Shown one piece after another: positions 1 to 64,000 of a stretch of DNA of 64,000 bases. The stretch covers positions 310,001 through 374,000 of the forward strand of contig CAMBLG010000001.1 of the NCBI GenBank assembly GCA_945868435.1, given 5' to 3'. This DNA is from an uncultured Lachnospiraceae bacterium. GTDB lineage: Bacteria; Bacillota; Clostridia; Lachnospirales; Lachnospiraceae. The position numbers were made by a program, and so were the translations under genes. The stretch's first letter is position 1, and the number at the start of each line of letters is the position of its first letter. Under the pieces are notes generated by a model. The model had not been told where the DNA came from, ran no database searches, and saw nothing but the letters and a program-made list of their open reading frames with translations.

Positions 1-2
1 AA

Positions 3-1559
3 ATGCAGTTGGAGGGAACTTTGGCTAATGCATATATTGTATCCTGTGGGAAGGATCATATCCTTGTTCATTATCAGGGAATGGATTATACATTTTCGGG
101 CACATTGGAAACGGACTATACCGGTGTGGCGGATCTGGAAGTAGCGCATGGGCAGATTCAGTGCGTTTATGCCAAGGTATCCGGAATAGAGGGGATGTTG
201 AATCGCTATACCGAGGAGATTGTTCAGGTAAGTGGATATGGGGAGCTGTCCTATGACGGAGAACTGCCGGTATATGTTCTGCAGAATGAGTCTTTTGTGG
301 GGGAGAAGAAGCTGTCGGATCTGGTGATCGGAGCATCTGATGTGCGTCTTGTGGTTGCGGAAGGAAAAGCCTGTGCGCTGATCCAGTATCGGCAGGAAAA
401 TTTTGAAAATATTCGGGTGCTGATCAAAAATAAAGATGACATTACGTATTCCAAGCTGTATTTGACCAGTGATAAAGCCTATACTGTTGGAAGTACAAAG
501 ATAAAGGCAAAGAAGGTGACGGATATTGCCAAATTGTTGGGGGATGCAAAGGAGGGAGAGGAAGTACTTATTTCCTCCGGCCGGGGAATGCTCTATCTGT
601 GTGACAAGAAAGGAACGTATCAGACAAAAGGATATGAGGGAGATTTTCTGGTGACCCGGAAAGGGGATGGATATGTTCTGGTCAATGAACTTCCCATTGA
701 AACCTATCTGCGATATGTGCTGCCATCGGAGATGCCCACCTATTTCTCTTACGAGGCCCTGAAGGCTCAGGCGGTCTGTGCCCGAACCTTTGCCTATAAA
801 CAGATGCGTCAAAATGCATATGCGGAATATGGTGCCAATCTGGACGACAGCACTGCATATCAGGTGTATCATGCTTCTTCCACCTACGAGGTGACGGATC
901 AGGCTGTAAGGGACACGGAGGGGATAGTCATCACAAAGGATGGCGCATTGATCGATTGTTATTATTATTCCACCAGTCCGGGCTATTCCGAGAATCTGGA
1001 GGTGTGGGATACCAGGTCACCGGAGTATTTGCAGGCGGAAAACCATACGAAGGAGAAAACCATAGATTTGTCAAAAAAGAAGGCGTTTCATGCATTTATC
1101 AACAGAGAACCGGATTCCTATGATGTGAAATCGCCCTATTACCGCTGGTCTGCAACCATTTCCGCAGATCTTGGTATGGATGCGGAGTACGGAAGGCTCG
1201 AGAAGATTACAGTGAACGATCGCAGTGCTTCCGGTTATGTGTTGTCCCTCACCGTTACGTTTGAGCATGGAGAACGAACCTACGAGAAGGAAAATGAAAT
1301 ACGTTTCGCCCTTGGTAAATACGTGAAGTCGGTGACGTTGTCGGATGGAAGTACACGTTCGGTTCCGGGATCTGTTCCCAGTGCCTGTTTTGAAGTGATA
1401 AGCCAGAAGGATGGCGTGATTGAGTTGAAGGGCGGAGGCTTTGGACATGGCATCGGTATGAGCCAGTACGGCGCAGATGCTATGGGGAGCGAGGGCAAAA
1501 GCTGGCAGGAGATTATTGCTTTTTACTATAAGGATACGGAGCTTGTCAGCGCCCAATAG
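3..1559 (+). CDS. SpoIID/LytB domain protein (stage II sporulation protein D-like)
   Basis: ORF with SpoIID-like motifs (LPIETYLRYVLPSEMPTYFSYEALKAQAVCARTFAY; GGGFGHGIGMSQYGADAM); start is at the window edge so it may extend upstream. Confidence 0.85.
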   Translation: MQLEGTLANAYIVSCGKDHILVHYQGMDYTFSGTLETDYTGVADLEVAHGQIQCVYAKVSGIEGMLNRYTEEIVQVSGYGELSYDGELPVYVLQNESFVGEKKLSDLVIGASDVRLVVAEGKACALIQYRQENFENIRVLIKNKDDITYSKLYLTSDKAYTVGSTKIKAKKVTDIAKLLGDAKEGEEVLISSGRGMLYLCDKKGTYQTKGYEGDFLVTRKGDGYVLVNELPIETYLRYVLPSEMPTYFSYEALKAQAVCARTFAYKQMRQNAYAEYGANLDDSTAYQVYHASSTYEVTDQAVRDTEGIVITKDGALIDCYYYSTSPGYSENLEVWDTRSPEYLQAENHTKEKTIDLSKKKAFHAFINREPDSYDVKSPYYRWSATISADLGMDAEYGRLEKITVNDRSASGYVLSLTVTFEHGERTYEKENEIRFALGKYVKSVTLSDGSTRSVPGSVPSACFEVISQKDGVIELKGGGFGHGIGMSQYGADAMGSEGKSWQEIIAFYYKDTELVSAQ

Positions 1560-1639
1560 CTGCAAGAATAAAACATTCGGGAGTCTCAGTAAGAATTTGT
1601 TTGCAAAATAGAATGACCTGTGTTACAATAGCACATGTG

Positions 1640-1910
1640 TAAAAAGCGTTGAATGTGTTCAGTAGTGCTCAATACACTTACAGAGAGAGGAAGTCATCGG
1701 CTGTAAGCTTCCTTAAGTTCAGGTTGAAGCGCGAATTTCCCACAGGAGCTGCACGGAGGAACCGGTGTCAGAATAAGCGGCACATCAGTAGTTCGTGACG
1801 GAGGCTGCACGTTAAGCAGAAATGAGAGTCCACAGTTGTGGGAATCAGGGTGGTAACGCGGAAAAGATTTTCGTCCCTTGCGATATTTGTCATATCGCAA
1901 GGGATTTTTT
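1640..1910 (+). promoter_or_regulatory. T-box leader upstream of pheS (probable tRNA-Phe specificity)
   Basis: AGAGAG GA-motif near 1682, T-box sequence AGGGTGGTAACGCGG near 1847-1861, terminator TCCCTTGCGATAT..ATATCGCAAGGGA-TTTTTT 1874-1910; GAAT-TTC at 1733-1739 is a plausible Phe specifier. Confidence 0.9.
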
Positions 1911-1989
1911 GTGTTAGAGATGCTTTGCCACCACAAGATATAGTAAAATGGTACTAATTTTGAAAGAAAAGATCGAAAAGGAGAAAACC

Positions 1990-3012
1990 ATGAAAGAAAA
2001 ATTGCAGAAAATCAGGGAAAATGCAATCGCTGAGATCGAGAATTCAGAGGGGCTTGACCGGTTAAATGAAGTCCGCACTGCGATCCTTGGCAAGAAAGGT
2101 GAGCTGACTGCTGTTTTGAAGGGAATGAAGGATGTTGCTCCGGAGGACAGACCGAAGGTAGGCCAGTGGGTAAATGAGACCCGTGAGGCAATTGAGAAAC
2201 GTCTGGCAGAAAAGTTGGAGAAGCTGGAAGCGGAAGCTCTTCGTATGCGTTATGAATCAGAGAAGCTGGATGTCACAATGCCGGCGGTGAAAAACGAGAG
2301 AGGAAATCTTCATCCGATCACTCAGGTGCGCAATCAGTTGATTGATATCTTCGGATCTATGGGCTTTGAAGTTTATGAGGGCACTGAGATTGAGACGGAT
2401 TACTATAACTTTACTGCGCTGAATACACCGCAGGATCATCCGGCCCGTGATATGCAGGATACCTTCTATCTGTCACCGGAATTTTTGCTCCGTACCCAGA
2501 CTTCCGCAGGACAGATTCATGTCATGGAGGCAAAGAAGCCGCCGATTAAGATTATTTCCCCGGGTAAGGTATTTCGTTCCGATGATGACGCAACCCACTC
2601 TCCGATGTTTACCCAGATGGAAGGTCTGGTTGTAGACAAGGGAATTACGCTCTGCGACCTGAAGGGAATGCTGGATGAGTTTGTAAAGAAGATTTTCGGA
2701 AAAGATACTACTACACGTCTTCGTCCGTCTTACTTCCCGTTCACGGAGCCGTCGGTTGAGGTGGACGTGAGCTGTTTCCAGTGTGGAGGCAAGGGCTGCA
2801 AGCTCTGTAAGGGCACAGGCTGGATCGAAGTATTAGGTGCAGGTGTTGTGAATAATAAGGTCCTGGAGGGCTGTAATATTGATACAGAGGAGTATAGTGG
2901 ATTTGCTTTCGGTATCGGTGTGGAGCGAATCGCAATGCTCAAGTACGGTATCAATAATATTAAATTGCTGTTTGAATCAGATCTGCGCGTTTTGAAGCAG
3001 ATTGACGATTAA
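1990..3012 (+). CDS. pheS: Phenylalanine--tRNA ligase alpha subunit
   Basis: Class II aaRS motifs, [48 protein letters not shown]-box upstream, pheT downstream; ATG 1990 preceded by AAAGGAG (ORF open from 1948). Confidence 0.97.
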
Positions 3013-3044
3013 GTAGTTCGAAACGAGAGAAAGGGAGGCTTATT

Positions 3045-5465
3045 ATGTTAGCACCGTTAAGTTGGTTAAAAGATTATGTAGATATTGATGTAACTCCGAA
3101 GGAACTGGAGGAAAAGCTGTTTTCCTGCGGTTTTGAGGTAGAGGAACTAATTGAAGTCGGCAAGGAGATTTCCAATGTCGTTGTCGGATATGTCAAAGAG
3201 TGTGAGCCGATCCCTGACACACACTTAAGTCTGTGTCAGGTGGATGCCGGGGAACACGGAACCTTTCAGATCTGCTGTGGCGCAGACAATGTCCATGCCG
3301 GTGGAAAGTATCCGCTGGCGCTGGTTGGAGCAACTGTTTATGCGACCGCAAAAGACCATGTGACCATTGAGGGCGTCATGACCATCAAGAAGGGAAAGCT
3401 TCGCGGTTATGAGTCCTTCGGAATGCTCTGTTCCGGAACTGAGCTGGGGCTGAACGAGGACCTGTATCCGGGCGCCGGCTACAACGGACTTCTGGTTCTT
3501 CCGGAGGATGCGCCGGTGGGAGCGGATGTAAAGCCTATGCTTGGTTTGGATGACTGGATCTTTGACATTGCAATTACAGCGAACCGCCCGGATTGTCAGA
3601 GTATTTACGGTATTGCCAGAGAGGTGGCGGCTGTACTTGGGAAGGAATGTAAGGAGCCGGCGCTGGATTATACCGAGACCGGTGTGAAGAAGGAGAACTT
3701 TACTGTGCGAGTGGATGCACAGGATCTGTGTCCACGCTATATTGCACACTATGTACATGATGTGGAAATCAAGGAGTCTCCGGCCTGGATGCGCCGCCGT
3801 CTGGCGCTTGTGGGAATCGGTTCCATCTCCAATGTGGTGGATATCACGAACTATGTGTTAAAGGAGCTGGGGCAGCCGATGCACGCCTTTGACTATGCGT
3901 ATCTTGAGGGAGATGCCATCCGGGTGCGCCGTGCCAATGAGGGAGAGAAAATTACGACACTGGATGAGAAAGAATTTTCTCTGGATTCTTCAAACCTTGT
4001 CATCTGTGACGGCAAAAAGCCGGTGGCTCTGGCAGGAATTATGGGTGGTCTGAACTCTGAAATTCTTGACACCACCAAAGAGGTCATGTTTGAGGCTGCA
4101 AAGTTTGCAAGAGACAATATCAGAAAGAGCTCCCGCGCATTGGGGCAGTCTTCCGATTCCAGTGCCATGTATGCAAAGGGCGTATACGAATATACAACCG
4201 TTATGGCGATGAAGCGCGCACTGCACTTGATCGAGGAGCTGGGATGCGGCAAGGTAAGCTCCACACATGTTGAGGTATCAACCGGCAATTCTTTAGAGCC
4301 GAAGGAGATGAAGGTCAGTGTAAAACGTGTCAATGGTGTGCTTGGAATTGAAGTTCCGAATGATGACATCCTGCGCATTTTGACCAATCTGAATTTTGCT
4401 CCGGAGATTCATGGAGATGAGCTTACCATTCAGGTTCCGGCCTACCGTGAGGATATGGATTCTTACCCGGATGTGGCGGAAGAAATCATCCGTATGTACG
4501 GTTATGACCATGTGGTTCCGACCTTTATGCCGACCGCAAAGGTGACACTGGGCGGATTGAATTTAAAGCAGAAGACGGAGCTCAAACTGAAAAACGCATT
4601 GTGTGCGGCAGGCGCTTACGAAGGAATCCATTATTCCTTCTTCTCACCGTCGGATCTGGATCTGTTGCGGCTGCCTGAGAACGCACCGGAGAGAAAGGCC
4701 ATTCAACTGATCAATCCGATCAATATCGATTTGTCGCTGATGCGAACAACCTTAGCACCGGAGATGCTGCATGCCATTGCAAGAAACCAGAAGAAGGGAA
4801 TTCTTTCCGGACGCATTTTCGAGCTGGGCAATATTTTCCTTCCAAAGGAATTGCCGCTGACAGAGTATCCGGATGAGAGAGAGACCCTGTGTGTCGGTGT
4901 GTTCGGTGAGAACGAGTCCTTCTATACCTTAAAGGGAATAGCAGAGACGGTTGCAGAGGCATTGGACCTTACGTTCACCTATGAGGCGTCCACCAAGACG
5001 TTTCTGCATCCGTATCAGACGGCAGAGGTGTTCTGCCAGGGAGAAAAGGTTGGATATCTCGGAAAGGTATCCTACGAGATTGCGGATGAACTGGATATGC
5101 GTGTGTCAGCCTATGTGATGGAGCTGGATCTTCGCACATTGTCTCAGTGGTATGGCAAGCCACAGGTATTTGTTCCGTTGCCAAAATTCGCAGAGGAGAA
5201 GAGAGATTTTGCCTTTGTTGTGGATAAGGACATCACCTGTGCACAGATCGAGAACGGCATTAAGGAAGCCTGCAATTATGTGACGGATGTGGAGTTGTTC
5301 GACGTGTACGAGGGCATTCAGCTTGGACCGAACAAGAAGAGCATGGCATTTTCCGTTGTATTTACGCCGAAGGATGAGGAGTTTACCGGTGAGATGGTGG
5401 AAGGCTTCGTGAAGAAGATTTTAAAGAATCTTGAGCGGACGCTTCAGATTACTCTTCGTGCGTAA
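3045..5465 (+). CDS. pheT: Phenylalanine--tRNA ligase beta subunit
   Basis: 806 aa; N-terminal EMAP-like tRNA-binding domain, B3/B4, B5 and C-terminal FDX-ACB regions; follows pheS. Confidence 0.97.
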   Translation: MLAPLSWLKDYVDIDVTPKELEEKLFSCGFEVEELIEVGKEISNVVVGYVKECEPIPDTHLSLCQVDAGEHGTFQICCGADNVHAGGKYPLALVGATVYATAKDHVTIEGVMTIKKGKLRGYESFGMLCSGTELGLNEDLYPGAGYNGLLVLPEDAPVGADVKPMLGLDDWIFDIAITANRPDCQSIYGIAREVAAVLGKECKEPALDYTETGVKKENFTVRVDAQDLCPRYIAHYVHDVEIKESPAWMRRRLALVGIGSISNVVDITNYVLKELGQPMHAFDYAYLEGDAIRVRRANEGEKITTLDEKEFSLDSSNLVICDGKKPVALAGIMGGLNSEILDTTKEVMFEAAKFARDNIRKSSRALGQSSDSSAMYAKGVYEYTTVMAMKRALHLIEELGCGKVSSTHVEVSTGNSLEPKEMKVSVKRVNGVLGIEVPNDDILRILTNLNFAPEIHGDELTIQVPAYREDMDSYPDVAEEIIRMYGYDHVVPTFMPTAKVTLGGLNLKQKTELKLKNALCAAGAYEGIHYSFFSPSDLDLLRLPENAPERKAIQLINPINIDLSLMRTTLAPEMLHAIARNQKKGILSGRIFELGNIFLPKELPLTEYPDERETLCVGVFGENESFYTLKGIAETVAEALDLTFTYEASTKTFLHPYQTAEVFCQGEKVGYLGKVSYEIADELDMRVSAYVMELDLRTLSQWYGKPQVFVPLPKFAEEKRDFAFVVDKDITCAQIENGIKEACNYVTDVELFDVYEGIQLGPNKKSMAFSVVFTPKDEEFTGEMVEGFVKKILKNLERTLQITLRA

Positions 5466-5488
5466 TGTAATGCAGAGGTAAAGGAACT

Positions 5489-6514
5489 ATGGATGTAAAA
5501 GATTTTGATTACGAGCTTCCGGAGGAACTGATCGCCCAGGATCCTCTGGAGGATCGTTCCAGCTCCAGACTCATGGTTTTGGACCGTAAGACCGGAGACG
5601 TGGAGCACAGACATTTTCGGGATATACTGGATTATCTGAATCCGGGAGATTGTCTGGTTATCAATAACACCAAGGTTATTCCGGCCAGACTGTACGGCGC
5701 CAAGGAGGATACCCAGGCGAAGATCGAGGTTCTTCTGCTAAAGAGGAAGGAGAACGATGTCTGGGAGACTCTGGTGAAGCCCGGGAAAAAGGCAAAGCCC
5801 GGAACAAGGATTGTATTTGGAGACGGACTTCTGGTGGGGGAAGTGATCGATGTGGTCGAGGAGGGGAACCGGCTGATACAGTTCCATTATGATGGGATTT
5901 TTGAAGAGATTCTGGATCAACTGGGACAGATGCCGCTTCCACCTTATATCACGCACCAGCTTCAGGATAAAAACCGTTATCAGACTGTCTATGCGAAGTA
6001 TGATGGTTCTGCAGCGGCACCTACCGCCGGTCTGCATTTTACCAAAGAGCTGCTTTCCGCGGTAAAGGAAAAGGGTGTGGATATTGCGGAGGTGACACTT
6101 CACGTTGGTCTGGGTACTTTCCGCCCTGTAAAAGTGGAGAACGTTCTGGATCATCACATGCATTCAGAATTCTACATGGTATCTGCTGAGGCAGCGGAGA
6201 AGATTAACCATGCCAAGGAGAGCGGTCATCGGGTCATCTCGGTGGGAACCACCAGTACCCGAACACTGGAATCTGCAGCGGATGAAAGCGGAAGGCTGAA
6301 GGAGACCAGTGGCTGGACGGAGATATTCATCTATCCGGGCTATCAGTTCAAGGTCATTGATGCCCTGATTACCAATTTCCATCTGCCACAGTCAACCCTT
6401 GTTATGCTGGTATCCGCGCTGGCGGGGCGGGAGCATGTTCTGGATGCGTACAAGCTGGCCGTACAGGAGAAGTACCGCTTTTTCAGTTTTGGAGATGCTA
6501 TGCTGATAAAGTGA
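5489..6514 (+). CDS. queA: S-adenosylmethionine:tRNA ribosyltransferase-isomerase
   Basis: [44 protein letters not shown] motifs. Confidence 0.96.
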
Positions 6515-6598
6515 TTTTGCTCTTGTAAAAATGTGTAAATTATATTAGAATAAAATGTGTATTTGACTATGGACACTTGTAGAGAGGGTAGTAAGGAC

Positions 6599-6940
6599 AT
6601 GGAAGAAAAAAGAAAGCATAAAAGACTGGATCTGGATGTGAACGTACAGTTAGAGCGCCTGGATGAAGAGGGCGTAACCACTCTGAAGTATGTACATGTG
6701 GATGTGACCGATATCTCAAGAAGCGGAATCGGTTTTAACTGTCAGAAAGAACTGGCAATCGGTACATACTACGATACCAAGATTCAGATCTGGACCAAGG
6801 AAATCGTTGATGCAGTTGTCGAGATCGTCCGTTCGGAGGATGATGGTAAGGGCGGCTACCACTACGGCGCAATCTTTATCGGTATGACGGATACGGATGC
6901 TTTGAAGATTGACATTTATCAGATCTTCAACGATTTATAA
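6599..6940 (+). CDS. PilZ domain protein (probable c-di-GMP receptor)
   Basis: RxxxR (RKHKR) followed by DISRSG matching D/NxSxxG, in a ~110-aa protein. Confidence 0.8.
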   Translation: MEEKRKHKRLDLDVNVQLERLDEEGVTTLKYVHVDVTDISRSGIGFNCQKELAIGTYYDTKIQIWTKEIVDAVVEIVRSEDDGKGGYHYGAIFIGMTDTDALKIDIYQIFNDL

Positions 6941-6969
6941 AGTAAGAGCTGAATAGTTACAAGTAAGAA

Positions 6970-6996
6970 GGGGTTGCAAAAGCAACCCCATATTTT
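6970..6996 (+). terminator. Intrinsic terminator after PilZ gene
   Basis: GGGGTTGC-AAAA-GCAACCCC followed by a T-rich run. Confidence 0.75.
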
Positions 6997-7032
6997 TGTT
7001 TTCGATTTATATTTTTGAAAGGCAAGACAGCT

Positions 7033-8352
7033 ATGGAACAGACAAAGTATACAGTAAAGCAGGCAAAGCATCGCCCGATCGAGGTGTGTGTGCCGGGCTC
7101 CAAGAGCATTACAAACCGTGCGCTTTTGATTGCGGCACTATGTGAGGGGTGCAGTGTGTTGCACGGAGTCCTTTTTTCGGATGACAGCAGGCATTTTATC
7201 CAGGCACTTAAGGATTTGGGATTTGCGGTAGAAGTGGACGAGGAGAAGGCCATTGTCGCAATCACCGGACATGGTGGAGCTGTTCCGGCTGCTTCACATG
7301 GAGAACGATCGGGAGCTGACGAGGTGGATGCGCTGGTAGATGTGGGAAGTGCGGGAACCGCGGCCCGCTTTCTTTCCGCCTTCCTGGGACTGTCCAGAGG
7401 GCGTTTTCATATGACTTCCTCAGAACAGATGAAAAAGCGTCCGATGGAGGAACTGCTTAGGGCCCTGACGGAGCTTGGGGCTGAGATTACCTATGAACAG
7501 GAGCTGTATCATTTCCCGTTTGTCATCGGCAATACAGGGACGCAAGGATGTAAGGAGATTACCATCGATATTGACAAGAGTAGTCAGTTTTTGAGTGCGT
7601 TGCTGATTTCTTCCGTGTTGTTTGATGAGGATTTTGTCATTCATGTGGTGGGAGAGCATGGCATGGCTTATGTAGATATGACCATTGCTATGATGGCGCA
7701 GTTCGGTGTGACGGTTAAGCGTCTGGACGACCGTACATTTTGTATTCCGAAAGAGGCAACCTATACTGCAAGAGAGTATCAGATCGAGCCGGATGTGTCC
7801 GCAGCGGCATATTTTTATGCCATGTGTCCGGTGCTTCATGTGAGTACCAAGGTAGCACACGTGCATTGGGAGTGTCTGCAGGGGGATATCGCCTTTTTAC
7901 ATGTGCTGGAGCAGATGGGATGCACGACGGAGGAGGAGCCGGATGGTATCCGCATGAATCCGCCAGCGGCTGTTCTGCAGGGCGGAACCTTTGATCTGTC
8001 CGCTTTTTCAGATCAGGCATTGACACTGGCGGCCATCGGCTGTTTTGCAGATAATGATGTCACCATTACCCATATTGGTCATATCCGTTATCAGGAATGT
8101 GACCGACTGAATGCGATTACAGAGAATCTTACAAGATTGGGGATTGCCTGTGAGGGGACGGATACTTCGGTGACCATCCATCCGGGGCGGCCGCAGGGGT
8201 GTGAGATCCTGACCTATGAGGATCATCGCGTGGCCATGTCCTTTGCAATTCCGGGGCTGGTGACAGAGGGCGTGATAATTGAGAATCCGATGTGCTGCCG
8301 TAAGACCTTTGAGCATTATTTTGATGTGCTGGAAGAATATATATGCAGTTAG
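7033..8352 (+). CDS. aroA: 3-phosphoshikimate 1-carboxyvinyltransferase (EPSP synthase)
   Basis: PGSKSITNRALLIAALCEG, VGSAGTAARFL, YEDHRVAMSFAI motifs; internal ATG 7033 is the likely start. Confidence 0.95.
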   Translation: MEQTKYTVKQAKHRPIEVCVPGSKSITNRALLIAALCEGCSVLHGVLFSDDSRHFIQALKDLGFAVEVDEEKAIVAITGHGGAVPAASHGERSGADEVDALVDVGSAGTAARFLSAFLGLSRGRFHMTSSEQMKKRPMEELLRALTELGAEITYEQELYHFPFVIGNTGTQGCKEITIDIDKSSQFLSALLISSVLFDEDFVIHVVGEHGMAYVDMTIAMMAQFGVTVKRLDDRTFCIPKEATYTAREYQIEPDVSAAAYFYAMCPVLHVSTKVAHVHWECLQGDIAFLHVLEQMGCTTEEEPDGIRMNPPAAVLQGGTFDLSAFSDQALTLAAIGCFADNDVTITHIGHIRYQECDRLNAITENLTRLGIACEGTDTSVTIHPGRPQGCEILTYEDHRVAMSFAIPGLVTEGVIIENPMCCRKTFEHYFDVLEEYICS

Positions 8353-8353
8353 C

Positions 8354-8393
8354 AAAAAAGCGCTAAAGCCGTTTCGGGCCTTAGCGCTTTTTT
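8354..8393. terminator. Bidirectional terminator between convergent aroA and tyrA
   Basis: AAAAAAGCGCTAAAGCC-GTTTC-GGGCCTTAGCGCTTTTTT. Confidence 0.85.
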
Positions 8394-9489
8394 AACGTTG
8401 GTGTATATTGTAGTTCTTTTTTTGCAAAAGCTCCATGGCTTGTGTAAGACTATCATCGTCATAGAATTCAATGCGCAGAACACCGGCTTCAAATTCACGG
8501 TTATGAATGATGCCGATATTTTTGATGCTGATATTCTGTGTCGCCAGCATGGTGGCAATGGTGGCAATTCCGCCGGCTTCATCTATCAGATCCACATACA
8601 GTTCATAATGGCGATCCGGAGATTTGACACTGGGGAGTGTCATGGAGTCTCTGTAATCCTTGGCACTCTGAAAATACGTAAGCAATGCCTGCTCATCGGA
8701 GCCGTCGATGTAAGTCTTCAGTTCCTGCAACTGATTGATATACTTGTCCATAAGAAGCAGAATCGATTCCCGGTTGGAAGAGCATATATTCTGCCACATA
8801 ACAGGAGAGGAGGAAGCAATCCTCGTGATGTCTTTAAAGCCTCCGGCTGCAATTGTCTTCATGGTTTCCTTATTGTCATCGATCTGGCGGACCAGGTTGA
8901 CAAGAGAGTATGCGATCATGTGTGGCAGATGGCTGATTGCTCCCGTGGAAAAATCATGGGTTTTGTAATCGAGTATCAGTGGGATTGCTCCCAGTGAGAG
9001 TACGAAATCGCGAAAACTGTCCACATCTGCCTGGGGTGTTGTGGTAGTCGGGGTGATGATGTAGTAAGCGTTTTCCAATAAGGTCTCACTTGCACTTAAG
9101 ATTCCGGTCTTTTCGGAACCGGTCATGGGATGCCCGCCGATGAAATTGTTCTCCAGACCCAGACGGATCACTTCCTCATGGATTTCAGTCTTGGTGCTTC
9201 CGACATCGGTGATGTAACAGTCATCCCTTATGATGTCCTTTAACTGTCTTAAGTAGTCAATATTGCGCTGTACAGGAGCGCACAGAAAAATGCAGTCGCA
9301 GTCGCTGAACGCATCCAGAGAAAGCAGAGTATGATTGACAATCAGTCCCTCACGATATGCTTCCTCGATGGTTTCTTTATGGTGTGCGGTAGCATAAATT
9401 CGGATACCCGGATCGTTTGCTTTCAGCTTCTTGGCAATGGAACCGCCGATCAGTCCCAGACCGATAAAGCCTACGGTATGAAAAGTCAT
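8392..9489 (-). CDS. tyrA: Prephenate dehydrogenase with C-terminal ACT domain
   Basis: VGFIGLGLIGGSIAKKLK Rossmann motif, GGHPMTGSEKTG, C-terminal ACT-like region (YVDLIDEAGGIATIATMLATQNISIKNIGI). Confidence 0.93.
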   Translation of the reverse strand: MTFHTVGFIGLGLIGGSIAKKLKANDPGIRIYATAHHKETIEEAYREGLIVNHTLLSLDAFSDCDCIFLCAPVQRNIDYLRQLKDIIRDDCYITDVGSTKTEIHEEVIRLGLENNFIGGHPMTGSEKTGILSASETLLENAYYIITPTTTTPQADVDSFRDFVLSLGAIPLILDYKTHDFSTGAISHLPHMIAYSLVNLVRQIDDNKETMKTIAAGGFKDITRIASSSPVMWQNICSSNRESILLLMDKYINQLQELKTYIDGSDEQALLTYFQSAKDYRDSMTLPSVKSPDRHYELYVDLIDEAGGIATIATMLATQNISIKNIGIIHNREFEAGVLRIEFYDDDSLTQAMELLQKKNYNIHQR

Positions 9490-9706
9490 AGTAAAATTCC
9501 TTCCTCAGTGTGATACTTCTATTGTACTATAATCTGCGATTTCGTCAACACGTTTGTGCGTTGAAGTATTGAACTAAATGGCGGTATAAAGAAACTTGAT
9601 AGGTATGCATTTTTATAAAAGTATGTTATCCTAATATAAAAGCTGTGTAGCCGGATAGGTTATTTATACAGCATAAAATGAAAAAATCGAATTGGAAGCT
9701 GAAGCT

Positions 9707-11596
9707 ATGAATTTACTGACCGTAGACAATATTACAAAGACATACACACACCGTAATTTATTTGATCATGCATCCTTTTATCTGCAGGAGGGCGAGAAGG
9801 TCGGCATCATCGGAATCAATGGCACCGGAAAATCCACATTACTTAAGATTATCGCGGGATTGGAGGAACCGGATGAAGGGGGAGTGATACGGGCAAATCA
9901 TCTTGTCATCCGCTATCTTCCCCAGATGCCAGAGTTTGATCCGGAAGCGACTGTACTGGAAAGCGTGCTTTCCTATGCGCAGGTGGGAAGTGTGCACAAG
10001 GAACATGGGGGAGAAGAACAGGAGCGCTGGAATCTTGAGAGCACTGCGAAATCCATGATGACGAGGCTTGGAATTTATGATTTCGATGAGAAAACCGGAC
10101 ATCTGTCCGGAGGGCAGAAGAAGCGCCTTGCGCTGGTGGCGGTACTGCTAACACCGTGTGATGTGCTGGTTTTGGATGAGCCCACGAACCACCTGGACTC
10201 GGATATGGCAGAGTGGCTGGAAAACTATCTGAGAAATTACCGCGGTGCCATGGTCATGGTGACTCATGACCGATATTTTCTGGACAGTGTCTGCAACCGC
10301 ATTGTGGAGGTAGACAAGGGAAAGATATACAGCTATGAGACCAACTATTCCGGGTATCTGACCGCAAAGCAGGAGAGAGAAGACATAGCCTGGGCGGGAG
10401 AGCGTAAGCGACAGTCCATTCTGCGTAAGGAAATCGAATGGATGCAGCGTGGGGCGAGAGCCCGTTCCACCAAGCAGAAGGCACATATTCAAAGATATGA
10501 ACAACTGCGGGAGCAGAAGGCTCCAGAGATGGATAAAACGCTAGAGATGAGTTCCATCTCATCCCGCATGGGACGAACTACCGTTGAGCTTTCCCATATC
10601 CACAAGGCATATGAGGACAAGATACTGATTGATGATTTTTCATATATCTTTCTCAAAAATGACCGGATTGGATTTGTCGGGAAAAACGGCTGTGGCAAGA
10701 CGACGTTGATGAAGATCATCGACGGGAGGATTTTGCCGGACTCCGGTGAAGTGACCATCGGACAGACAATTAAGATCGGCTATTATACTCAGGAACTGGA
10801 ACAGGAGGCTTCCGGGGGCATTGCGTATATGGATCCAAAGCTTAGGGTCATTGATTATATCCGCAATACATCTGAGTATGTTAGAACGAAAGACGGGCTG
10901 GTTTCGGCCTCTGCGATGTTAGACAGGTTTCTGTTCCCACCGGAGGAGCAGTACGGTCTTATCGAGAAGCTTTCCGGAGGAGAAAAAAGACGGTTGAATC
11001 TCTTGCGCGTGTTGATGGAGGCTCCCAATGTATTGATTCTGGACGAGCCGACCAATGACCTGGATATTACCACTTTGACGATTCTGGAGGACTATCTGGA
11101 TAATTACGATGGCATTGTAATTACGGTATCCCATGACCGATATTTTCTGGATCGCGTTGTACGTCGCATTTTTGCCTTCGAAGAAGGTGGTATCCTGCGT
11201 CAGTACGAGGGAGGTTACACGGACTACCGGCTTCGGGCGGAGAGCGAAGGCCGCATCGAAACAAGTGAGAGTCCTGTGAAGGCGGGAACGGAACACATGG
11301 CAGTGGATGAAAACTCTTCGGGTGACAAAGATTCCAGGTCTACGTGGACCCATGAGAAGAAGCTGAAGTTTACCTACAAGGAGCAGAAGGAATACGAGAC
11401 GATTGAGGATGATATTGCGACAATCGAGGATCGGATTACGGCCATTGATGCAGAGATGACCCGGTGCGTCAGCGATTTTGTGAAGCTGAACGAGCTGACT
11501 GAGGAGAAGGCGAAACTGGAAACAGAGCTGGAGGAGAAAATGGACCGTTGGACCTATCTGGAGGAACTTGCGGCGAAGATTGCGGAGCAGAATTAG
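9707..11596 (+). CDS. ABC-F family ATPase (two ABC domains)
   Basis: Two Walker A motifs (GINGTGKSTLLK, GKNGCGKTTLMK), two LSGGQKKR/LSGGEKRR signatures, no TM domain, C-terminal coiled coil; upstream TTG also possible. Confidence 0.93.
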   Translation: MNLLTVDNITKTYTHRNLFDHASFYLQEGEKVGIIGINGTGKSTLLKIIAGLEEPDEGGVIRANHLVIRYLPQMPEFDPEATVLESVLSYAQVGSVHKEHGGEEQERWNLESTAKSMMTRLGIYDFDEKTGHLSGGQKKRLALVAVLLTPCDVLVLDEPTNHLDSDMAEWLENYLRNYRGAMVMVTHDRYFLDSVCNRIVEVDKGKIYSYETNYSGYLTAKQEREDIAWAGERKRQSILRKEIEWMQRGARARSTKQKAHIQRYEQLREQKAPEMDKTLEMSSISSRMGRTTVELSHIHKAYEDKILIDDFSYIFLKNDRIGFVGKNGCGKTTLMKIIDGRILPDSGEVTIGQTIKIGYYTQELEQEASGGIAYMDPKLRVIDYIRNTSEYVRTKDGLVSASAMLDRFLFPPEEQYGLIEKLSGGEKRRLNLLRVLMEAPNVLILDEPTNDLDITTLTILEDYLDNYDGIVITVSHDRYFLDRVVRRIFAFEEGGILRQYEGGYTDYRLRAESEGRIETSESPVKAGTEHMAVDENSSGDKDSRSTWTHEKKLKFTYKEQKEYETIEDDIATIEDRITAIDAEMTRCVSDFVKLNELTEEKAKLETELEEKMDRWTYLEELAAKIAEQN

Positions 11597-11718
11597 AATT
11601 AGAAAATTGCATAAAACAGTTGTAAAATCTTTCATAAATTAGTACAATATAACCATATAATGTATACGGAGCCCAAGCCGATTCTTTTGGGTAAATTACA
11701 TACAGGAGGGTTTTTACT

Positions 11719-13806
11719 ATGAATGTTTACACAACTGACAAGATTCGCAACGTAGTGCTGTTAGGCCATGGTGGGTGTGGTAAGACTTCATTGGCAGAGG
11801 CGATGGCATACCTTGCCGGCATTACTAGCCGTATGGGAACGGTTGCCGATGGCAACACCATCAGCGACTACGACAAAGAAGAGACGAAGCGCCAGTTTTC
11901 CATTCATACATCACTGATTCCGATTCCGTGGGGCGATGTGAAGGTCAATATTCTGGACACACCGGGATACTTTGACTTTGTTGGAGAAGTGGAGGAGGCT
12001 GTGTCGGTTGCCGATGCGGCAATTATTGTTGTATCCGGCAAGGCTGGAATTGAGACCGGAACCAAGCGTGCATGGGAGATTTGTGAGAAGTATAAGCTTC
12101 CGCGTATGTTCTTTGTTACCGACATGGATATTGACAATGCCAGCTTCCGTCAGGTGGTGGAGGATTTGCAGGCATTGTATGGCAAGAAGATTGCTCCGTT
12201 CCACCTTCCAATCCGTGAAAATGGCCAGTTTGTCGGCTATGTCAACGTTGTTCAGCAGAAGGCAAAGCGCTGGAATGACAAGGGAACAGTAGATAAATTT
12301 GATGTTCCGGACTATTCTCTGGATAATCTCGGTATATGCAGGGATGCACTTCTGGAGGCAGTGGCAGAGACCAGTGAGGAATTCATGGACCGCTATTTCA
12401 ATGGGGATGAGTTTTCAGAGGATGAGATCCGTCAGGCGCTCCGCGTGAATGTGCTGGATGGCTCTATCGTTCCGGTATTGATGGGATCCAATATACAGGC
12501 CAGAGGTATGTATACCCTTATGGCAGATATCGTAAAGTACTTCCCGAGCCCGGATAAGAGAGAATGTGCCGGAATCAATACGGTGAGCAATGAAGTGTTC
12601 CAGGCCAACTATGATTTTTCAAAACCAAAGTCTGCGTATATTTTCAAGACAATTGTAGACCCTTACATTGGAAAGTATTCTCTGATCAAGGTTAACTCCG
12701 GTGTTCTTAAGACCGATGACACCTTGTATAATTATCACAGGGAATGTGAAGAGAAGATCGGTCGTCTGTACGTATTGCGCGGAAACAAGACCGAGGAGGT
12801 TCCGGAGCTTCATGCGGGCGATATCGGGGCTTTGGCAAAGCTGACCAAGTCTCTGACCACCGATTCTCTTTCCACGAAGAATAATCCGATTGCGTACATT
12901 CGCGCCAATATTTCAAAGCCTTACGTATCTATGCGTTACAAGGCAAAGAATAAGGGCGATGAGGATAAGATTTCCCAGGCGATTCAGAAGCTTCTCATGG
13001 AGGATCTGACCTTGAATCATGTCAATGACAGCGAAAACAGGCAGACTCTTTTGTACGGTATGGGTGATCAGCATCTGGAGATCGTACAGAGCATGCTTTT
13101 AGACAAATATAAAGTAGACATTGAACTGAAGCGGCCGAAGGTGGCATTCCGCGAGACGTTGCGCAAGAAGTCCGATGTGGAATATAAGTACAAAAAGCAG
13201 TCTGGTGGACACGGACAGTATGGTCATGTAAAAATGACCTTTGAGCCGTCGGGAGATCTGGACAGTCCATATGTATTTGATCAGTGCGTTGTCGGTGGTG
13301 CAGTGCCGAAGAATTTCTTCCCGGCTGTTGAGAAGGGAATTGTGGAAGCAGTAAAGAGTGGACCGCTTGCAGCTTATCCGGTTATCGGAGTGAAGGCAGT
13401 ACTGTATGATGGTTCTTATCATCCGGTAGATTCTTCCGAGATGGCATTCAAGGTTGCGGCCGCTCAGGCATTTAAGAAGGGATTCCTTGAGGCGAATCCG
13501 GTACTCTTAGAGCCGATTGCAACGCTTAAGGTGGTTGTGCCGGATGAATATACAGGCGATGTCATGGGGGATCTGAACAAGAGAAGAGGCCGCGTGATGA
13601 ACATGACCGCCGAGAATGGGTATCAGGAGATTACCGCAGACATTCCGTATCTGGAGTTGTATGGCTACAACACCCAGCTTCGGTCCATGACCAGCGGAAG
13701 CGGAAACTTCTCCTATGAGTTCGCAAGATATGAGCAGGCACCGGATGACGTGGCAGCAAGAGAGATTGAAGAGAGGGCTAGTAAGCTTGTCGACATTGAA
13801 GAATAG
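11719..13806 (+). CDS. Elongation factor G-like protein (EF-G-related GTPase)
   Basis: GHGGCGKTSLAEAM, DTPGYFDFVGEV, EF-G domains IV/V; G-domain sequence diverges from canonical EF-G. Confidence 0.9.
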   Translation: MNVYTTDKIRNVVLLGHGGCGKTSLAEAMAYLAGITSRMGTVADGNTISDYDKEETKRQFSIHTSLIPIPWGDVKVNILDTPGYFDFVGEVEEAVSVADAAIIVVSGKAGIETGTKRAWEICEKYKLPRMFFVTDMDIDNASFRQVVEDLQALYGKKIAPFHLPIRENGQFVGYVNVVQQKAKRWNDKGTVDKFDVPDYSLDNLGICRDALLEAVAETSEEFMDRYFNGDEFSEDEIRQALRVNVLDGSIVPVLMGSNIQARGMYTLMADIVKYFPSPDKRECAGINTVSNEVFQANYDFSKPKSAYIFKTIVDPYIGKYSLIKVNSGVLKTDDTLYNYHRECEEKIGRLYVLRGNKTEEVPELHAGDIGALAKLTKSLTTDSLSTKNNPIAYIRANISKPYVSMRYKAKNKGDEDKISQAIQKLLMEDLTLNHVNDSENRQTLLYGMGDQHLEIVQSMLLDKYKVDIELKRPKVAFRETLRKKSDVEYKYKKQSGGHGQYGHVKMTFEPSGDLDSPYVFDQCVVGGAVPKNFFPAVEKGIVEAVKSGPLAAYPVIGVKAVLYDGSYHPVDSSEMAFKVAAAQAFKKGFLEANPVLLEPIATLKVVVPDEYTGDVMGDLNKRRGRVMNMTAENGYQEITADIPYLELYGYNTQLRSMTSGSGNFSYEFARYEQAPDDVAAREIEERASKLVDIEE

Positions 13807-13807
13807 T

Positions 13808-14854
13808 ATGAGAGCACTTGTTCTTATACTTGGTTTGTTGGGAATGATTTTCATAATTTCGGAGAATCCGAATCAAAAGCAACTCGAAGGGGCAGACTCT
13901 GCCTCTTCGAGTTTTTCTACGACCATAGATAATACCTACAATGTCATGAATTACGCGTATGAGTCCGGTGATAGTGGAATGAGAAATAACACAGTTCTGC
14001 TCAAAGATCTGGATTTTGCATTCTGTGAAGAAATCAATATTCCGGGAATGCCGGATACAAAGGAGGACGATTTCCTGAATCAGTATATTTTCAGTGAAGC
14101 CCAGTGCCCTCAGGGAATCTGTTTTACGGATGAATTTGTGCTGATCACGTCCTACTCGTCAGAGGATGACTGCATGGGAGAACTGATGGTTTTGGATCGG
14201 GAGACCGGAGAGTATATGGTGACCCTTGGGATGGATGAGAACAGTCATCTGGGCGGTATTGCCTTTGACGGGGACAATGTGTGGGTGTGCAATTCCAATG
14301 AAAAAACCATTGAGCGAATTTCCTATGATTTCATACAGTGGATGGCTTATCAGAACACCGGAAGCGTCATTGATGCGAGAGATGTGGTAGATGCTTATCC
14401 GGTGAAAAATGTACCATCCTGTATCACTTATTACGGAGGAAGGCTTTGGGTTGCAACCCATACCAAGGTGATGAAATCCAAAATGGTTGCATATCATTAT
14501 GACAGTGCAAGGGATGAACTGGCCTCCTTAAGTGAGTACAAGATTCCCTCGAAAGTGCAGGGGGTTGTCTTTGATGATAAGGGTGGTGTGTATCTGAGCA
14601 GATCCTATGGGAGAAATGCATCCTCCTATCTGTTTTGCTATTCCTCCATCATTGCGCTTTCCTCCAGACCGGGACATCCTGATCTGAAGGTGGAGATGCT
14701 GCCGGGATCGGAAGAACTGGAGATCTATGACGATACGCTTTATGTAATTTTCGAGACGGCAGGGGAAAAGTATCTGGAGGGAACAGACGGGAAAGGCAAA
14801 AGCCTTTCCCCCATTGACAAGCTGCTAATGATTCCGGTGGAAGAGCTTAATTAG
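13808..14854 (+). CDS. Secreted/membrane-anchored hypothetical protein, possible beta-propeller-like fold
   Basis: N-terminal hydrophobic segment ALVLILGLLGMIFII; repeated 'GGIAFDGDNVWVCNS', 'VVFDDKGGVYLSRS' style blades; start ATG 1 nt after the preceding stop. Confidence 0.65.
   Translation: MRALVLILGLLGMIFIISENPNQKQLEGADSASSSFSTTIDNTYNVMNYAYESGDSGMRNNTVLLKDLDFAFCEEINIPGMPDTKEDDFLNQYIFSEAQCPQGICFTDEFVLITSYSSEDDCMGELMVLDRETGEYMVTLGMDENSHLGGIAFDGDNVWVCNSNEKTIERISYDFIQWMAYQNTGSVIDARDVVDAYPVKNVPSCITYYGGRLWVATHTKVMKSKMVAYHYDSARDELASLSEYKIPSKVQGVVFDDKGGVYLSRSYGRNASSYLFCYSSIIALSSRPGHPDLKVEMLPGSEELEIYDDTLYVIFETAGEKYLEGTDGKGKSLSPIDKLLMIPVEELN
13881..13916 (+). terminator. Terminator-like hairpin inside the 5' end of the 13808-14854 ORF
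   Basis: AACTCGAAGGGGCAG-ACT-CTGCCTCTTCGAGTT then T-run; ~15-bp stem. Confidence 0.7.
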
Positions 14855-15125
14855 GTATGTTCAGAGATAAAAGTGACATTACCTTCTGGACGCGTTCCCG
14901 TTCTTCCTTCGGCAGATTTTTACACAAAAGGTCACAGATAATCTGAATCTCCGGTTTGGTAAAATCCAGCTGTTGCTCCTTTGCCTGCTTCATGTTTGCC
15001 ATGAGAAAAGGCATAACGTCTTTCATGCTGGTGGGTTTATCCTTTTGGGCAAAGGACATTAAAAACTGCAATTTTTCCGGACTCATTCCGGAAAATGCAG
15101 GGTTGTTAAAAATTGATGAATCCAT
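14847..15125 (-). CDS. Hypothetical protein
   Basis: Complete ORF; GGAGGTGTGTGAT RBS precedes ATG (MDSSIFNNPAFSGMSPEK...). Confidence 0.7.
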   Translation of the reverse strand: MDSSIFNNPAFSGMSPEKLQFLMSFAQKDKPTSMKDVMPFLMANMKQAKEQQLDFTKPEIQIICDLLCKNLPKEERERVQKVMSLLSLNIPN

Positions 15126-15161
15126 ATCACACACCTCCGTTCCTATCATATGAATGGAATC

Positions 15162-15515
15162 TCAAGATTGTTCAAGATTAAAGTCCATAATACAGAGCAA
15201 ATTCATAATGGTATCGATGGTTTCCTGTTCCTTGGGTGAACAGTATTTGCGCACGGCGGCAAGGAGTGCGCTTCGTTTGTCTGTACCATCCGGAATGGAG
15301 CAGATGGATAACGTGTTTTCTTTTTTGGAAAAGATAGTTTTGATCTGTCGAAACTCCATGCATTGAATCAGCATTGCAATCTGGCGTTGTGCATTGAAAT
15401 CTACAAATGGAATAATGGATTTTAATATTTGCACATCCCGTGTCTGCAGCATTTCATCATATGGCGTTAAAGTTACGTTTTCTTCCATCAGAATCTTTAT
15501 GCCTTTTTTATTCAT
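15162..15515 (-). CDS. Hypothetical protein
   Basis: Complete ORF in same orientation as neighbour; C-terminal SPKEQETIDTIMNLL resembles neighbour's PKEERERVQKVMSLL; start uncertain. Confidence 0.55.
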   Translation of the reverse strand: MNKKGIKILMEENVTLTPYDEMLQTRDVQILKSIIPFVDFNAQRQIAMLIQCMEFRQIKTIFSKKENTLSICSIPDGTDKRSALLAAVRKYCSPKEQETIDTIMNLLCIMDFNLEQS

Positions 15516-15595
15516 ACTATGGTCGGAAGCGGGAAAGTATGCATATATTGGATAAAAAGAGGGCAATTCTGTATTATAAGATCAGGAGGAAAACT

Positions 15596-15748
15596 ATGGG
15601 AAAACTTATTGTTGACGGAAACAGCGTGTATGAAATAGATGAGGAATGTCTGAAAAATCGTCCTGTCCCGGAGGAATGCAAAGTGTACGACGCACTTCGC
15701 AAGATGGAAAAGAAAAATCAAAATCATGAAAGAAGCTCGCCTGATTGA
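15596..15748 (+). CDS. Small hypothetical protein (~50 aa)
   Basis: ATG preceded by AGGAGG; MGKLIVDGNSVYEIDEECLKNRPVPEECKVYDALRKM. Confidence 0.6.
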   Translation: MGKLIVDGNSVYEIDEECLKNRPVPEECKVYDALRKMEKKNQNHERSSPD

Positions 15749-15784
15749 TACCGGTAAGTGAATTTCACGATATAAACAAAAAGA

Positions 15785-15805
15785 GAGGAACCAGAACGGT
15801 TCCTC
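15785..15805 (-). terminator. Terminator (best oriented for the minus-strand Cys-rich gene)
   Basis: GAGGAACC-AGAAC-GGTTCCTC with T-run on the minus strand. Confidence 0.65.
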
Positions 15806-15824
15806 CCCTTTACATAAGGATAAA

Positions 15825-16058
15825 TTAGAAGATGCTTCCACATCCGCAGCCATTGCCATTGCCGTTGTTGCAGAACAGTAACAGAAGGATGATAATCCAG
15901 CAGCAATTATCGTTGCCGCAGTTTCCACCGTTCATGCTGAAGGATGAGCCGTTTCCGCAGAAGCAGGAAAGAAGCAGGATAATCCAGATAATGTTGCAGG
16001 AATTACATCCGTTATCGCAGGTATTGCATCCACAGTTTGTTGCAGCTAAATCACTCAT
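15825..16058 (-). CDS. Cys/Asn/Gly-rich small protein with two short hydrophobic segments
   Basis: 77 aa with 13 Cys; GGAGGTCACCT RBS before ATG; own terminator. Confidence 0.7.
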   Translation of the reverse strand: MSDLAATNCGCNTCDNGCNSCNIIWIILLLSCFCGNGSSFSMNGGNCGNDNCCWIIILLLLFCNNGNGNGCGCGSIF

Positions 16059-16221
16059 AGGTGACCTCCAATAAATTTATTTACAGTATATATTATGCGA
16101 ATTGATTGAAGGGGTTCTTATTTTTTTGATGAATTTTAGGAAATTCACGATTGACTTTACCGGACTGAATGACTAAACTGTAACATAAAAGAAATTAGCA
16201 TGGACTGATATTCAAAAAGGA

Positions 16222-17613
16222 GTGGTAGATATGAGAGAAGTTGTTATGAATAATAAAACCAATCTACTTCAGCTGGAGGAGCATTTCTACCAGCTGGCAG
16301 ATGTCAGTGAGCCGAACACCTTTCGCAATCTTTTCCCTTATGAGGAAATTCCAAAGATCGCTTTCAATGATCGAATTGTTCCCCATAATATGCCGGAGGA
16401 AATTTGGATAACGGATACAACGTTCCGCGATGGACAACAGTCCAGAGCTCCTTACTCAACGGAGCAGATTGTAACGATCTATGATTATCTGCATAAGTTA
16501 GGCGGCCCGAAGGGATTGATTCGTCAAAGCGAGTTCTTCTTGTATAGTAAGAAGGACCGGGATGCCGTATACAAATGTCTGGAAAGAGGCTACCAGTTTC
16601 CGGAGGTGACGGCATGGATCCGCGCCAGCAAGCAGGATTTCCAATTGGTAAAGGATATCGGTCTTCGTGAGACAGGAATTCTTGTCAGCTGTTCGGATTA
16701 TCATATTTTCTATAAGATGAAGATGTCGCGTCGTGAGGTCATGAATCTGTATCTGAGTGTAATCCGTGATTGTCTGGAGACCGGCATCAGTCCACGGTGC
16801 CACTTGGAGGACATCACCAGATCGGATATATACGGTTTTGTAATTCCGTTCTGCCTGGAATTGATGAAGCTGATGGATGAGTACAAGATTCCAATTAAGG
16901 TGCGCGCCTGCGATACTATGGGATACGGCGTGAATTTCCCGGGTGCAGTGATTCCGAGAAGTGTTCCGGGAATCATCTATGGACTTACCACGCATGCAGG
17001 GGTTCCTTCTGAATTGATTGAATGGCATGGCCATAATGATTTTTACAAGGCTGTCAATAATTCGACCACTGCATGGCTGTATGGAGCCAGCGGTGTGAAC
17101 TGTTCTCTGTTCGGAATCGGAGAGAGGACCGGCAATACCCCGTTGGAGGCGATGGTATTTGAATATGCTCAGCTCAAGGGAACACTGGATGGAATGGATA
17201 CGACTGTGATCACAGAGCTTTCGGAGTACTTTGAGAAGGAAGTGGGCTACGTACAGCCGAGCCGTACTCCGTTTGTCGGCAGTAACTTTAATGTGACGAG
17301 AGCCGGTATTCATGCAGACGGACTGCTTAAGAATGAGGAGATCTACAATATCTTTGATACCGGAAAATTCCTGAACCGCCCACCACTTGTAGCTGTTTCC
17401 AATACATCCGGGCTGGCTGGAATTGCCCACTGGATCAACAATTATTATCATCTGCCGGAAGAACGCAAGGTGGATAAGGGCTCCACGCTGGTAAAACGTG
17501 TGAAGGAATGGGTAGATGCGCAGTATGATGATGGTCGTGTGACGGTGATCACGGATCAGGAGTTGATTATTGTAATTACCGATATCTGCAAGGAATTAAA
17601 CATTGTATTATAA
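16222..17613 (+). CDS. Re-citrate synthase-like / isopropylmalate-homocitrate synthase family protein
   Basis: DRE-TIM family motifs ITDTTFRDGQQSRAPYS, HGHNDFYKAVNN, FGIGERTGNTPLEAMV; directly followed by icd; likely start at an internal ATG (16252 or 16231). Confidence 0.8.
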   Translation: MVDMREVVMNNKTNLLQLEEHFYQLADVSEPNTFRNLFPYEEIPKIAFNDRIVPHNMPEEIWITDTTFRDGQQSRAPYSTEQIVTIYDYLHKLGGPKGLIRQSEFFLYSKKDRDAVYKCLERGYQFPEVTAWIRASKQDFQLVKDIGLRETGILVSCSDYHIFYKMKMSRREVMNLYLSVIRDCLETGISPRCHLEDITRSDIYGFVIPFCLELMKLMDEYKIPIKVRACDTMGYGVNFPGAVIPRSVPGIIYGLTTHAGVPSELIEWHGHNDFYKAVNNSTTAWLYGASGVNCSLFGIGERTGNTPLEAMVFEYAQLKGTLDGMDTTVITELSEYFEKEVGYVQPSRTPFVGSNFNVTRAGIHADGLLKNEEIYNIFDTGKFLNRPPLVAVSNTSGLAGIAHWINNYYHLPEERKVDKGSTLVKRVKEWVDAQYDDGRVTVITDQELIIVITDICKELNIVL

Positions 17614-17637
17614 GAATATAGGCAAAGGAGAACTGAT

Positions 17638-18846
17638 ATGGACAAGATTAAGATGACAACCCCTTTGGTAGAGATGGATGGAGACGAGATGACACGAATT
17701 CTCTGGCAGATGATCAAGGACGAGCTGTTATTGCCGTTTATTGATCTGAATACAGAGTACTACGATCTCGGACTGGAGGAACGCAACCGCACGGATGACC
17801 AGGTGACGATCGATTCCGCCAATGCAACCAAGAAATACGGAGTTGCTGTCAAGTGTGCGACCATTACCCCCAATGCAGCCAGAATGACAGAATACAACCT
17901 GAAGGAAATGTGGAAGAGCCCTAACGGGACGATTCGTGCCATGCTGGATGGAACTGTATTCCGTGCACCGATTATCGTAAAAGGCATTGAGCCCAATGTG
18001 AAGACCTGGGCAAAACCGATCACCATTGCAAGACATGCTTATGGAGATGTGTATAAGGCCACCGAGATGAAGATACCCGGCCCGGGAAAGGCAGAACTGG
18101 TATATACGGCAGAGGATGGAACAGAAACCAGAGAACTGATCCATAACTTTACCGGTGCAGGCGTGATTCAGGGACAGCACAATCTGGATGATTCCATAGA
18201 GAGCTTTGCGCACAGCTGTTTTAAGTACGCGCTGGACACAAAGCAGGATCTGTGGTTTGCGACCAAGGATACCATTTCCAAGAAATACGATCATACCTTT
18301 AAGGATATCTTCCAGGAGATTTTTGATAAAGATTATAAGCAGGCCTTTGCGGATGCGGGAATTGAATATTTCTATACTCTGATTGACGACGCAGTTGCCC
18401 GTGTGATGAAGTCAGAAGGCGGTTTTATCTGGGCATGTAAGAACTATGATGGAGATGTCATGTCTGATATGATCAGCTCTGCATTCGGTTCTCTTGCAAT
18501 GATGACTTCGGTTCTTGTATCGCCTCAGGGCTATTACGAGTATGAGGCGGCACACGGAACGGTGCAGAGACATTATTACAAGCACCTGAAGGGAGAGGAG
18601 ACCTCTACCAACTCCGTTGCCACGATTTTTGCATGGACCGGAGCACTGAGAAAACGCGGTGAACTGGATAAGAACAAGGAGCTGATGACGTTTGCGGATA
18701 AGCTTGAAGCTGCGTGCTTAAAGACCATTGAATCCGGAAAAATGACAAAGGATCTGGCCTTGATTACGACAATTCCAAACCCGACGGTTTTGAACAGCGA
18801 AGGATTTATTAAGGCGATTCGTGCAGAGCTTGAGGCCACTCTCTAA
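17638..18846 (+). CDS. icd: NADP-dependent isocitrate dehydrogenase (eukaryotic-type homodimer family)
   Basis: [56 protein letters not shown]. Confidence 0.94.
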
Positions 18847-18884
18847 AAGATGAAGTAACCCTAAGATAATTATAGGTTTTTAAC

Positions 18885-18900
18885 TGTTAAATATTTCACA
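18885..18900 (+). promoter_or_regulatory. Candidate Rex operator
   Basis: TGTTAA-ATAT-TTCACA close to Rex consensus TTGTTAANNNNTTAACAA, upstream of rex. Confidence 0.6.
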
Positions 18901-18902
18901 CA

Positions 18903-18931
18903 TTGACAGTTGTACTGGAAACTCCTATAAT
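18903..18931 (+). promoter_or_regulatory. Consensus sigma-A promoter for rex
   Basis: TTGACA-17 nt-TATAAT exact consensus. Confidence 0.85.
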
Positions 18932-18975
18932 TATTTTAGGGTTTTTTAATCTAATCTTGAATTGGAGGGAACAGG

Positions 18976-19608
18976 GTGGAAAAGGAAATATCGCAGGCGG
19001 TCATCCGACGGATGCCAAGATATTACAGATACCTTGGAGAATTGCTGGAAGAGGGCGTTGAAAGAATTTCTTCCAATGATCTGAGTAATCGTATGCAAGT
19101 TACTGCATCGCAGATTCGTCAGGATCTAAACAATTTTGGGGGATTTGGTCAGCAGGGTTACGGATATAATGTTCAGTATTTATATGATGAAATTGGCAAG
19201 ATACTTGGGCTTACACAGACACATAATATTATTGTGATGGGAGCCGGTAATCTCGGTCAGGCAATTACGAATTATGTGAAGTTTGAGCGGCTGGGTTTTC
19301 GCATTATAGCGCTTTTTGATGTAAATCCGGATTTGAAGCGGCAGAATGTACGGGGAATCCCGATCTATATGATGGACGAACTGGATGAATTTGTCGCAAA
19401 GAATGAGATTGATATTGCGGCGCTGACACTGCCGAAAGAGAAGGCCGATGAGACTGCAAAGCATCTGGTTGATCTGGGGATACATGCCATATGGAATTTC
19501 GCTCATGTGGATCTGGATTTGATGGATCGCCGGGTGGTGATTGAAAATGTACATCTGTCCGATAGCCTGATGCAGTTATCCTATAACATTGTCAAAAATT
19601 CAAAGTAG
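18976..19608 (+). CDS. rex: Redox-sensing transcriptional repressor Rex
   Basis: GTG start with GGAGG RBS; IRRMPRYYRYL, QIRQDLNNFGGFGQQGYGYNV, GAGNLGQA Rossmann motif. Confidence 0.96.
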   Translation: MEKEISQAVIRRMPRYYRYLGELLEEGVERISSNDLSNRMQVTASQIRQDLNNFGGFGQQGYGYNVQYLYDEIGKILGLTQTHNIIVMGAGNLGQAITNYVKFERLGFRIIALFDVNPDLKRQNVRGIPIYMMDELDEFVAKNEIDIAALTLPKEKADETAKHLVDLGIHAIWNFAHVDLDLMDRRVVIENVHLSDSLMQLSYNIVKNSK

Positions 19609-19625
19609 TATTCGAGGTGCGGAAT

Positions 19626-20255
19626 ATGCGCAATGAAGAAGAATTTAGGACCGCAATTCAAAACAAACAGGTACCGCTTCTTGTGCTGGATCAAAAATGG
19701 CACAGGCTTTTTGCTGTACACGGTAAAACAGAAGAGATTAAGGAAGCGGAGGGAACCATCAATGCACTTTTGGCCCGTCAGGGGAAATTGAACTCTGAGC
19801 TCAAAGAATACAAGAAGCTGAAGGGCAAGCTGATGGATAATATCGTTCAGAATATGGATGAATCTTCAGACGAAAAAGAGGATGCACTTCGAGAGAAAAA
19901 ACAGGATGAGAACAAACGGCTGATTGATGAATTGAACGAGAAGATAGATTGCTGCGAAGAGGAACTTGCTGAAATTCCGTCGCAAATCCGTGAGAATAAT
20001 GAGCAACTGATGCTGCTGTCTATGGACTATTTCTATGCTAAACTTCGGGTAAACAAGGAAGAGGCAAAGGAAATTGAGGATTGGATTACGCAGGTCCGCA
20101 TTGATTTAAAGAAGAATATCATCCGTAAACAGAACCGGGAGATCAACAACCGGGAAATCTATGCATATCTGCATGATATTCTTGGCCCGGAGGTGCTGGA
20201 TTTATTTGATATTCAGTATGAGAATAACCCACAAGAAGAAAAACCACGGAATTAA
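19626..20255 (+). CDS. Coiled-coil hypothetical protein
   Basis: Complete ORF with GAGGTG RBS; strongly charged heptad-like sequence. Confidence 0.75.
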   Translation: MRNEEEFRTAIQNKQVPLLVLDQKWHRLFAVHGKTEEIKEAEGTINALLARQGKLNSELKEYKKLKGKLMDNIVQNMDESSDEKEDALREKKQDENKRLIDELNEKIDCCEEELAEIPSQIRENNEQLMLLSMDYFYAKLRVNKEEAKEIEDWITQVRIDLKKNIIRKQNREINNREIYAYLHDILGPEVLDLFDIQYENNPQEEKPRN

Positions 20256-20267
20256 AGGGGGATTACC

Positions 20268-21782
20268 TTGCAATATCTTGTAAACGGAAAAGAAATGAAG
20301 CTTCTTGACCAAAATACATCGAACCATTTTCATGTGCCGGAACTGGTGCTCATGGAACAGGCTGCGATGGCTTTTGTTCAGAGGCTTTTCTTACTTACAG
20401 AGGAACGAAAAAAAGTATTTGAACATGTGCTTATTGTCTGCGGAAGCGGTAATAATGGGGCGGATGGACTTGCTATCGCCCGGCTTCTCACACAGCGAGG
20501 GGTCAAGGTAATGATCGTAACTGCGGGGGAAGCTGCGGGACTAAAGACTTCAGATTCCTATAACACACAGAAGGATATCTGCAAGGCCTATGGGATTCCA
20601 ATGACCGGGGGTCTGCCTGAACGAATGCAGGAATACGATTTGATCATAGACGCCGTATTCGGAACCGGCCTGTCACGGAAAGTTGAGGGCCCGCTTGCAC
20701 ATGTGCTGGGGCAGCTGAACGAATCCGCAGGCTGGAAGGTTGCTGTAGACATTGCATCAGGACTGTCATCCGACAATGGGGAGTGCATGGGCTGTGCTTT
20801 TTGCGCAGAGGATACGATTACATTTTCTTTTGGAAAACTGGGACAGTTTTTGTGGCCGGGAAATGAATACAGTGGGAATGTGCATGTTGCTCCAATCGGA
20901 ATTACAGAGCAGAGCTTTCTTACCCATAAGCCCAAAGTGGCAGTGCTGGAACAGAAGGATCTTGCCTTGCTGCCTAAGAGAAAGCCGCATTCCAATAAGG
21001 GAACCTATGGAAAGCTTCTGGTGGTGGCCGGATCTGTCGACATGGCAGGTGCCGCGTGTCTGTGTGCCAGGGCTGCGTACCGCATGGGCACCGGACTGGT
21101 GCGCATTCTGACTCCGCAGGAAAACAGGACGATCATTCAGACCTGTGTGCCGGAAGCAATCCTCACAACCTATGATGACCGTAATTTGGATTCATCTGCG
21201 GTAGCGGAAGCTGTGAATTGGGCGGATGCCGTGGTCCTTGGACCGGGGATCGGAACAGGAGAGACTGCCCAAAGGCTGTTCGACGCAGTGATGAACTGTG
21301 TCAGCGTTCCGATTGTGCTGGACGCGGATGCACTCAATATTCTTGCGATGAATCCGCAGAGACTGCTCGCACCGCATACGGATGTAATTCTTACACCGCA
21401 TTTGGGTGAGATGTCCAGACTTGTCAATGAAACGGTGACATTTCTTCAGAGGTCTCTGATGGAGGCTTCCGTAGAATTTGCAGGAACTTATGATGTCATC
21501 TGTGTGTTGAAGGATTTTCGAACAGTCACAGCGCTGCCATACGGAATGAAATATCTGAATTTGTCCGGAAATCACGGCATGGCAACCGCGGGAAGCGGAG
21601 ATGTTCTGGCCGGTGTGATCGGCGGACTTCTTGCACAGGGAATTCCTGCTGACATGGCTGCGCCTTACGGGGTGTTTATTCACGGTGCTGCGGGAGATGC
21701 CGCGGCGGCTCGTACAGGCAAAAGAGCACTTATGGCCGGTGATATCGTGGATGGATTACAAGAAATCAATTTAGGTGAATAG
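20268..21782 (+). CDS. nnr: Bifunctional NAD(P)H-hydrate epimerase / ADP-dependent NAD(P)H-hydrate dehydratase
   Basis: YjeF-N (CGSGNNGADGLAIARLL) plus C-terminal kinase-like domain (GNHGMATAGSGDVLAGVIGGLLAQG). Confidence 0.95.
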   Translation: MQYLVNGKEMKLLDQNTSNHFHVPELVLMEQAAMAFVQRLFLLTEERKKVFEHVLIVCGSGNNGADGLAIARLLTQRGVKVMIVTAGEAAGLKTSDSYNTQKDICKAYGIPMTGGLPERMQEYDLIIDAVFGTGLSRKVEGPLAHVLGQLNESAGWKVAVDIASGLSSDNGECMGCAFCAEDTITFSFGKLGQFLWPGNEYSGNVHVAPIGITEQSFLTHKPKVAVLEQKDLALLPKRKPHSNKGTYGKLLVVAGSVDMAGAACLCARAAYRMGTGLVRILTPQENRTIIQTCVPEAILTTYDDRNLDSSAVAEAVNWADAVVLGPGIGTGETAQRLFDAVMNCVSVPIVLDADALNILAMNPQRLLAPHTDVILTPHLGEMSRLVNETVTFLQRSLMEASVEFAGTYDVICVLKDFRTVTALPYGMKYLNLSGNHGMATAGSGDVLAGVIGGLLAQGIPADMAAPYGVFIHGAAGDAAAARTGKRALMAGDIVDGLQEINLGE

Positions 21783-21784
21783 AA

Positions 21785-22909
21785 ATGGAAAAATACAGAG
21801 TATATGCAGATATAGACATAGATGCCGTGCGTTTTAACATGGAATCTATGCATAGAAATATAAAAGAAGGCACCCAAATGGCTGCAGTCATCAAGGCGGA
21901 TGCTTACGGCCATGGTGCGTTGAAGATTGCGGAGGCCATTGAGGATCTTCCATATTTGTGGGGATATGCAGTGGCGACAGCAGACGAGGCGATGGCCCTG
22001 ATTCGGGACGGGCGAACCAAGCCGGCCCTGATTCTCGGAGTCAGCTTCCCGGAACAGTATGACGAGATTGTGGCCAATCAGATTCGTTCAGCTGTCTGTG
22101 AGTATCAGACGGCCAAACAATTGTCGGATTTGGCGGTAACACAGAATACCATCTGTCATATCCATATTAAGATCGATACGGGAATGAGCCGGATTGGTTT
22201 TCAGGTAAATGAAAAAAGTGCCGGGGAAATTGCACGGATTGCGACCTTGCCGAATATTGATATAGAAGGTATCTTTACTCATTTTGCCAGAGCGGACGAG
22301 AAGTCCAAAGAGCCTGCATACGAACAGCTTCGACTTTTTGAACAAATGATTGGGATGCTGGAAGAACGGGGCGTCACCATCCCCATTCATCATTGTTCCA
22401 ACAGCGCCGGAATTGTGGAACTGCCGGAGGCAAATATGAATATGGTGAGGGCTGGAATCACGCTCTACGGTCTATGGCCTTCGGATGAGGTGAGTCGTGA
22501 TCGGATTGAATTGAGACCTGTCATGTCAATGAAGAGCCAGATTTCTTTTATCAAAACACTGGAAAAAGGCAGAAGCATCAGCTACGGAGGAACCTATGTT
22601 ACCGATCGCTCGCAGCGGATCGCAACGATTCCGGTAGGTTATGCGGACGGATATGCCAGAGGCTTATCCAATAAGGGTTACGTTCTGATTCACGGGAAAA
22701 AGGCGCCGATTTGCGGCAGAGTCTGTATGGACCAGTTTATGGTTGATGTGACAGATATTCCGGAAGCAGCAGAGGGAGATACCGTAACCCTTCTTGGACG
22801 AGATGGGGATGCGCAGATTACGATGGAGGAGCTCGGAGAATTATCCGGACGCTTTAACTACGAGTTTGCGTGTCTGATTACGCCTCGGGTACCGCGCATC
22901 TATAAATAA
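21785..22909 (+). CDS. alr: Alanine racemase
   Basis: AAVIKADAYGHGALKIA PLP motif, IDTGMSRIGF, VGYADGYARGLSN. Confidence 0.96.
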   Translation: MEKYRVYADIDIDAVRFNMESMHRNIKEGTQMAAVIKADAYGHGALKIAEAIEDLPYLWGYAVATADEAMALIRDGRTKPALILGVSFPEQYDEIVANQIRSAVCEYQTAKQLSDLAVTQNTICHIHIKIDTGMSRIGFQVNEKSAGEIARIATLPNIDIEGIFTHFARADEKSKEPAYEQLRLFEQMIGMLEERGVTIPIHHCSNSAGIVELPEANMNMVRAGITLYGLWPSDEVSRDRIELRPVMSMKSQISFIKTLEKGRSISYGGTYVTDRSQRIATIPVGYADGYARGLSNKGYVLIHGKKAPICGRVCMDQFMVDVTDIPEAAEGDTVTLLGRDGDAQITMEELGELSGRFNYEFACLITPRVPRIYK

Positions 22910-22910
22910 A

Positions 22911-23108
22911 TTGTAACTATTCAGAACCCCTTCCATACATTCGCAAAAACAGCCCGTCTACCGGTCTGTCGCTTCTTCGAAGCTTTCTTTTTGCTCATAT
23001 ATGGGGCGGTGACTCTATTCGAGCCACCTTACGAATAAGATAATCAGCCTCTTACATGCAAGCATGACGATTCTGCTTATCTTATTCTTAGGGGTTCTGA
23101 ATAGACAA
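22911..23108. repeat. Structured intergenic element with terminal inverted repeats and several nested hairpins
   Basis: CTATTCAGAACCCCT (22917-22931) perfectly inverted at 23090-23104, extending with a 2-nt gap to 22911/23108; internal hairpins including 23033-23047/23073-23087. Confidence 0.75.
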
Positions 23109-23196
23109 TAATTTTTTACAAGTTCCATCTTTTTATGATTACAACTCGATAAATTTGGTAATACTACGCGTATAACAATTTTATGGAGTGAATAGT

Positions 23197-23544
23197 ATGG
23201 TAATTCAAAGAGGAGATGTCTATTACGCAGATTTAAGGCCGGTAGTTGGCTCGGAGCAGGGTGGGGTAAGACCGGTGCTCATTATTCAGAATAACGTGGG
23301 AAACCGCCACAGTCCGACGGTGATCTGTGCGGCCATTACGTCGCAGATGCACAAGGCAAAGCTTCCGACCCATGTGGAGCTGGGCTGTGATAAGTATGAC
23401 CTTGCAAAGGATTCGGTTGTCCTTTTGGAGCAGCTTCGGACAATTGACAAGAAACGATTGAAGGATAAAGTCTGTCATCTTGACAATCAGATTCTTGATA
23501 AGATTGACAGAGCGTTGGAAATCAGCCTGGAACTGTATACATAA
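23197..23544 (+). CDS. ndoA: Type II toxin-antitoxin endoribonuclease, MazF/NdoA family
   Basis: [65 protein letters not shown]. Confidence 0.94.
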
Positions 23545-23639
23545 CTTGACGGAATGCAGTCCGCATGGTATGATTTTGGATGTTTATAACAGAAAATAAA
23601 AATTACAATGGCAATCATGGTTTATACAAGGAGAATAGA

Positions 23640-24530
23640 ATGGACGAAGGCGCCAGTCCCAAGCGGACGACACTTATAGACAAGATTAAAGGATTTCTGA
23701 AAAATGCATCGCTGCATGATGATGTGACGGAGGAGGAGATTATTTCCATGGTCAATGAGGGGCATGAGCAGGGCGTGCTTTTAGCCTCGGAAGCAGCAAT
23801 GATCAATAATATTTTTGAGTTTGGTGACAAGCAGGCCAAGGATATTATGACCCACCGCAAAAATCTGATTGCGCTGGACGGCGAGATGTCGTATCACGAT
23901 GCAATTTTGACAATTAACGAGAACAACAAATCCCGTTATCCGGTATATCAGGAGGACATCGATCATATCATCGGTGTCTTACATATCAAAGATGCATTGG
24001 CATTTGCACAGAGAAATGAATTGTTTCGTACTCCGATCAAGGATATTTCCGGGCTGATCCGGGAGGCCGAATTCGTTCCGGAGACATTGAACATCAACAC
24101 GCTTTTTACAAAGATGCAGGCAAATAAGAGCCATATGGTCATTGTAGTGGATGAATATGGACAGACCTCCGGTGTGGTGGCAATGGAGGATGTACTGGAG
24201 GAGATTGTCGGCAATATCGAAGATGAACATGACGAGGAAGAACTACTGATTCGTAGGAATTCGGACGGAAGTTATACCATGGACGGCCTTGCAGATATGG
24301 AGGATGTTGTGGAGACATTGGATATTCCTGTGGAGGAAGACAGCTTTGACACACTCAACGGATTTTTAATCTCCCTCCTGGGGAAAATCCCGGCAGATGG
24401 GGAGACTGCCCGTATCTGTGCTTACGGCTATATTTTCTCTGTACAGCGGATTGAGGATAAAATGATCCGCGAGGTGGCAATCACCAAAGATACAGAGAAT
24501 GCAAAGGAGCCCGCAGACGACTTGCCATAA
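23640..24530 (+). CDS. CBS-pair/CorC-like protein without DUF21 membrane domain
   Basis: DIMTHRKNLIALD, SRYPVYQEDIDHIIGVLHIKD, MVIVVDEYGQTSGVVAMEDVLEEIVGNI; no N-terminal TM helices. Confidence 0.87.
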   Translation: MDEGASPKRTTLIDKIKGFLKNASLHDDVTEEEIISMVNEGHEQGVLLASEAAMINNIFEFGDKQAKDIMTHRKNLIALDGEMSYHDAILTINENNKSRYPVYQEDIDHIIGVLHIKDALAFAQRNELFRTPIKDISGLIREAEFVPETLNINTLFTKMQANKSHMVIVVDEYGQTSGVVAMEDVLEEIVGNIEDEHDEEELLIRRNSDGSYTMDGLADMEDVVETLDIPVEEDSFDTLNGFLISLLGKIPADGETARICAYGYIFSVQRIEDKMIREVAITKDTENAKEPADDLP

Positions 24531-24590
24531 GCGCAAAAAAATGATAAGATAAAGTTATTAATCACAACATAGAAAAGAGGAGTTTAAATT

Positions 24591-25319
24591 ATGTCAGGAC
24601 ATTCCAAATTTGCGAATATCAAACATAAGAAGGAGAAGAACGACGCAGCGAAGGGTAAGATCTTTACTATGATCGGTCGAGAGATTGCAGTTGCAGTTAA
24701 GGAGGGGGGTCCGGATCCTGCGAATAATTTCAAGCTTGCCCAGGTTATCGCTAAGGCCAAGGCAAACAATATGCCGAATGATACGATTGAACGCGGTATT
24801 AAGAAAGCAGCAGGAGATGGCAACAATGTCAATTACGAGACTGCTACATACGAGGGCTATGGACCAAGCGGCACAGCAATTATTGTCAAATGTCTGACAG
24901 ACAACAAGAATCGTACTGCGGCTAATGTGCGCAACGCCTTTTCCAAGGGACAGGGAAGCATCGGAACTCAGGGGTGTGTCTCTTACATGTTCGATGAGAA
25001 GGGGCAGATTATCATTGACAAGGAAGAGTGCGATATGGATGCCGATGATCTGATGATGATGGCATTGGACGCCGGAGCAGAGGATTTCTCCGAGGAAGAG
25101 GACAGCTTTGAGATTACAACAACTCCTGAGGACTTTGAGACCGTGCGCAAGACATTGGAGAATGGCGGTGTTGCCATGGTATCTGCGGAAGTCAGCATGA
25201 TTCCACAGACTTATGTGACTCTGACAGAGGAAGCCGATATTACCAACATTGGTCGAATCCTGGATTTCCTTGATGAGGATGACGACGTACAGGAAGTATA
25301 TCATAATTGGGATATGTGA
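24591..25319 (+). CDS. yebC: YebC/PmpR family DNA-binding/translation-associated protein
   Basis: [43 protein letters not shown]. Confidence 0.96.
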
Positions 25320-25345
25320 TGGTTATCACAGATTAGGAGGAAGGT

Positions 25346-26797
25346 ATGAAGAATATCTTATTTGCAGCATCAGAATGTGTTCCTTTTATTAAGACTGGTG
25401 GTCTTGCGGATGTGTGTGGGGCACTTCCCAAAGCTTTCAACAAGAATGAGTGGGATGTGCGTGTCGTAATCCCGAACTACAGTTGTATTCCGGAACACTG
25501 GCGCAATCAGTTTGAGTATGTAACGCATTTTTACATGGGCTCCGGTACCTATATTCAGAGCAAATATGTCGGGGTATTGCAGTACAAGCTGGATGGAATT
25601 ACGTATTATTTCATTGATAATCAGGAGTATTTCAATTGCTTTGTTCCGTACGGTGATTTCCGTTACGATATTGAGAAGTTTACCTTCTTTGACAAGGCAG
25701 TACTTTCCATGCTGCCGCTTATCGGATTCCGTCCGGACATTATTCACTGTCATGACTGGCAGGCAGGTCTGATTCCGGTGTTCCTTAAGAATGAGTTCCA
25801 GGCAGATTCCTTCTTCTGGGGAATTCGCTCGATTATGACTATCCATAATTTGAAGTTCCAGGGAATCTGGGATGTGAAGACAATTCAGGGGCTGACCGGT
25901 TTCCCGCGTGAACTGTTCACGCCGGATAAGCTGGAGTTCAAGAAGGATGCCAATATGTTGAAGGGTGGTCTGGTTTATGCGGATTATATCACAACCGTAA
26001 GTGACACCTACGCCCAGGAAATTCAGACAGAGTATTACGGCGAAGGCTTAAACGGTCTGTTGTCTGCCCGTCATTTCGATATGCAGGGAATTGTTAACGG
26101 AATCGATTACGGAGTTTACAATCCGGAAACGGATCCAAAACTCTATGCAAACTACAACGCTGAGAGCTTCCGCAAGAAGAAGGCGATAAACAAGGAAAAA
26201 ATTCAGGAACAGCTTGGCCTGACGGTTGACAAAAAGAAATATATGATCGGTCTGATTTCCAGACTGACCGACCAGAAGGGACTGGATCTGATCAGTTACG
26301 TGATGGATAATCTGATTGATGATTACACACAGCTGGTGGTAATCGGAACGGGAGATCCGAAGTATGAGAATATGTTCCGTCATTATGCTTGGAAATATCC
26401 GGATCGCGTGTCAGCCAATATCTGCTATTCCGATGATCTGGCGCACAAGCTGTATGCGGCCGCGGATGCGTTTCTGATGCCGTCACGCTTTGAACCGTGC
26501 GGTCTGACACAGTTGATTTCTTTCCGCTATGGTACGGTTCCGATTGTGCGTGAGACCGGTGGATTAAAGGATACGGTTCAGCCGTTTAACGAGTACGATA
26601 ATGTCGGTGATGGATTCTCATTTACGAACTACAATGCGGATGAGATGCTTCATGTTATCAACTATTCAAAGCATATTTTCTACGACCGCAAGCGTCAGTG
26701 GAATCAGATGGTGGAGCGAGGCATGGCGAACGATTTCTCATGGAATGCGTCCAAGTTCCGCTATGAGGGGCTGTACAATTATCTCCTCGGTGTATAA
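25346..26797 (+). CDS. glgA: Glycogen synthase (ADP-glucose-type)
   Basis: KTGGLADVCGALPKA, HCHDWQAGLIPVFL, RFEPCGLTQLISFRYGTVPIVRETGGLKDTV. Confidence 0.96.
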   Translation: MKNILFAASECVPFIKTGGLADVCGALPKAFNKNEWDVRVVIPNYSCIPEHWRNQFEYVTHFYMGSGTYIQSKYVGVLQYKLDGITYYFIDNQEYFNCFVPYGDFRYDIEKFTFFDKAVLSMLPLIGFRPDIIHCHDWQAGLIPVFLKNEFQADSFFWGIRSIMTIHNLKFQGIWDVKTIQGLTGFPRELFTPDKLEFKKDANMLKGGLVYADYITTVSDTYAQEIQTEYYGEGLNGLLSARHFDMQGIVNGIDYGVYNPETDPKLYANYNAESFRKKKAINKEKIQEQLGLTVDKKKYMIGLISRLTDQKGLDLISYVMDNLIDDYTQLVVIGTGDPKYENMFRHYAWKYPDRVSANICYSDDLAHKLYAAADAFLMPSRFEPCGLTQLISFRYGTVPIVRETGGLKDTVQPFNEYDNVGDGFSFTNYNADEMLHVINYSKHIFYDRKRQWNQMVERGMANDFSWNASKFRYEGLYNYLLGV

Positions 26798-26820
26798 ATT
26801 ACATATTTGCAGACATACTA

Positions 26821-26851
26821 AGAACGGATACCTCGGTATCCGTTCTTTTTT
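26821..26851 (+). terminator. Intrinsic terminator after glgA
   Basis: AGAACGGATAC-CTCG-GTATCCGTTCT followed by T-run. Confidence 0.9.
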
Positions 26852-26854
26852 AAT

Positions 26855-27506
26855 GCGAAATTGCGAGATGTTTGCCCGCTTTTCTCCGAACATAATATGT
26901 TTCATTCTATTTTGCAGCTTGCTCACGATCCTTCTACTCATGGATCCAGAATCACGACTTTGTTGCAGCATGGATTTCTCTTTTCTTATGATTCGTGTCC
27001 GCCGAGACAAGGAGCACTTGCCATGCAGATTACGCTAATGCGTATGGACAAGTGCATTGATAATGCCCCGTGACCGGGGCATTACAGGCCTCGATCAATT
27101 TCCGCCGGATGTTCGCCCAAGAGTGAGAACGGCTTAGAGTGATTCGCATTTGCCTTACATGGGCGCATGAACAAAATGTGCCGCCGCAGGGCAACTGTTT
27201 GAGCAACACAGTGTGGCGATATCTCGTTGTACTCGAAGCGAGTTTTGCCCAAGGCGGCTCATATCAACTTTGTGAAGGCGCCCATTTAGGCAAATTCGAG
27301 GAACGGGTTAGCCTTCTCACTTGGGCGGACAACCGGCGGGAAATTGTCGACACGCATTTCGGACACGAACGTTCAGAAAAATCCATGCCGCTAACAAAGT
27401 CAGCAATTCTGTCTAAATCGTTAGAAGGATTCGTGAGCAAGTTCGCAAAAAAGACATTATCGTTTTTCTGTTCGGAGAAAAGCGGGCAAACATCTTTGAA
27501 ATTCGA
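26855..27506. repeat. ~650-bp imperfect full-length palindrome (foldback element or giant hairpin RNA)
   Basis: 27-bp perfect terminal inverted repeat (26866-26892 / 27469-27495) plus at least six further complementary blocks in the correct nested order down to a tip at ~27195-27244. Confidence 0.9.
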
Positions 27507-27527
27507 ATAAAAACAGGGGAGGGAACC

Positions 27528-28244
27528 ATGAGCGATAGTGAGAAGAAGGATGAAAAGAAAATTCAGGAACAGAGGAATGAAGACAGTACGAGAAACGAGC
27601 AGATTCTGGAGTTCGGGCAGACACTGCTGACGAGAGACGAAAGGGACTATGCGATTTATCTAATGTCCATCATTGGAGAAATCGAAGGACATGAATGCCT
27701 GCCGTCCACTTCCAAGACAACGAAGTATGAGCATGTACTTCCGAAACTTGCGGCCATCGAGGACGATAAGAATGTTGATGGCGTGCTTCTGATTCTCAAC
27801 ACCATGGGTGGAGACGTGGAGAGCGGACTTGCAATTGCGGAAATGGTGGCTTCCCTGAGTAAACCAACCGTGTCTCTGGTATTGGGCGGAAGTCATTCCA
27901 TCGGAGTTCCTCTTGCGGTGTCCACAGATTATTCCCTGATCGTGCCCAGCGGAACGATGGTCATTCATCCGGTGCGCATGAGCGGAACCATAATCGGCGC
28001 GAAACAGACCTATGACTATTTCAGACAAATGCAGGATCGGATTGTCGGCTTTATTGCAAGACACAGCAGAGTTTCCATGGAGCGGGTGGAGGAGATGATG
28101 ATGAATACCCAGATGATGACCAAGGATCTGGGGACCATTCTGGTAGGAGAGCAGGCGGTTCAGGAGGGCATCATTGATGCAGTTGGCGGAATTTCGGACG
28201 CATTTCAGGCACTTTATCAGCGTATAGAGGAAAGAAAACACTAA
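27528..28244 (+). CDS. ClpP-family serine protease (TepA/YmfB-like)
   Basis: LLILNTMGGDVESGLAIAEMVASL, GGSHSIGVPLAVSTD, GTMVIHPVRMSG; followed by ftsK/spoIIIE as in Bacillus. Confidence 0.9.
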   Translation: MSDSEKKDEKKIQEQRNEDSTRNEQILEFGQTLLTRDERDYAIYLMSIIGEIEGHECLPSTSKTTKYEHVLPKLAAIEDDKNVDGVLLILNTMGGDVESGLAIAEMVASLSKPTVSLVLGGSHSIGVPLAVSTDYSLIVPSGTMVIHPVRMSGTIIGAKQTYDYFRQMQDRIVGFIARHSRVSMERVEEMMMNTQMMTKDLGTILVGEQAVQEGIIDAVGGISDAFQALYQRIEERKH

Positions 28245-28341
28245 ATATAGTATTTTGGTACTCAAAGGATGACATAGGACTCAAAATGTGGTACACTATA
28301 ACAGAACATGTACTGAATTAAGATGTGGAGGATTGAGTTCC

Positions 28342-30900
28342 ATGGCAACGGGAAACCGTAGAAAGACAAGCAGTCGGAAGACTGGAAAAACGAAAAAAGA
28401 ACGCATGGCGGAAATGGAAAAGGCGGAGGCCTTTCGAGTTGAAATTATATTATGGATCATAGTTGCAATTGCGTTGCTTCTGTTTATCAGTAATCTTGGA
28501 TTGGGAGGAGCTGTTGGCAAAGCGGTCAGCAGTTTTTTGTTTGGTGTATTTGGATTGATTGCCTATATCCTTCCGATTTTGCTGCTGATAGGCAGTTTTT
28601 TTGCTGTGTCAAACAAAGGAAACATGCTTGCTTCCGTAAAGCTGATAGCTGCAATTCTCTTTGTGGTTTTCCTTTGCCTTTTTATGTCCCTGGTGGTCGG
28701 CGGTGGCGAATTGATCAAACCGCTGGAAGCTTATACATACAGTGCAGAACATAAGAACGGTGGAGGAATCATAGGCGGAGCCATCGCCTATATTATGGTG
28801 AAAGCTTTCGGAGTGATCGGTTCCTACATCATTGATGTCATTGTTTTGATCGTGTGTCTGGTGTTGATCACGGAGCGTTCTGCCCTCAAGGGAATGCAAA
28901 AAGGCGGCAAAAAGGTATACGAATCTGCCAAAGAGAATAATGAGAGGTATCGGGAATATCGCGAATATAAGAGCAAAGAGCGGAAGGAGCGCCGAATGGA
29001 CCGCAAGGTATCCGGTGTATCCTCCGATACAAAGATTGAAAAGAAGACCGTAGAGCCGGAGCTTACGGATGAGATGGGTGAACTTCACGGAATCGAGGAA
29101 GCGGATTTTCCACAAATTAAAGGTACACAGAAGGTGGCATTGTCATCTTCGGATGCAGTTATGTCTGAAGTGACACCGGTCCAGCCGGAGAGCCCGATAC
29201 CGGAATTAACCATAGCGGGGGATTTTACGAGAGACTCAGCTGTTTTAGATCCGATTGTTACCCCCAAGGAAGCAAGCGCTGCGATGCCGGATATGACAGC
29301 CGATGCGTCGGGGGCAGCCGAACCTCCTAAGAAAAAGCCGGCATTGTCGGAAGCGGACATTGAAAAAGAAATTGCAGATGTCGTACAGGAGATGGTTGCT
29401 CAGGAAAGTCCTGCCAGAGAATATGTTTTTCCTCCGGTGGAGCTTCTCAAGAAAGGCAGTTCCAAGCAATCCGGCAATACGGAAAGCCAGCTGAAGGAGA
29501 CTGCCAATAAACTGCAGCAGACCTTAAAGACCTTTGGTGTAAATGTGACGGTGACCAATATTAGCTGTGGGCCGGCGGTAACGCGATACGAGATTCAGCC
29601 GGAGATGGGGGTCAAGGTCAGTAAGATCGTCGGCCTTGCAGATGATATTAAGTTGAATCTTGCAGCTGCGGATATTCGTATTGAGGCTCCGATTCCGGGT
29701 AAGGCGGCAGTTGGTATTGAAGTGCCCAATAAAGAAAATGTGACAGTCGCGTTTCGTGATCTGATCGAATCACCGGAATTCAAAGAATCAAAGTCCAAAA
29801 TCAGTTTTGCGGTTGGCAAGGATATTTCCGGAAGAACAAAGGTGACCGATATCGCAAAGATGCCGCATCTTTTGATCGCAGGTGCGACGGGATCCGGTAA
29901 GTCTGTTTGTATTAATACCATTATCATGAGTATTCTGTACAAAGCGAATCCGGAGGATGTGAAGCTGATCATGATCGACCCGAAGGTGGTAGAGCTGAGT
30001 GTGTATAATGGAATTCCGCACCTTCTCATTCCGGTAGTCACGGATCCAAAGAAAGCTTCCGGTGCTCTGAACTGGGCGGTGGCCGAGATGACAGAGCGCT
30101 ATGAAAAGTTTGCGGAATCCAATGTCCGTGAGATCAATGGATACAATGCCAAGGTGGATTCTATTCAAGTTCCGGAGGGACAGGAGCGGCCGAAGAAAAT
30201 GCCGCAGATCGTGATTATTGTAGACGAGCTGGCAGATCTTATGATGGTGGCATCCGGGGATGTGGAAGCCGCAATCTGTCGATTGGCACAGTTGGCACGT
30301 GCTGCCGGAATTCATTTGATTATTGCGACGCAGAGACCGTCAGTCAATGTTATTACCGGACTGATCAAGGCGAATATGCCGAGCCGTATCGCTTTTGCGG
30401 TAACTTCCGGCATCGATTCCCGCACGATCCTCGATATGAATGGCGCCGAAAAGCTTCTGGGAAAAGGCGATATGCTGTTTAATCCACAGGGGGTTCCGAA
30501 GCCGATCCGTGTACAGGGAGCATTTGTATCCGACAAAGAGGTTGCGGATGTGGTCAATTACATTACGGAGCATAATGGAGCTGCATCCTACAGCGATACC
30601 ATACAGCAGAAGGTGGAGTGCAGTCAGTCTTCCAATACGACTGTTTCCATCTCAGACAGCGATGCGGATGATGACGGACGGGATTCTTATTTTACGGAAG
30701 CAGCCCAGATCATTGTGGATAAGGAAAAGGCATCCATCGGTATGCTGCAACGGTATCTGAAGGTTGGTTTCAACCGCGCAGCGAGAATTATGGACCAGTT
30801 GGAGGAAGCCGGCATTGTAGGGCCGGAAGAGGGAACCAAGCCGAGAAAAGTATTGATGACACCGGAAGAATTGCAGTCATATATTGACGAAAATCTTTAA
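28342..30900 (+). CDS. FtsK/SpoIIIE family DNA translocase
   Basis: N-terminal TM helices, HLLIAGATGSGKSVCINTIIMSILYKANPEDVKLIMIDPK, C-terminal winged-helix gamma domain (GMLQRYLKVGFNRAARIMDQLEEAGIVGP). Confidence 0.96.
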   Translation: MATGNRRKTSSRKTGKTKKERMAEMEKAEAFRVEIILWIIVAIALLLFISNLGLGGAVGKAVSSFLFGVFGLIAYILPILLLIGSFFAVSNKGNMLASVKLIAAILFVVFLCLFMSLVVGGGELIKPLEAYTYSAEHKNGGGIIGGAIAYIMVKAFGVIGSYIIDVIVLIVCLVLITERSALKGMQKGGKKVYESAKENNERYREYREYKSKERKERRMDRKVSGVSSDTKIEKKTVEPELTDEMGELHGIEEADFPQIKGTQKVALSSSDAVMSEVTPVQPESPIPELTIAGDFTRDSAVLDPIVTPKEASAAMPDMTADASGAAEPPKKKPALSEADIEKEIADVVQEMVAQESPAREYVFPPVELLKKGSSKQSGNTESQLKETANKLQQTLKTFGVNVTVTNISCGPAVTRYEIQPEMGVKVSKIVGLADDIKLNLAAADIRIEAPIPGKAAVGIEVPNKENVTVAFRDLIESPEFKESKSKISFAVGKDISGRTKVTDIAKMPHLLIAGATGSGKSVCINTIIMSILYKANPEDVKLIMIDPKVVELSVYNGIPHLLIPVVTDPKKASGALNWAVAEMTERYEKFAESNVREINGYNAKVDSIQVPEGQERPKKMPQIVIIVDELADLMMVASGDVEAAICRLAQLARAAGIHLIIATQRPSVNVITGLIKANMPSRIAFAVTSGIDSRTILDMNGAEKLLGKGDMLFNPQGVPKPIRVQGAFVSDKEVADVVNYITEHNGAASYSDTIQQKVECSQSSNTTVSISDSDADDDGRDSYFTEAAQIIVDKEKASIGMLQRYLKVGFNRAARIMDQLEEAGIVGPEEGTKPRKVLMTPEELQSYIDENL

Positions 30901-30941
30901 AAGTGATATTCATAAATAAATACATATAGAGGAGGACATTT

Positions 30942-32612
30942 ATGAAGAGTGATATTCAGATTGCCCAGGAAGCATCCATGCTTCCGATTCAAGAGGTAGC
31001 TTCAAGCCTTGGCATCCGGGAGGATGAGCTGGAATTATACGGAAAGTATAAGGCGAAGCTGTCGGATGAACTGATGGAAGATATCAAGGATCGGCCAAAC
31101 GGGAAACTGATTCTTGTGACGGCGATTAACCCGACTCCCGCAGGTGAGGGTAAGACCACAACCAGTGTCGGCTTAGGACAGGCCTTTGGCAAACTGGGAA
31201 AGAAAGCGGTCATTGCTCTTCGTGAGCCATCTTTGGGACCGTGCTTTGGAATTAAAGGCGGTGCAGCCGGCGGCGGTTATGCGCAGGTCGTGCCAATGGA
31301 AGATCTGAATCTGCATTTTACCGGAGATTTTCATGCAATCACATCCGCAAATAATCTTTTGGCGGCACTTTTAGATAACCATATTCAGCAGGGAAATGAG
31401 TTGGGAATCGATCCGAGACAGATTGTCTGGAAACGTTGTCTTGACATGAATGATCGTGTCCTCAGAAATGTTGTTGTGGGTCTGGGGAATAAGATGGACG
31501 GAATGGTTAGAGAAGATCATTTTGTAATTACGGTTGCATCGGAAATTATGGCGATTCTCTGCCTTGCAGACGATATGAACGATTTGAAGAGGCGGCTCGG
31601 AAGAATCGTTGTTGCCTATACCTTCGATGGAAAACCCGTTACTGCGGAGGATTTGAATGCAGTTGGATCGATGGCAGCACTTCTGAAGGATGCGCTAAAG
31701 CCGAATCTGATCCAGACATTGGAGCATACACCGGCGATTGTCCACGGTGGTCCGTTTGCCAATATTGCACATGGCTGTAACAGTGTCCGTGCCACCAAGA
31801 CTGCCTTAAAGCTTGCGGATTATGTGATCACAGAGGCCGGATTCGGCGCAGATCTTGGTGCTGAAAAATTCTTTGATATCAAGTGCCGCAAGGCAAAGCT
31901 GACACCGGATGCGGTGGTGCTTGTTGCAACGATCCGCGCGTTAAAGTACAACGGCGGTGTCGCAAAGAGTGATCTGGCGGAAGAAAATCTGGAGGCTTTG
32001 AAAGCCGGAATCGTGAATCTTGAAAAGCACATTGAAAATCTTCAGAAATATGGTGTGCCGGTTGTTGTGACCCTCAATTCTTTTGTTACAGACACTCCTG
32101 CAGAGACTGCATATGTAGAGCAGTTCTGCAAAGAGAGAGGATGCGAGTTCGCTTTATCAGAAGTATGGGAGAAGGGCGGCGAGGGCGGTGTCGCTCTGGC
32201 TGAAAAAGTCCTTGATACTTTGGAGAATAAAAAGAGCAGTTTTAAGCTTCTCTACGAAGATGAGCTTTCTCTGAAAGAGAAGATTGAGACTGTCGCAAAA
32301 GAGATTTACGGTGCAGACGGTGTTACGTATTCTGCAGCGGCAGAAAAAGAATTGAAGCGTATTACGGATCTTGGGATGGGACATTTTCCGGTATGTATGG
32401 CCAAGACACAGTATTCCCTTTCCGATGATGCGAAAAAATTGGGGCGCCCCAGCGGATTTACGATCAATGTTCGTGAAGTGTATGTGTCTGCAGGTGCAGG
32501 CTTTGTTGTGGCTGTCAATGGCTCCATTATGACAATGCCCGGTCTTCCAAAGCAACCGGCTGCATACAATATTGACGTAAACGACGAGGGAGTTATTACA
32601 GGATTATTTTAG
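30942..32612 (+). CDS. fhs: Formate--tetrahydrofolate ligase
   Basis: [24 protein letters not shown]-type motif, [40 protein letters not shown]. Confidence 0.97.
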
Positions 32613-32672
32613 GATTACCGGACTATCAAAAACCCGGATGATCCGTCAGTATAGAGCAAATGGAGAAAACAG

Positions 32673-33524
32673 ATGGCAAACATAATTGATGGAAAGCAGA
32701 TATCGGCAGATATCAAAGAAGAATTAAAACAGGAGGTGGCGAGACTGAAGGAGGTGGGACATTCCTGCTGTCTGGCTGTAATCCAGGTGGGAAGCGATCC
32801 TGCATCTTCCGTCTATGTAGGCAACAAGAAAAAGGCATGTGCCTATATCGGAATCGAGTCGTTGGCCTACGAGCTCCCGGAAGAGACAACCGAGGAGGAA
32901 CTCCTGGCAATTATTGAACAGCTGAACCAGGATGACCATGTGCATGGAATTCTCTGTCAGCTTCCGCTTCCGAAACACATAAACGAGGATCGCGTGATTG
33001 CTGCTATTTCACCGGAGAAGGATGTGGATGGATTTCATCCGCAGAATGTGGGAGCGCTGGTCATTGGACAAAAAGGATTTGTCTCCTGTACACCGGCAGG
33101 TATCATCCAGCTTTTGAAGCGCAGTAATATTGATATTGCAGGAAAGCATTGTGTTGTCATCGGGCGCAGCAATATCGTGGGCAAACCAATGGCTCTGCTT
33201 ATGCTTCGGGAGAATGCAACTGTTACGGTGTGCCATTCTAAGACCTCCAATCTAAAAGAACTCTGCAGTCAGGCGGACATTCTGATCGTGGCGATCGGTA
33301 AGCCGCGTTTCATCGGAGCAGAATATGTGAAGGATGGGGCAGTTGTCATTGATGTGGGCATCCACAGAGATGAGAATAACAAGCTCTGCGGAGATGTTCG
33401 TTATGAAGAGGTTGAGCCAAAGGCATCTTATATTACACCGGTACCGGGGGGAGTTGGTCCTATGACGATTGCAATGCTCATGAACAACTGTGTAGAAGCC
33501 ATGAAAAGCAGTGACTTGTGTTAA
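32673..33524 (+). CDS. folD: Bifunctional methylenetetrahydrofolate dehydrogenase/cyclohydrolase
   Basis: VGSDPASSVYVGNKKKAC, QLPLPKHINEDRVIAAISPEKDVDGFHP, GRSNIVGKPMALLML, PVPGGVGPMTIAMLM. Confidence 0.97.
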   Translation: MANIIDGKQISADIKEELKQEVARLKEVGHSCCLAVIQVGSDPASSVYVGNKKKACAYIGIESLAYELPEETTEEELLAIIEQLNQDDHVHGILCQLPLPKHINEDRVIAAISPEKDVDGFHPQNVGALVIGQKGFVSCTPAGIIQLLKRSNIDIAGKHCVVIGRSNIVGKPMALLMLRENATVTVCHSKTSNLKELCSQADILIVAIGKPRFIGAEYVKDGAVVIDVGIHRDENNKLCGDVRYEEVEPKASYITPVPGGVGPMTIAMLMNNCVEAMKSSDLC

Positions 33525-33556
33525 GTCCGGAATTAATATTGACAGGGGAAAGAGAA

Positions 33557-34744
33557 ATGAAGTGTGTTCATTGTGGTGAAGAGCTAAAGGAGGGAAGTCT
33601 CTTTTGCTCTAAGTGTGGAAAAGAAGTGCAGATCGTGCCGGACTATAACGAGTATGAAGATGATTATCTGAAGAAAGTGCTGGCGGAGGAGAATAGACCA
33701 AAGACCGCCCATGTAGGGCCGATGCCTGGTGCCGGTGCAGAAAATCAGGCAGAGAAGAATAAGAAACAGATGATCCTGATCGGAGGTATCATTGCTGCCT
33801 GTGTGGTAATCATTATCCTTGGTTGTGTCGTTATGTTCGGCATTAAGAATAAGCAGGCGAATTCCTTTGACTATCAGGTGGAAATGGCGGAGAAAGCGTA
33901 CGAAGAAGGAGATATCGGCACTGCCATCGAATATTATGAGAATGCGTTGTCCCTTGACAAGGACAATACAGAGATTCGTCTTATTTTGGCCGAAATCTAT
34001 ATGAATCGGAAGGATTATGACTCTGCAATGATTCTTTGTCAGGAAATCATGAAGCAGGATAGCAGCAATGCAAAGGCCTGTGAAATTTTGATAACAATAT
34101 ATGAGAATCAGAAAAATTATGATGCGATTCTGGCGTTGTATGAGGTGGTGGATACCAGCCTTCAGGATCAGTTTGCAGCGTATGTGGTGACAGCCCCTGT
34201 ATTCAGCGTAGAAGGCGGAACATATGATGAATATGTGACATTGGAACTGACCACCAGCGGAGAATACGATATCTATTATTCTTTGGATGGCTCCGATCCG
34301 ACATTGCGCGGAGAGCGATACACGATGCCCATCGAATTGAATGAAAACTTGAAGACCTATACGATCAACGCAGTTTGCATGAATGATAAGGGAATCTATT
34401 CGGAAGTGGTAAGTCAGGAATATGTGATTGATATACCTGCGCCGGATATGCCGATTGTCACACCGGACGGAGGAGATTTTGGTGTGGAGACAACTATCAC
34501 AGTCACCGTTCCGGATGGATGCAGTGCATATTATACGTGGGATGGATCAGATCCGAATATATATAGTACACCATATACGGGACCGATTACCGTATTGGAA
34601 GGAAATAATGTGCTGTCCGTAATCATCATTGATAATAACACACAGCTTTGCTCTGATATCTATCGCGGAAACTTTGTATTTTATGTGGAAGATGGAGAAG
34701 GCGAAGATCTGTCTGATGTGCAGCCGGAGGAAGAGGCTGAATAA
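33557..34744 (+). CDS. Zinc-ribbon / single-TM / TPR protein with chitobiase-type C-terminal repeats
   Basis: MKCVHCGEELKEGSLFCSKCGKEV, TM MILIGGIIAACVVIIILGCVVMFGI, TPR-like region, two 'PxxGGxYxxxxxVxLxxxxxxxIYYSxDGSDP' style repeats. Confidence 0.8.
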   Translation: MKCVHCGEELKEGSLFCSKCGKEVQIVPDYNEYEDDYLKKVLAEENRPKTAHVGPMPGAGAENQAEKNKKQMILIGGIIAACVVIIILGCVVMFGIKNKQANSFDYQVEMAEKAYEEGDIGTAIEYYENALSLDKDNTEIRLILAEIYMNRKDYDSAMILCQEIMKQDSSNAKACEILITIYENQKNYDAILALYEVVDTSLQDQFAAYVVTAPVFSVEGGTYDEYVTLELTTSGEYDIYYSLDGSDPTLRGERYTMPIELNENLKTYTINAVCMNDKGIYSEVVSQEYVIDIPAPDMPIVTPDGGDFGVETTITVTVPDGCSAYYTWDGSDPNIYSTPYTGPITVLEGNNVLSVIIIDNNTQLCSDIYRGNFVFYVEDGEGEDLSDVQPEEEAE

Positions 34745-34774
34745 GTTGGTATCAGATATAAGCGTACGACAGGA

Positions 34775-34805
34775 AAAGAGGTTCGGAATGCCACCGAACC
34801 TCTTT
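34775..34805. terminator. Bidirectional terminator between convergent genes
   Basis: AAAGAGGTTCGG-AATGCCA-CCGAACCTCTTT. Confidence 0.8.
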
Positions 34806-34838
34806 GCTTATATAATCCGTTATAGAATTGTTGAAAGC

Positions 34839-35411
34839 TTACTCGATAAATTCGATGCGACCGGCCTCCATATGACCGATTCTTGCCAGAGAGTATACAT
34901 CCAGGCCCTGAGAAATCAGCTTTTCATGCCCGGGCTGGAAGGACTTCTCAATCAGAATTCCAATGCCGGCAATGGTGGCATGTGCCTTGCGAAGAAGCCG
35001 CATGGCACCTGTAGCCGCTTCCCCGTTGGCAAGGAAATCATCGATAATCAATACGTGATCATTCTCTGAAATAAACTTTGAGGATAAGGTCAGCTCATAG
35101 CTTGTTCCCTTTGTGAAAGATGTAACCTCTGTCTGATAGAGATTGTCATTTAGTACTTTGGATGGCTGCTTTTTTAAAATAATAAGCGGAAGCCCCATAC
35201 ACTGTGCTGTCATGAGGGCGGGCGCAATACCGGAGCTCTCAATGGTAGCAATCTTCGTAATTCCCTGATCTTTGAAATGCGCGGCAAATTCCTGACCAAT
35301 GTGAAGCATCAGCTCCGGATCTACCTGATGATTAATAAAACTATCGACTTTTAAAATATCTTCATTCATTGCAACGCCATCCTTAAGGATGCGGTCCTGT
35401 AGTTCTTTCAA
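34839..35411 (-). CDS. xpt: Xanthine phosphoribosyltransferase
   Basis: [55 protein letters not shown] motif. Confidence 0.95.
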
Positions 35412-35548
35412 AGTGTTATCCTCCTTGTTGATTCACTGTCTCTATTATAGCATGGACTCATGCAAAATTGTAGCGTTATATCAACTTTTTCTAAAAATAG
35501 AAGCGATACAGTTGTATCTGCATGGAAGAATATAGTAAAATATAGGAT

Positions 35549-36028
35549 ATGAAAATAACAATTGTATGCGTTGGCAAAATAAAAGAAAAATTCTATACAC
35601 AGGCAATCGATGAATACAGGAAGAGACTGAGCCGATACTGCCAACTGGAAATGATTGAGGTTGCAGATGAAAAAACCAAGGAACAGGCTTCCGAGAATGA
35701 GATAAAGCTGGTGAAAAACCGCGAGGGCGAACGCATTTTAAAATGTATTCGGGAAGACGGATTCGTCATAGCATTGGCAATCGAGGGGAAAATGTTGGAT
35801 TCGATTGAGCTGTCCGAACAGATTCAGAGATTGGGAATAAAAGGAACCAGTCATATCTATTTCGTGATCGGAGGTTCCCTTGGATTGGCACAGGCCGTTT
35901 TGGAGCGTGCCGATCAAAAACTCAGCTTTTCAAAAATGACATTTCCCCATCAATTGATGCGGGTGATTCTACTGGAACAAATTTATCGTTCCTATCGAAT
36001 TATGAACCATGAACCTTATCACAAGTAA
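35549..36028 (+). CDS. rlmH: 23S rRNA (pseudouridine1915-N3)-methyltransferase
   Basis: MKITIVCVGKIKEKFYTQAIDEYRKRLSRYC, FVIGGSLGLAQAVL, FPHQLMRVILLEQIYRSYRIMNHEPYHK. Confidence 0.97.
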   Translation: MKITIVCVGKIKEKFYTQAIDEYRKRLSRYCQLEMIEVADEKTKEQASENEIKLVKNREGERILKCIREDGFVIALAIEGKMLDSIELSEQIQRLGIKGTSHIYFVIGGSLGLAQAVLERADQKLSFSKMTFPHQLMRVILLEQIYRSYRIMNHEPYHK

Positions 36029-36067
36029 GCGGTGCATAGGACTGGCATTTTTTTCATAAGATGAATT

Positions 36068-36364
36068 ATGAGAAGCCATAATGCAAATCCAAATAATAAA
36101 AAAACCGAAGCGGATGAGATACTGGATCTCTTTGGATTGCCAAAGGATCTGTTCCTTGGAATGCCGCTGTTATCCATGGCCGGAAACCGCTCTTTGTGTG
36201 TTTCCAATCACCGTGGCATCCGTCAGTACAGCAGTGAGATGATCGTAATTGCTGCCAAGCCCTTTTCCATACAGATTACCGGGAGAAATCTCTGTATTCC
36301 CGATTTTTCAAAGGATCAGGTTGAAATCACCGGATATATGGAAGGGATTTCTTTTATTCCATGA
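36068..36364 (+). CDS. yqfC: Sporulation protein YqfC
   Basis: YabP/YqfC-like ~98 aa protein immediately before yqfD-phoH. Confidence 0.85.
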   Translation: MRSHNANPNNKKTEADEILDLFGLPKDLFLGMPLLSMAGNRSLCVSNHRGIRQYSSEMIVIAAKPFSIQITGRNLCIPDFSKDQVEITGYMEGISFIP

Positions 36365-37608
36365 TTCGAAGACTTTATCGGTTTGCGACAGGTGTTCTCA
36401 CAGTCCGGATAACAGGCAGGGGTGTGACGCGATTCATGAATCTGTGTATCAAGTCCGGCATTCACATATGGAATGTTGTGTGTGCAGATAACGCACAGTT
36501 CACGTTTTGCATGTACTTGAAGGACCTGTATGAGTTGAAGCCTTTTCTGAGGAAAACCCATGTAAAGCTTCGAATACTGAAACGGGCCGGCATTCCGTTT
36601 CTTCTTGGTCAGTATCGGGCACGTAAGGTTTTTGCGCTTGTGATTTTTCTCGTAATAGGAGCAGTCTGCTGGCTTTCCACAAGAGTCTGGAGGATTGAGG
36701 TGGTCGGAAACTCCTTTATTGGAGAAGACGTTGTCCTCAAATATCTGAAAGAACAGAATATCACCTATGGTTCAGCTAAGGATTGCATTGACAATGATGA
36801 GCTGGAATTATCGTTGCGACAGGATTTTGATGAAATTATCTGGGCAAGCGTATATACAGAGGGAACAAAGCTTGTGGTTCACATACAGGAAAAGATCGCA
36901 TCAGACCGGCCGCAAGAGACAGGGGACGTCTGCATGGATCTGGTAGCATCAAGGGATGCGCAGATCGTATCAATTATTACCCGGCACGGAGCGGCTCAGG
37001 TGGTCAGTGGGGATGAGGTTCACGCGGGAGATATCCTGGTAAGCGGAAGACAGGAAATTTTAGATGACAACGGCGAGGTAAAGGAGTATTATTATCAGAG
37101 TGCTGACGCGGATGTCATGGGGCATGTGGTCTATGATTATGAGGATTGGATTCCGGAAAAACTGAGTCTGGAACAGAAAACCGGACAGGTGCAGAATCAG
37201 TATTATATGATATTCGGGAATTATCAATGGATGCTTCCCAAGCTTTACGCAGATTATGATCAGTATGAAACTCTGGACAGTAAGAAGCAGTTATGCCTGA
37301 TGCAAAGCTTTTATCTGCCGGTATTTTATGGACATATTACCTATATGGAGCAGAAAACAGTGGAGGTTACACTAACAAAGGATGAGGTCAAGGCTCTTGC
37401 ACTGGAGCATCTGGAACAATATCTTGAGGATTTGGAAGAAAATGGGGTGTCTATTTTTGATAAAAATGTTATGATAGAGAAGGTGGGAGCAAACTACCAC
37501 ATATATGGAGAGATTTCTGCCAGTGAAAGTATTGCAAAGCCTGCATTGACGGAAATTTTGCCGCAGCCGTCGGCTGCACAGGAGGAAGAATCGGATGAGT
37601 CTGAATGA
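36361..37608 (+). CDS. yqfD: Sporulation protein YqfD
   Basis: Single TM (VFALVIFLVIGAVCWLSTRVWRIEVVGN) and position between yqfC and phoH. Confidence 0.88.
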   Translation: MIRRLYRFATGVLTVRITGRGVTRFMNLCIKSGIHIWNVVCADNAQFTFCMYLKDLYELKPFLRKTHVKLRILKRAGIPFLLGQYRARKVFALVIFLVIGAVCWLSTRVWRIEVVGNSFIGEDVVLKYLKEQNITYGSAKDCIDNDELELSLRQDFDEIIWASVYTEGTKLVVHIQEKIASDRPQETGDVCMDLVASRDAQIVSIITRHGAAQVVSGDEVHAGDILVSGRQEILDDNGEVKEYYYQSADADVMGHVVYDYEDWIPEKLSLEQKTGQVQNQYYMIFGNYQWMLPKLYADYDQYETLDSKKQLCLMQSFYLPVFYGHITYMEQKTVEVTLTKDEVKALALEHLEQYLEDLEENGVSIFDKNVMIEKVGANYHIYGEISASESIAKPALTEILPQPSAAQEEESDESE

Positions 37609-38587
37609 AATTACACTCCGTATCCCTACGGAGCATATGGCTAACGTATTTGGCCAGTTTGATGCGAATATAAAGAAAATCGAAAAACATCTTGGCGTTA
37701 CGGTCGTGGTGAGAGAGGATACGCTCAAGATTATCGGCAATGAATCCAACGCCAAAGGAGCCGGGGAAGTATTTGAACAGCTTTGCGAGCTGTCCCGGCG
37801 TGGAAATGAGATTACGGAACAGAATGTGAATTATGCATTGGCGTTATTGAAGGAACATAAGGGAGATGCTCTGGTAGAAATCGATCGGGATATTATCTGT
37901 CATACCATTCAGGGAAAGCCGGTCAAACCCAAGACAATCGGGCAGAAACAATATGTAGACAATATCAGGGATAAAATGGTTGTGTTCGGAATGGGACCGG
38001 CCGGAACAGGAAAGACATATCTTGCCATGGCAATGGCGATTACCGCGTTCAAAAATGAGGAAGTGAGCAGAATCATTCTGACACGTCCGGCAATTGAAGC
38101 CGGAGAGAAGCTTGGATTTCTTCCGGGAGACCTGCAGAGCAAGGTGGATCCTTATCTGCGTCCGCTTTATGACGCTCTGTATCAGATTATGGGGGCGGAC
38201 AGCTTTCAGAAAAACATGGAAAAAGGGCTGATCGAGGTGGCTCCCCTTGCATATATGAGGGGGCGAACGCTGGATAATGCCTTTATTATCTTGGATGAGG
38301 CGCAGAATACCACACCTGCACAGATGAAAATGTTTTTGACCCGTATCGGCTTTGGTTCGAAAGCGGTCATTACCGGCGATGCCACACAGAAGGATCTTGC
38401 ACCGGGGACAAAGTCCGGTTTGGATGTGGCGCTTCGGGTTTTACGCGGCATAGATGAGATCGGAATCTGTGAACTGACCAGCAAGGATGTCGTGCGTCAT
38501 CCGCTGGTGCAGAGAATTGTACAAGCCTACGATGATTATGAGAAAAAGACTGCTTCCAAAAACAAAAGCAGACAGGAGAGAAAATGA
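37595..38587 (+). CDS. phoH: PhoH family protein
   Basis: GMGPAGTGKTYLAMAMAI, ILTRPAIEAGEKLGFLPGDLQSKVDPYLRPLYDAL, FIILDEAQNTTPAQMKMFLTRIGFGSK. Confidence 0.96.
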   Translation: MSLNEITLRIPTEHMANVFGQFDANIKKIEKHLGVTVVVREDTLKIIGNESNAKGAGEVFEQLCELSRRGNEITEQNVNYALALLKEHKGDALVEIDRDIICHTIQGKPVKPKTIGQKQYVDNIRDKMVVFGMGPAGTGKTYLAMAMAITAFKNEEVSRIILTRPAIEAGEKLGFLPGDLQSKVDPYLRPLYDALYQIMGADSFQKNMEKGLIEVAPLAYMRGRTLDNAFIILDEAQNTTPAQMKMFLTRIGFGSKAVITGDATQKDLAPGTKSGLDVALRVLRGIDEIGICELTSKDVVRHPLVQRIVQAYDDYEKKTASKNKSRQERK

Positions 38588-39768
38588 AACCAAGGGAAAC
38601 TGTTAATCTGTACCGGCTCCTGTCTATTACAAGCATCATTCTTGTCACATTTGGTGTGACAGCACTTATGTGTCTGGGCAATCACTTTTACCTGGATGAA
38701 TGGCTCTGCCTGTTTTTCCTGGATCTGATATTTGTCTGCATATATTTGTTTGAGTTGGAATATGAGCGCAGGAGTGGAAAGCTTTCGAATAATACAAAAA
38801 GCAATTTTATTCGTCTGGCATGCATCTATACCCTGTGTGCAGCGCTGACCTACGGAGCGAGTTATTTGCCGGAATTCTGCAAGCCGGTCATTCTGGTTCC
38901 GATTTTGATGTGTGCAGTCTCAAACAGCACAATGGCAATCGTTGTGGGAATCTTTTTTGACATTCTGCTCAGCATTTCGGCGGGAGGATACAGCTATGCA
39001 TTGATTGCTTTATGCCTTCTGACTCTGCTTGGCGGGGTGCTGGCTGAAGCGTTAAAACATAAGACGTATCGGCTTTGCCTGTCGTTTCTGATTCTATTTT
39101 TAAATATATTGATTCCGGGAATTTTCTATTATCTTTCCTACAAGGAGATGGACAACCGGTGCTTTGTGTATGGAGCTGTAAACGGTATCGTATCGGCATT
39201 TGTGGCGTATTTTCTGTTTGGCAGGATTTGGAAAGAAACCAGTCAGGAAGTGGACAACCAGTATCTGGACATTGTTTCGGAGGAGTATTCTGAGGTAAAG
39301 GCGTTAAAGGATTTTTCCATGCTGGAGTACCGACATGCAAAAAAGGTTTCGGATGTCGCATTCCGCTGTGCCAAAGCAGTGGGGTGTAATGAAAATCTGT
39401 GTCTGGCTGCCGGATTTTATTATCGTATGGGGCGTTGGCTGGGCGAACCTTACACGCAGAATGCGATGGTTAAGGCGGAGAGTTTATGTTTTCCCGAGGC
39501 CCTCACGCAGATTCTGTATGAATATTACGGAGAAGAGCAGGCGTTATCCACACCGGAATCCGCGCTGGTACACATGGTTGATGCCATTGTAAAAAAGCTG
39601 GAGGTCATGCATAAGGATGTGGGAAACAGCCAGTGGAACCGCGATATGTTAATCTATCAGACCCTGAATGAGTTTTCATCAACCGGGCTGTATGATCAAT
39701 CCGGGATGAGTATGAATCAATTTTTGAAAGCGAGAGAATTTCTGGCAAAGGAGGAGAGTTTGTCGTGA
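38584..39768 (+). CDS. Degenerate PgpH/YqfF-like membrane HD-domain protein
   Basis: Polytopic N-terminus, HD-like C-terminal region (EYRHAKKVSDVAFRCAKAVGCNENLCLAAGFYYRMGRW) and yqfF-equivalent locus between phoH and ybeY. Confidence 0.75.
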   Translation: MKPRETVNLYRLLSITSIILVTFGVTALMCLGNHFYLDEWLCLFFLDLIFVCIYLFELEYERRSGKLSNNTKSNFIRLACIYTLCAALTYGASYLPEFCKPVILVPILMCAVSNSTMAIVVGIFFDILLSISAGGYSYALIALCLLTLLGGVLAEALKHKTYRLCLSFLILFLNILIPGIFYYLSYKEMDNRCFVYGAVNGIVSAFVAYFLFGRIWKETSQEVDNQYLDIVSEEYSEVKALKDFSMLEYRHAKKVSDVAFRCAKAVGCNENLCLAAGFYYRMGRWLGEPYTQNAMVKAESLCFPEALTQILYEYYGEEQALSTPESALVHMVDAIVKKLEVMHKDVGNSQWNRDMLIYQTLNEFSSTGLYDQSGMSMNQFLKAREFLAKEESLS

Positions 39769-40262
39769 GTTTTTGTTTTGAAGAAGAGTGCATGGTGGAT
39801 TTTGATTTTCCGTACCAAGTTCTTGCCGAGCAGGTAATTGATTTCTGCCTGGATCATGAAGAATTTCCTTATGCTGCGGAAGTAAACCTGACGCTGACAG
39901 ACAATGAAGGCATTCATGCAATTAACCGGGAATACCGAAGGATTGACCGACCGACGGATGTGTTATCTTTCCCGATGTTGTCCTATTCGGCTCCGGGTGA
40001 TTTCTCTTTCCTGAACAGGGAATGCGAAGATGATTTCAATCCGGATACCGGAGAAGCGATTCTTGGCGATATCATCATATCCGTTGACAAGGTTAAGGAG
40101 CAGGCTGCAAGCTATGGCCATAGCGAGAAACGGGAATTTGCATTTTTGATCGTACATAGTATGTTGCATCTGTTCGGTTATGATCATATGACAGAGGAGG
40201 AAGCTCCTGTCATGGAAGAAAAGCAGAGACAGATATTGGAGGCTATGAATATCCTGCGTTGA
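39765..40262 (+). CDS. ybeY: Endoribonuclease YbeY
   Basis: NREYRRIDRPTDVLSFPM, HSMLHLFGYDHMTEEE. Confidence 0.96.
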   Translation: MSFCFEEECMVDFDFPYQVLAEQVIDFCLDHEEFPYAAEVNLTLTDNEGIHAINREYRRIDRPTDVLSFPMLSYSAPGDFSFLNRECEDDFNPDTGEAILGDIIISVDKVKEQAASYGHSEKREFAFLIVHSMLHLFGYDHMTEEEAPVMEEKQRQILEAMNILR

Positions 40263-40305
40263 TTGCGCAGATAACAAATAAGAAGGAAAACGAAAAGGAG
40301 ACATT

Positions 40306-41400
40306 ATGAAAAAGAATATATGGATTTGTGCTTTTGCGACAATCTGTGCGGGAGCAATATTGACAGGCTGTGGAAAAGAAAAACCAGCGCCGCAGGAAAG
40401 CCAGCTTCCGGAGCCGACAGAGGTGGCACAGGTAATTGAGACAGAGACGCAGGAGCCGGCCACCGAGACCCATGAAGGAGAGGCAAGAAGTCCGTTTACA
40501 GGCGAGTGGATCGATGAGACGGTTGCAACGAAACGACCGGTTGCCGTTATGACAGAGAACACGAAGGTGACGCTGCCACAGTACGGGCTGGGACAGGCAG
40601 ATGTCATTTATGAATGTCCGGTAGAGGGCGGTATTACGCGACTTATGGCCATTTACCAGGATTATTCCGGTATGGAACGGGTGGGCAATGTCAGAAGCTG
40701 CCGCCTGTATTATGTATATTTTGCCAAGGAATTCGATGCAATTTATTTCCATGCAGGAGAGAGCAAGTATGCGTTGGATGTACTGAACAGTTCCTTTATT
40801 GACAATGTAGACGGAATTACCGGAAAGGGCGGACAGTACTTCTACCGGGACAACAGTCGCAAAGCGCCCCATAATCTGTATACAACTTCAGATCTGATTG
40901 CATCCGGTATTGAGAAGTATGGTTTTTCTACCATGCTCTCGGATTCTTACGGCAGCCATTATCAGTTTGCAACAGAGGAGGAACCTAACCTTTTGACGGA
41001 CGGCGTGGATGCAACAAAGATTTCCATGTATTATGTTGACCCTAAGCCTTGGTTTGAGTACAATAGTGAAGATGGTCTGTATTATCGGTTTGAGTTCGGT
41101 GCTCCGCAGAAGGATGGACTTACGGATCAGCAGATTGCAGTGACCAACATCATTATTCAGAATTGCTACAGCACCTTAAAGGATTCCAGCAACGGTACTC
41201 TGGATATTGATTATCAGTCCGGAGGAACCGGAAAGTTTATTACAAAGGGCAAAGCAATCGATATTACGTGGTCAAGAGAATCCTCTTCGGCCAAAACAAA
41301 GTATTACGATACCAATGGCAATGAGATTGTGCTGAATCCGGGAACAACCTGGGTAGAAATTGTTGAGAACAGTAAGGCTGACAAGAATACAATCAACTAG
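40306..41400 (+). CDS. DUF3048-type lipoprotein (YerB-like)
   Basis: Lipobox AILTGC; RPVAVMTENTKVTLPQYGLGQADVIYECPVEGGITRLMAIYQ. Confidence 0.85.
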   Translation: MKKNIWICAFATICAGAILTGCGKEKPAPQESQLPEPTEVAQVIETETQEPATETHEGEARSPFTGEWIDETVATKRPVAVMTENTKVTLPQYGLGQADVIYECPVEGGITRLMAIYQDYSGMERVGNVRSCRLYYVYFAKEFDAIYFHAGESKYALDVLNSSFIDNVDGITGKGGQYFYRDNSRKAPHNLYTTSDLIASGIEKYGFSTMLSDSYGSHYQFATEEEPNLLTDGVDATKISMYYVDPKPWFEYNSEDGLYYRFEFGAPQKDGLTDQQIAVTNIIIQNCYSTLKDSSNGTLDIDYQSGGTGKFITKGKAIDITWSRESSSAKTKYYDTNGNEIVLNPGTTWVEIVENSKADKNTIN

Positions 41401-41418
41401 CTGACAGAGGTTATTGAT

Positions 41419-43086
41419 ATGGGTAAATCCAAGCAGAACGGAACGAATTTTCTCGTTCAGGGCTCAATTTTAGCAATTGCATCGATCATAAGCAGGATTA
41501 TCGGATTGATCTATCGTATTCCGATGACGGAAATTATCGGAGATGTGGGCAACAACTATTATGGTTGTGCTTTCGATGTTTACAATATTGTTCTGACCAT
41601 ATCCTCTTTTAGTCTTCCTCAGGCAGTTTCCAAAACGGTTTCTGCACAGGTGGCGAAAGGGCATTACAAGAATGCGTATCAGGTGTTTAAGGGGGCAATG
41701 CTTTTTGGTCTGGGATCCGGTTTGATTGCAGCTCTCGTTGTATATTTTGGTGCGGGATTTTTCACAGGGACCTTGCTTAAGACGCCATATAGCGTGTTCG
41801 CGTTAAAGGTACTCGCACCGGTGTTGGTAGTTGTGGCAGTCTTGGGTGTGCTGAGAGGCTTTTTTCAGGGACTGGGTACAATGATGCCGAGTGCAATCTC
41901 ACAGATTATCGAGCAGATTGCCAATGCCATTGCCAGTGTGTGGGCGGCCTATGTTCTTTTTGGATACGGAACGAGGATTGGCGCTGTGTTGGGTGACAGT
42001 GAGCATTATGGTCCGGCTTACGGTGCTGCTGGTGGAACCTTGGGAACCGCAACCGGTGCGGTATTCGGACTTCTTTTCATGATTTTTGTATACACCGTTT
42101 ATATGCGTGTGTTCAAAAAACGTATGAGGCGGGAGAGAGGTGCCAATGTCAGTCCGTTCTGGTATACCTTTAAGCTTTTGATTATTACGATCATTCCGGT
42201 ACTTTTGAGTACGACCATTTACAATATCAGCGGAATTATTGATCAGGGAATTTTTAAGAATGTGGCATTGCTCCAGGGATATACGGAACATGAGGTTGAT
42301 GTATGGTGGGGCGTTTTTTCCGGAAAATACAAGCTTCTCATTAATATTCCGATTGCAATTGCATCCGCTATGGCCGCATCCTCGGTTCCGACTCTGACAG
42401 CAAGCTTTGTGGAGAAGGATATGGAGCGAGTGAAAAGCCAGATTGCAGCGGCAATTCGGTTCGTTATGATTATCGCATTCCCCTGTACCATGGGACTTAC
42501 CGTGCTGGCAAAGCCGATCTTTGTTATGCTGTTCCCGGGAACTTCGGCCACTGCCGATATTGCGGCAACCATGATGCTGTGGGGATCTTCTGCGGTAATA
42601 TTCTATGCGTTATCTACCCTGTCCAATGGGTTGCTTCAGGGAATTGACCGATTGAAGGTTCCGGTTATAAACGCGGTGATCGCTCTGGTGGCACACGTCA
42701 TTTTACTTGTGCTTCTCATGATGTTCTTCCGATTGAATATCTATGCGGTTGTTGTGGCCAATGTATTTTTTGCCCTGCTCATGTGTATCTTAAATTCCAG
42801 AGCCTTGACCAAATACAGTGGCTATCATCAGGAGATAAAAAAGACCTTTTTGATTCCTCTTATATGTTCTCTCATTATGGGAGTGATTACTTACTTTGCT
42901 TACAAAGGCCTTTACGCACTGTGTAAGATCAATTCTGTAGCAGCCATTGTGGCTATTTTAGTGGCAGTTATTGTCTACGCAGTGACCCTGTTACTCCTAA
43001 AAGGGGTAAATGAGGAAGATATTTTGAGCTTCCCGAAGGGAACCTTACTGGTGCGTATTGCCAAAACTTTACATCTACTGCGATAA
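41419..43086 (+). CDS. MATE-like/SpoVB-family polysaccharide biosynthesis flippase
   Basis: Multi-TM protein; ISRIIGLIYRIPMTEIIGDVGNNYYGCAFDVYNIVLTISSFSLPQAVSK. Confidence 0.88.
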   Translation: MGKSKQNGTNFLVQGSILAIASIISRIIGLIYRIPMTEIIGDVGNNYYGCAFDVYNIVLTISSFSLPQAVSKTVSAQVAKGHYKNAYQVFKGAMLFGLGSGLIAALVVYFGAGFFTGTLLKTPYSVFALKVLAPVLVVVAVLGVLRGFFQGLGTMMPSAISQIIEQIANAIASVWAAYVLFGYGTRIGAVLGDSEHYGPAYGAAGGTLGTATGAVFGLLFMIFVYTVYMRVFKKRMRRERGANVSPFWYTFKLLIITIIPVLLSTTIYNISGIIDQGIFKNVALLQGYTEHEVDVWWGVFSGKYKLLINIPIAIASAMAASSVPTLTASFVEKDMERVKSQIAAAIRFVMIIAFPCTMGLTVLAKPIFVMLFPGTSATADIAATMMLWGSSAVIFYALSTLSNGLLQGIDRLKVPVINAVIALVAHVILLVLLMMFFRLNIYAVVVANVFFALLMCILNSRALTKYSGYHQEIKKTFLIPLICSLIMGVITYFAYKGLYALCKINSVAAIVAILVAVIVYAVTLLLLKGVNEEDILSFPKGTLLVRIAKTLHLLR

Positions 43087-43098
43087 AATTGGTATAAT
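43068..43098 (+). promoter_or_regulatory. Candidate promoter for the 43128/43131 gene
   Basis: TTTACA (43068-43073) and TATAAT (43093-43098), spacer 19 nt. Confidence 0.5.
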
Positions 43099-43127
43099 TA
43101 TGTAAAATATGCAGATACTTATTTGGG

Positions 43128-43499
43128 GTGATGAAAATGAAACGAAGAATAAGTATCTGCATTATTGTTTTTACAGTGTTAATATCAGCGGCTATTTTCC
43201 GGGCAAATACCGATTCCGATACACCGCAGGAATCCCAGATTGGACAGTCGGTGCCGGATACCCGGGATACAGAACAGACAACCGCGGTCAATACCGGCCA
43301 CACGATTCCCTATCCTTATTTGCTGAAAGATCTGGACGGAAATGTGGTTTTGTATTGTGATAATTCGTCGCAAAATTTTATGGAGACCGGCATTCGAACG
43401 GCAGATCTGCCAATGGATCTGCAGCAACGACTGAAGAACGGAATTGGGTTTGAGAGCCAGGAGGAACTGTTTGATTTCCTCGAGAGTTATTCCAGTTGA
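43128..43499 (+). CDS. Small secreted/membrane-anchored hypothetical protein
   Basis: N-terminal hydrophobic segment (ISICIIVFTVLISAAIF) and 123-aa ORF; GTG/ATG start ambiguity. Confidence 0.65.
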   Translation: MMKMKRRISICIIVFTVLISAAIFRANTDSDTPQESQIGQSVPDTRDTEQTTAVNTGHTIPYPYLLKDLDGNVVLYCDNSSQNFMETGIRTADLPMDLQQRLKNGIGFESQEELFDFLESYSS

Positions 43500-43578
43500 T
43501 TTGTTGAATGTTTTCCCCTTTTGTGCTAAAATTTTTGTCGAAAGTCAAAGACCAAAAAGATTGGGAGAAGTACCTGAT

Positions 43579-44814
43579 ATGAGCCGAAAGGGAAAGAAAA
43601 TCTGGGATGTGATCATAATTGGAGCGGGTGCCTCCGGCATGATGGCGGCTATAACCGCAGCCGGAAGGGGAAAGTCCGTTCTTTTGCTGGAGCAGATGGA
43701 CAAACCCGGGAAGAAGCTTCTGGCAACCGGCAATGGAAAATGCAACTATACCAATGCGCATATGCAGGCGGAGTGCTTTCATGGGGATCCTGTCTTTGTT
43801 CAGCATATACTGGATCGCTTTTCACATCAGGATTGTGTGGCATTCTTTCGGGAATTGGGAATCTACCCCAAAGAGAAAAACGGATATTTCTATCCGAATT
43901 CCGAACAGGCGGCTTCCGTACTTCAGGTATTGGAGAGGGAACTAATCCGCCGTAAGGTGACTCTTCTTACCGGCACATGTCTTAAGCAGATTGAGCAGGA
44001 TTCCTATAGCTATATCTGTGACACATCCGCCGGGTGTTATTATGGGAAAAATTTGATTTTGGCAACCGGCCTTCTCGCTGCACCAAAGCTGGGCAGCAAT
44101 GGTTCTGCATTTGGTGCCATCAAGGAACTTGGGCATCGATTTATGCCCATCCTTCCTGCACTCTGCGGGTTCTATTGTGATGGAATGCCGTTTAAGAAGG
44201 TTTCCGGAGTCCGCTGCGAAGCGCTTTTGACGTTGAGCATTGATGGACAGGTTGCAGAGAAAGAGCGCGGCGAGTTGCAACTGACTGATTACGGGGTTTC
44301 CGGAATCCCGGTATTCCAGCTTTCTTCTCCTGCCGTGCGGGCATTGTATGAAAAAAAGGCAGTCCGTATGCAGATCAATTTTTTGCCACAGATGGATTCC
44401 AAAGCTCTGTCGGAAGAACTTCAAGGGAGAAGAGAACGAAGCTATGAGGAAGAGACTGCAGAACAGCTTTTGTGCGGTCTCGTAAACCAGAAATTGATCG
44501 GTGTCTGCCTGGTATCGGCAGGGATCAAACCGGATACAAAGACGATCATGCTTTCCGATAAATGCCTTCGTGCAATCGCAAAGGTACTAACCCAAACGGA
44601 GGTAACGCTCCTTCGGGTGAGGGAGGCAGAGTATGCACAGGTGTGTACCGGCGGAATCAGGACCACGGATGTCAATCCTGACACATTGGAGTCTCTGATA
44701 TGTCCGGGTGTTTACATCGCAGGAGAACTGTTGGATGTGGACGGAATCTGTGGAGGCTACAATCTGCAGTGGGCCTGGTCCACGGGGTATGTGGCAGGAC
44801 AAAGTGTAGGATAG
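43579..44814 (+). CDS. HI0933/BaiN-family NAD(P)/FAD-dependent oxidoreductase
   Basis: DVIIIGAGASGMMAAITAAGRGKSVLLLEQMDKPGKKLLATGNGKCNYTN; GICGGYNLQWAWSTGYVAG. Confidence 0.92.
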   Translation: MSRKGKKIWDVIIIGAGASGMMAAITAAGRGKSVLLLEQMDKPGKKLLATGNGKCNYTNAHMQAECFHGDPVFVQHILDRFSHQDCVAFFRELGIYPKEKNGYFYPNSEQAASVLQVLERELIRRKVTLLTGTCLKQIEQDSYSYICDTSAGCYYGKNLILATGLLAAPKLGSNGSAFGAIKELGHRFMPILPALCGFYCDGMPFKKVSGVRCEALLTLSIDGQVAEKERGELQLTDYGVSGIPVFQLSSPAVRALYEKKAVRMQINFLPQMDSKALSEELQGRRERSYEEETAEQLLCGLVNQKLIGVCLVSAGIKPDTKTIMLSDKCLRAIAKVLTQTEVTLLRVREAEYAQVCTGGIRTTDVNPDTLESLICPGVYIAGELLDVDGICGGYNLQWAWSTGYVAGQSVG

Positions 44815-44848
44815 GACCCTGTTGGTCCATCAAATAAAGGAAAAATCT

Positions 44849-46438
44849 ATGTTACGAATTAACCAGTTGAAATTGCCGGTAGGACATACCGATGCCCAGT
44901 TGACAGAACGAATACGAAAACTATTGCGGCTCAAACCGGATGTCGCATTTTCCTATGAGATTGCAAAGAAATCTATCGATGCAAGGAAGAAACCGGAACT
45001 CTATTATGTTTATTCTATTCTTGTGACAGTCGCACATGAGGAAGCAATTGTAAAGCGGTTACATAATCCTTCTGTCATACTTGCAAAGAAAACAAATTAT
45101 ACCTTTCCAGAGCCGGGCACGAATCCGTTAGAACATCGTCCGGTGATTGTCGGTGCAGGTCCCGCAGGCTTGTTTGCAGCCTACCAGTTGGCAGAAGCCG
45201 GTTATGCGCCGGTTATTCTGGAGCGTGGGCGCAAAGTAGAAGATCGGACAAGAGATGTGGAGCAATTTTGGAAGACAGGGATATTGCTTCCTGACTCCAA
45301 TGTACAGTTTGGAGAGGGCGGTGCCGGAACTTTTTCCGATGGCAAACTGAATACTGTGGTAAAGGATCCTTCCGGACGGAATGCTTATGTTCTTTCCACT
45401 TTTGTGCGCTTTGGTGCGCCGGAGCAGATTCTGTATGAGAATAAACCGCATATCGGAACGGATATTTTGATGTCAGTCATGCAGAATATGCGAAAGTATT
45501 TGCTGGAAAAGGGTGCAACCATCCATTTCGAGACGAAAATGACGGACCTTGTAATCGAACGGGGACAGTGTGTCGGCGTTCAGACGGACAAGGAGTTTTT
45601 CGCTGCAGAAGTGATTATCCTCGCGCTGGGACACAGTGCAAGAGATACCTTTTTGATGCTGGACGGACGAAATGTTCCCATGGAAGCCAAAAGCTTTGCG
45701 GTAGGATTCCGCGTTGAGCACCCTCAATCCATGATTGATCATGCCATGTATGGCGGTTGGGCAGGAGAGAAGCTTCCTGCGGCTCCCTATAAGGTGACTT
45801 CGAATTTCCCAAACGGAAGGGGTGTTTATTCCTTCTGCATGTGTCCCGGCGGATACGTGGTCAATGCATCTTCCGAGGAGAATGCCACCTGTGTCAATGG
45901 CATGAGTTATGCAAAACGCGACGGAAACAATGCCAACTCCGCCATTATCGTGTCGGTGAATCCTTCCGATTTTGGCAGCGAAGGAGCATTGGCGGGAATG
46001 CAGTATCAGCGGAACTTGGAAAAGGCCTGCTATGAACTTGGTCATGGCCGGATTCCACAGCAGCTATACGGTGATTATGTCCAGAATACCGTAAGCTTAA
46101 GCTACGGAGAGTTTGCGTCTCAGACGAAGGGAGATACGGTGTTTGCCAATCTGAGGGGACTCATGTCCGCAGATATGGAGCAGTCCTTTATGGAGGGAAT
46201 GGCGCATTTTTCCAGAATTGTCGCGGATTTTGACCGCAGGGATGCCATTCTGTCAGGCATGGAAACCCGGACCTCTTCACCGGTCCGCATTCTTCGGGAT
46301 GAACGTTGTGAAAGCGCGGTAAAAGGAATCTATCCCTGTGGAGAGGGAGCCGGCTATGCAGGAGGTATTATGTCTGCTGCCATGGACGGGCTGAAGGTGG
46401 CATCCTCTATCATGGAAAAGTACGCGCCGGCGGAATAA
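44849..46438 (+). CDS. FAD-dependent dehydrogenase-like protein
   Basis: PVIVGAGPAGLFAAYQLAEAGYAPVILERG, FGEGGAGTFSDGKLNT, GEGAGYAGGIMSAAMDGLKVA. Confidence 0.9.
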   Translation: MLRINQLKLPVGHTDAQLTERIRKLLRLKPDVAFSYEIAKKSIDARKKPELYYVYSILVTVAHEEAIVKRLHNPSVILAKKTNYTFPEPGTNPLEHRPVIVGAGPAGLFAAYQLAEAGYAPVILERGRKVEDRTRDVEQFWKTGILLPDSNVQFGEGGAGTFSDGKLNTVVKDPSGRNAYVLSTFVRFGAPEQILYENKPHIGTDILMSVMQNMRKYLLEKGATIHFETKMTDLVIERGQCVGVQTDKEFFAAEVIILALGHSARDTFLMLDGRNVPMEAKSFAVGFRVEHPQSMIDHAMYGGWAGEKLPAAPYKVTSNFPNGRGVYSFCMCPGGYVVNASSEENATCVNGMSYAKRDGNNANSAIIVSVNPSDFGSEGALAGMQYQRNLEKACYELGHGRIPQQLYGDYVQNTVSLSYGEFASQTKGDTVFANLRGLMSADMEQSFMEGMAHFSRIVADFDRRDAILSGMETRTSSPVRILRDERCESAVKGIYPCGEGAGYAGGIMSAAMDGLKVASSIMEKYAPAE

Positions 46439-46504
46439 ATTCCGTCCGCACACCGGTGAAAGCAGAAACAGCTAATTGAGAAAAGGTTGGAATATAAAAT
46501 TACG

Positions 46505-49168
46505 ATGAATGAAGAAGAAATCAAAAATGAAGTGACCCCTATGATGCAGCATTATCTGCAGACAAAGGAGGAGTATAAGGATTGCATTTTATTTTACCGT
46601 CTCGGAGATTTTTATGAGATGTTTTTTGAGGATGCAAAGACCGTATCCAGAGAGCTGGAGCTTACCCTGACCGGAAAAGCATGTGGTCTGCCGGAGCGTG
46701 CTCCGATGTGCGGCGTACCGTTTCATGCGGCGGATACATATATCAACCGTCTGGTGACCAAGGGCTACAAGGTAGCCATCTGTGAGCAGGTGGAGGATCC
46801 GAAGCTTGCCAAAGGCATGGTAAAACGTGAAGTGGTGCGTATTGTCACGCCCGGAACCAACACGGATATGCAGTCTCTGGATGAGGGAAAGAATAATTAT
46901 ATCATGTGCATTGTCTATCTGGCAGACCGTTACGGTGTCGCTACCGCAGATGTGACCACCGGAGATTTCTTTGTGACGGAGGTGGACAGCGAGCGAAAGC
47001 TGATGGACGAGCTGAACCGTTTTGCACCTTCTGAGATTGTGTGCAATGAGCCTTTTTACATGAGCGGTATTGATGTCAACGACATGCGGGGGCGTATGCA
47101 GATTGCGGTATCTGCACTGGATGCCTGGTATTTTGGGGATGATCTGGCAAAGGAGACGCTGCTTTCGCATTTTCATGTACATACGCTGCAGGGACTTGGG
47201 CTGGAAGACTATGACAGCGGTGTAATTGCCAGCGGTGCATTGCTCAAATATCTCTATGAGACACAGAAGAATTCCCTGGACAATATTCTTGCACTGCATC
47301 CGTATTCTATCGGAAAATACATGATCATCGACAGTTCCACAAGACGGAATCTGGAGCTGGTGGAAACCCTTCGGGAAAAACAGAAGCGGGGCTCCCTTCT
47401 CTGGGTTTTGGATAAGACGAGAACTGCTATGGGGGCAAGACTTCTTCGCTCTTATGTGGAACAGCCGCTCATTGATAAGGATGAGATTTTAAAGAGACAG
47501 GAGCTCATAGGGAAGCTGAACGAGCAGGAGATTACAAGAGAAGAATTGCGGGAATACTTAAACCCCATCTATGATTTGGAGCGATTGATCACAAGGATCA
47601 CATACCAGACGGCAAATCCGAGAGATATGCTTGCGTTTCGCAATTCTATCGGCATGCTGCCTCCCATACGGACACTTTTAGATGAACTGGATGGTGCTCT
47701 GGTGGATGAGATCCGGGAGGATCTGGACTGTCTTGAGGATATCTATACGCTTCTGGAATCTTCCATCTCGGACGAGCCGCCGATTTCCGTCAGAGACGGC
47801 GATATCATCAAAAGCGGTTACCATGAGGAGGTAGACCGGCTCAGGCTTGCCAGCACAGACGGAAAGACGTGGCTTGCGAAGCTGGAGGCTGAAGAGAAGG
47901 AGAAAACCGGAATCAAAAATCTCCGGATCAAATACAATAAGGTGTTCGGATATTATCTGGAGGTGACCAATTCCTTTAAGGATCTGGTGCCGGATTACTA
48001 TGTGAGAAAACAGACGCTGGCCAACGCTGAGCGTTACATCACACCGGAGCTGAAGGAGTTGGAGGATACAATACTTGGTGCCCAGGATCGCCTTGTCAAT
48101 CTGGAATACGATCTGTTCCGGGATATCCGGGACGAGGTGGCCCGCAATGTGGCCCGCATTCAGCGCACGGCGAAAGCCATCGCCAAACTGGATGTGTTTG
48201 CATCAATGGCTCTTGTGGCAAGTCAGAACAACTACTGCAGGCCCAAGATCAATGAGGCTGGAATCATCGATATCAAAGGTGGACGTCATCCGGTAGTGGA
48301 GAAAATGATCGTCAACGACATGTTCATTGACAATGACACTTATCTCGACAATCACAACAATCGGATTTCCATTATCACAGGACCGAATATGGCGGGAAAA
48401 TCCACCTATATGCGTCAGACTGCTTTAATTGTGCTGATGGCTCAGGTGGGAAGCTATGTGCCCGCCACCTCCGCCAATATTGGTATTGTCGACCGCATTT
48501 TCACGCGAGTCGGAGCTTCGGATGATCTGGCCAGCGGACAGAGTACGTTCATGGTGGAGATGAACGAGGTGTCCAACATTCTGCGCAATGCCACGGCAAA
48601 CTCGCTTCTGATTCTGGACGAGATCGGCCGGGGCACCAGTACCTTCGATGGACTCAGCATAGCGTGGGCTGTGGTGGAACACATCAGCAATGCAAAGCTG
48701 TTGGGAGCTAAGACGCTTTTTGCAACACATTATCATGAACTGACAGAGCTGGAGGGCAAGCTTTCCGGTGTAAACAATTATTGCATTGCGGTAAAGGAAA
48801 AAGGCGACGATATTGTGTTCCTGCGCAAGATTGTGAAGGGCGGAGCGGACAAGAGCTATGGAATTCAGGTGGCAAAGCTTGCGGGACTTCCGGACTCGGT
48901 GGTGGAGCGTGCAAAAGAAATCGTGAATGAACTGCTTGCTAATGACATCACAGAGACAGTGCGCAATATTTCCGTGGAAAACGGAAACACGAAAAAGAAA
49001 AAGGAGCATCTGGATGAGGTGGATCTGACGCAGATGTCTCTGTTTGACACGGTAAAGGATGATGATATCATCGAAGAACTGCGCAATGTGGATATCGGCA
49101 ATCTTACGCCGTTAGAGGCCTTAAATAAGCTCTATGAACTGCAAAATAAAGTCAAAAATCGTTGGTAA
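46505..49168 (+). CDS. mutS: DNA mismatch repair protein MutS
   Basis: CILFYRLGDFYEMFFEDA, TGPNMAGKSTYMRQTALI, DEIGRGTSTFDGLSIAWAV; upstream TTG (46487) also possible. Confidence 0.97.
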   Translation: MNEEEIKNEVTPMMQHYLQTKEEYKDCILFYRLGDFYEMFFEDAKTVSRELELTLTGKACGLPERAPMCGVPFHAADTYINRLVTKGYKVAICEQVEDPKLAKGMVKREVVRIVTPGTNTDMQSLDEGKNNYIMCIVYLADRYGVATADVTTGDFFVTEVDSERKLMDELNRFAPSEIVCNEPFYMSGIDVNDMRGRMQIAVSALDAWYFGDDLAKETLLSHFHVHTLQGLGLEDYDSGVIASGALLKYLYETQKNSLDNILALHPYSIGKYMIIDSSTRRNLELVETLREKQKRGSLLWVLDKTRTAMGARLLRSYVEQPLIDKDEILKRQELIGKLNEQEITREELREYLNPIYDLERLITRITYQTANPRDMLAFRNSIGMLPPIRTLLDELDGALVDEIREDLDCLEDIYTLLESSISDEPPISVRDGDIIKSGYHEEVDRLRLASTDGKTWLAKLEAEEKEKTGIKNLRIKYNKVFGYYLEVTNSFKDLVPDYYVRKQTLANAERYITPELKELEDTILGAQDRLVNLEYDLFRDIRDEVARNVARIQRTAKAIAKLDVFASMALVASQNNYCRPKINEAGIIDIKGGRHPVVEKMIVNDMFIDNDTYLDNHNNRISIITGPNMAGKSTYMRQTALIVLMAQVGSYVPATSANIGIVDRIFTRVGASDDLASGQSTFMVEMNEVSNILRNATANSLLILDEIGRGTSTFDGLSIAWAVVEHISNAKLLGAKTLFATHYHELTELEGKLSGVNNYCIAVKEKGDDIVFLRKIVKGGADKSYGIQVAKLAGLPDSVVERAKEIVNELLANDITETVRNISVENGNTKKKKEHLDEVDLTQMSLFDTVKDDDIIEELRNVDIGNLTPLEALNKLYELQNKVKNRW

Positions 49169-49205
49169 CAGAATTTGAAAAGCAAGGAAATGATGAGGAA
49201 TAACC

Positions 49206-51080
49206 ATGAGTAATATCATGCTGCTGGATCAGGAGACAATTGATAAGATTGCGGCTGGGGAAGTGGTGGAGCGTCCCTGCTCGGTGGTGAAGGAATTGGT
49301 GGAAAATGCGATTGATGCGGGAGCTACCGCCATCACTGTTGAGATTAAGGACGGGGGAATTTCCCTGATCCGAATTACCGATAACGGCTGTGGCATTGAA
49401 CGGGAGGAAGTGCCGCTGGCATTTTTGCGGCATTCCACCAGCAAGATTCGAAGTGCAGAGGATCTGATGTGCGTGCATTCCCTGGGCTTTCGCGGTGAGG
49501 CTTTGTCCAGTATCGCAGCGGTGTCGCGGGTAGAATTGATCACCAAGACCTACGATGCGCTGACAGGTACCCGTTATCTGATTGAAGGCTCAAAGGAGGT
49601 AGCGTTGGAGGAAGTGGGAGCACCGGACGGAACGACGTTTTTGGTGAAGGATTTATTTTACAACACCCCCGCCCGCCGGAAGTTCTTAAAGTCTGCCCAG
49701 ACAGAAGGAACCTACATCAGTGATATGCTGGAAAAGCTTGCTCTTTCTCATCCGGACATTTCTTTTAAATACATAAACAATAACCAGACCAAGCTGCATA
49801 CCTCCGGCAACGGAAACAGAAAGGATCTGATCTATCATATATACGGCAGAGACATTACGGCAGAGCTGCTTGAAGTAGGGTATGAGGGCGAATATTTTCA
49901 GGTCTCCGGCTTTATCGGAAAACCGTCCGTCAGCCGGGGCAATCGCAATTTTGAGAACTACTTTATCAATGGGCGGTACATCAAGAGCAACCTGATCGCA
50001 AAGGCCATTGAGGAGGCCTACCGCAGTTTTCTGATGCAGCACCAGTATCCGTTTACAGTTTTATACTTTACCTTTGAGGGAGAAACTGTGGATGTCAATG
50101 TGCATCCAACAAAGATGGAACTGCGCTTTGGACACAATCAGGAAATTTATCGGGAACTGATGGAGGCGCTGTACGCGGTTTTGGCCCACAAGGAGCTGAT
50201 TCCGGAAGTGCCTGTCACGGAGGAGAAGACAGCAAGGATTCCCAGTGTGTATCCGGAGCCCATTCCGGAGCCCTTTGAAAAACGCCGGTTGAATGATATT
50301 CAAAAAAAAGTGGAATGCAAAACGTATTCTTCGGAAGAAGAGTCAAAACCGGAACAGGCTTCGGTAGAGGAGCCGGCAAACCGATATCATGCTCCTGCTC
50401 ATCCGGGCGTACACATACTTCCCGCAAAAGATTTACCACAGGGAGCGACCGAACAGCTTACTCTAGAAGCAATGTCGCCGGATTTTCTGACTGTGGATGC
50501 CAGGAAAAAGCACCGCATCATAGGCCAGTTGTTCAAGACCTACTGGCTGGTGGAATACGAAGATAAACTCTATATCATTGACCAGCACGCAGCTCATGAA
50601 AAGGTGCTTTATGAACGGAAGATGGCACAGCTTGCAAGAAAAGAATTCACCTCCCAGAACATCAGTCCGCCGATTATTTTAAGTCTGGATGCAAAAGAAC
50701 AGGAGATGCTTTTGCGTTATCAGGAGGAAATCAGCAGGCTGGGATATGTTATTGAGCCCTTTGGGGGAAGGGAATATATGATTTCGGCGGTTCCGGACAA
50801 TCTGTTTTCCATCGATGTGAAGGATTTGTTTATTGAAATGCTGGATGATTTTACGAACTTATCCGGCAAGGAGACGCCGGAGCTGATCACGGAGAGGGTC
50901 GCATCCATGTCCTGCAAGGCTGCAGTTAAGGGAAATGATGCGTTAAGTCTTCCGGAAATTGATGCACTGATCGAGGAACTACTTACACTGGATAATCCGT
51001 TTCATTGTCCCCATGGCAGACCAACGATCATCTCCATGAGTAAATATGAGCTGGAAAAGAAGTTCAAGCGGATTGTGTAA
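49206..51080 (+). CDS. mutL: DNA mismatch repair protein MutL
   Basis: IAAGEVVERPCSVVKELVENAIDAGA, GFRGEALSSIAAVS, C-terminal DQHAAHEKVLYER. Confidence 0.97.
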   Translation: MSNIMLLDQETIDKIAAGEVVERPCSVVKELVENAIDAGATAITVEIKDGGISLIRITDNGCGIEREEVPLAFLRHSTSKIRSAEDLMCVHSLGFRGEALSSIAAVSRVELITKTYDALTGTRYLIEGSKEVALEEVGAPDGTTFLVKDLFYNTPARRKFLKSAQTEGTYISDMLEKLALSHPDISFKYINNNQTKLHTSGNGNRKDLIYHIYGRDITAELLEVGYEGEYFQVSGFIGKPSVSRGNRNFENYFINGRYIKSNLIAKAIEEAYRSFLMQHQYPFTVLYFTFEGETVDVNVHPTKMELRFGHNQEIYRELMEALYAVLAHKELIPEVPVTEEKTARIPSVYPEPIPEPFEKRRLNDIQKKVECKTYSSEEESKPEQASVEEPANRYHAPAHPGVHILPAKDLPQGATEQLTLEAMSPDFLTVDARKKHRIIGQLFKTYWLVEYEDKLYIIDQHAAHEKVLYERKMAQLARKEFTSQNISPPIILSLDAKEQEMLLRYQEEISRLGYVIEPFGGREYMISAVPDNLFSIDVKDLFIEMLDDFTNLSGKETPELITERVASMSCKAAVKGNDALSLPEIDALIEELLTLDNPFHCPHGRPTIISMSKYELEKKFKRIV

Positions 51081-51112
51081 TGTCCGTGGAAAAGAGGAGA
51101 GAGAAACGTGTT

Positions 51113-52084
51113 ATGGAAAAAAGACCATTGATCATTCTTGCAGGACCCACGGCCGTAGGCAAGACAGATCTTTCAATACAACTTGCCAAACGCATAAACG
51201 GAGCCATTATTTCCGCAGATTCCATGCAGGTATACAAATACATGGATATCGGCTCGGCCAAAGTGACAAAGGAAGAAATGCAGGGAATTCCGCATTATCT
51301 GATCGATGAATTGCTTCCTTCTGAGGAATTTCACGTTGTGCGTTTTCAAACGATGGCCAAAGCTGCCCTGGAAGAAATCTATGGTTCCGGGAAAATCCCA
51401 ATCGTGGCGGGCGGAACCGGCTTTTATATTCAGTCCCTGTTGTACGACATTGATTTTACAACTCAGGACAGTGACGAGAATTTTCGGCAGGATATGGCTG
51501 ACTATGCACGCCAATATGGAGCCCATGCGCTTCATGAAAAATTAAAAGACATTGACCCCGGCTCCTATGAGAGCATTCATGAAAATAATGTCAAACGGGT
51601 TATACGAGCGTTGGAATACTATCACCAGACCGGTCAGCCGATTTCCGAGCACAATGAGGCAGAGCAGGCAAAAGCTTCCCCTTACAGGTTTGCATACTTT
51701 GTTTTGACCGATGAACGGGAACACTTGTATGAACGCATTGACAGGCGTGTAGATCTCATGATGGATAAGGGGCTTCTGGATGAGGTAAAACGCCTGAAGG
51801 ATATGGGATATCACAGACAGATGGTTGCCATGCAGGGGCTGGGATACAAAGAGCTTTTCGATTATCTGGATGGAACATGTTCTTTGGAGGAGGCTGTCTA
51901 CATCATAAAACGAGAGACCAGACATTTCGCCAAGCGGCAGATCACCTGGTTCAAACGGGAACGAGATGTAATCTGGCTGGACAAATCCGTATTGGGTGGT
52001 GACGAAGCAATTCTTGGAGAAATGCTTCGCATTTTGAATGAGAAAGGAATCTGTCATGAAGGAACAATTGATGAAAACCTATGA
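51113..52084 (+). CDS. miaA: tRNA dimethylallyltransferase
   Basis: LAGPTAVGKTDLSIQLAKRINGAIISADSMQVYKYMDIGSAK. Confidence 0.96.
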   Translation: MEKRPLIILAGPTAVGKTDLSIQLAKRINGAIISADSMQVYKYMDIGSAKVTKEEMQGIPHYLIDELLPSEEFHVVRFQTMAKAALEEIYGSGKIPIVAGGTGFYIQSLLYDIDFTTQDSDENFRQDMADYARQYGAHALHEKLKDIDPGSYESIHENNVKRVIRALEYYHQTGQPISEHNEAEQAKASPYRFAYFVLTDEREHLYERIDRRVDLMMDKGLLDEVKRLKDMGYHRQMVAMQGLGYKELFDYLDGTCSLEEAVYIIKRETRHFAKRQITWFKRERDVIWLDKSVLGGDEAILGEMLRILNEKGICHEGTIDENL

Positions 52085-53354
52085 AGAACTTGGAATCTGC
52101 GAAAGCGTATATCGTTTCGGAGAAGCCATTGAAGAACAATTAAAGGAGCGCTTTGAACGCATTGACGCCAACGCGGAAATAAATCAAATGAAGGTGATCT
52201 CTGCAATGCAGAAAAACCGGGTGAGTGCGGAGTGCTTCAATATATCCAGCGGATATGGGTATAATGATATGGGAAGAGATACTTTAGAGCGTGTGTATGC
52301 GGATTGTTTCGGCGGTGAAGACGCCCTGGTCCGTCCCCAGATTACCTGTGGAACACATGCCCTGGCTCTGGCGCTGATGTCCAATTTACGTCCCGGTGAC
52401 GAACTTTTATCTCCTGTCGGAAAACCTTATGATACCTTGGAGGAAGTCATTGGCATAAGGCCTTCCAAAGGATCTCTGGCAGAGTATGGTATTACCTATG
52501 CTCAAGTGGATTTACTGTCGGATGGATGTTTTGATTATGAAGGAATCAAGGCTGCCATCAATGAGCGAACAAAGCTTGTTACCATTCAACGGTCCAAGGG
52601 ATATGCTACCAGACCGACTTTGTCTGTTCAGCGTATAGGAGAGCTGATTGCTTTTGTAAAGAGTATTAAGCCGGATGTGATCTGTATGGTGGACAACTGC
52701 TACGGAGAATTCGTGGAGGAACGGGAGCCGATTCAGGTTGGAGCGGACATGATCGTTGGATCCCTCATCAAAAATCCCGGTGGCGGACTTGCTCCTATTG
52801 GCGGCTATATTGTGGGCAAAAAGGAGTGCGTAGCAAATGCTGCATATCGTCTTACCTCTCCGGGACTTGGAAAGGAGGTCGGTGCGTCACTGGGGGTCAT
52901 CCAATCCTTCTATCAGGGGCTGTTCTTAGCTCCGACCGTCGTGAGTGGTGCTTTAAAAGGTGCAATTTTTGCAGCAAATATCTATGAAAAGCTTGGATAT
53001 AAAGTTGTGCCAAATGCAACGGAGAGCCGTCATGACATCATTCAGGCGGTTGAATTTGGGAATAAAGAGGCTATGATTGCCTTCTGTGAGGGAATTCAGG
53101 CCGCTGCACCGGTGGACAGTTATGTGACACCGGAACCATGGGCCATGCCGGGCTACGACAGCGATGTGATCATGGCCGCTGGAGCATTCGTACAGGGCTC
53201 ATCCATCGAATTGTCAGCCGACGGGCCGGTGAAGCCGCCGTATGCCGTGTATTTTCAGGGTGGACTTACCTGGTATCACGCAAAGCTTGGAATTCTTATG
53301 TCTTTACAAAAACTTTATGAACGCAACCTTGTTAATATAGATGAGGTGTGCTAG
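52056..53354 (+). CDS. Methionine gamma-lyase/aluminum-resistance (YnbB-like) PLP enzyme
   Basis: GYGYNDMGRDTLERVYADCFGGEDALVRPQITCGTHALALAL; VGSLIKNPGGGLAPIGGYIVG. Confidence 0.9.
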   Translation: MKEQLMKTYEELGICESVYRFGEAIEEQLKERFERIDANAEINQMKVISAMQKNRVSAECFNISSGYGYNDMGRDTLERVYADCFGGEDALVRPQITCGTHALALALMSNLRPGDELLSPVGKPYDTLEEVIGIRPSKGSLAEYGITYAQVDLLSDGCFDYEGIKAAINERTKLVTIQRSKGYATRPTLSVQRIGELIAFVKSIKPDVICMVDNCYGEFVEEREPIQVGADMIVGSLIKNPGGGLAPIGGYIVGKKECVANAAYRLTSPGLGKEVGASLGVIQSFYQGLFLAPTVVSGALKGAIFAANIYEKLGYKVVPNATESRHDIIQAVEFGNKEAMIAFCEGIQAAAPVDSYVTPEPWAMPGYDSDVIMAAGAFVQGSSIELSADGPVKPPYAVYFQGGLTWYHAKLGILMSLQKLYERNLVNIDEVC

Positions 53355-53448
53355 AATGAACATGGTTTCTGTCATGACAGCTTTGCAATAGGAAGGCTGT
53401 GTCGTGACTTGTGTTGCGTGTATGATCTGGGAGAATAGAAAGGTATTT

Positions 53449-54141
53449 ATGCAACACACAACTGTAAAAGAACTGCCGGAATCCGAGCGCCCGTACGAGC
53501 GCTTTCTGGCATTGGGAGCCGAAGCATTATCCGATGCGGAGCTCCTTTCCATTATTCTAAAGACCGGAACCAAAGAGCTGACGGCATTGGATATCGCCAG
53601 ACAACTGCTTTCTGAGTGTCATGGGAATCTTCTCAATCTCTATGAATTTTCCTATGAAGAGCTCATGGAGCATAAGGGTATTGGTCCGGTGAAAGCCATT
53701 CAGCTGAAAGCTGTGGCGGAGCTGTCCAAACGAATTGCCCGCACCGACAACAGTGACAAACTGGAGTTGAACAAACCTGAGACGGTTGCCGGTTATTATA
53801 TGGAGACCCTTCGCCATCAGAAAAGAGAAGTGGTTATGGCGGCTTTTTTTGATGCCAAATGCCATTTTCTTGGAGATTCCGTGATTGCAACCGGAGGAAG
53901 CGATTCCGCGTGCGTAGCGGTGTCTGCATTGTTTCAGGAAGCCCTGAAGCGACATGCGGTACAGATGATTGTACTTCACAATCATCCCAGCGGAGACCCC
54001 AATCCAAGCACGGCAGACATCCAATTGACCGAGCGTCTGGCAGAGGGGGCAAAGCTTTTGGGATTGCAGTTATCCGACCATATTGTGATCGGGGACAATC
54101 GATATTACAGCTTTTTGGAGAACTCCATTATGCCGGTATAG
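53449..54141 (+). CDS. radC: RadC/JAB-domain DNA repair-associated protein
   Basis: ELPESERPYERFLALGAEALSDAELLSIIL, VLHNHPSGDPNPSTADIQLTERL JAMM motif, SDHIVIGDNRYYSFLE. Confidence 0.95.
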   Translation: MQHTTVKELPESERPYERFLALGAEALSDAELLSIILKTGTKELTALDIARQLLSECHGNLLNLYEFSYEELMEHKGIGPVKAIQLKAVAELSKRIARTDNSDKLELNKPETVAGYYMETLRHQKREVVMAAFFDAKCHFLGDSVIATGGSDSACVAVSALFQEALKRHAVQMIVLHNHPSGDPNPSTADIQLTERLAEGAKLLGLQLSDHIVIGDNRYYSFLENSIMPV

Positions 54142-54174
54142 CGGCGAAAGCTACATAAGAAAAGGGAGAGAGCT

Positions 54175-55191
54175 ATGAACAACAATATTTATGGGATTGA
54201 TTTCGGAACCTGTAACTTTAAAGTGTTCTGCAAACCTACAGGTAAGATACTGAGCGAAAAGAACACAATCGCTATCATAAACAAGAATCAAATGTATGCC
54301 TATGGTGATGCTGCGTATGCTATGTACGAGAAAGCGCCGGAAACGATCAACGTTACATTTCCGGTGGTAAGCGGTGTGATTGCGGATTATGCATTCCTTC
54401 AGAATATGATCTTCGAGTACCTGGAAAACAAAATGCGGGGAAAGGTGAAGAATGCGGAATTTTTGGTTGCAGTTCCGACAGATATCACAGATGTGGAGAA
54501 GCGTGCCTTTTTCGAATTGTTTTACAAGAGCAAATATCGTCCGAAAAATGTTATGCTCTGTGAGAAGCCTCTTGCGGATGCGGTAGGGCTTGGACTTGAC
54601 ATCAACGAGCCCACCGGAGTCATGGTGGTGGATCTCGGGGCGGATACCATTGAGATTTCCGTGATTTCCCTTGGGGGCATGGTCTTAAGTGATCTGTTGC
54701 ATTTTGGCTCCAATCGTTTGGACGAATCGATTATCAGCTACATTCGTAAGGAATTCAATCTAATAATTGGCAAGAGAACTGCCAAAGCATTGAAGGAAGA
54801 ACTTGGAAGCGGTCTTCCGGGACGCACGGAAACGATGGTGATTGTCGGATTGGATGTTGTCAGCGGCCTTCCGGTAGAGCGGGAAATCAGTGCCGAGATC
54901 ATATATGAAGCGACCAAGAGCAATCTGGAATCCATCTGCACCTCCATTAAAATGATTCTGGAGAAGACGCCGCCTGAGCTTGCAAAGGATATTATTCACG
55001 CTGGAATATACATTACCGGTGGTGGTTCTAAGATTACGGATCTGGATAAGCTTTTTACCGAAATTACCAATATTAAGGTTAACACCTGTGACAACCCGGA
55101 ACAGAGTGCCGTCCGAGGACTTGCCAAGATTGCTTCGGATTCCAAGTACAAACGAATACCGTACACGGTGAAGACTAATAGCTTAAAATAG
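54175..55191 (+). CDS. mreB: Rod shape-determining protein MreB-like
   Basis: YGIDFGTCNFKVFCK, VVDLGADTIEISVISLGG, ITGGGSKITDLDKLF; followed by mreC, mreD. Confidence 0.9.
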   Translation: MNNNIYGIDFGTCNFKVFCKPTGKILSEKNTIAIINKNQMYAYGDAAYAMYEKAPETINVTFPVVSGVIADYAFLQNMIFEYLENKMRGKVKNAEFLVAVPTDITDVEKRAFFELFYKSKYRPKNVMLCEKPLADAVGLGLDINEPTGVMVVDLGADTIEISVISLGGMVLSDLLHFGSNRLDESIISYIRKEFNLIIGKRTAKALKEELGSGLPGRTETMVIVGLDVVSGLPVEREISAEIIYEATKSNLESICTSIKMILEKTPPELAKDIIHAGIYITGGGSKITDLDKLFTEITNIKVNTCDNPEQSAVRGLAKIASDSKYKRIPYTVKTNSLK

Positions 55192-55199
55192 AGGGATTC

Positions 55200-56105
55200 A
55201 TGAAAAAGTTTCGCAATATTCGCAATAAGAAAAAAAGAATACCAAGCAAATATTTGCTTGCAATCCTCTCAACGGTGTGTGTACTTGCGCTTTTTATCAG
55301 CCTTGTATTTAACATTAACGGCGGACCGTTAAATATGGTTGCCGGATATGTGTTTGTCCCAATGCAAAAAGGCATTAACGGTGCCGGGGCATGGCTGTCC
55401 GGAAAAGCGAATGATTTCAAGACACTGGGGGAGGTTCTGGAGGAGAACAAAGCACTTCAGGAACAGGTGGATGAGCTGACCTCACAATTAAACAATACCA
55501 AACTGGATCAGTATGAACTGGACAGTTACCGCGAACTCTTAGAACTGGATGACCAGTACGCAGAGTATGAGAAGGTGGCGGCTCATGTCATTGCAAAAGA
55601 TTCCGGAAACTGGTTCTCTACGTTTACCATTGACAAAGGCTCCAAGGATGGAATCGCGAAAGGTATGAATGTCATTGCAGGAAGCGGGCTTGTAGGGATC
55701 GTAACCGATGTGGGACCGAATTTTGCGAAGGTGCGCAGCATTATTGATGATTCCAGCAATGTTAGTGCCATGGTGCTTACTACCAAAGATAATTTTAATG
55801 TCAGCGGAAGTCTTCAGACGATGAACGAGGATAAACTGCTTCCGTTTACGGAACTTCGGGATGAAAATGATGAAGTTCAGATGGGGGATCCGGTTGTGAC
55901 TTCTTATGTCTCTGATCAGTATCAGCAGGGCATTTTGATTGGATATATATATAGTATCGAGGAGAATCCGAATAACCTGACCAAATCCGGAACTATTACA
56001 CCGGTGGTAGATTTCCAGCACCTACGGGAGGTTCTTGTCATCACAGCCATCAAGGATACCGGTGAGGAGAACATTAAGCAGGGATCCACGGATACTCAGG
56101 AGTAA
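55200..56105 (+). CDS. mreC: Rod shape-determining protein MreC
   Basis: N-terminal TM, coiled coil, VIAKDSGNWFSTFTIDKGSKDGIAKGMNVIAGSGLVGIV. Confidence 0.94.
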   Translation: MKKFRNIRNKKKRIPSKYLLAILSTVCVLALFISLVFNINGGPLNMVAGYVFVPMQKGINGAGAWLSGKANDFKTLGEVLEENKALQEQVDELTSQLNNTKLDQYELDSYRELLELDDQYAEYEKVAAHVIAKDSGNWFSTFTIDKGSKDGIAKGMNVIAGSGLVGIVTDVGPNFAKVRSIIDDSSNVSAMVLTTKDNFNVSGSLQTMNEDKLLPFTELRDENDEVQMGDPVVTSYVSDQYQQGILIGYIYSIEENPNNLTKSGTITPVVDFQHLREVLVITAIKDTGEENIKQGSTDTQE

Positions 56106-56108
56106 CAG

Positions 56109-56630
56109 ATGCGTAGAAAAATCGTACTTTTTATTATCATCACAATATGCTTTCTATTGCAGTGCACAGTATTTCAGTCACTGTCTTTTGCCGGGATAGC
56201 TCCCAACCTTCTGATTATTGTTGTTTCCGCTTTTGGACTTATGCGGGGCAAAAAGGAAGGGCTGTTGGTTGGATTTTTTTGCGGTCTGCTTGTCGACATT
56301 TTTTTCGGTTTTTATCTGGGGGTATATGCTTTACTCTATATGTATGTCGGCTATATCAACGGATTGTTGCAAAAACGCTTTTTCCCGGATGATATCAAGC
56401 TGCCGATGATCATGATCGGCGTCAGTGACATTGCATGCAATCTATTGGTTTATTTTTTTATGTTTTTGTTTCGTGGACGTTTTCATTTCCTCTATTACCT
56501 GAAATCGGTAATTTTCCCGGAATTCGTCTATACTATGGTGATTACCATATTTCTGTATTTCATTTTGCTCAAGGTAAACCAGTGGTTGGAAAAACATGAG
56601 AAGAGGAGAGCGAAGAAGTTTGATGTATGA
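56109..56630 (+). CDS. mreD: Rod shape-determining protein MreD
   Basis: Polytopic 173-aa protein between mreC and pbp2. Confidence 0.88.
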   Translation: MRRKIVLFIIITICFLLQCTVFQSLSFAGIAPNLLIIVVSAFGLMRGKKEGLLVGFFCGLLVDIFFGFYLGVYALLYMYVGYINGLLQKRFFPDDIKLPMIMIGVSDIACNLLVYFFMFLFRGRFHFLYYLKSVIFPEFVYTMVITIFLYFILLKVNQWLEKHEKRRAKKFDV

Positions 56631-59433
56631 TGTGAAAGAATTTCTGAAAAAATTCTTCAGTTCCAGGCTGTTTGTGGTTGCGGCTGTATTTACAATTTTA
56701 TTTGCAATTGCATTGGTTCGCGTGTTTTCCCTTCAGATTGTCAACGGAAAATCGTATCAGGAAAATTTTGCCCTCAAAATACAAAGGGATTTGCCTGTAC
56801 CTGCCAGCCGGGGCTGTATATACGATTGCAACGGAGAACTTTTGGCCTACAATGAACTGGCTTATTCAATTTCAATTACAGATAGTGCCACCTATTCCAG
56901 AACGGCGGAGAAGAATGCGGCTCTGAATGCAGAACTGGCGGAAATTCTTCAGATGCTGGACGAGAATCAGGAAACTTTGACGAACCACTTTAAGATTGAC
57001 TATAACGAGGATGGTACATACAGCTTTAATGTTTCGGGGACTGCTCTGAATCGATTTCGGGCAGATGTATTTGGTCGAAGTACCATTGAATCACTTCAAT
57101 ACAATGAGGACTTTGGCTTTGATGAGTTAAATGCCACCGAAGAACAGATCATGGAATACCTGAAGAGCCCGAAAGTGTTCGGTGTGGATGAGGCATATTC
57201 ACCAAAGCTGTCCTATGAGATCGTGGTTGTGCGCTATATGATGAATGCAAATTATTATACCCGTTACAATTCCACGACCATTGCGGAAGATGTCAGTGAC
57301 CGGACCGTTGCATACATCAACGAGCATATGGATACGTTGGTAGGAGTCTCGGTCAATGAGGATACGATACGGCGCTATAATTACAGTGAATACTTTTCTT
57401 CCATCATCGGCTATACCGGTAAGATTTCCGATACCGAGTATGAGGAACTGTCTGTAATCGACAAAAGCTATACAAAAAATGATATTGTTGGAAAAGCCGG
57501 TATTGAACAATTCTATGAAACGTATCTCCGCGGACAGAACGGCGAACAGAAGATTTATATTGATAATCTTGGGCGTGTATCCGAGATCATCAGCAAAACA
57601 GATTCCGTATCGGGAGATGACCTTTATCTGAGTATTGACGCGAAACTGCAAAAAGCTGCATATCTGGCCTTGGAGGAAGAAATCGCCGGAATTGTATATG
57701 CAAATATCAAAAACAACAATATTCCAATCAATGATGTATATTTTTCGCTGATTAATAACAGCATCATTGACATTCGGCATTTTGAAGATGAAGATGCTTC
57801 TGCCTCCGAAAAAGAAGTATACAAAGCATATGCAACGGCAGAAAAACAGGCCCTCAAAACAATTAAGAAACAGCTTACTACGGATCCGGTTGCACTGGAT
57901 ATGATGTCAGACGAAATTCTGGATGATTTTACCCTGATTATTTCCGCGCTCAAGGAGAATGGGGTCCTTTTAAGCAACGAGATTGATGAAAATGATGCGA
58001 CTTACAAAGAATGGAAGGCACAAAAAATCAGTCCAAAGGAATATCTGACCTATTGTATTTCACAGCACTGGATTGATATCAGTTTATTATCGGTAGATGA
58101 AAAATATGCAGATTCTAATGAAATATATGAGGCGTTGTGCCAATATATTCTGGACATGCTTGCAGACAGTATCGATTTTTCCAAAATCATTTATCAGTAT
58201 ATGATTGACCGGGGAGAACTGTCTCCGCGGGCACTTTGTATTATCCTTTTTGACCAGGGCGTTCTGGATTATGACGGGGGAACTTTAGGTAAGCTGAAGG
58301 ACGGAACTCTTTCGCCTTACAGCTTTCTTCTGGATAAGATCAACAACATTGAAATCACTCCGGCACAGCTGGCTTTGGATCCCTGTACCGGTTCCTGTGT
58401 AATCACAGATGTAAACACCGGTGAGATCAAGGCTCTTGTGAGCTATCCGGGATATGATAACAACCGTCTTGCCAATGGTGTAGATGCTGAGTACTACGAA
58501 TCACTTCGGGAGGATAAATCCAATCCGCTGTGGAACTATGCAACCCAGGAGCGTACCGCACCGGGTTCTACATTCAAGATGGTGACGGCTACGGCCGGAC
58601 TGGCGGAAAATATTATCTCCACCACAGATCAGATTCAATGTACCGGTGTCTTTCATGAAATCGACAATGAACCGAAATGTTGGATTTACCCGCACGGGAC
58701 CCATGGCAAGATCAACGTCTCAGAATCTTTAAGAGATTCCTGCAATGTATTTCATTACACATTAGGTTACCGGATGGCACTTAAGGATACCGGCGTCTAC
58801 AATGATAAAAATGGTATTTCGTATATTCAGAAATATGCTTCGCTCTATGGCTTGAACGAGAAAACCGGTCTCGAAATTGAGGAGTATACACCGGAGATCG
58901 CAACCGAATATCCGGTCATGGCAGCGATTGGACAGAGTAACAATAACTTTACGACGGTTTCGCTGTCCCGCTACGTGACAGCTGTAACCAGCGGCAAGCT
59001 GTATTCTTATCAGCTGATGAACAAAATTGTAGATGCGAACGGCGAGGTTGTTGCAAGCTATGAGCCGGAATATACCGATATATCAGACACATTGACTACA
59101 GAAGAGTGGGATGCCATTCATCGTGGTATGCGTATGGTAGTAGAGAATCTGGACAGCTTTGATGGATTTGATATTCCGGTAGCCGGAAAAACCGGAACTG
59201 CCCAACAGGTGGAAACCAGACCGAATCATGCGCTTTTTGTCGGGTACGCACCTTATGATGACCCTGAGATTACGATTGCAACCAGAATTGCATACGGATA
59301 CAGTTCGCACAATGCAGCTTCCGTATCGCGCAACATCATTTCGTACTACTACGGAGAGATGTCTTTAGATGAGCTTTTGGATTTGAAAGCTTCCGGTGTC
59401 AACGGTTCCTCAAACAATACGGTAACCGATTAA
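56623..59433 (+). CDS. Penicillin-binding protein 2 (large, with insertion)
   Basis: PASRGCIYDCNGELLAYN, APGSTFKMVTATAGL (SxxK), AGKTGTAQQ (KTG); mre-linked. Confidence 0.93.
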   Translation: MYDVKEFLKKFFSSRLFVVAAVFTILFAIALVRVFSLQIVNGKSYQENFALKIQRDLPVPASRGCIYDCNGELLAYNELAYSISITDSATYSRTAEKNAALNAELAEILQMLDENQETLTNHFKIDYNEDGTYSFNVSGTALNRFRADVFGRSTIESLQYNEDFGFDELNATEEQIMEYLKSPKVFGVDEAYSPKLSYEIVVVRYMMNANYYTRYNSTTIAEDVSDRTVAYINEHMDTLVGVSVNEDTIRRYNYSEYFSSIIGYTGKISDTEYEELSVIDKSYTKNDIVGKAGIEQFYETYLRGQNGEQKIYIDNLGRVSEIISKTDSVSGDDLYLSIDAKLQKAAYLALEEEIAGIVYANIKNNNIPINDVYFSLINNSIIDIRHFEDEDASASEKEVYKAYATAEKQALKTIKKQLTTDPVALDMMSDEILDDFTLIISALKENGVLLSNEIDENDATYKEWKAQKISPKEYLTYCISQHWIDISLLSVDEKYADSNEIYEALCQYILDMLADSIDFSKIIYQYMIDRGELSPRALCIILFDQGVLDYDGGTLGKLKDGTLSPYSFLLDKINNIEITPAQLALDPCTGSCVITDVNTGEIKALVSYPGYDNNRLANGVDAEYYESLREDKSNPLWNYATQERTAPGSTFKMVTATAGLAENIISTTDQIQCTGVFHEIDNEPKCWIYPHGTHGKINVSESLRDSCNVFHYTLGYRMALKDTGVYNDKNGISYIQKYASLYGLNEKTGLEIEEYTPEIATEYPVMAAIGQSNNNFTTVSLSRYVTAVTSGKLYSYQLMNKIVDANGEVVASYEPEYTDISDTLTTEEWDAIHRGMRMVVENLDSFDGFDIPVAGKTGTAQQVETRPNHALFVGYAPYDDPEITIATRIAYGYSSHNAASVSRNIISYYYGEMSLDELLDLKASGVNGSSNNTVTD

Positions 59434-59468
59434 GGCATAGATAACATAACTAACAGGAGGTTAATTTC

Positions 59469-60278
59469 ATGGGTGAAACAATTGTTTTCACTTCAGGAAA
59501 AGGCGGTGTTGGCAAGACTACAACAATTGCAAACATCGGAGCAGGACTTTCACGGTTAGATAAAAAAGTCGTTATGTTGGATACTGACATGGGACTTCGG
59601 AATTTGGATGTTGTAATGGGAATGGAGGATCAGATACAGTATAACCTGCTTGATCTGTTGGACAACCAGTGCAGATTGAAGCAGGCTCTGATCCGGGATA
59701 AGCGTTATCCCAATCTGTTTATGATTCCGGCAGCCCTCCGCTGCAAAAGGATTCGGGATTATGAGAGCAAACTGTATACATTGATCACGCAGTTGAAGCA
59801 GGAATTTGATTACTGTCTGATCGACTGTCCGGCGGGGATTGATGATGGATTTCACTTTGCAATTTCTGCAGCAGATCGTGCAATCGTTGTCACCACACCA
59901 CACATATCGGCGGTCCGGGATGCCGGACGAGTCCTCTATCTGTTGGAGAGCCAGCGATTAAAGCAGGTGGATATACTTATCAATGAGTACAATGAGCGCA
60001 TGGTCAAAAAACATGACATGCTTTCCAAGTCCGATATTGAGGAGATTCTCGGAACGAACTGTCTTGGGACGGTTCCGTTGGATGACAAGATCATTGTCAG
60101 TCAGAATCAAGGCATCCCGGTGGTGTCTCTCCGGGCCAAATCGGCAAGAAGCTTTATGAAGATTGTCAGGGAGATTGATAATCCGAAAATTATTCCGGTA
60201 GATCTGAATGCGGAGGATCCTTGTGAGAAGCAGCAGCACATTTTCCTGGGCGGGAAGGAGTGCGGATATGAAGGGTAG
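59469..60278 (+). CDS. minD: Septum site-determining ATPase MinD
   Basis: FTSGKGGVGKTTTIANIGAGL deviant Walker A, LDTDMGLRNLDVVMG. Confidence 0.95.
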   Translation: MGETIVFTSGKGGVGKTTTIANIGAGLSRLDKKVVMLDTDMGLRNLDVVMGMEDQIQYNLLDLLDNQCRLKQALIRDKRYPNLFMIPAALRCKRIRDYESKLYTLITQLKQEFDYCLIDCPAGIDDGFHFAISAADRAIVVTTPHISAVRDAGRVLYLLESQRLKQVDILINEYNERMVKKHDMLSKSDIEEILGTNCLGTVPLDDKIIVSQNQGIPVVSLRAKSARSFMKIVREIDNPKIIPVDLNAEDPCEKQQHIFLGGKECGYEG

Positions 60279-60474
60279 AAAGCAGGATGATTCCAGACTC
60301 ATCGCAAAGGAGCGGTTGAAGCTGATGGTGGACTCTGAACCATTGGAGTGTTCAGAAACTACAATGAGCCGCATGAAACAGGAAATTGCAGATATCATTT
60401 CCCGGTATTATGAGATTGCACCGGATAACTATGAGATAAAAGTGGTTTTGAAACAGAACAAGAAGAGAGCGTAA
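60268..60474 (+). CDS. minE: Cell division topological specificity factor MinE
   Basis: IAKERLKLMVDSEPLECSETTMSRMKQEIADIISRYYEIAPDNYEIKVVL; overlaps minD. Confidence 0.88.
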   Translation: MKGRKQDDSRLIAKERLKLMVDSEPLECSETTMSRMKQEIADIISRYYEIAPDNYEIKVVLKQNKKRA

Positions 60475-60475
60475 G

Positions 60476-61585
60476 ATGTTAAAACAATACAAACTTAGAA
60501 ATTATCATTTTCAATTGATCCTATATATTGCGATTCTGACAGTTATCGGAATATTATTGATTGGAAGCGCGGAACCCTCAGACCAAAAGAAACAGATTAT
60601 TGGCTTTATCTTAGGGATGATTATGATGGTTGTCATCTCTCTTATGGACTACACCTTCATATTGAAGTTCAATTTGCTCTATTATGTGGGAATATGTGGA
60701 ATATTAGTTCTGGTTATGACTTCCTTGGGTGCCACAACCGGTGGCGCACAACGTTGGCTTGAGCTCGGCAGCTTTCGTTTTCAACCCTCAGAGCTTGCCA
60801 AGATTGTCCTTATTATGTTCTTTGCGAATTACTTTATGAAATACAATGAAACGATCAATTCAGTAAAGACGCTGGTCATTGCATTTGCCCTGGCAGGAAT
60901 TCCGTTGATTTTGATATTAAAGCAGCCGGATACCTCCACGACAATTGTATGTGCATTAATTTTTATTACCCTCTTGTTTATTGCGGGATTAAGTTATAAA
61001 ATAGTAGTGACGGTGATTGCAATCTGCATTCCTGTGGGAATTATCGGAATCAGCTATATTTTGAAGATTGCACAGAGCAGTGAGGAATACCGTCTTGGTC
61101 GAATTATGGCATGGTTGTATCCGACTGATCCAAGATGGTCAGATAAGGCCGCTCAACAACAGAATTCCATTATGGCAATCGGTTCCGGGCAGCTTTGGGG
61201 AAAAGGCCTGAATAACTCAGTCGCCACTTCCATGAAGAATGCCAATTATATCATGGAGCCACAGACCGATTTCATTTTCGCAGTAGCAGGAGAGGAACTG
61301 GGCTTTGTTGGGACTTCGCTCATAATCCTTTTATTGTTTCTGATCGTGCTTGAATGCATTCTGATCGGACGTAAAGCGAAGGATTTGGCAGGAAGATTGA
61401 TTTGTTGCGGCATGGCTTCTTTGGTAGGATTTCAGGCGTTTGTCAATATTTGTGTTGCAACAGGTCTGATGCCGAATACCGGTATTCCGCTGCCGTTTGT
61501 GAGTTACGGCCTGACATCACTATGGTCATTGTTTATTGGAATGGGGTTTGTATTGAACGTTGGTTTACAACCGAAAAAATATTAG
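60476..61585 (+). CDS. rodA: RodA/FtsW/SpoVE family SEDS protein
   Basis: GGAQRWLELGSFRFQPSELAKI, GMASLVGFQAFVNICVATGLMPNTGIPLPFVSYG. Confidence 0.95.
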   Translation: MLKQYKLRNYHFQLILYIAILTVIGILLIGSAEPSDQKKQIIGFILGMIMMVVISLMDYTFILKFNLLYYVGICGILVLVMTSLGATTGGAQRWLELGSFRFQPSELAKIVLIMFFANYFMKYNETINSVKTLVIAFALAGIPLILILKQPDTSTTIVCALIFITLLFIAGLSYKIVVTVIAICIPVGIIGISYILKIAQSSEEYRLGRIMAWLYPTDPRWSDKAAQQQNSIMAIGSGQLWGKGLNNSVATSMKNANYIMEPQTDFIFAVAGEELGFVGTSLIILLLFLIVLECILIGRKAKDLAGRLICCGMASLVGFQAFVNICVATGLMPNTGIPLPFVSYGLTSLWSLFIGMGFVLNVGLQPKKY

Positions 61586-61598
61586 GGGGTATTAATCC

Positions 61599-61994
61599 AT
61601 GAATATTGGACTGGTAGCACATGATTCCAAGAAAAAACTGATGCAGAATTTCTGTATTGCATATCGCGGGATTCTAGTCAAGAACGATCTGTTTGCGACC
61701 GGAACGACAGGACGATTAATTGAAGAGGTAGCGAATCTTCAGATTCACAAATATCTTGCAGGACATCTTGGGGGATCTCAGCAGCTTGGAGCACAGATTG
61801 AGCACAATGAGATTGATCTGGTTATCTTTTTGCGCGATCCACTCAGACCAAAGTCCCATGAGCCGGATGTCAACAGTATTGTCAGACTATGTGATGAGCA
61901 CAATATTCCACTTGCAACAAATCTGGCAACAGCAGAGCTTTTGATTAAATCTTTGGACAGAGGAGATTTGGATTGGCGTGAAATGTACAAATAA
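61599..61994 (+). CDS. mgsA: Methylglyoxal synthase
   Basis: LVAHDSKKKLM, LFATGTTGRLIEE, GHLGGSQQLGAQIEHNEIDLVIFLRDPLRPKSHEPDV. Confidence 0.95.
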   Translation: MNIGLVAHDSKKKLMQNFCIAYRGILVKNDLFATGTTGRLIEEVANLQIHKYLAGHLGGSQQLGAQIEHNEIDLVIFLRDPLRPKSHEPDVNSIVRLCDEHNIPLATNLATAELLIKSLDRGDLDWREMYK

Positions 61995-62949
61995 GAATTA
62001 TTCTATAAGACTGCTATGCATCTTATGCATAGCAGCCATTTTTATAACAGGTTGCGGAACACAAAAGACCGTCATAGAAAATGCATATCCGCTTTATGCA
62101 GGGCATACAAATACGACGAGCGGATCTTTTTTTGCAAGCAATCTCTGTGTTACGGACAACTTTGACTACGGAACAGATCAGACGGATTCCCAGGTTGCAG
62201 AAGGAGCAGGAGTCTTCAATCTGGACACAAAAGAAGTCCTCTACAGTCAGAATCTTTTTGGGAAGCTTTATCCTGCCAGCACCACAAAAATTCTTACTGC
62301 ATATATCATCATCCGAAGCTGTAATCTGGATGATTCGGTTACAGTCAGTGAGACTGCCGTACAGGGGATGTCTGACTCGTCGGTATGTGGAATTCAGGCA
62401 GGAGATGTTCTCACGGTTCGAGATCTATTGTATGGTTTGATGCTTGTCAGTGGCAATGACGCTGCCAATGCACTTGCGGAATATCACTCTGGTTCTATCG
62501 ATGCTTTTGCTGAAGTAATGAATGAGGAGGCGAGAAAGCTCGGTGCAACCAACAGTCATTTTGTTAATCCTAACGGATTGCCGGACGAAGAGCACTACAC
62601 AACGGTGTATGACATGTATTTGATTTTTCAGGAGGCAATCAAACAGCAGGAATTTATCAATCTGATTCAGACTGGTTCCAAGGATGTGACCTATCACAAT
62701 GCTTCCGGCAATGAAGTGACGAAAACATGGCGAAACACTTGTCGGTACGTCAACGGGGATCAAACGGCTCCGGAAGGATTTACTGTAATTGGAGGTAAAA
62801 CTGGTACAACCAACGCAGCCGGCTATTGTCTTGTACTGTATTCTACTAATGAAGCGGGTGAAAATATTATCAGTATTGTATTTAAGGCAGACGGTCGGTC
62901 GAACCTTTATATGTTGATGGATCAGATTTTATCAAGGTTTGCGAATTAG
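61978..62949 (+). CDS. D-alanyl-D-alanine carboxypeptidase (DacA-like), predicted lipoprotein
   Basis: Lipobox IFITGC; STTK, SGN, KTGTT active-site motifs. Confidence 0.9.
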   Translation: MKCTNKNYSIRLLCILCIAAIFITGCGTQKTVIENAYPLYAGHTNTTSGSFFASNLCVTDNFDYGTDQTDSQVAEGAGVFNLDTKEVLYSQNLFGKLYPASTTKILTAYIIIRSCNLDDSVTVSETAVQGMSDSSVCGIQAGDVLTVRDLLYGLMLVSGNDAANALAEYHSGSIDAFAEVMNEEARKLGATNSHFVNPNGLPDEEHYTTVYDMYLIFQEAIKQQEFINLIQTGSKDVTYHNASGNEVTKTWRNTCRYVNGDQTAPEGFTVIGGKTGTTNAAGYCLVLYSTNEAGENIISIVFKADGRSNLYMLMDQILSRFAN

Positions 62950-63045
62950 TGATTGTATTTTATGTGCATATATACTATAATTGTTTTATGTGAATATAGT
63001 TTTTTATATATTTTTACAATATTATAATATCCAGGAGGAAATGCT

Positions 63046-63468
63046 ATGATTGAGATCATTTGTGGCGAAAAGGGAAAAGGAAAAACAAAGGAGCTTTTAG
63101 CCAAGGTAAACAACACGGTTACCACAGCTTCCGGTAATGTTGTTTATCTGGACAAAAGTCAAAAACATATGTATGAACTGAACAATAAGGTTCGTCTGAT
63201 CAATGTGATGGATTACCCGGTTTCAAATTGCGATGAATTTTTAGGTTTTATCTGTGGAATTATTTCACAGGACAACGACTTAGAGGAAATGTATCTCGAC
63301 AGTTTCCTTACCATCGCATCGATTGATACGGAGGCTGATATTCTTCGTGCTATTGAGAAGCTGGATGTCATCAGCGAAAAGTACAAGGTTCGCTTTGTTC
63401 TCAGTGTATCCAAGGATAAGGATAAATTGCCGGAGTGTGCAAAGGCTAAGGTGATCATCTCCTTATAA
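63046..63468 (+). CDS. Small P-loop-containing hypothetical protein
   Basis: IICGEKGKGKTKELLAKV Walker-A-like; AGGAGG RBS before ATG. Confidence 0.75.
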   Translation: MIEIICGEKGKGKTKELLAKVNNTVTTASGNVVYLDKSQKHMYELNNKVRLINVMDYPVSNCDEFLGFICGIISQDNDLEEMYLDSFLTIASIDTEADILRAIEKLDVISEKYKVRFVLSVSKDKDKLPECAKAKVIISL

Positions 63469-63497
63469 TATGCATTTTTTCCTGTTGTGGGAAATCA

Positions 63498-63525
63498 GAG
63501 GGTTGCAGGTCGCAACCCTCTTTTT
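63498..63525 (+). terminator. Intrinsic terminator
   Basis: GAGGGTTGC-AGGTC-GCAACCCTC-TTTTT. Confidence 0.85.
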
Positions 63526-63558
63526 GTACCATTCACAACTTGGGAATGTGCAGACTCA

Positions 63559-63765
63559 TTAGTCCTCCAGCGAAGAACGGATTCTGCCATAAAAGCTTAT
63601 AATGTACAATCCGCTCAATCCTACTAACGCATAAATGATTCTGGAAAGCCAGCTGCCATCACCGAAGATGAACGAAACAAGATTGAACTGGAAGAAGCCA
63701 ATCAGTCCCCAGACAATACAACCAATGATTGCCAGTGTGAGTAAGGTGTTATCTAACCATCTCAT
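63559..63765 (-). CDS. DUF378-type small membrane protein
   Basis: 68 aa, two TM helices, LDNTLLTLAIIGCIVWGLIGFFQFNLVSFIFG. Confidence 0.8.
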   Translation of the reverse strand: MRWLDNTLLTLAIIGCIVWGLIGFFQFNLVSFIFGDGSWLSRIIYALVGLSGLYIISFYGRIRSSLED

Positions 63766-63947
63766 GTCTTTTTACCTCCAATATCTTGAATTCCCTGTTA
63801 TTATTTCCAATAATTATAAGAAATATACATGCGCGTTTTATTGTATTTGGAACTTGAAAATGGTAAAATAACATATTGATGGGACGACTCCTGTCAGATC
63901 AAAGGAAAGCAGTGCCGCAAATTGCAGTACTACAAGAGGTGACTATT

Positions 63948-64000
63948 TTGGCAGAAACCCAGAATGTGGTGAAAATGAACCGCCCACATGGCATGAATGT
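63948..64000 (+). CDS. Possible 5' end of a CDS truncated by the window edge
   Basis: AGAGGTG upstream of TTG; open frame LAETQNVVKMNRPHGMN to the window end. Confidence 0.35.
   Translation, partial: MAETQNVVKMNRPHGMN

Follow-up and report, generated by a model that had tools for sequence, protein, structure and literature searches.

ERIC, Correia and RUP are examples of bacterial MITEs and foldback elements, and OLE, GOLLD, ROOL and HEARO are large bacterial noncoding RNAs. In bacteria a long palindrome is as a rule unstable, owing to cleavage of the hairpin by SbcCD. Palindromes of the REP/BIME type are 20–40 bp long and are moved by RAYT (Y1) transposases (PMC3733652). Template switching yields homogenisation of the arms of a quasipalindrome as well as inversion of its spacer (PMC8604942; PMC8794818).

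The giant hairpins described here resemble MITEs and foldback elements in being dispersed, non-coding, intergenic, patchy and multi-copy, with an inverted-repeat structure and sites that are empty in relatives. They differ from them in measuring ~250–900 bp and in being complementary from end to end, in having arms that co-evolve and differ between copies around a conserved tip, and in that neither a target duplication nor a parent insertion sequence has been recognised. Like REP/BIME sequences they are palindromic extragenic repeats that probably act as DNA hairpins, but they are far longer and several high-copy carriers have no match to a Y1 transposase. Homogenised arms, two-sided compensatory changes and spacer inversion are shared with quasipalindromes corrected by template switching (PMC8604942; PMC8794818), yet the published cases are short and not dispersed, whereas here families with very long arms and a conserved tip are found. 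With the large noncoding RNAs, the likeness lies in size and in the elaborate conserved fold of the tip; unlike them, the hairpins have no Rfam match, and their arms lack an RNA-type G.U signature.

The first member lies between glgA and the tepA-like and ftsK genes of the window, the whole 64,000-nucleotide stretch of DNA that was analysed. Inverted-repeat search and folding delimit a quasi-palindrome of 672 bp. A sequence-only reading had described a self-complementary interval of ~650 bp at 26855–27506; the palindrome is real, while its limits required revision, the arms reaching ~10 nt farther out on each side. The neighbours that it had named were recovered with Pfam, glycogen synthase being followed by the element, a Clp-protease/TepA-like protein and FtsK; the element sits between two + strand genes. 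The features of the locus are as follows.

26820–26847, + strand: glgA intrinsic terminator, next to the element; element-free relatives have a terminator at this position too
26845–27516, no strand assigned: the entire quasi-palindrome (copy c1; eight copies in this genome), from the outermost inverted arms and the fold; ends approximate
26866–26892, no strand assigned: left outer arm, copy-specific; exact reverse complement of 27469–27495
26910–27467, + strand: core common to the copies of this genome, ~85–97% identity by blastn and alignment; internally deleted in copy c8
27004–27089, + strand: optional module of ~86 nt in the left arm, containing a pair of small hairpins, from blastn and alignment of copies
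27148–27295, + strand: conserved tip domain, from the match to covariance model R1 and the tip alignment
27171–27178, + strand: ACAAAATG, on the 5' side of an internal loop; conserved in tip alignments
27195–27203, + strand: CTGTTTGAG, on the 5' side of the apical internal loop; conserved in tip alignments
27239–27247, + strand: CGAGTTTTG, on the 3' side of the apical internal loop; conserved in tip alignments
27261–27273, + strand: ATATCAACTTTGT, facing ACAAAATG on the 3' side of its internal loop; conserved in tip alignments
27469–27495, no strand assigned: right outer arm, copy-specific, with a GCAAAC motif, from the sequence and inverted repeats

The arms are nested. The outermost pair, 26845–26895 with 27466–27516, spans 51 nt at 84% complementarity and includes the exact 26866–26892/27469–27495 match that had been pointed out beforehand; inner pairs join 26928–26952 to 27406–27430, 26965–26981 to 27375–27391, and 26981–27001 to 27360–27380. 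Complementarity thus spans the entire element, and inverted-repeat ends are present. Folding of both strands, which the sequence-only reading had proposed, gave energies far below those of shuffled controls: −326.4 kcal/mol for the + strand (z −23.3), where 20 dinucleotide shuffles gave −190.1 ± 5.9 and none did as well, and an almost equal −322.9 kcal/mol (z −18.8) for the − strand. A coding explanation was rejected, that reading too having recognised no coding product: the 123-aa ORF of the element has no Pfam match, and its length and frame differ among copies.

A blastn search of the own genome (37 contigs, genus Agathobacter; G000), likewise suggested beforehand, found eight dispersed copies on seven contigs. 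The ~86-nt module is present in c1–c3 and absent from c4–c8, which makes it a removable part of the left arm, and in c8 the tip is partly deleted on its right side. Some 30–50 bp at either outer end are specific to each copy, yet the two ends of every copy pair with one another; close to the outer end of all eight copies stands some form of a GTTTGC motif, located at the glgA copy within the left arm at 26866–26892. Across 462 kb of this genome, scanned at one alignment setting, full-length hairpins of such size were found only at copies of the family. The idea that the element inserts into pre-existing large hairpins was rejected, because that scan shows no empty ones.

Weak matches pointed to related giant hairpins in the Agathobacter genomes G012 and G447, and a covariance model (R1) was built from the ~150-nt tip. 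It places the family in 14 of 63 Agathobacter species at up to 30 hits per genome (G007, 30; G012, 18; G445, 16; G447, 11; G003, 10; own genome, 8), hit counts being dependent on the model and several genomes being incomplete drafts. Outside the genus the model found the family in 6 of 396 sampled Lachnospiraceae genomes, belonging to other genera, and a 394-genome sample of the order added no further positive genome. All Agathobacter copies that were refolded proved to be giant hairpins, as did seven of ten loci outside the genus, where long arms were present; weak scores were obtained for the other three, L199, L201 and L197, the last lying at a contig end. Rfam (Rfam 15) gave no family at gathering thresholds and only chance-level matches at relaxed ones; by eye, too, none had been recognised beforehand. 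Pattern searches of IMG/VR, phages and plasmids gave no match to the element, nor did the exact core pattern in GTDB genomes; a looser core pattern matched two Agathobacter MAGs and, at a site lacking a hairpin, one Minthenecus MAG. Searches of the open-access literature under the names tried turned up no account of such hairpins. This is a patchily distributed giant hairpin DNA family that has apparently gone undescribed so far.

The tip is the most constant part. Internal loops recur in tips from several genera (TTCGTG../..CTAGAAA; CTTAG/CTTAG; ACAAAATG../..AATATCAACTTTGT; CTGTTTGAG/CGAGTTTTG), the apical hairpin varies in length, and the stems vary in sequence between species with pairing kept, i.e., they covary. 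Of 1,020 paired cells, 909 are Watson-Crick, where shuffling gives 550 on average and 584 at most. The count leans to the consensus, since it omits the poorly aligning tips G438, G003, L103 and L199; 26 of 28 pairs show at least two Watson-Crick types. On the + strand there is a mild bias towards G.U (103 vs. 64 pairs; among mismatches, G.U over A.C by 31 vs. 16), and given this weak bias the tip may have a role as RNA or one specific to a single strand.

The arms behave differently from the tip. Identity between copies falls from ~100% at the tip to the alignment background at ~250–300 nt on both sides (in several pairs of G000 copies the left-arm curve is distorted by the ~86-nt module), while the arms of each copy stay complementary although that identity fades outward. 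Compensated arm cells in three genomes number 81, 198 and 47, where column shuffles lead one to expect 28, 64 and 25; as for the tip, these counts treat copies without correction for relatedness. Clustering of the compensatory changes, which template switching would lead one to expect, was not significant and so speaks against the mobile-DNA account with DNA templating. The earlier surmise, that the arms either go back to an ancient duplication or are maintained by compensatory change, was a good one: they change together, apparently at the level of DNA. Selection for an RNA stem would be expected to tolerate G.U and not A.C. The arm mismatches, G.T against A.C, stand at 33:39, 63:66 and 50:53 in the three genomes (146 vs. 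158 in total), and over whole elements the folding energies of the + and − strands are equal (mean difference 0.13 kcal/mol, n = 40). Because of this balance and these equal energies, arm complementarity looks, on sequence grounds, like a property of the DNA. Covariation by itself is consequently no proof of RNA, since massive compensation occurs here with a G.T/A.C balance that points to DNA.

These data bear directly on the main rival explanation, a structured noncoding RNA of great length that would act through its tip, with one gene per copy, a tip that binds a protein or other target, and arms that form an RNA rod. A tip with constant internal loops and with stems that covary strongly across genera is what such an RNA would be expected to display, as are the slight + strand G.U preference there and the extreme folding energy; against it stand the arms without G.U preference, the equality of the two strands, the absence of an Rfam match, the lack of any promoter-like site in the scanned region and a copy number that reaches 30, at varied loci. 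We consider this explanation unlikely overall, and for the arms the long hairpin RNA offered in the sequence-only reading was not supported.

The insertion sites speak for mobility. Between glgA and clpP the relatives have a much shorter gap, and no element occurs in the eight that were read, one of which (G005) carries an unrelated quasi-palindrome of ~110 bp there. Five of six relatives are without an element between spoVG and pth, the sixth (G438) having its own diverged member at that place, and at two loci of G445 the relatives checked have no insertion. Element-free relatives possess an ordinary short terminator at the corresponding places. By a crude ORF caller, which misjudged the own c1 copy and was used without a baseline, 26 of 55 copies lie between convergent genes. 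This last count, together with the terminator-like hairpins that some copies have in either outer arm, would suit a transcription insulator or bidirectional terminator useful to the host; the proposal is nonetheless improbable, since the relatives make do with short terminators, copies such as c1 also lie between tandem genes, and neither a patchy distribution nor a conserved tip is necessary for termination.

Several copies of G445 stand out. In L133 the core is flipped relative to the outer arms, L130 looks chimeric, with two arm types combined with mismatches, and L123 and L126 hold terminator-like sequence that is near-perfectly inverted in both outer arms. The flipped core and the chimera bring to mind the spacer inversion and arm homogenisation that template switching yields (PMC8604942; PMC8794818), and the sequences of L123 and L126 suggest that flanking DNA can be copied in inverted form. 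On account of the latter two, inverted duplication of host target DNA at each insertion was considered; it was set aside as the main model because identity fades gradually, with no sharp end, and copies that looked alignable farther out by eye also counted against it, though it may still play a part.

Ends inspected by eye are GTTTGC-like in the own genome and GGGGCTGTYGC-like in G445 and G007; outer arms differ among copies, and no clear target-site duplication was seen. No autonomous copy was noticed, and no mobilising gene was recognised in a transposase search directed at Y1. Most high-copy carriers have no Y1 transposase: matches to Y1_Tnp are absent from G000, G445, G007 and G447, which have 8–30 hits of the hairpin family each and are 71–96% complete, and also from G458, G451, G096, G126 and G214, some of them incomplete drafts. 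The missing Y1 in the four high-copy genomes argues against mobilisation of the REP/RAYT kind. We consider it very doubtful that the hairpins are MITEs belonging to an ordinary DDE-type insertion sequence, or REP-type elements moved by a Y1/RAYT transposase: dispersal, non-coding character, inverted-repeat structure and empty sites would all fit, but no target duplication was seen, and length and end-to-end complementarity are unlike those of REPs of 20–40 bp (PMC3733652).

The hairpins probably constitute a non-coding, non-autonomous family of foldback/MITE-like mobile DNA, whose tip is structured and conserved and whose arms co-evolve. The copies are dispersed, sites are empty in relatives, the tip covaries, and the arms are free of strand bias. 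The foldback/MITE-like alternative of the sequence-only reading is supported by the dispersed copies and empty sites, whereas target-site duplications and a mobilising gene were not recognised. The element would fold as single-stranded or cruciform DNA, and its tip may serve as the recognition site for a trans-acting enzyme responsible for spreading. The arms would be kept complementary by templating of one arm on the other in DNA, through template switching during replication or through repair, rather than by selection for a stem in RNA. Copies may be homogenised by recombination that centres on the tip, from which the outward fading of identity would follow, although the fading could also come from selection focused on the tip. 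Insertion would be mostly tolerated between genes, frequently at their 3' ends.

A bolder and rather doubtful version of the mobile-DNA reading is that these hairpins are a new kind of selfish bacterial DNA, spreading as a folded hairpin recognised by its tip, with arms rewritten jointly at each locus by DNA templating. If so, copies would have the tip in common and arms that are private but self-complementary. A genome with up to 30 hairpins kept complementary at the DNA level would offer a natural setting in which to study template switching and the tolerance of palindromes, and the conserved tip would be a concrete ligand for capturing the enzyme by which the family is moved.

With regard to palindrome tolerance, a full SbcD match is missing in most high-copy carriers. 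Among carriers, copy number is higher where no full SbcD hit was found (two-sided p = 0.014, in an exploratory, post hoc comparison of draft genomes without phylogeny correction), while presence or absence of the element shows no correlation with SbcD (p = 0.32). Separately, the full SbcD match is absent from many Agathobacter species, near-complete genomes included.

Other hairpins occur in the same genome. A second dispersed palindrome family of ~90 bp, CTATTCGAGCCACCTTACGAAT...ATTCTTAGGGGTTCTGAATAG, is represented in the window at 23014–23105, with further copies at C2:83390, 225334 and 226927 and at C4:89761 and 149123. Its tip, CATGCTTGCATG, is conserved and its arms vary but pair, which is the principle of the large family in small; the copy at C4:149123 keeps the tip with quite different arms. 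Two related hairpins of ~165 bp, C2:151736–151902 and C2:195897–196061, have the unpaired motifs AATCGACAGTA / TACGAACTCGATT in common and possibly belong to a third hairpin family. The window also contains a T-box leader at 1640–1881 (Rfam RF00230, E 1.1e-23).
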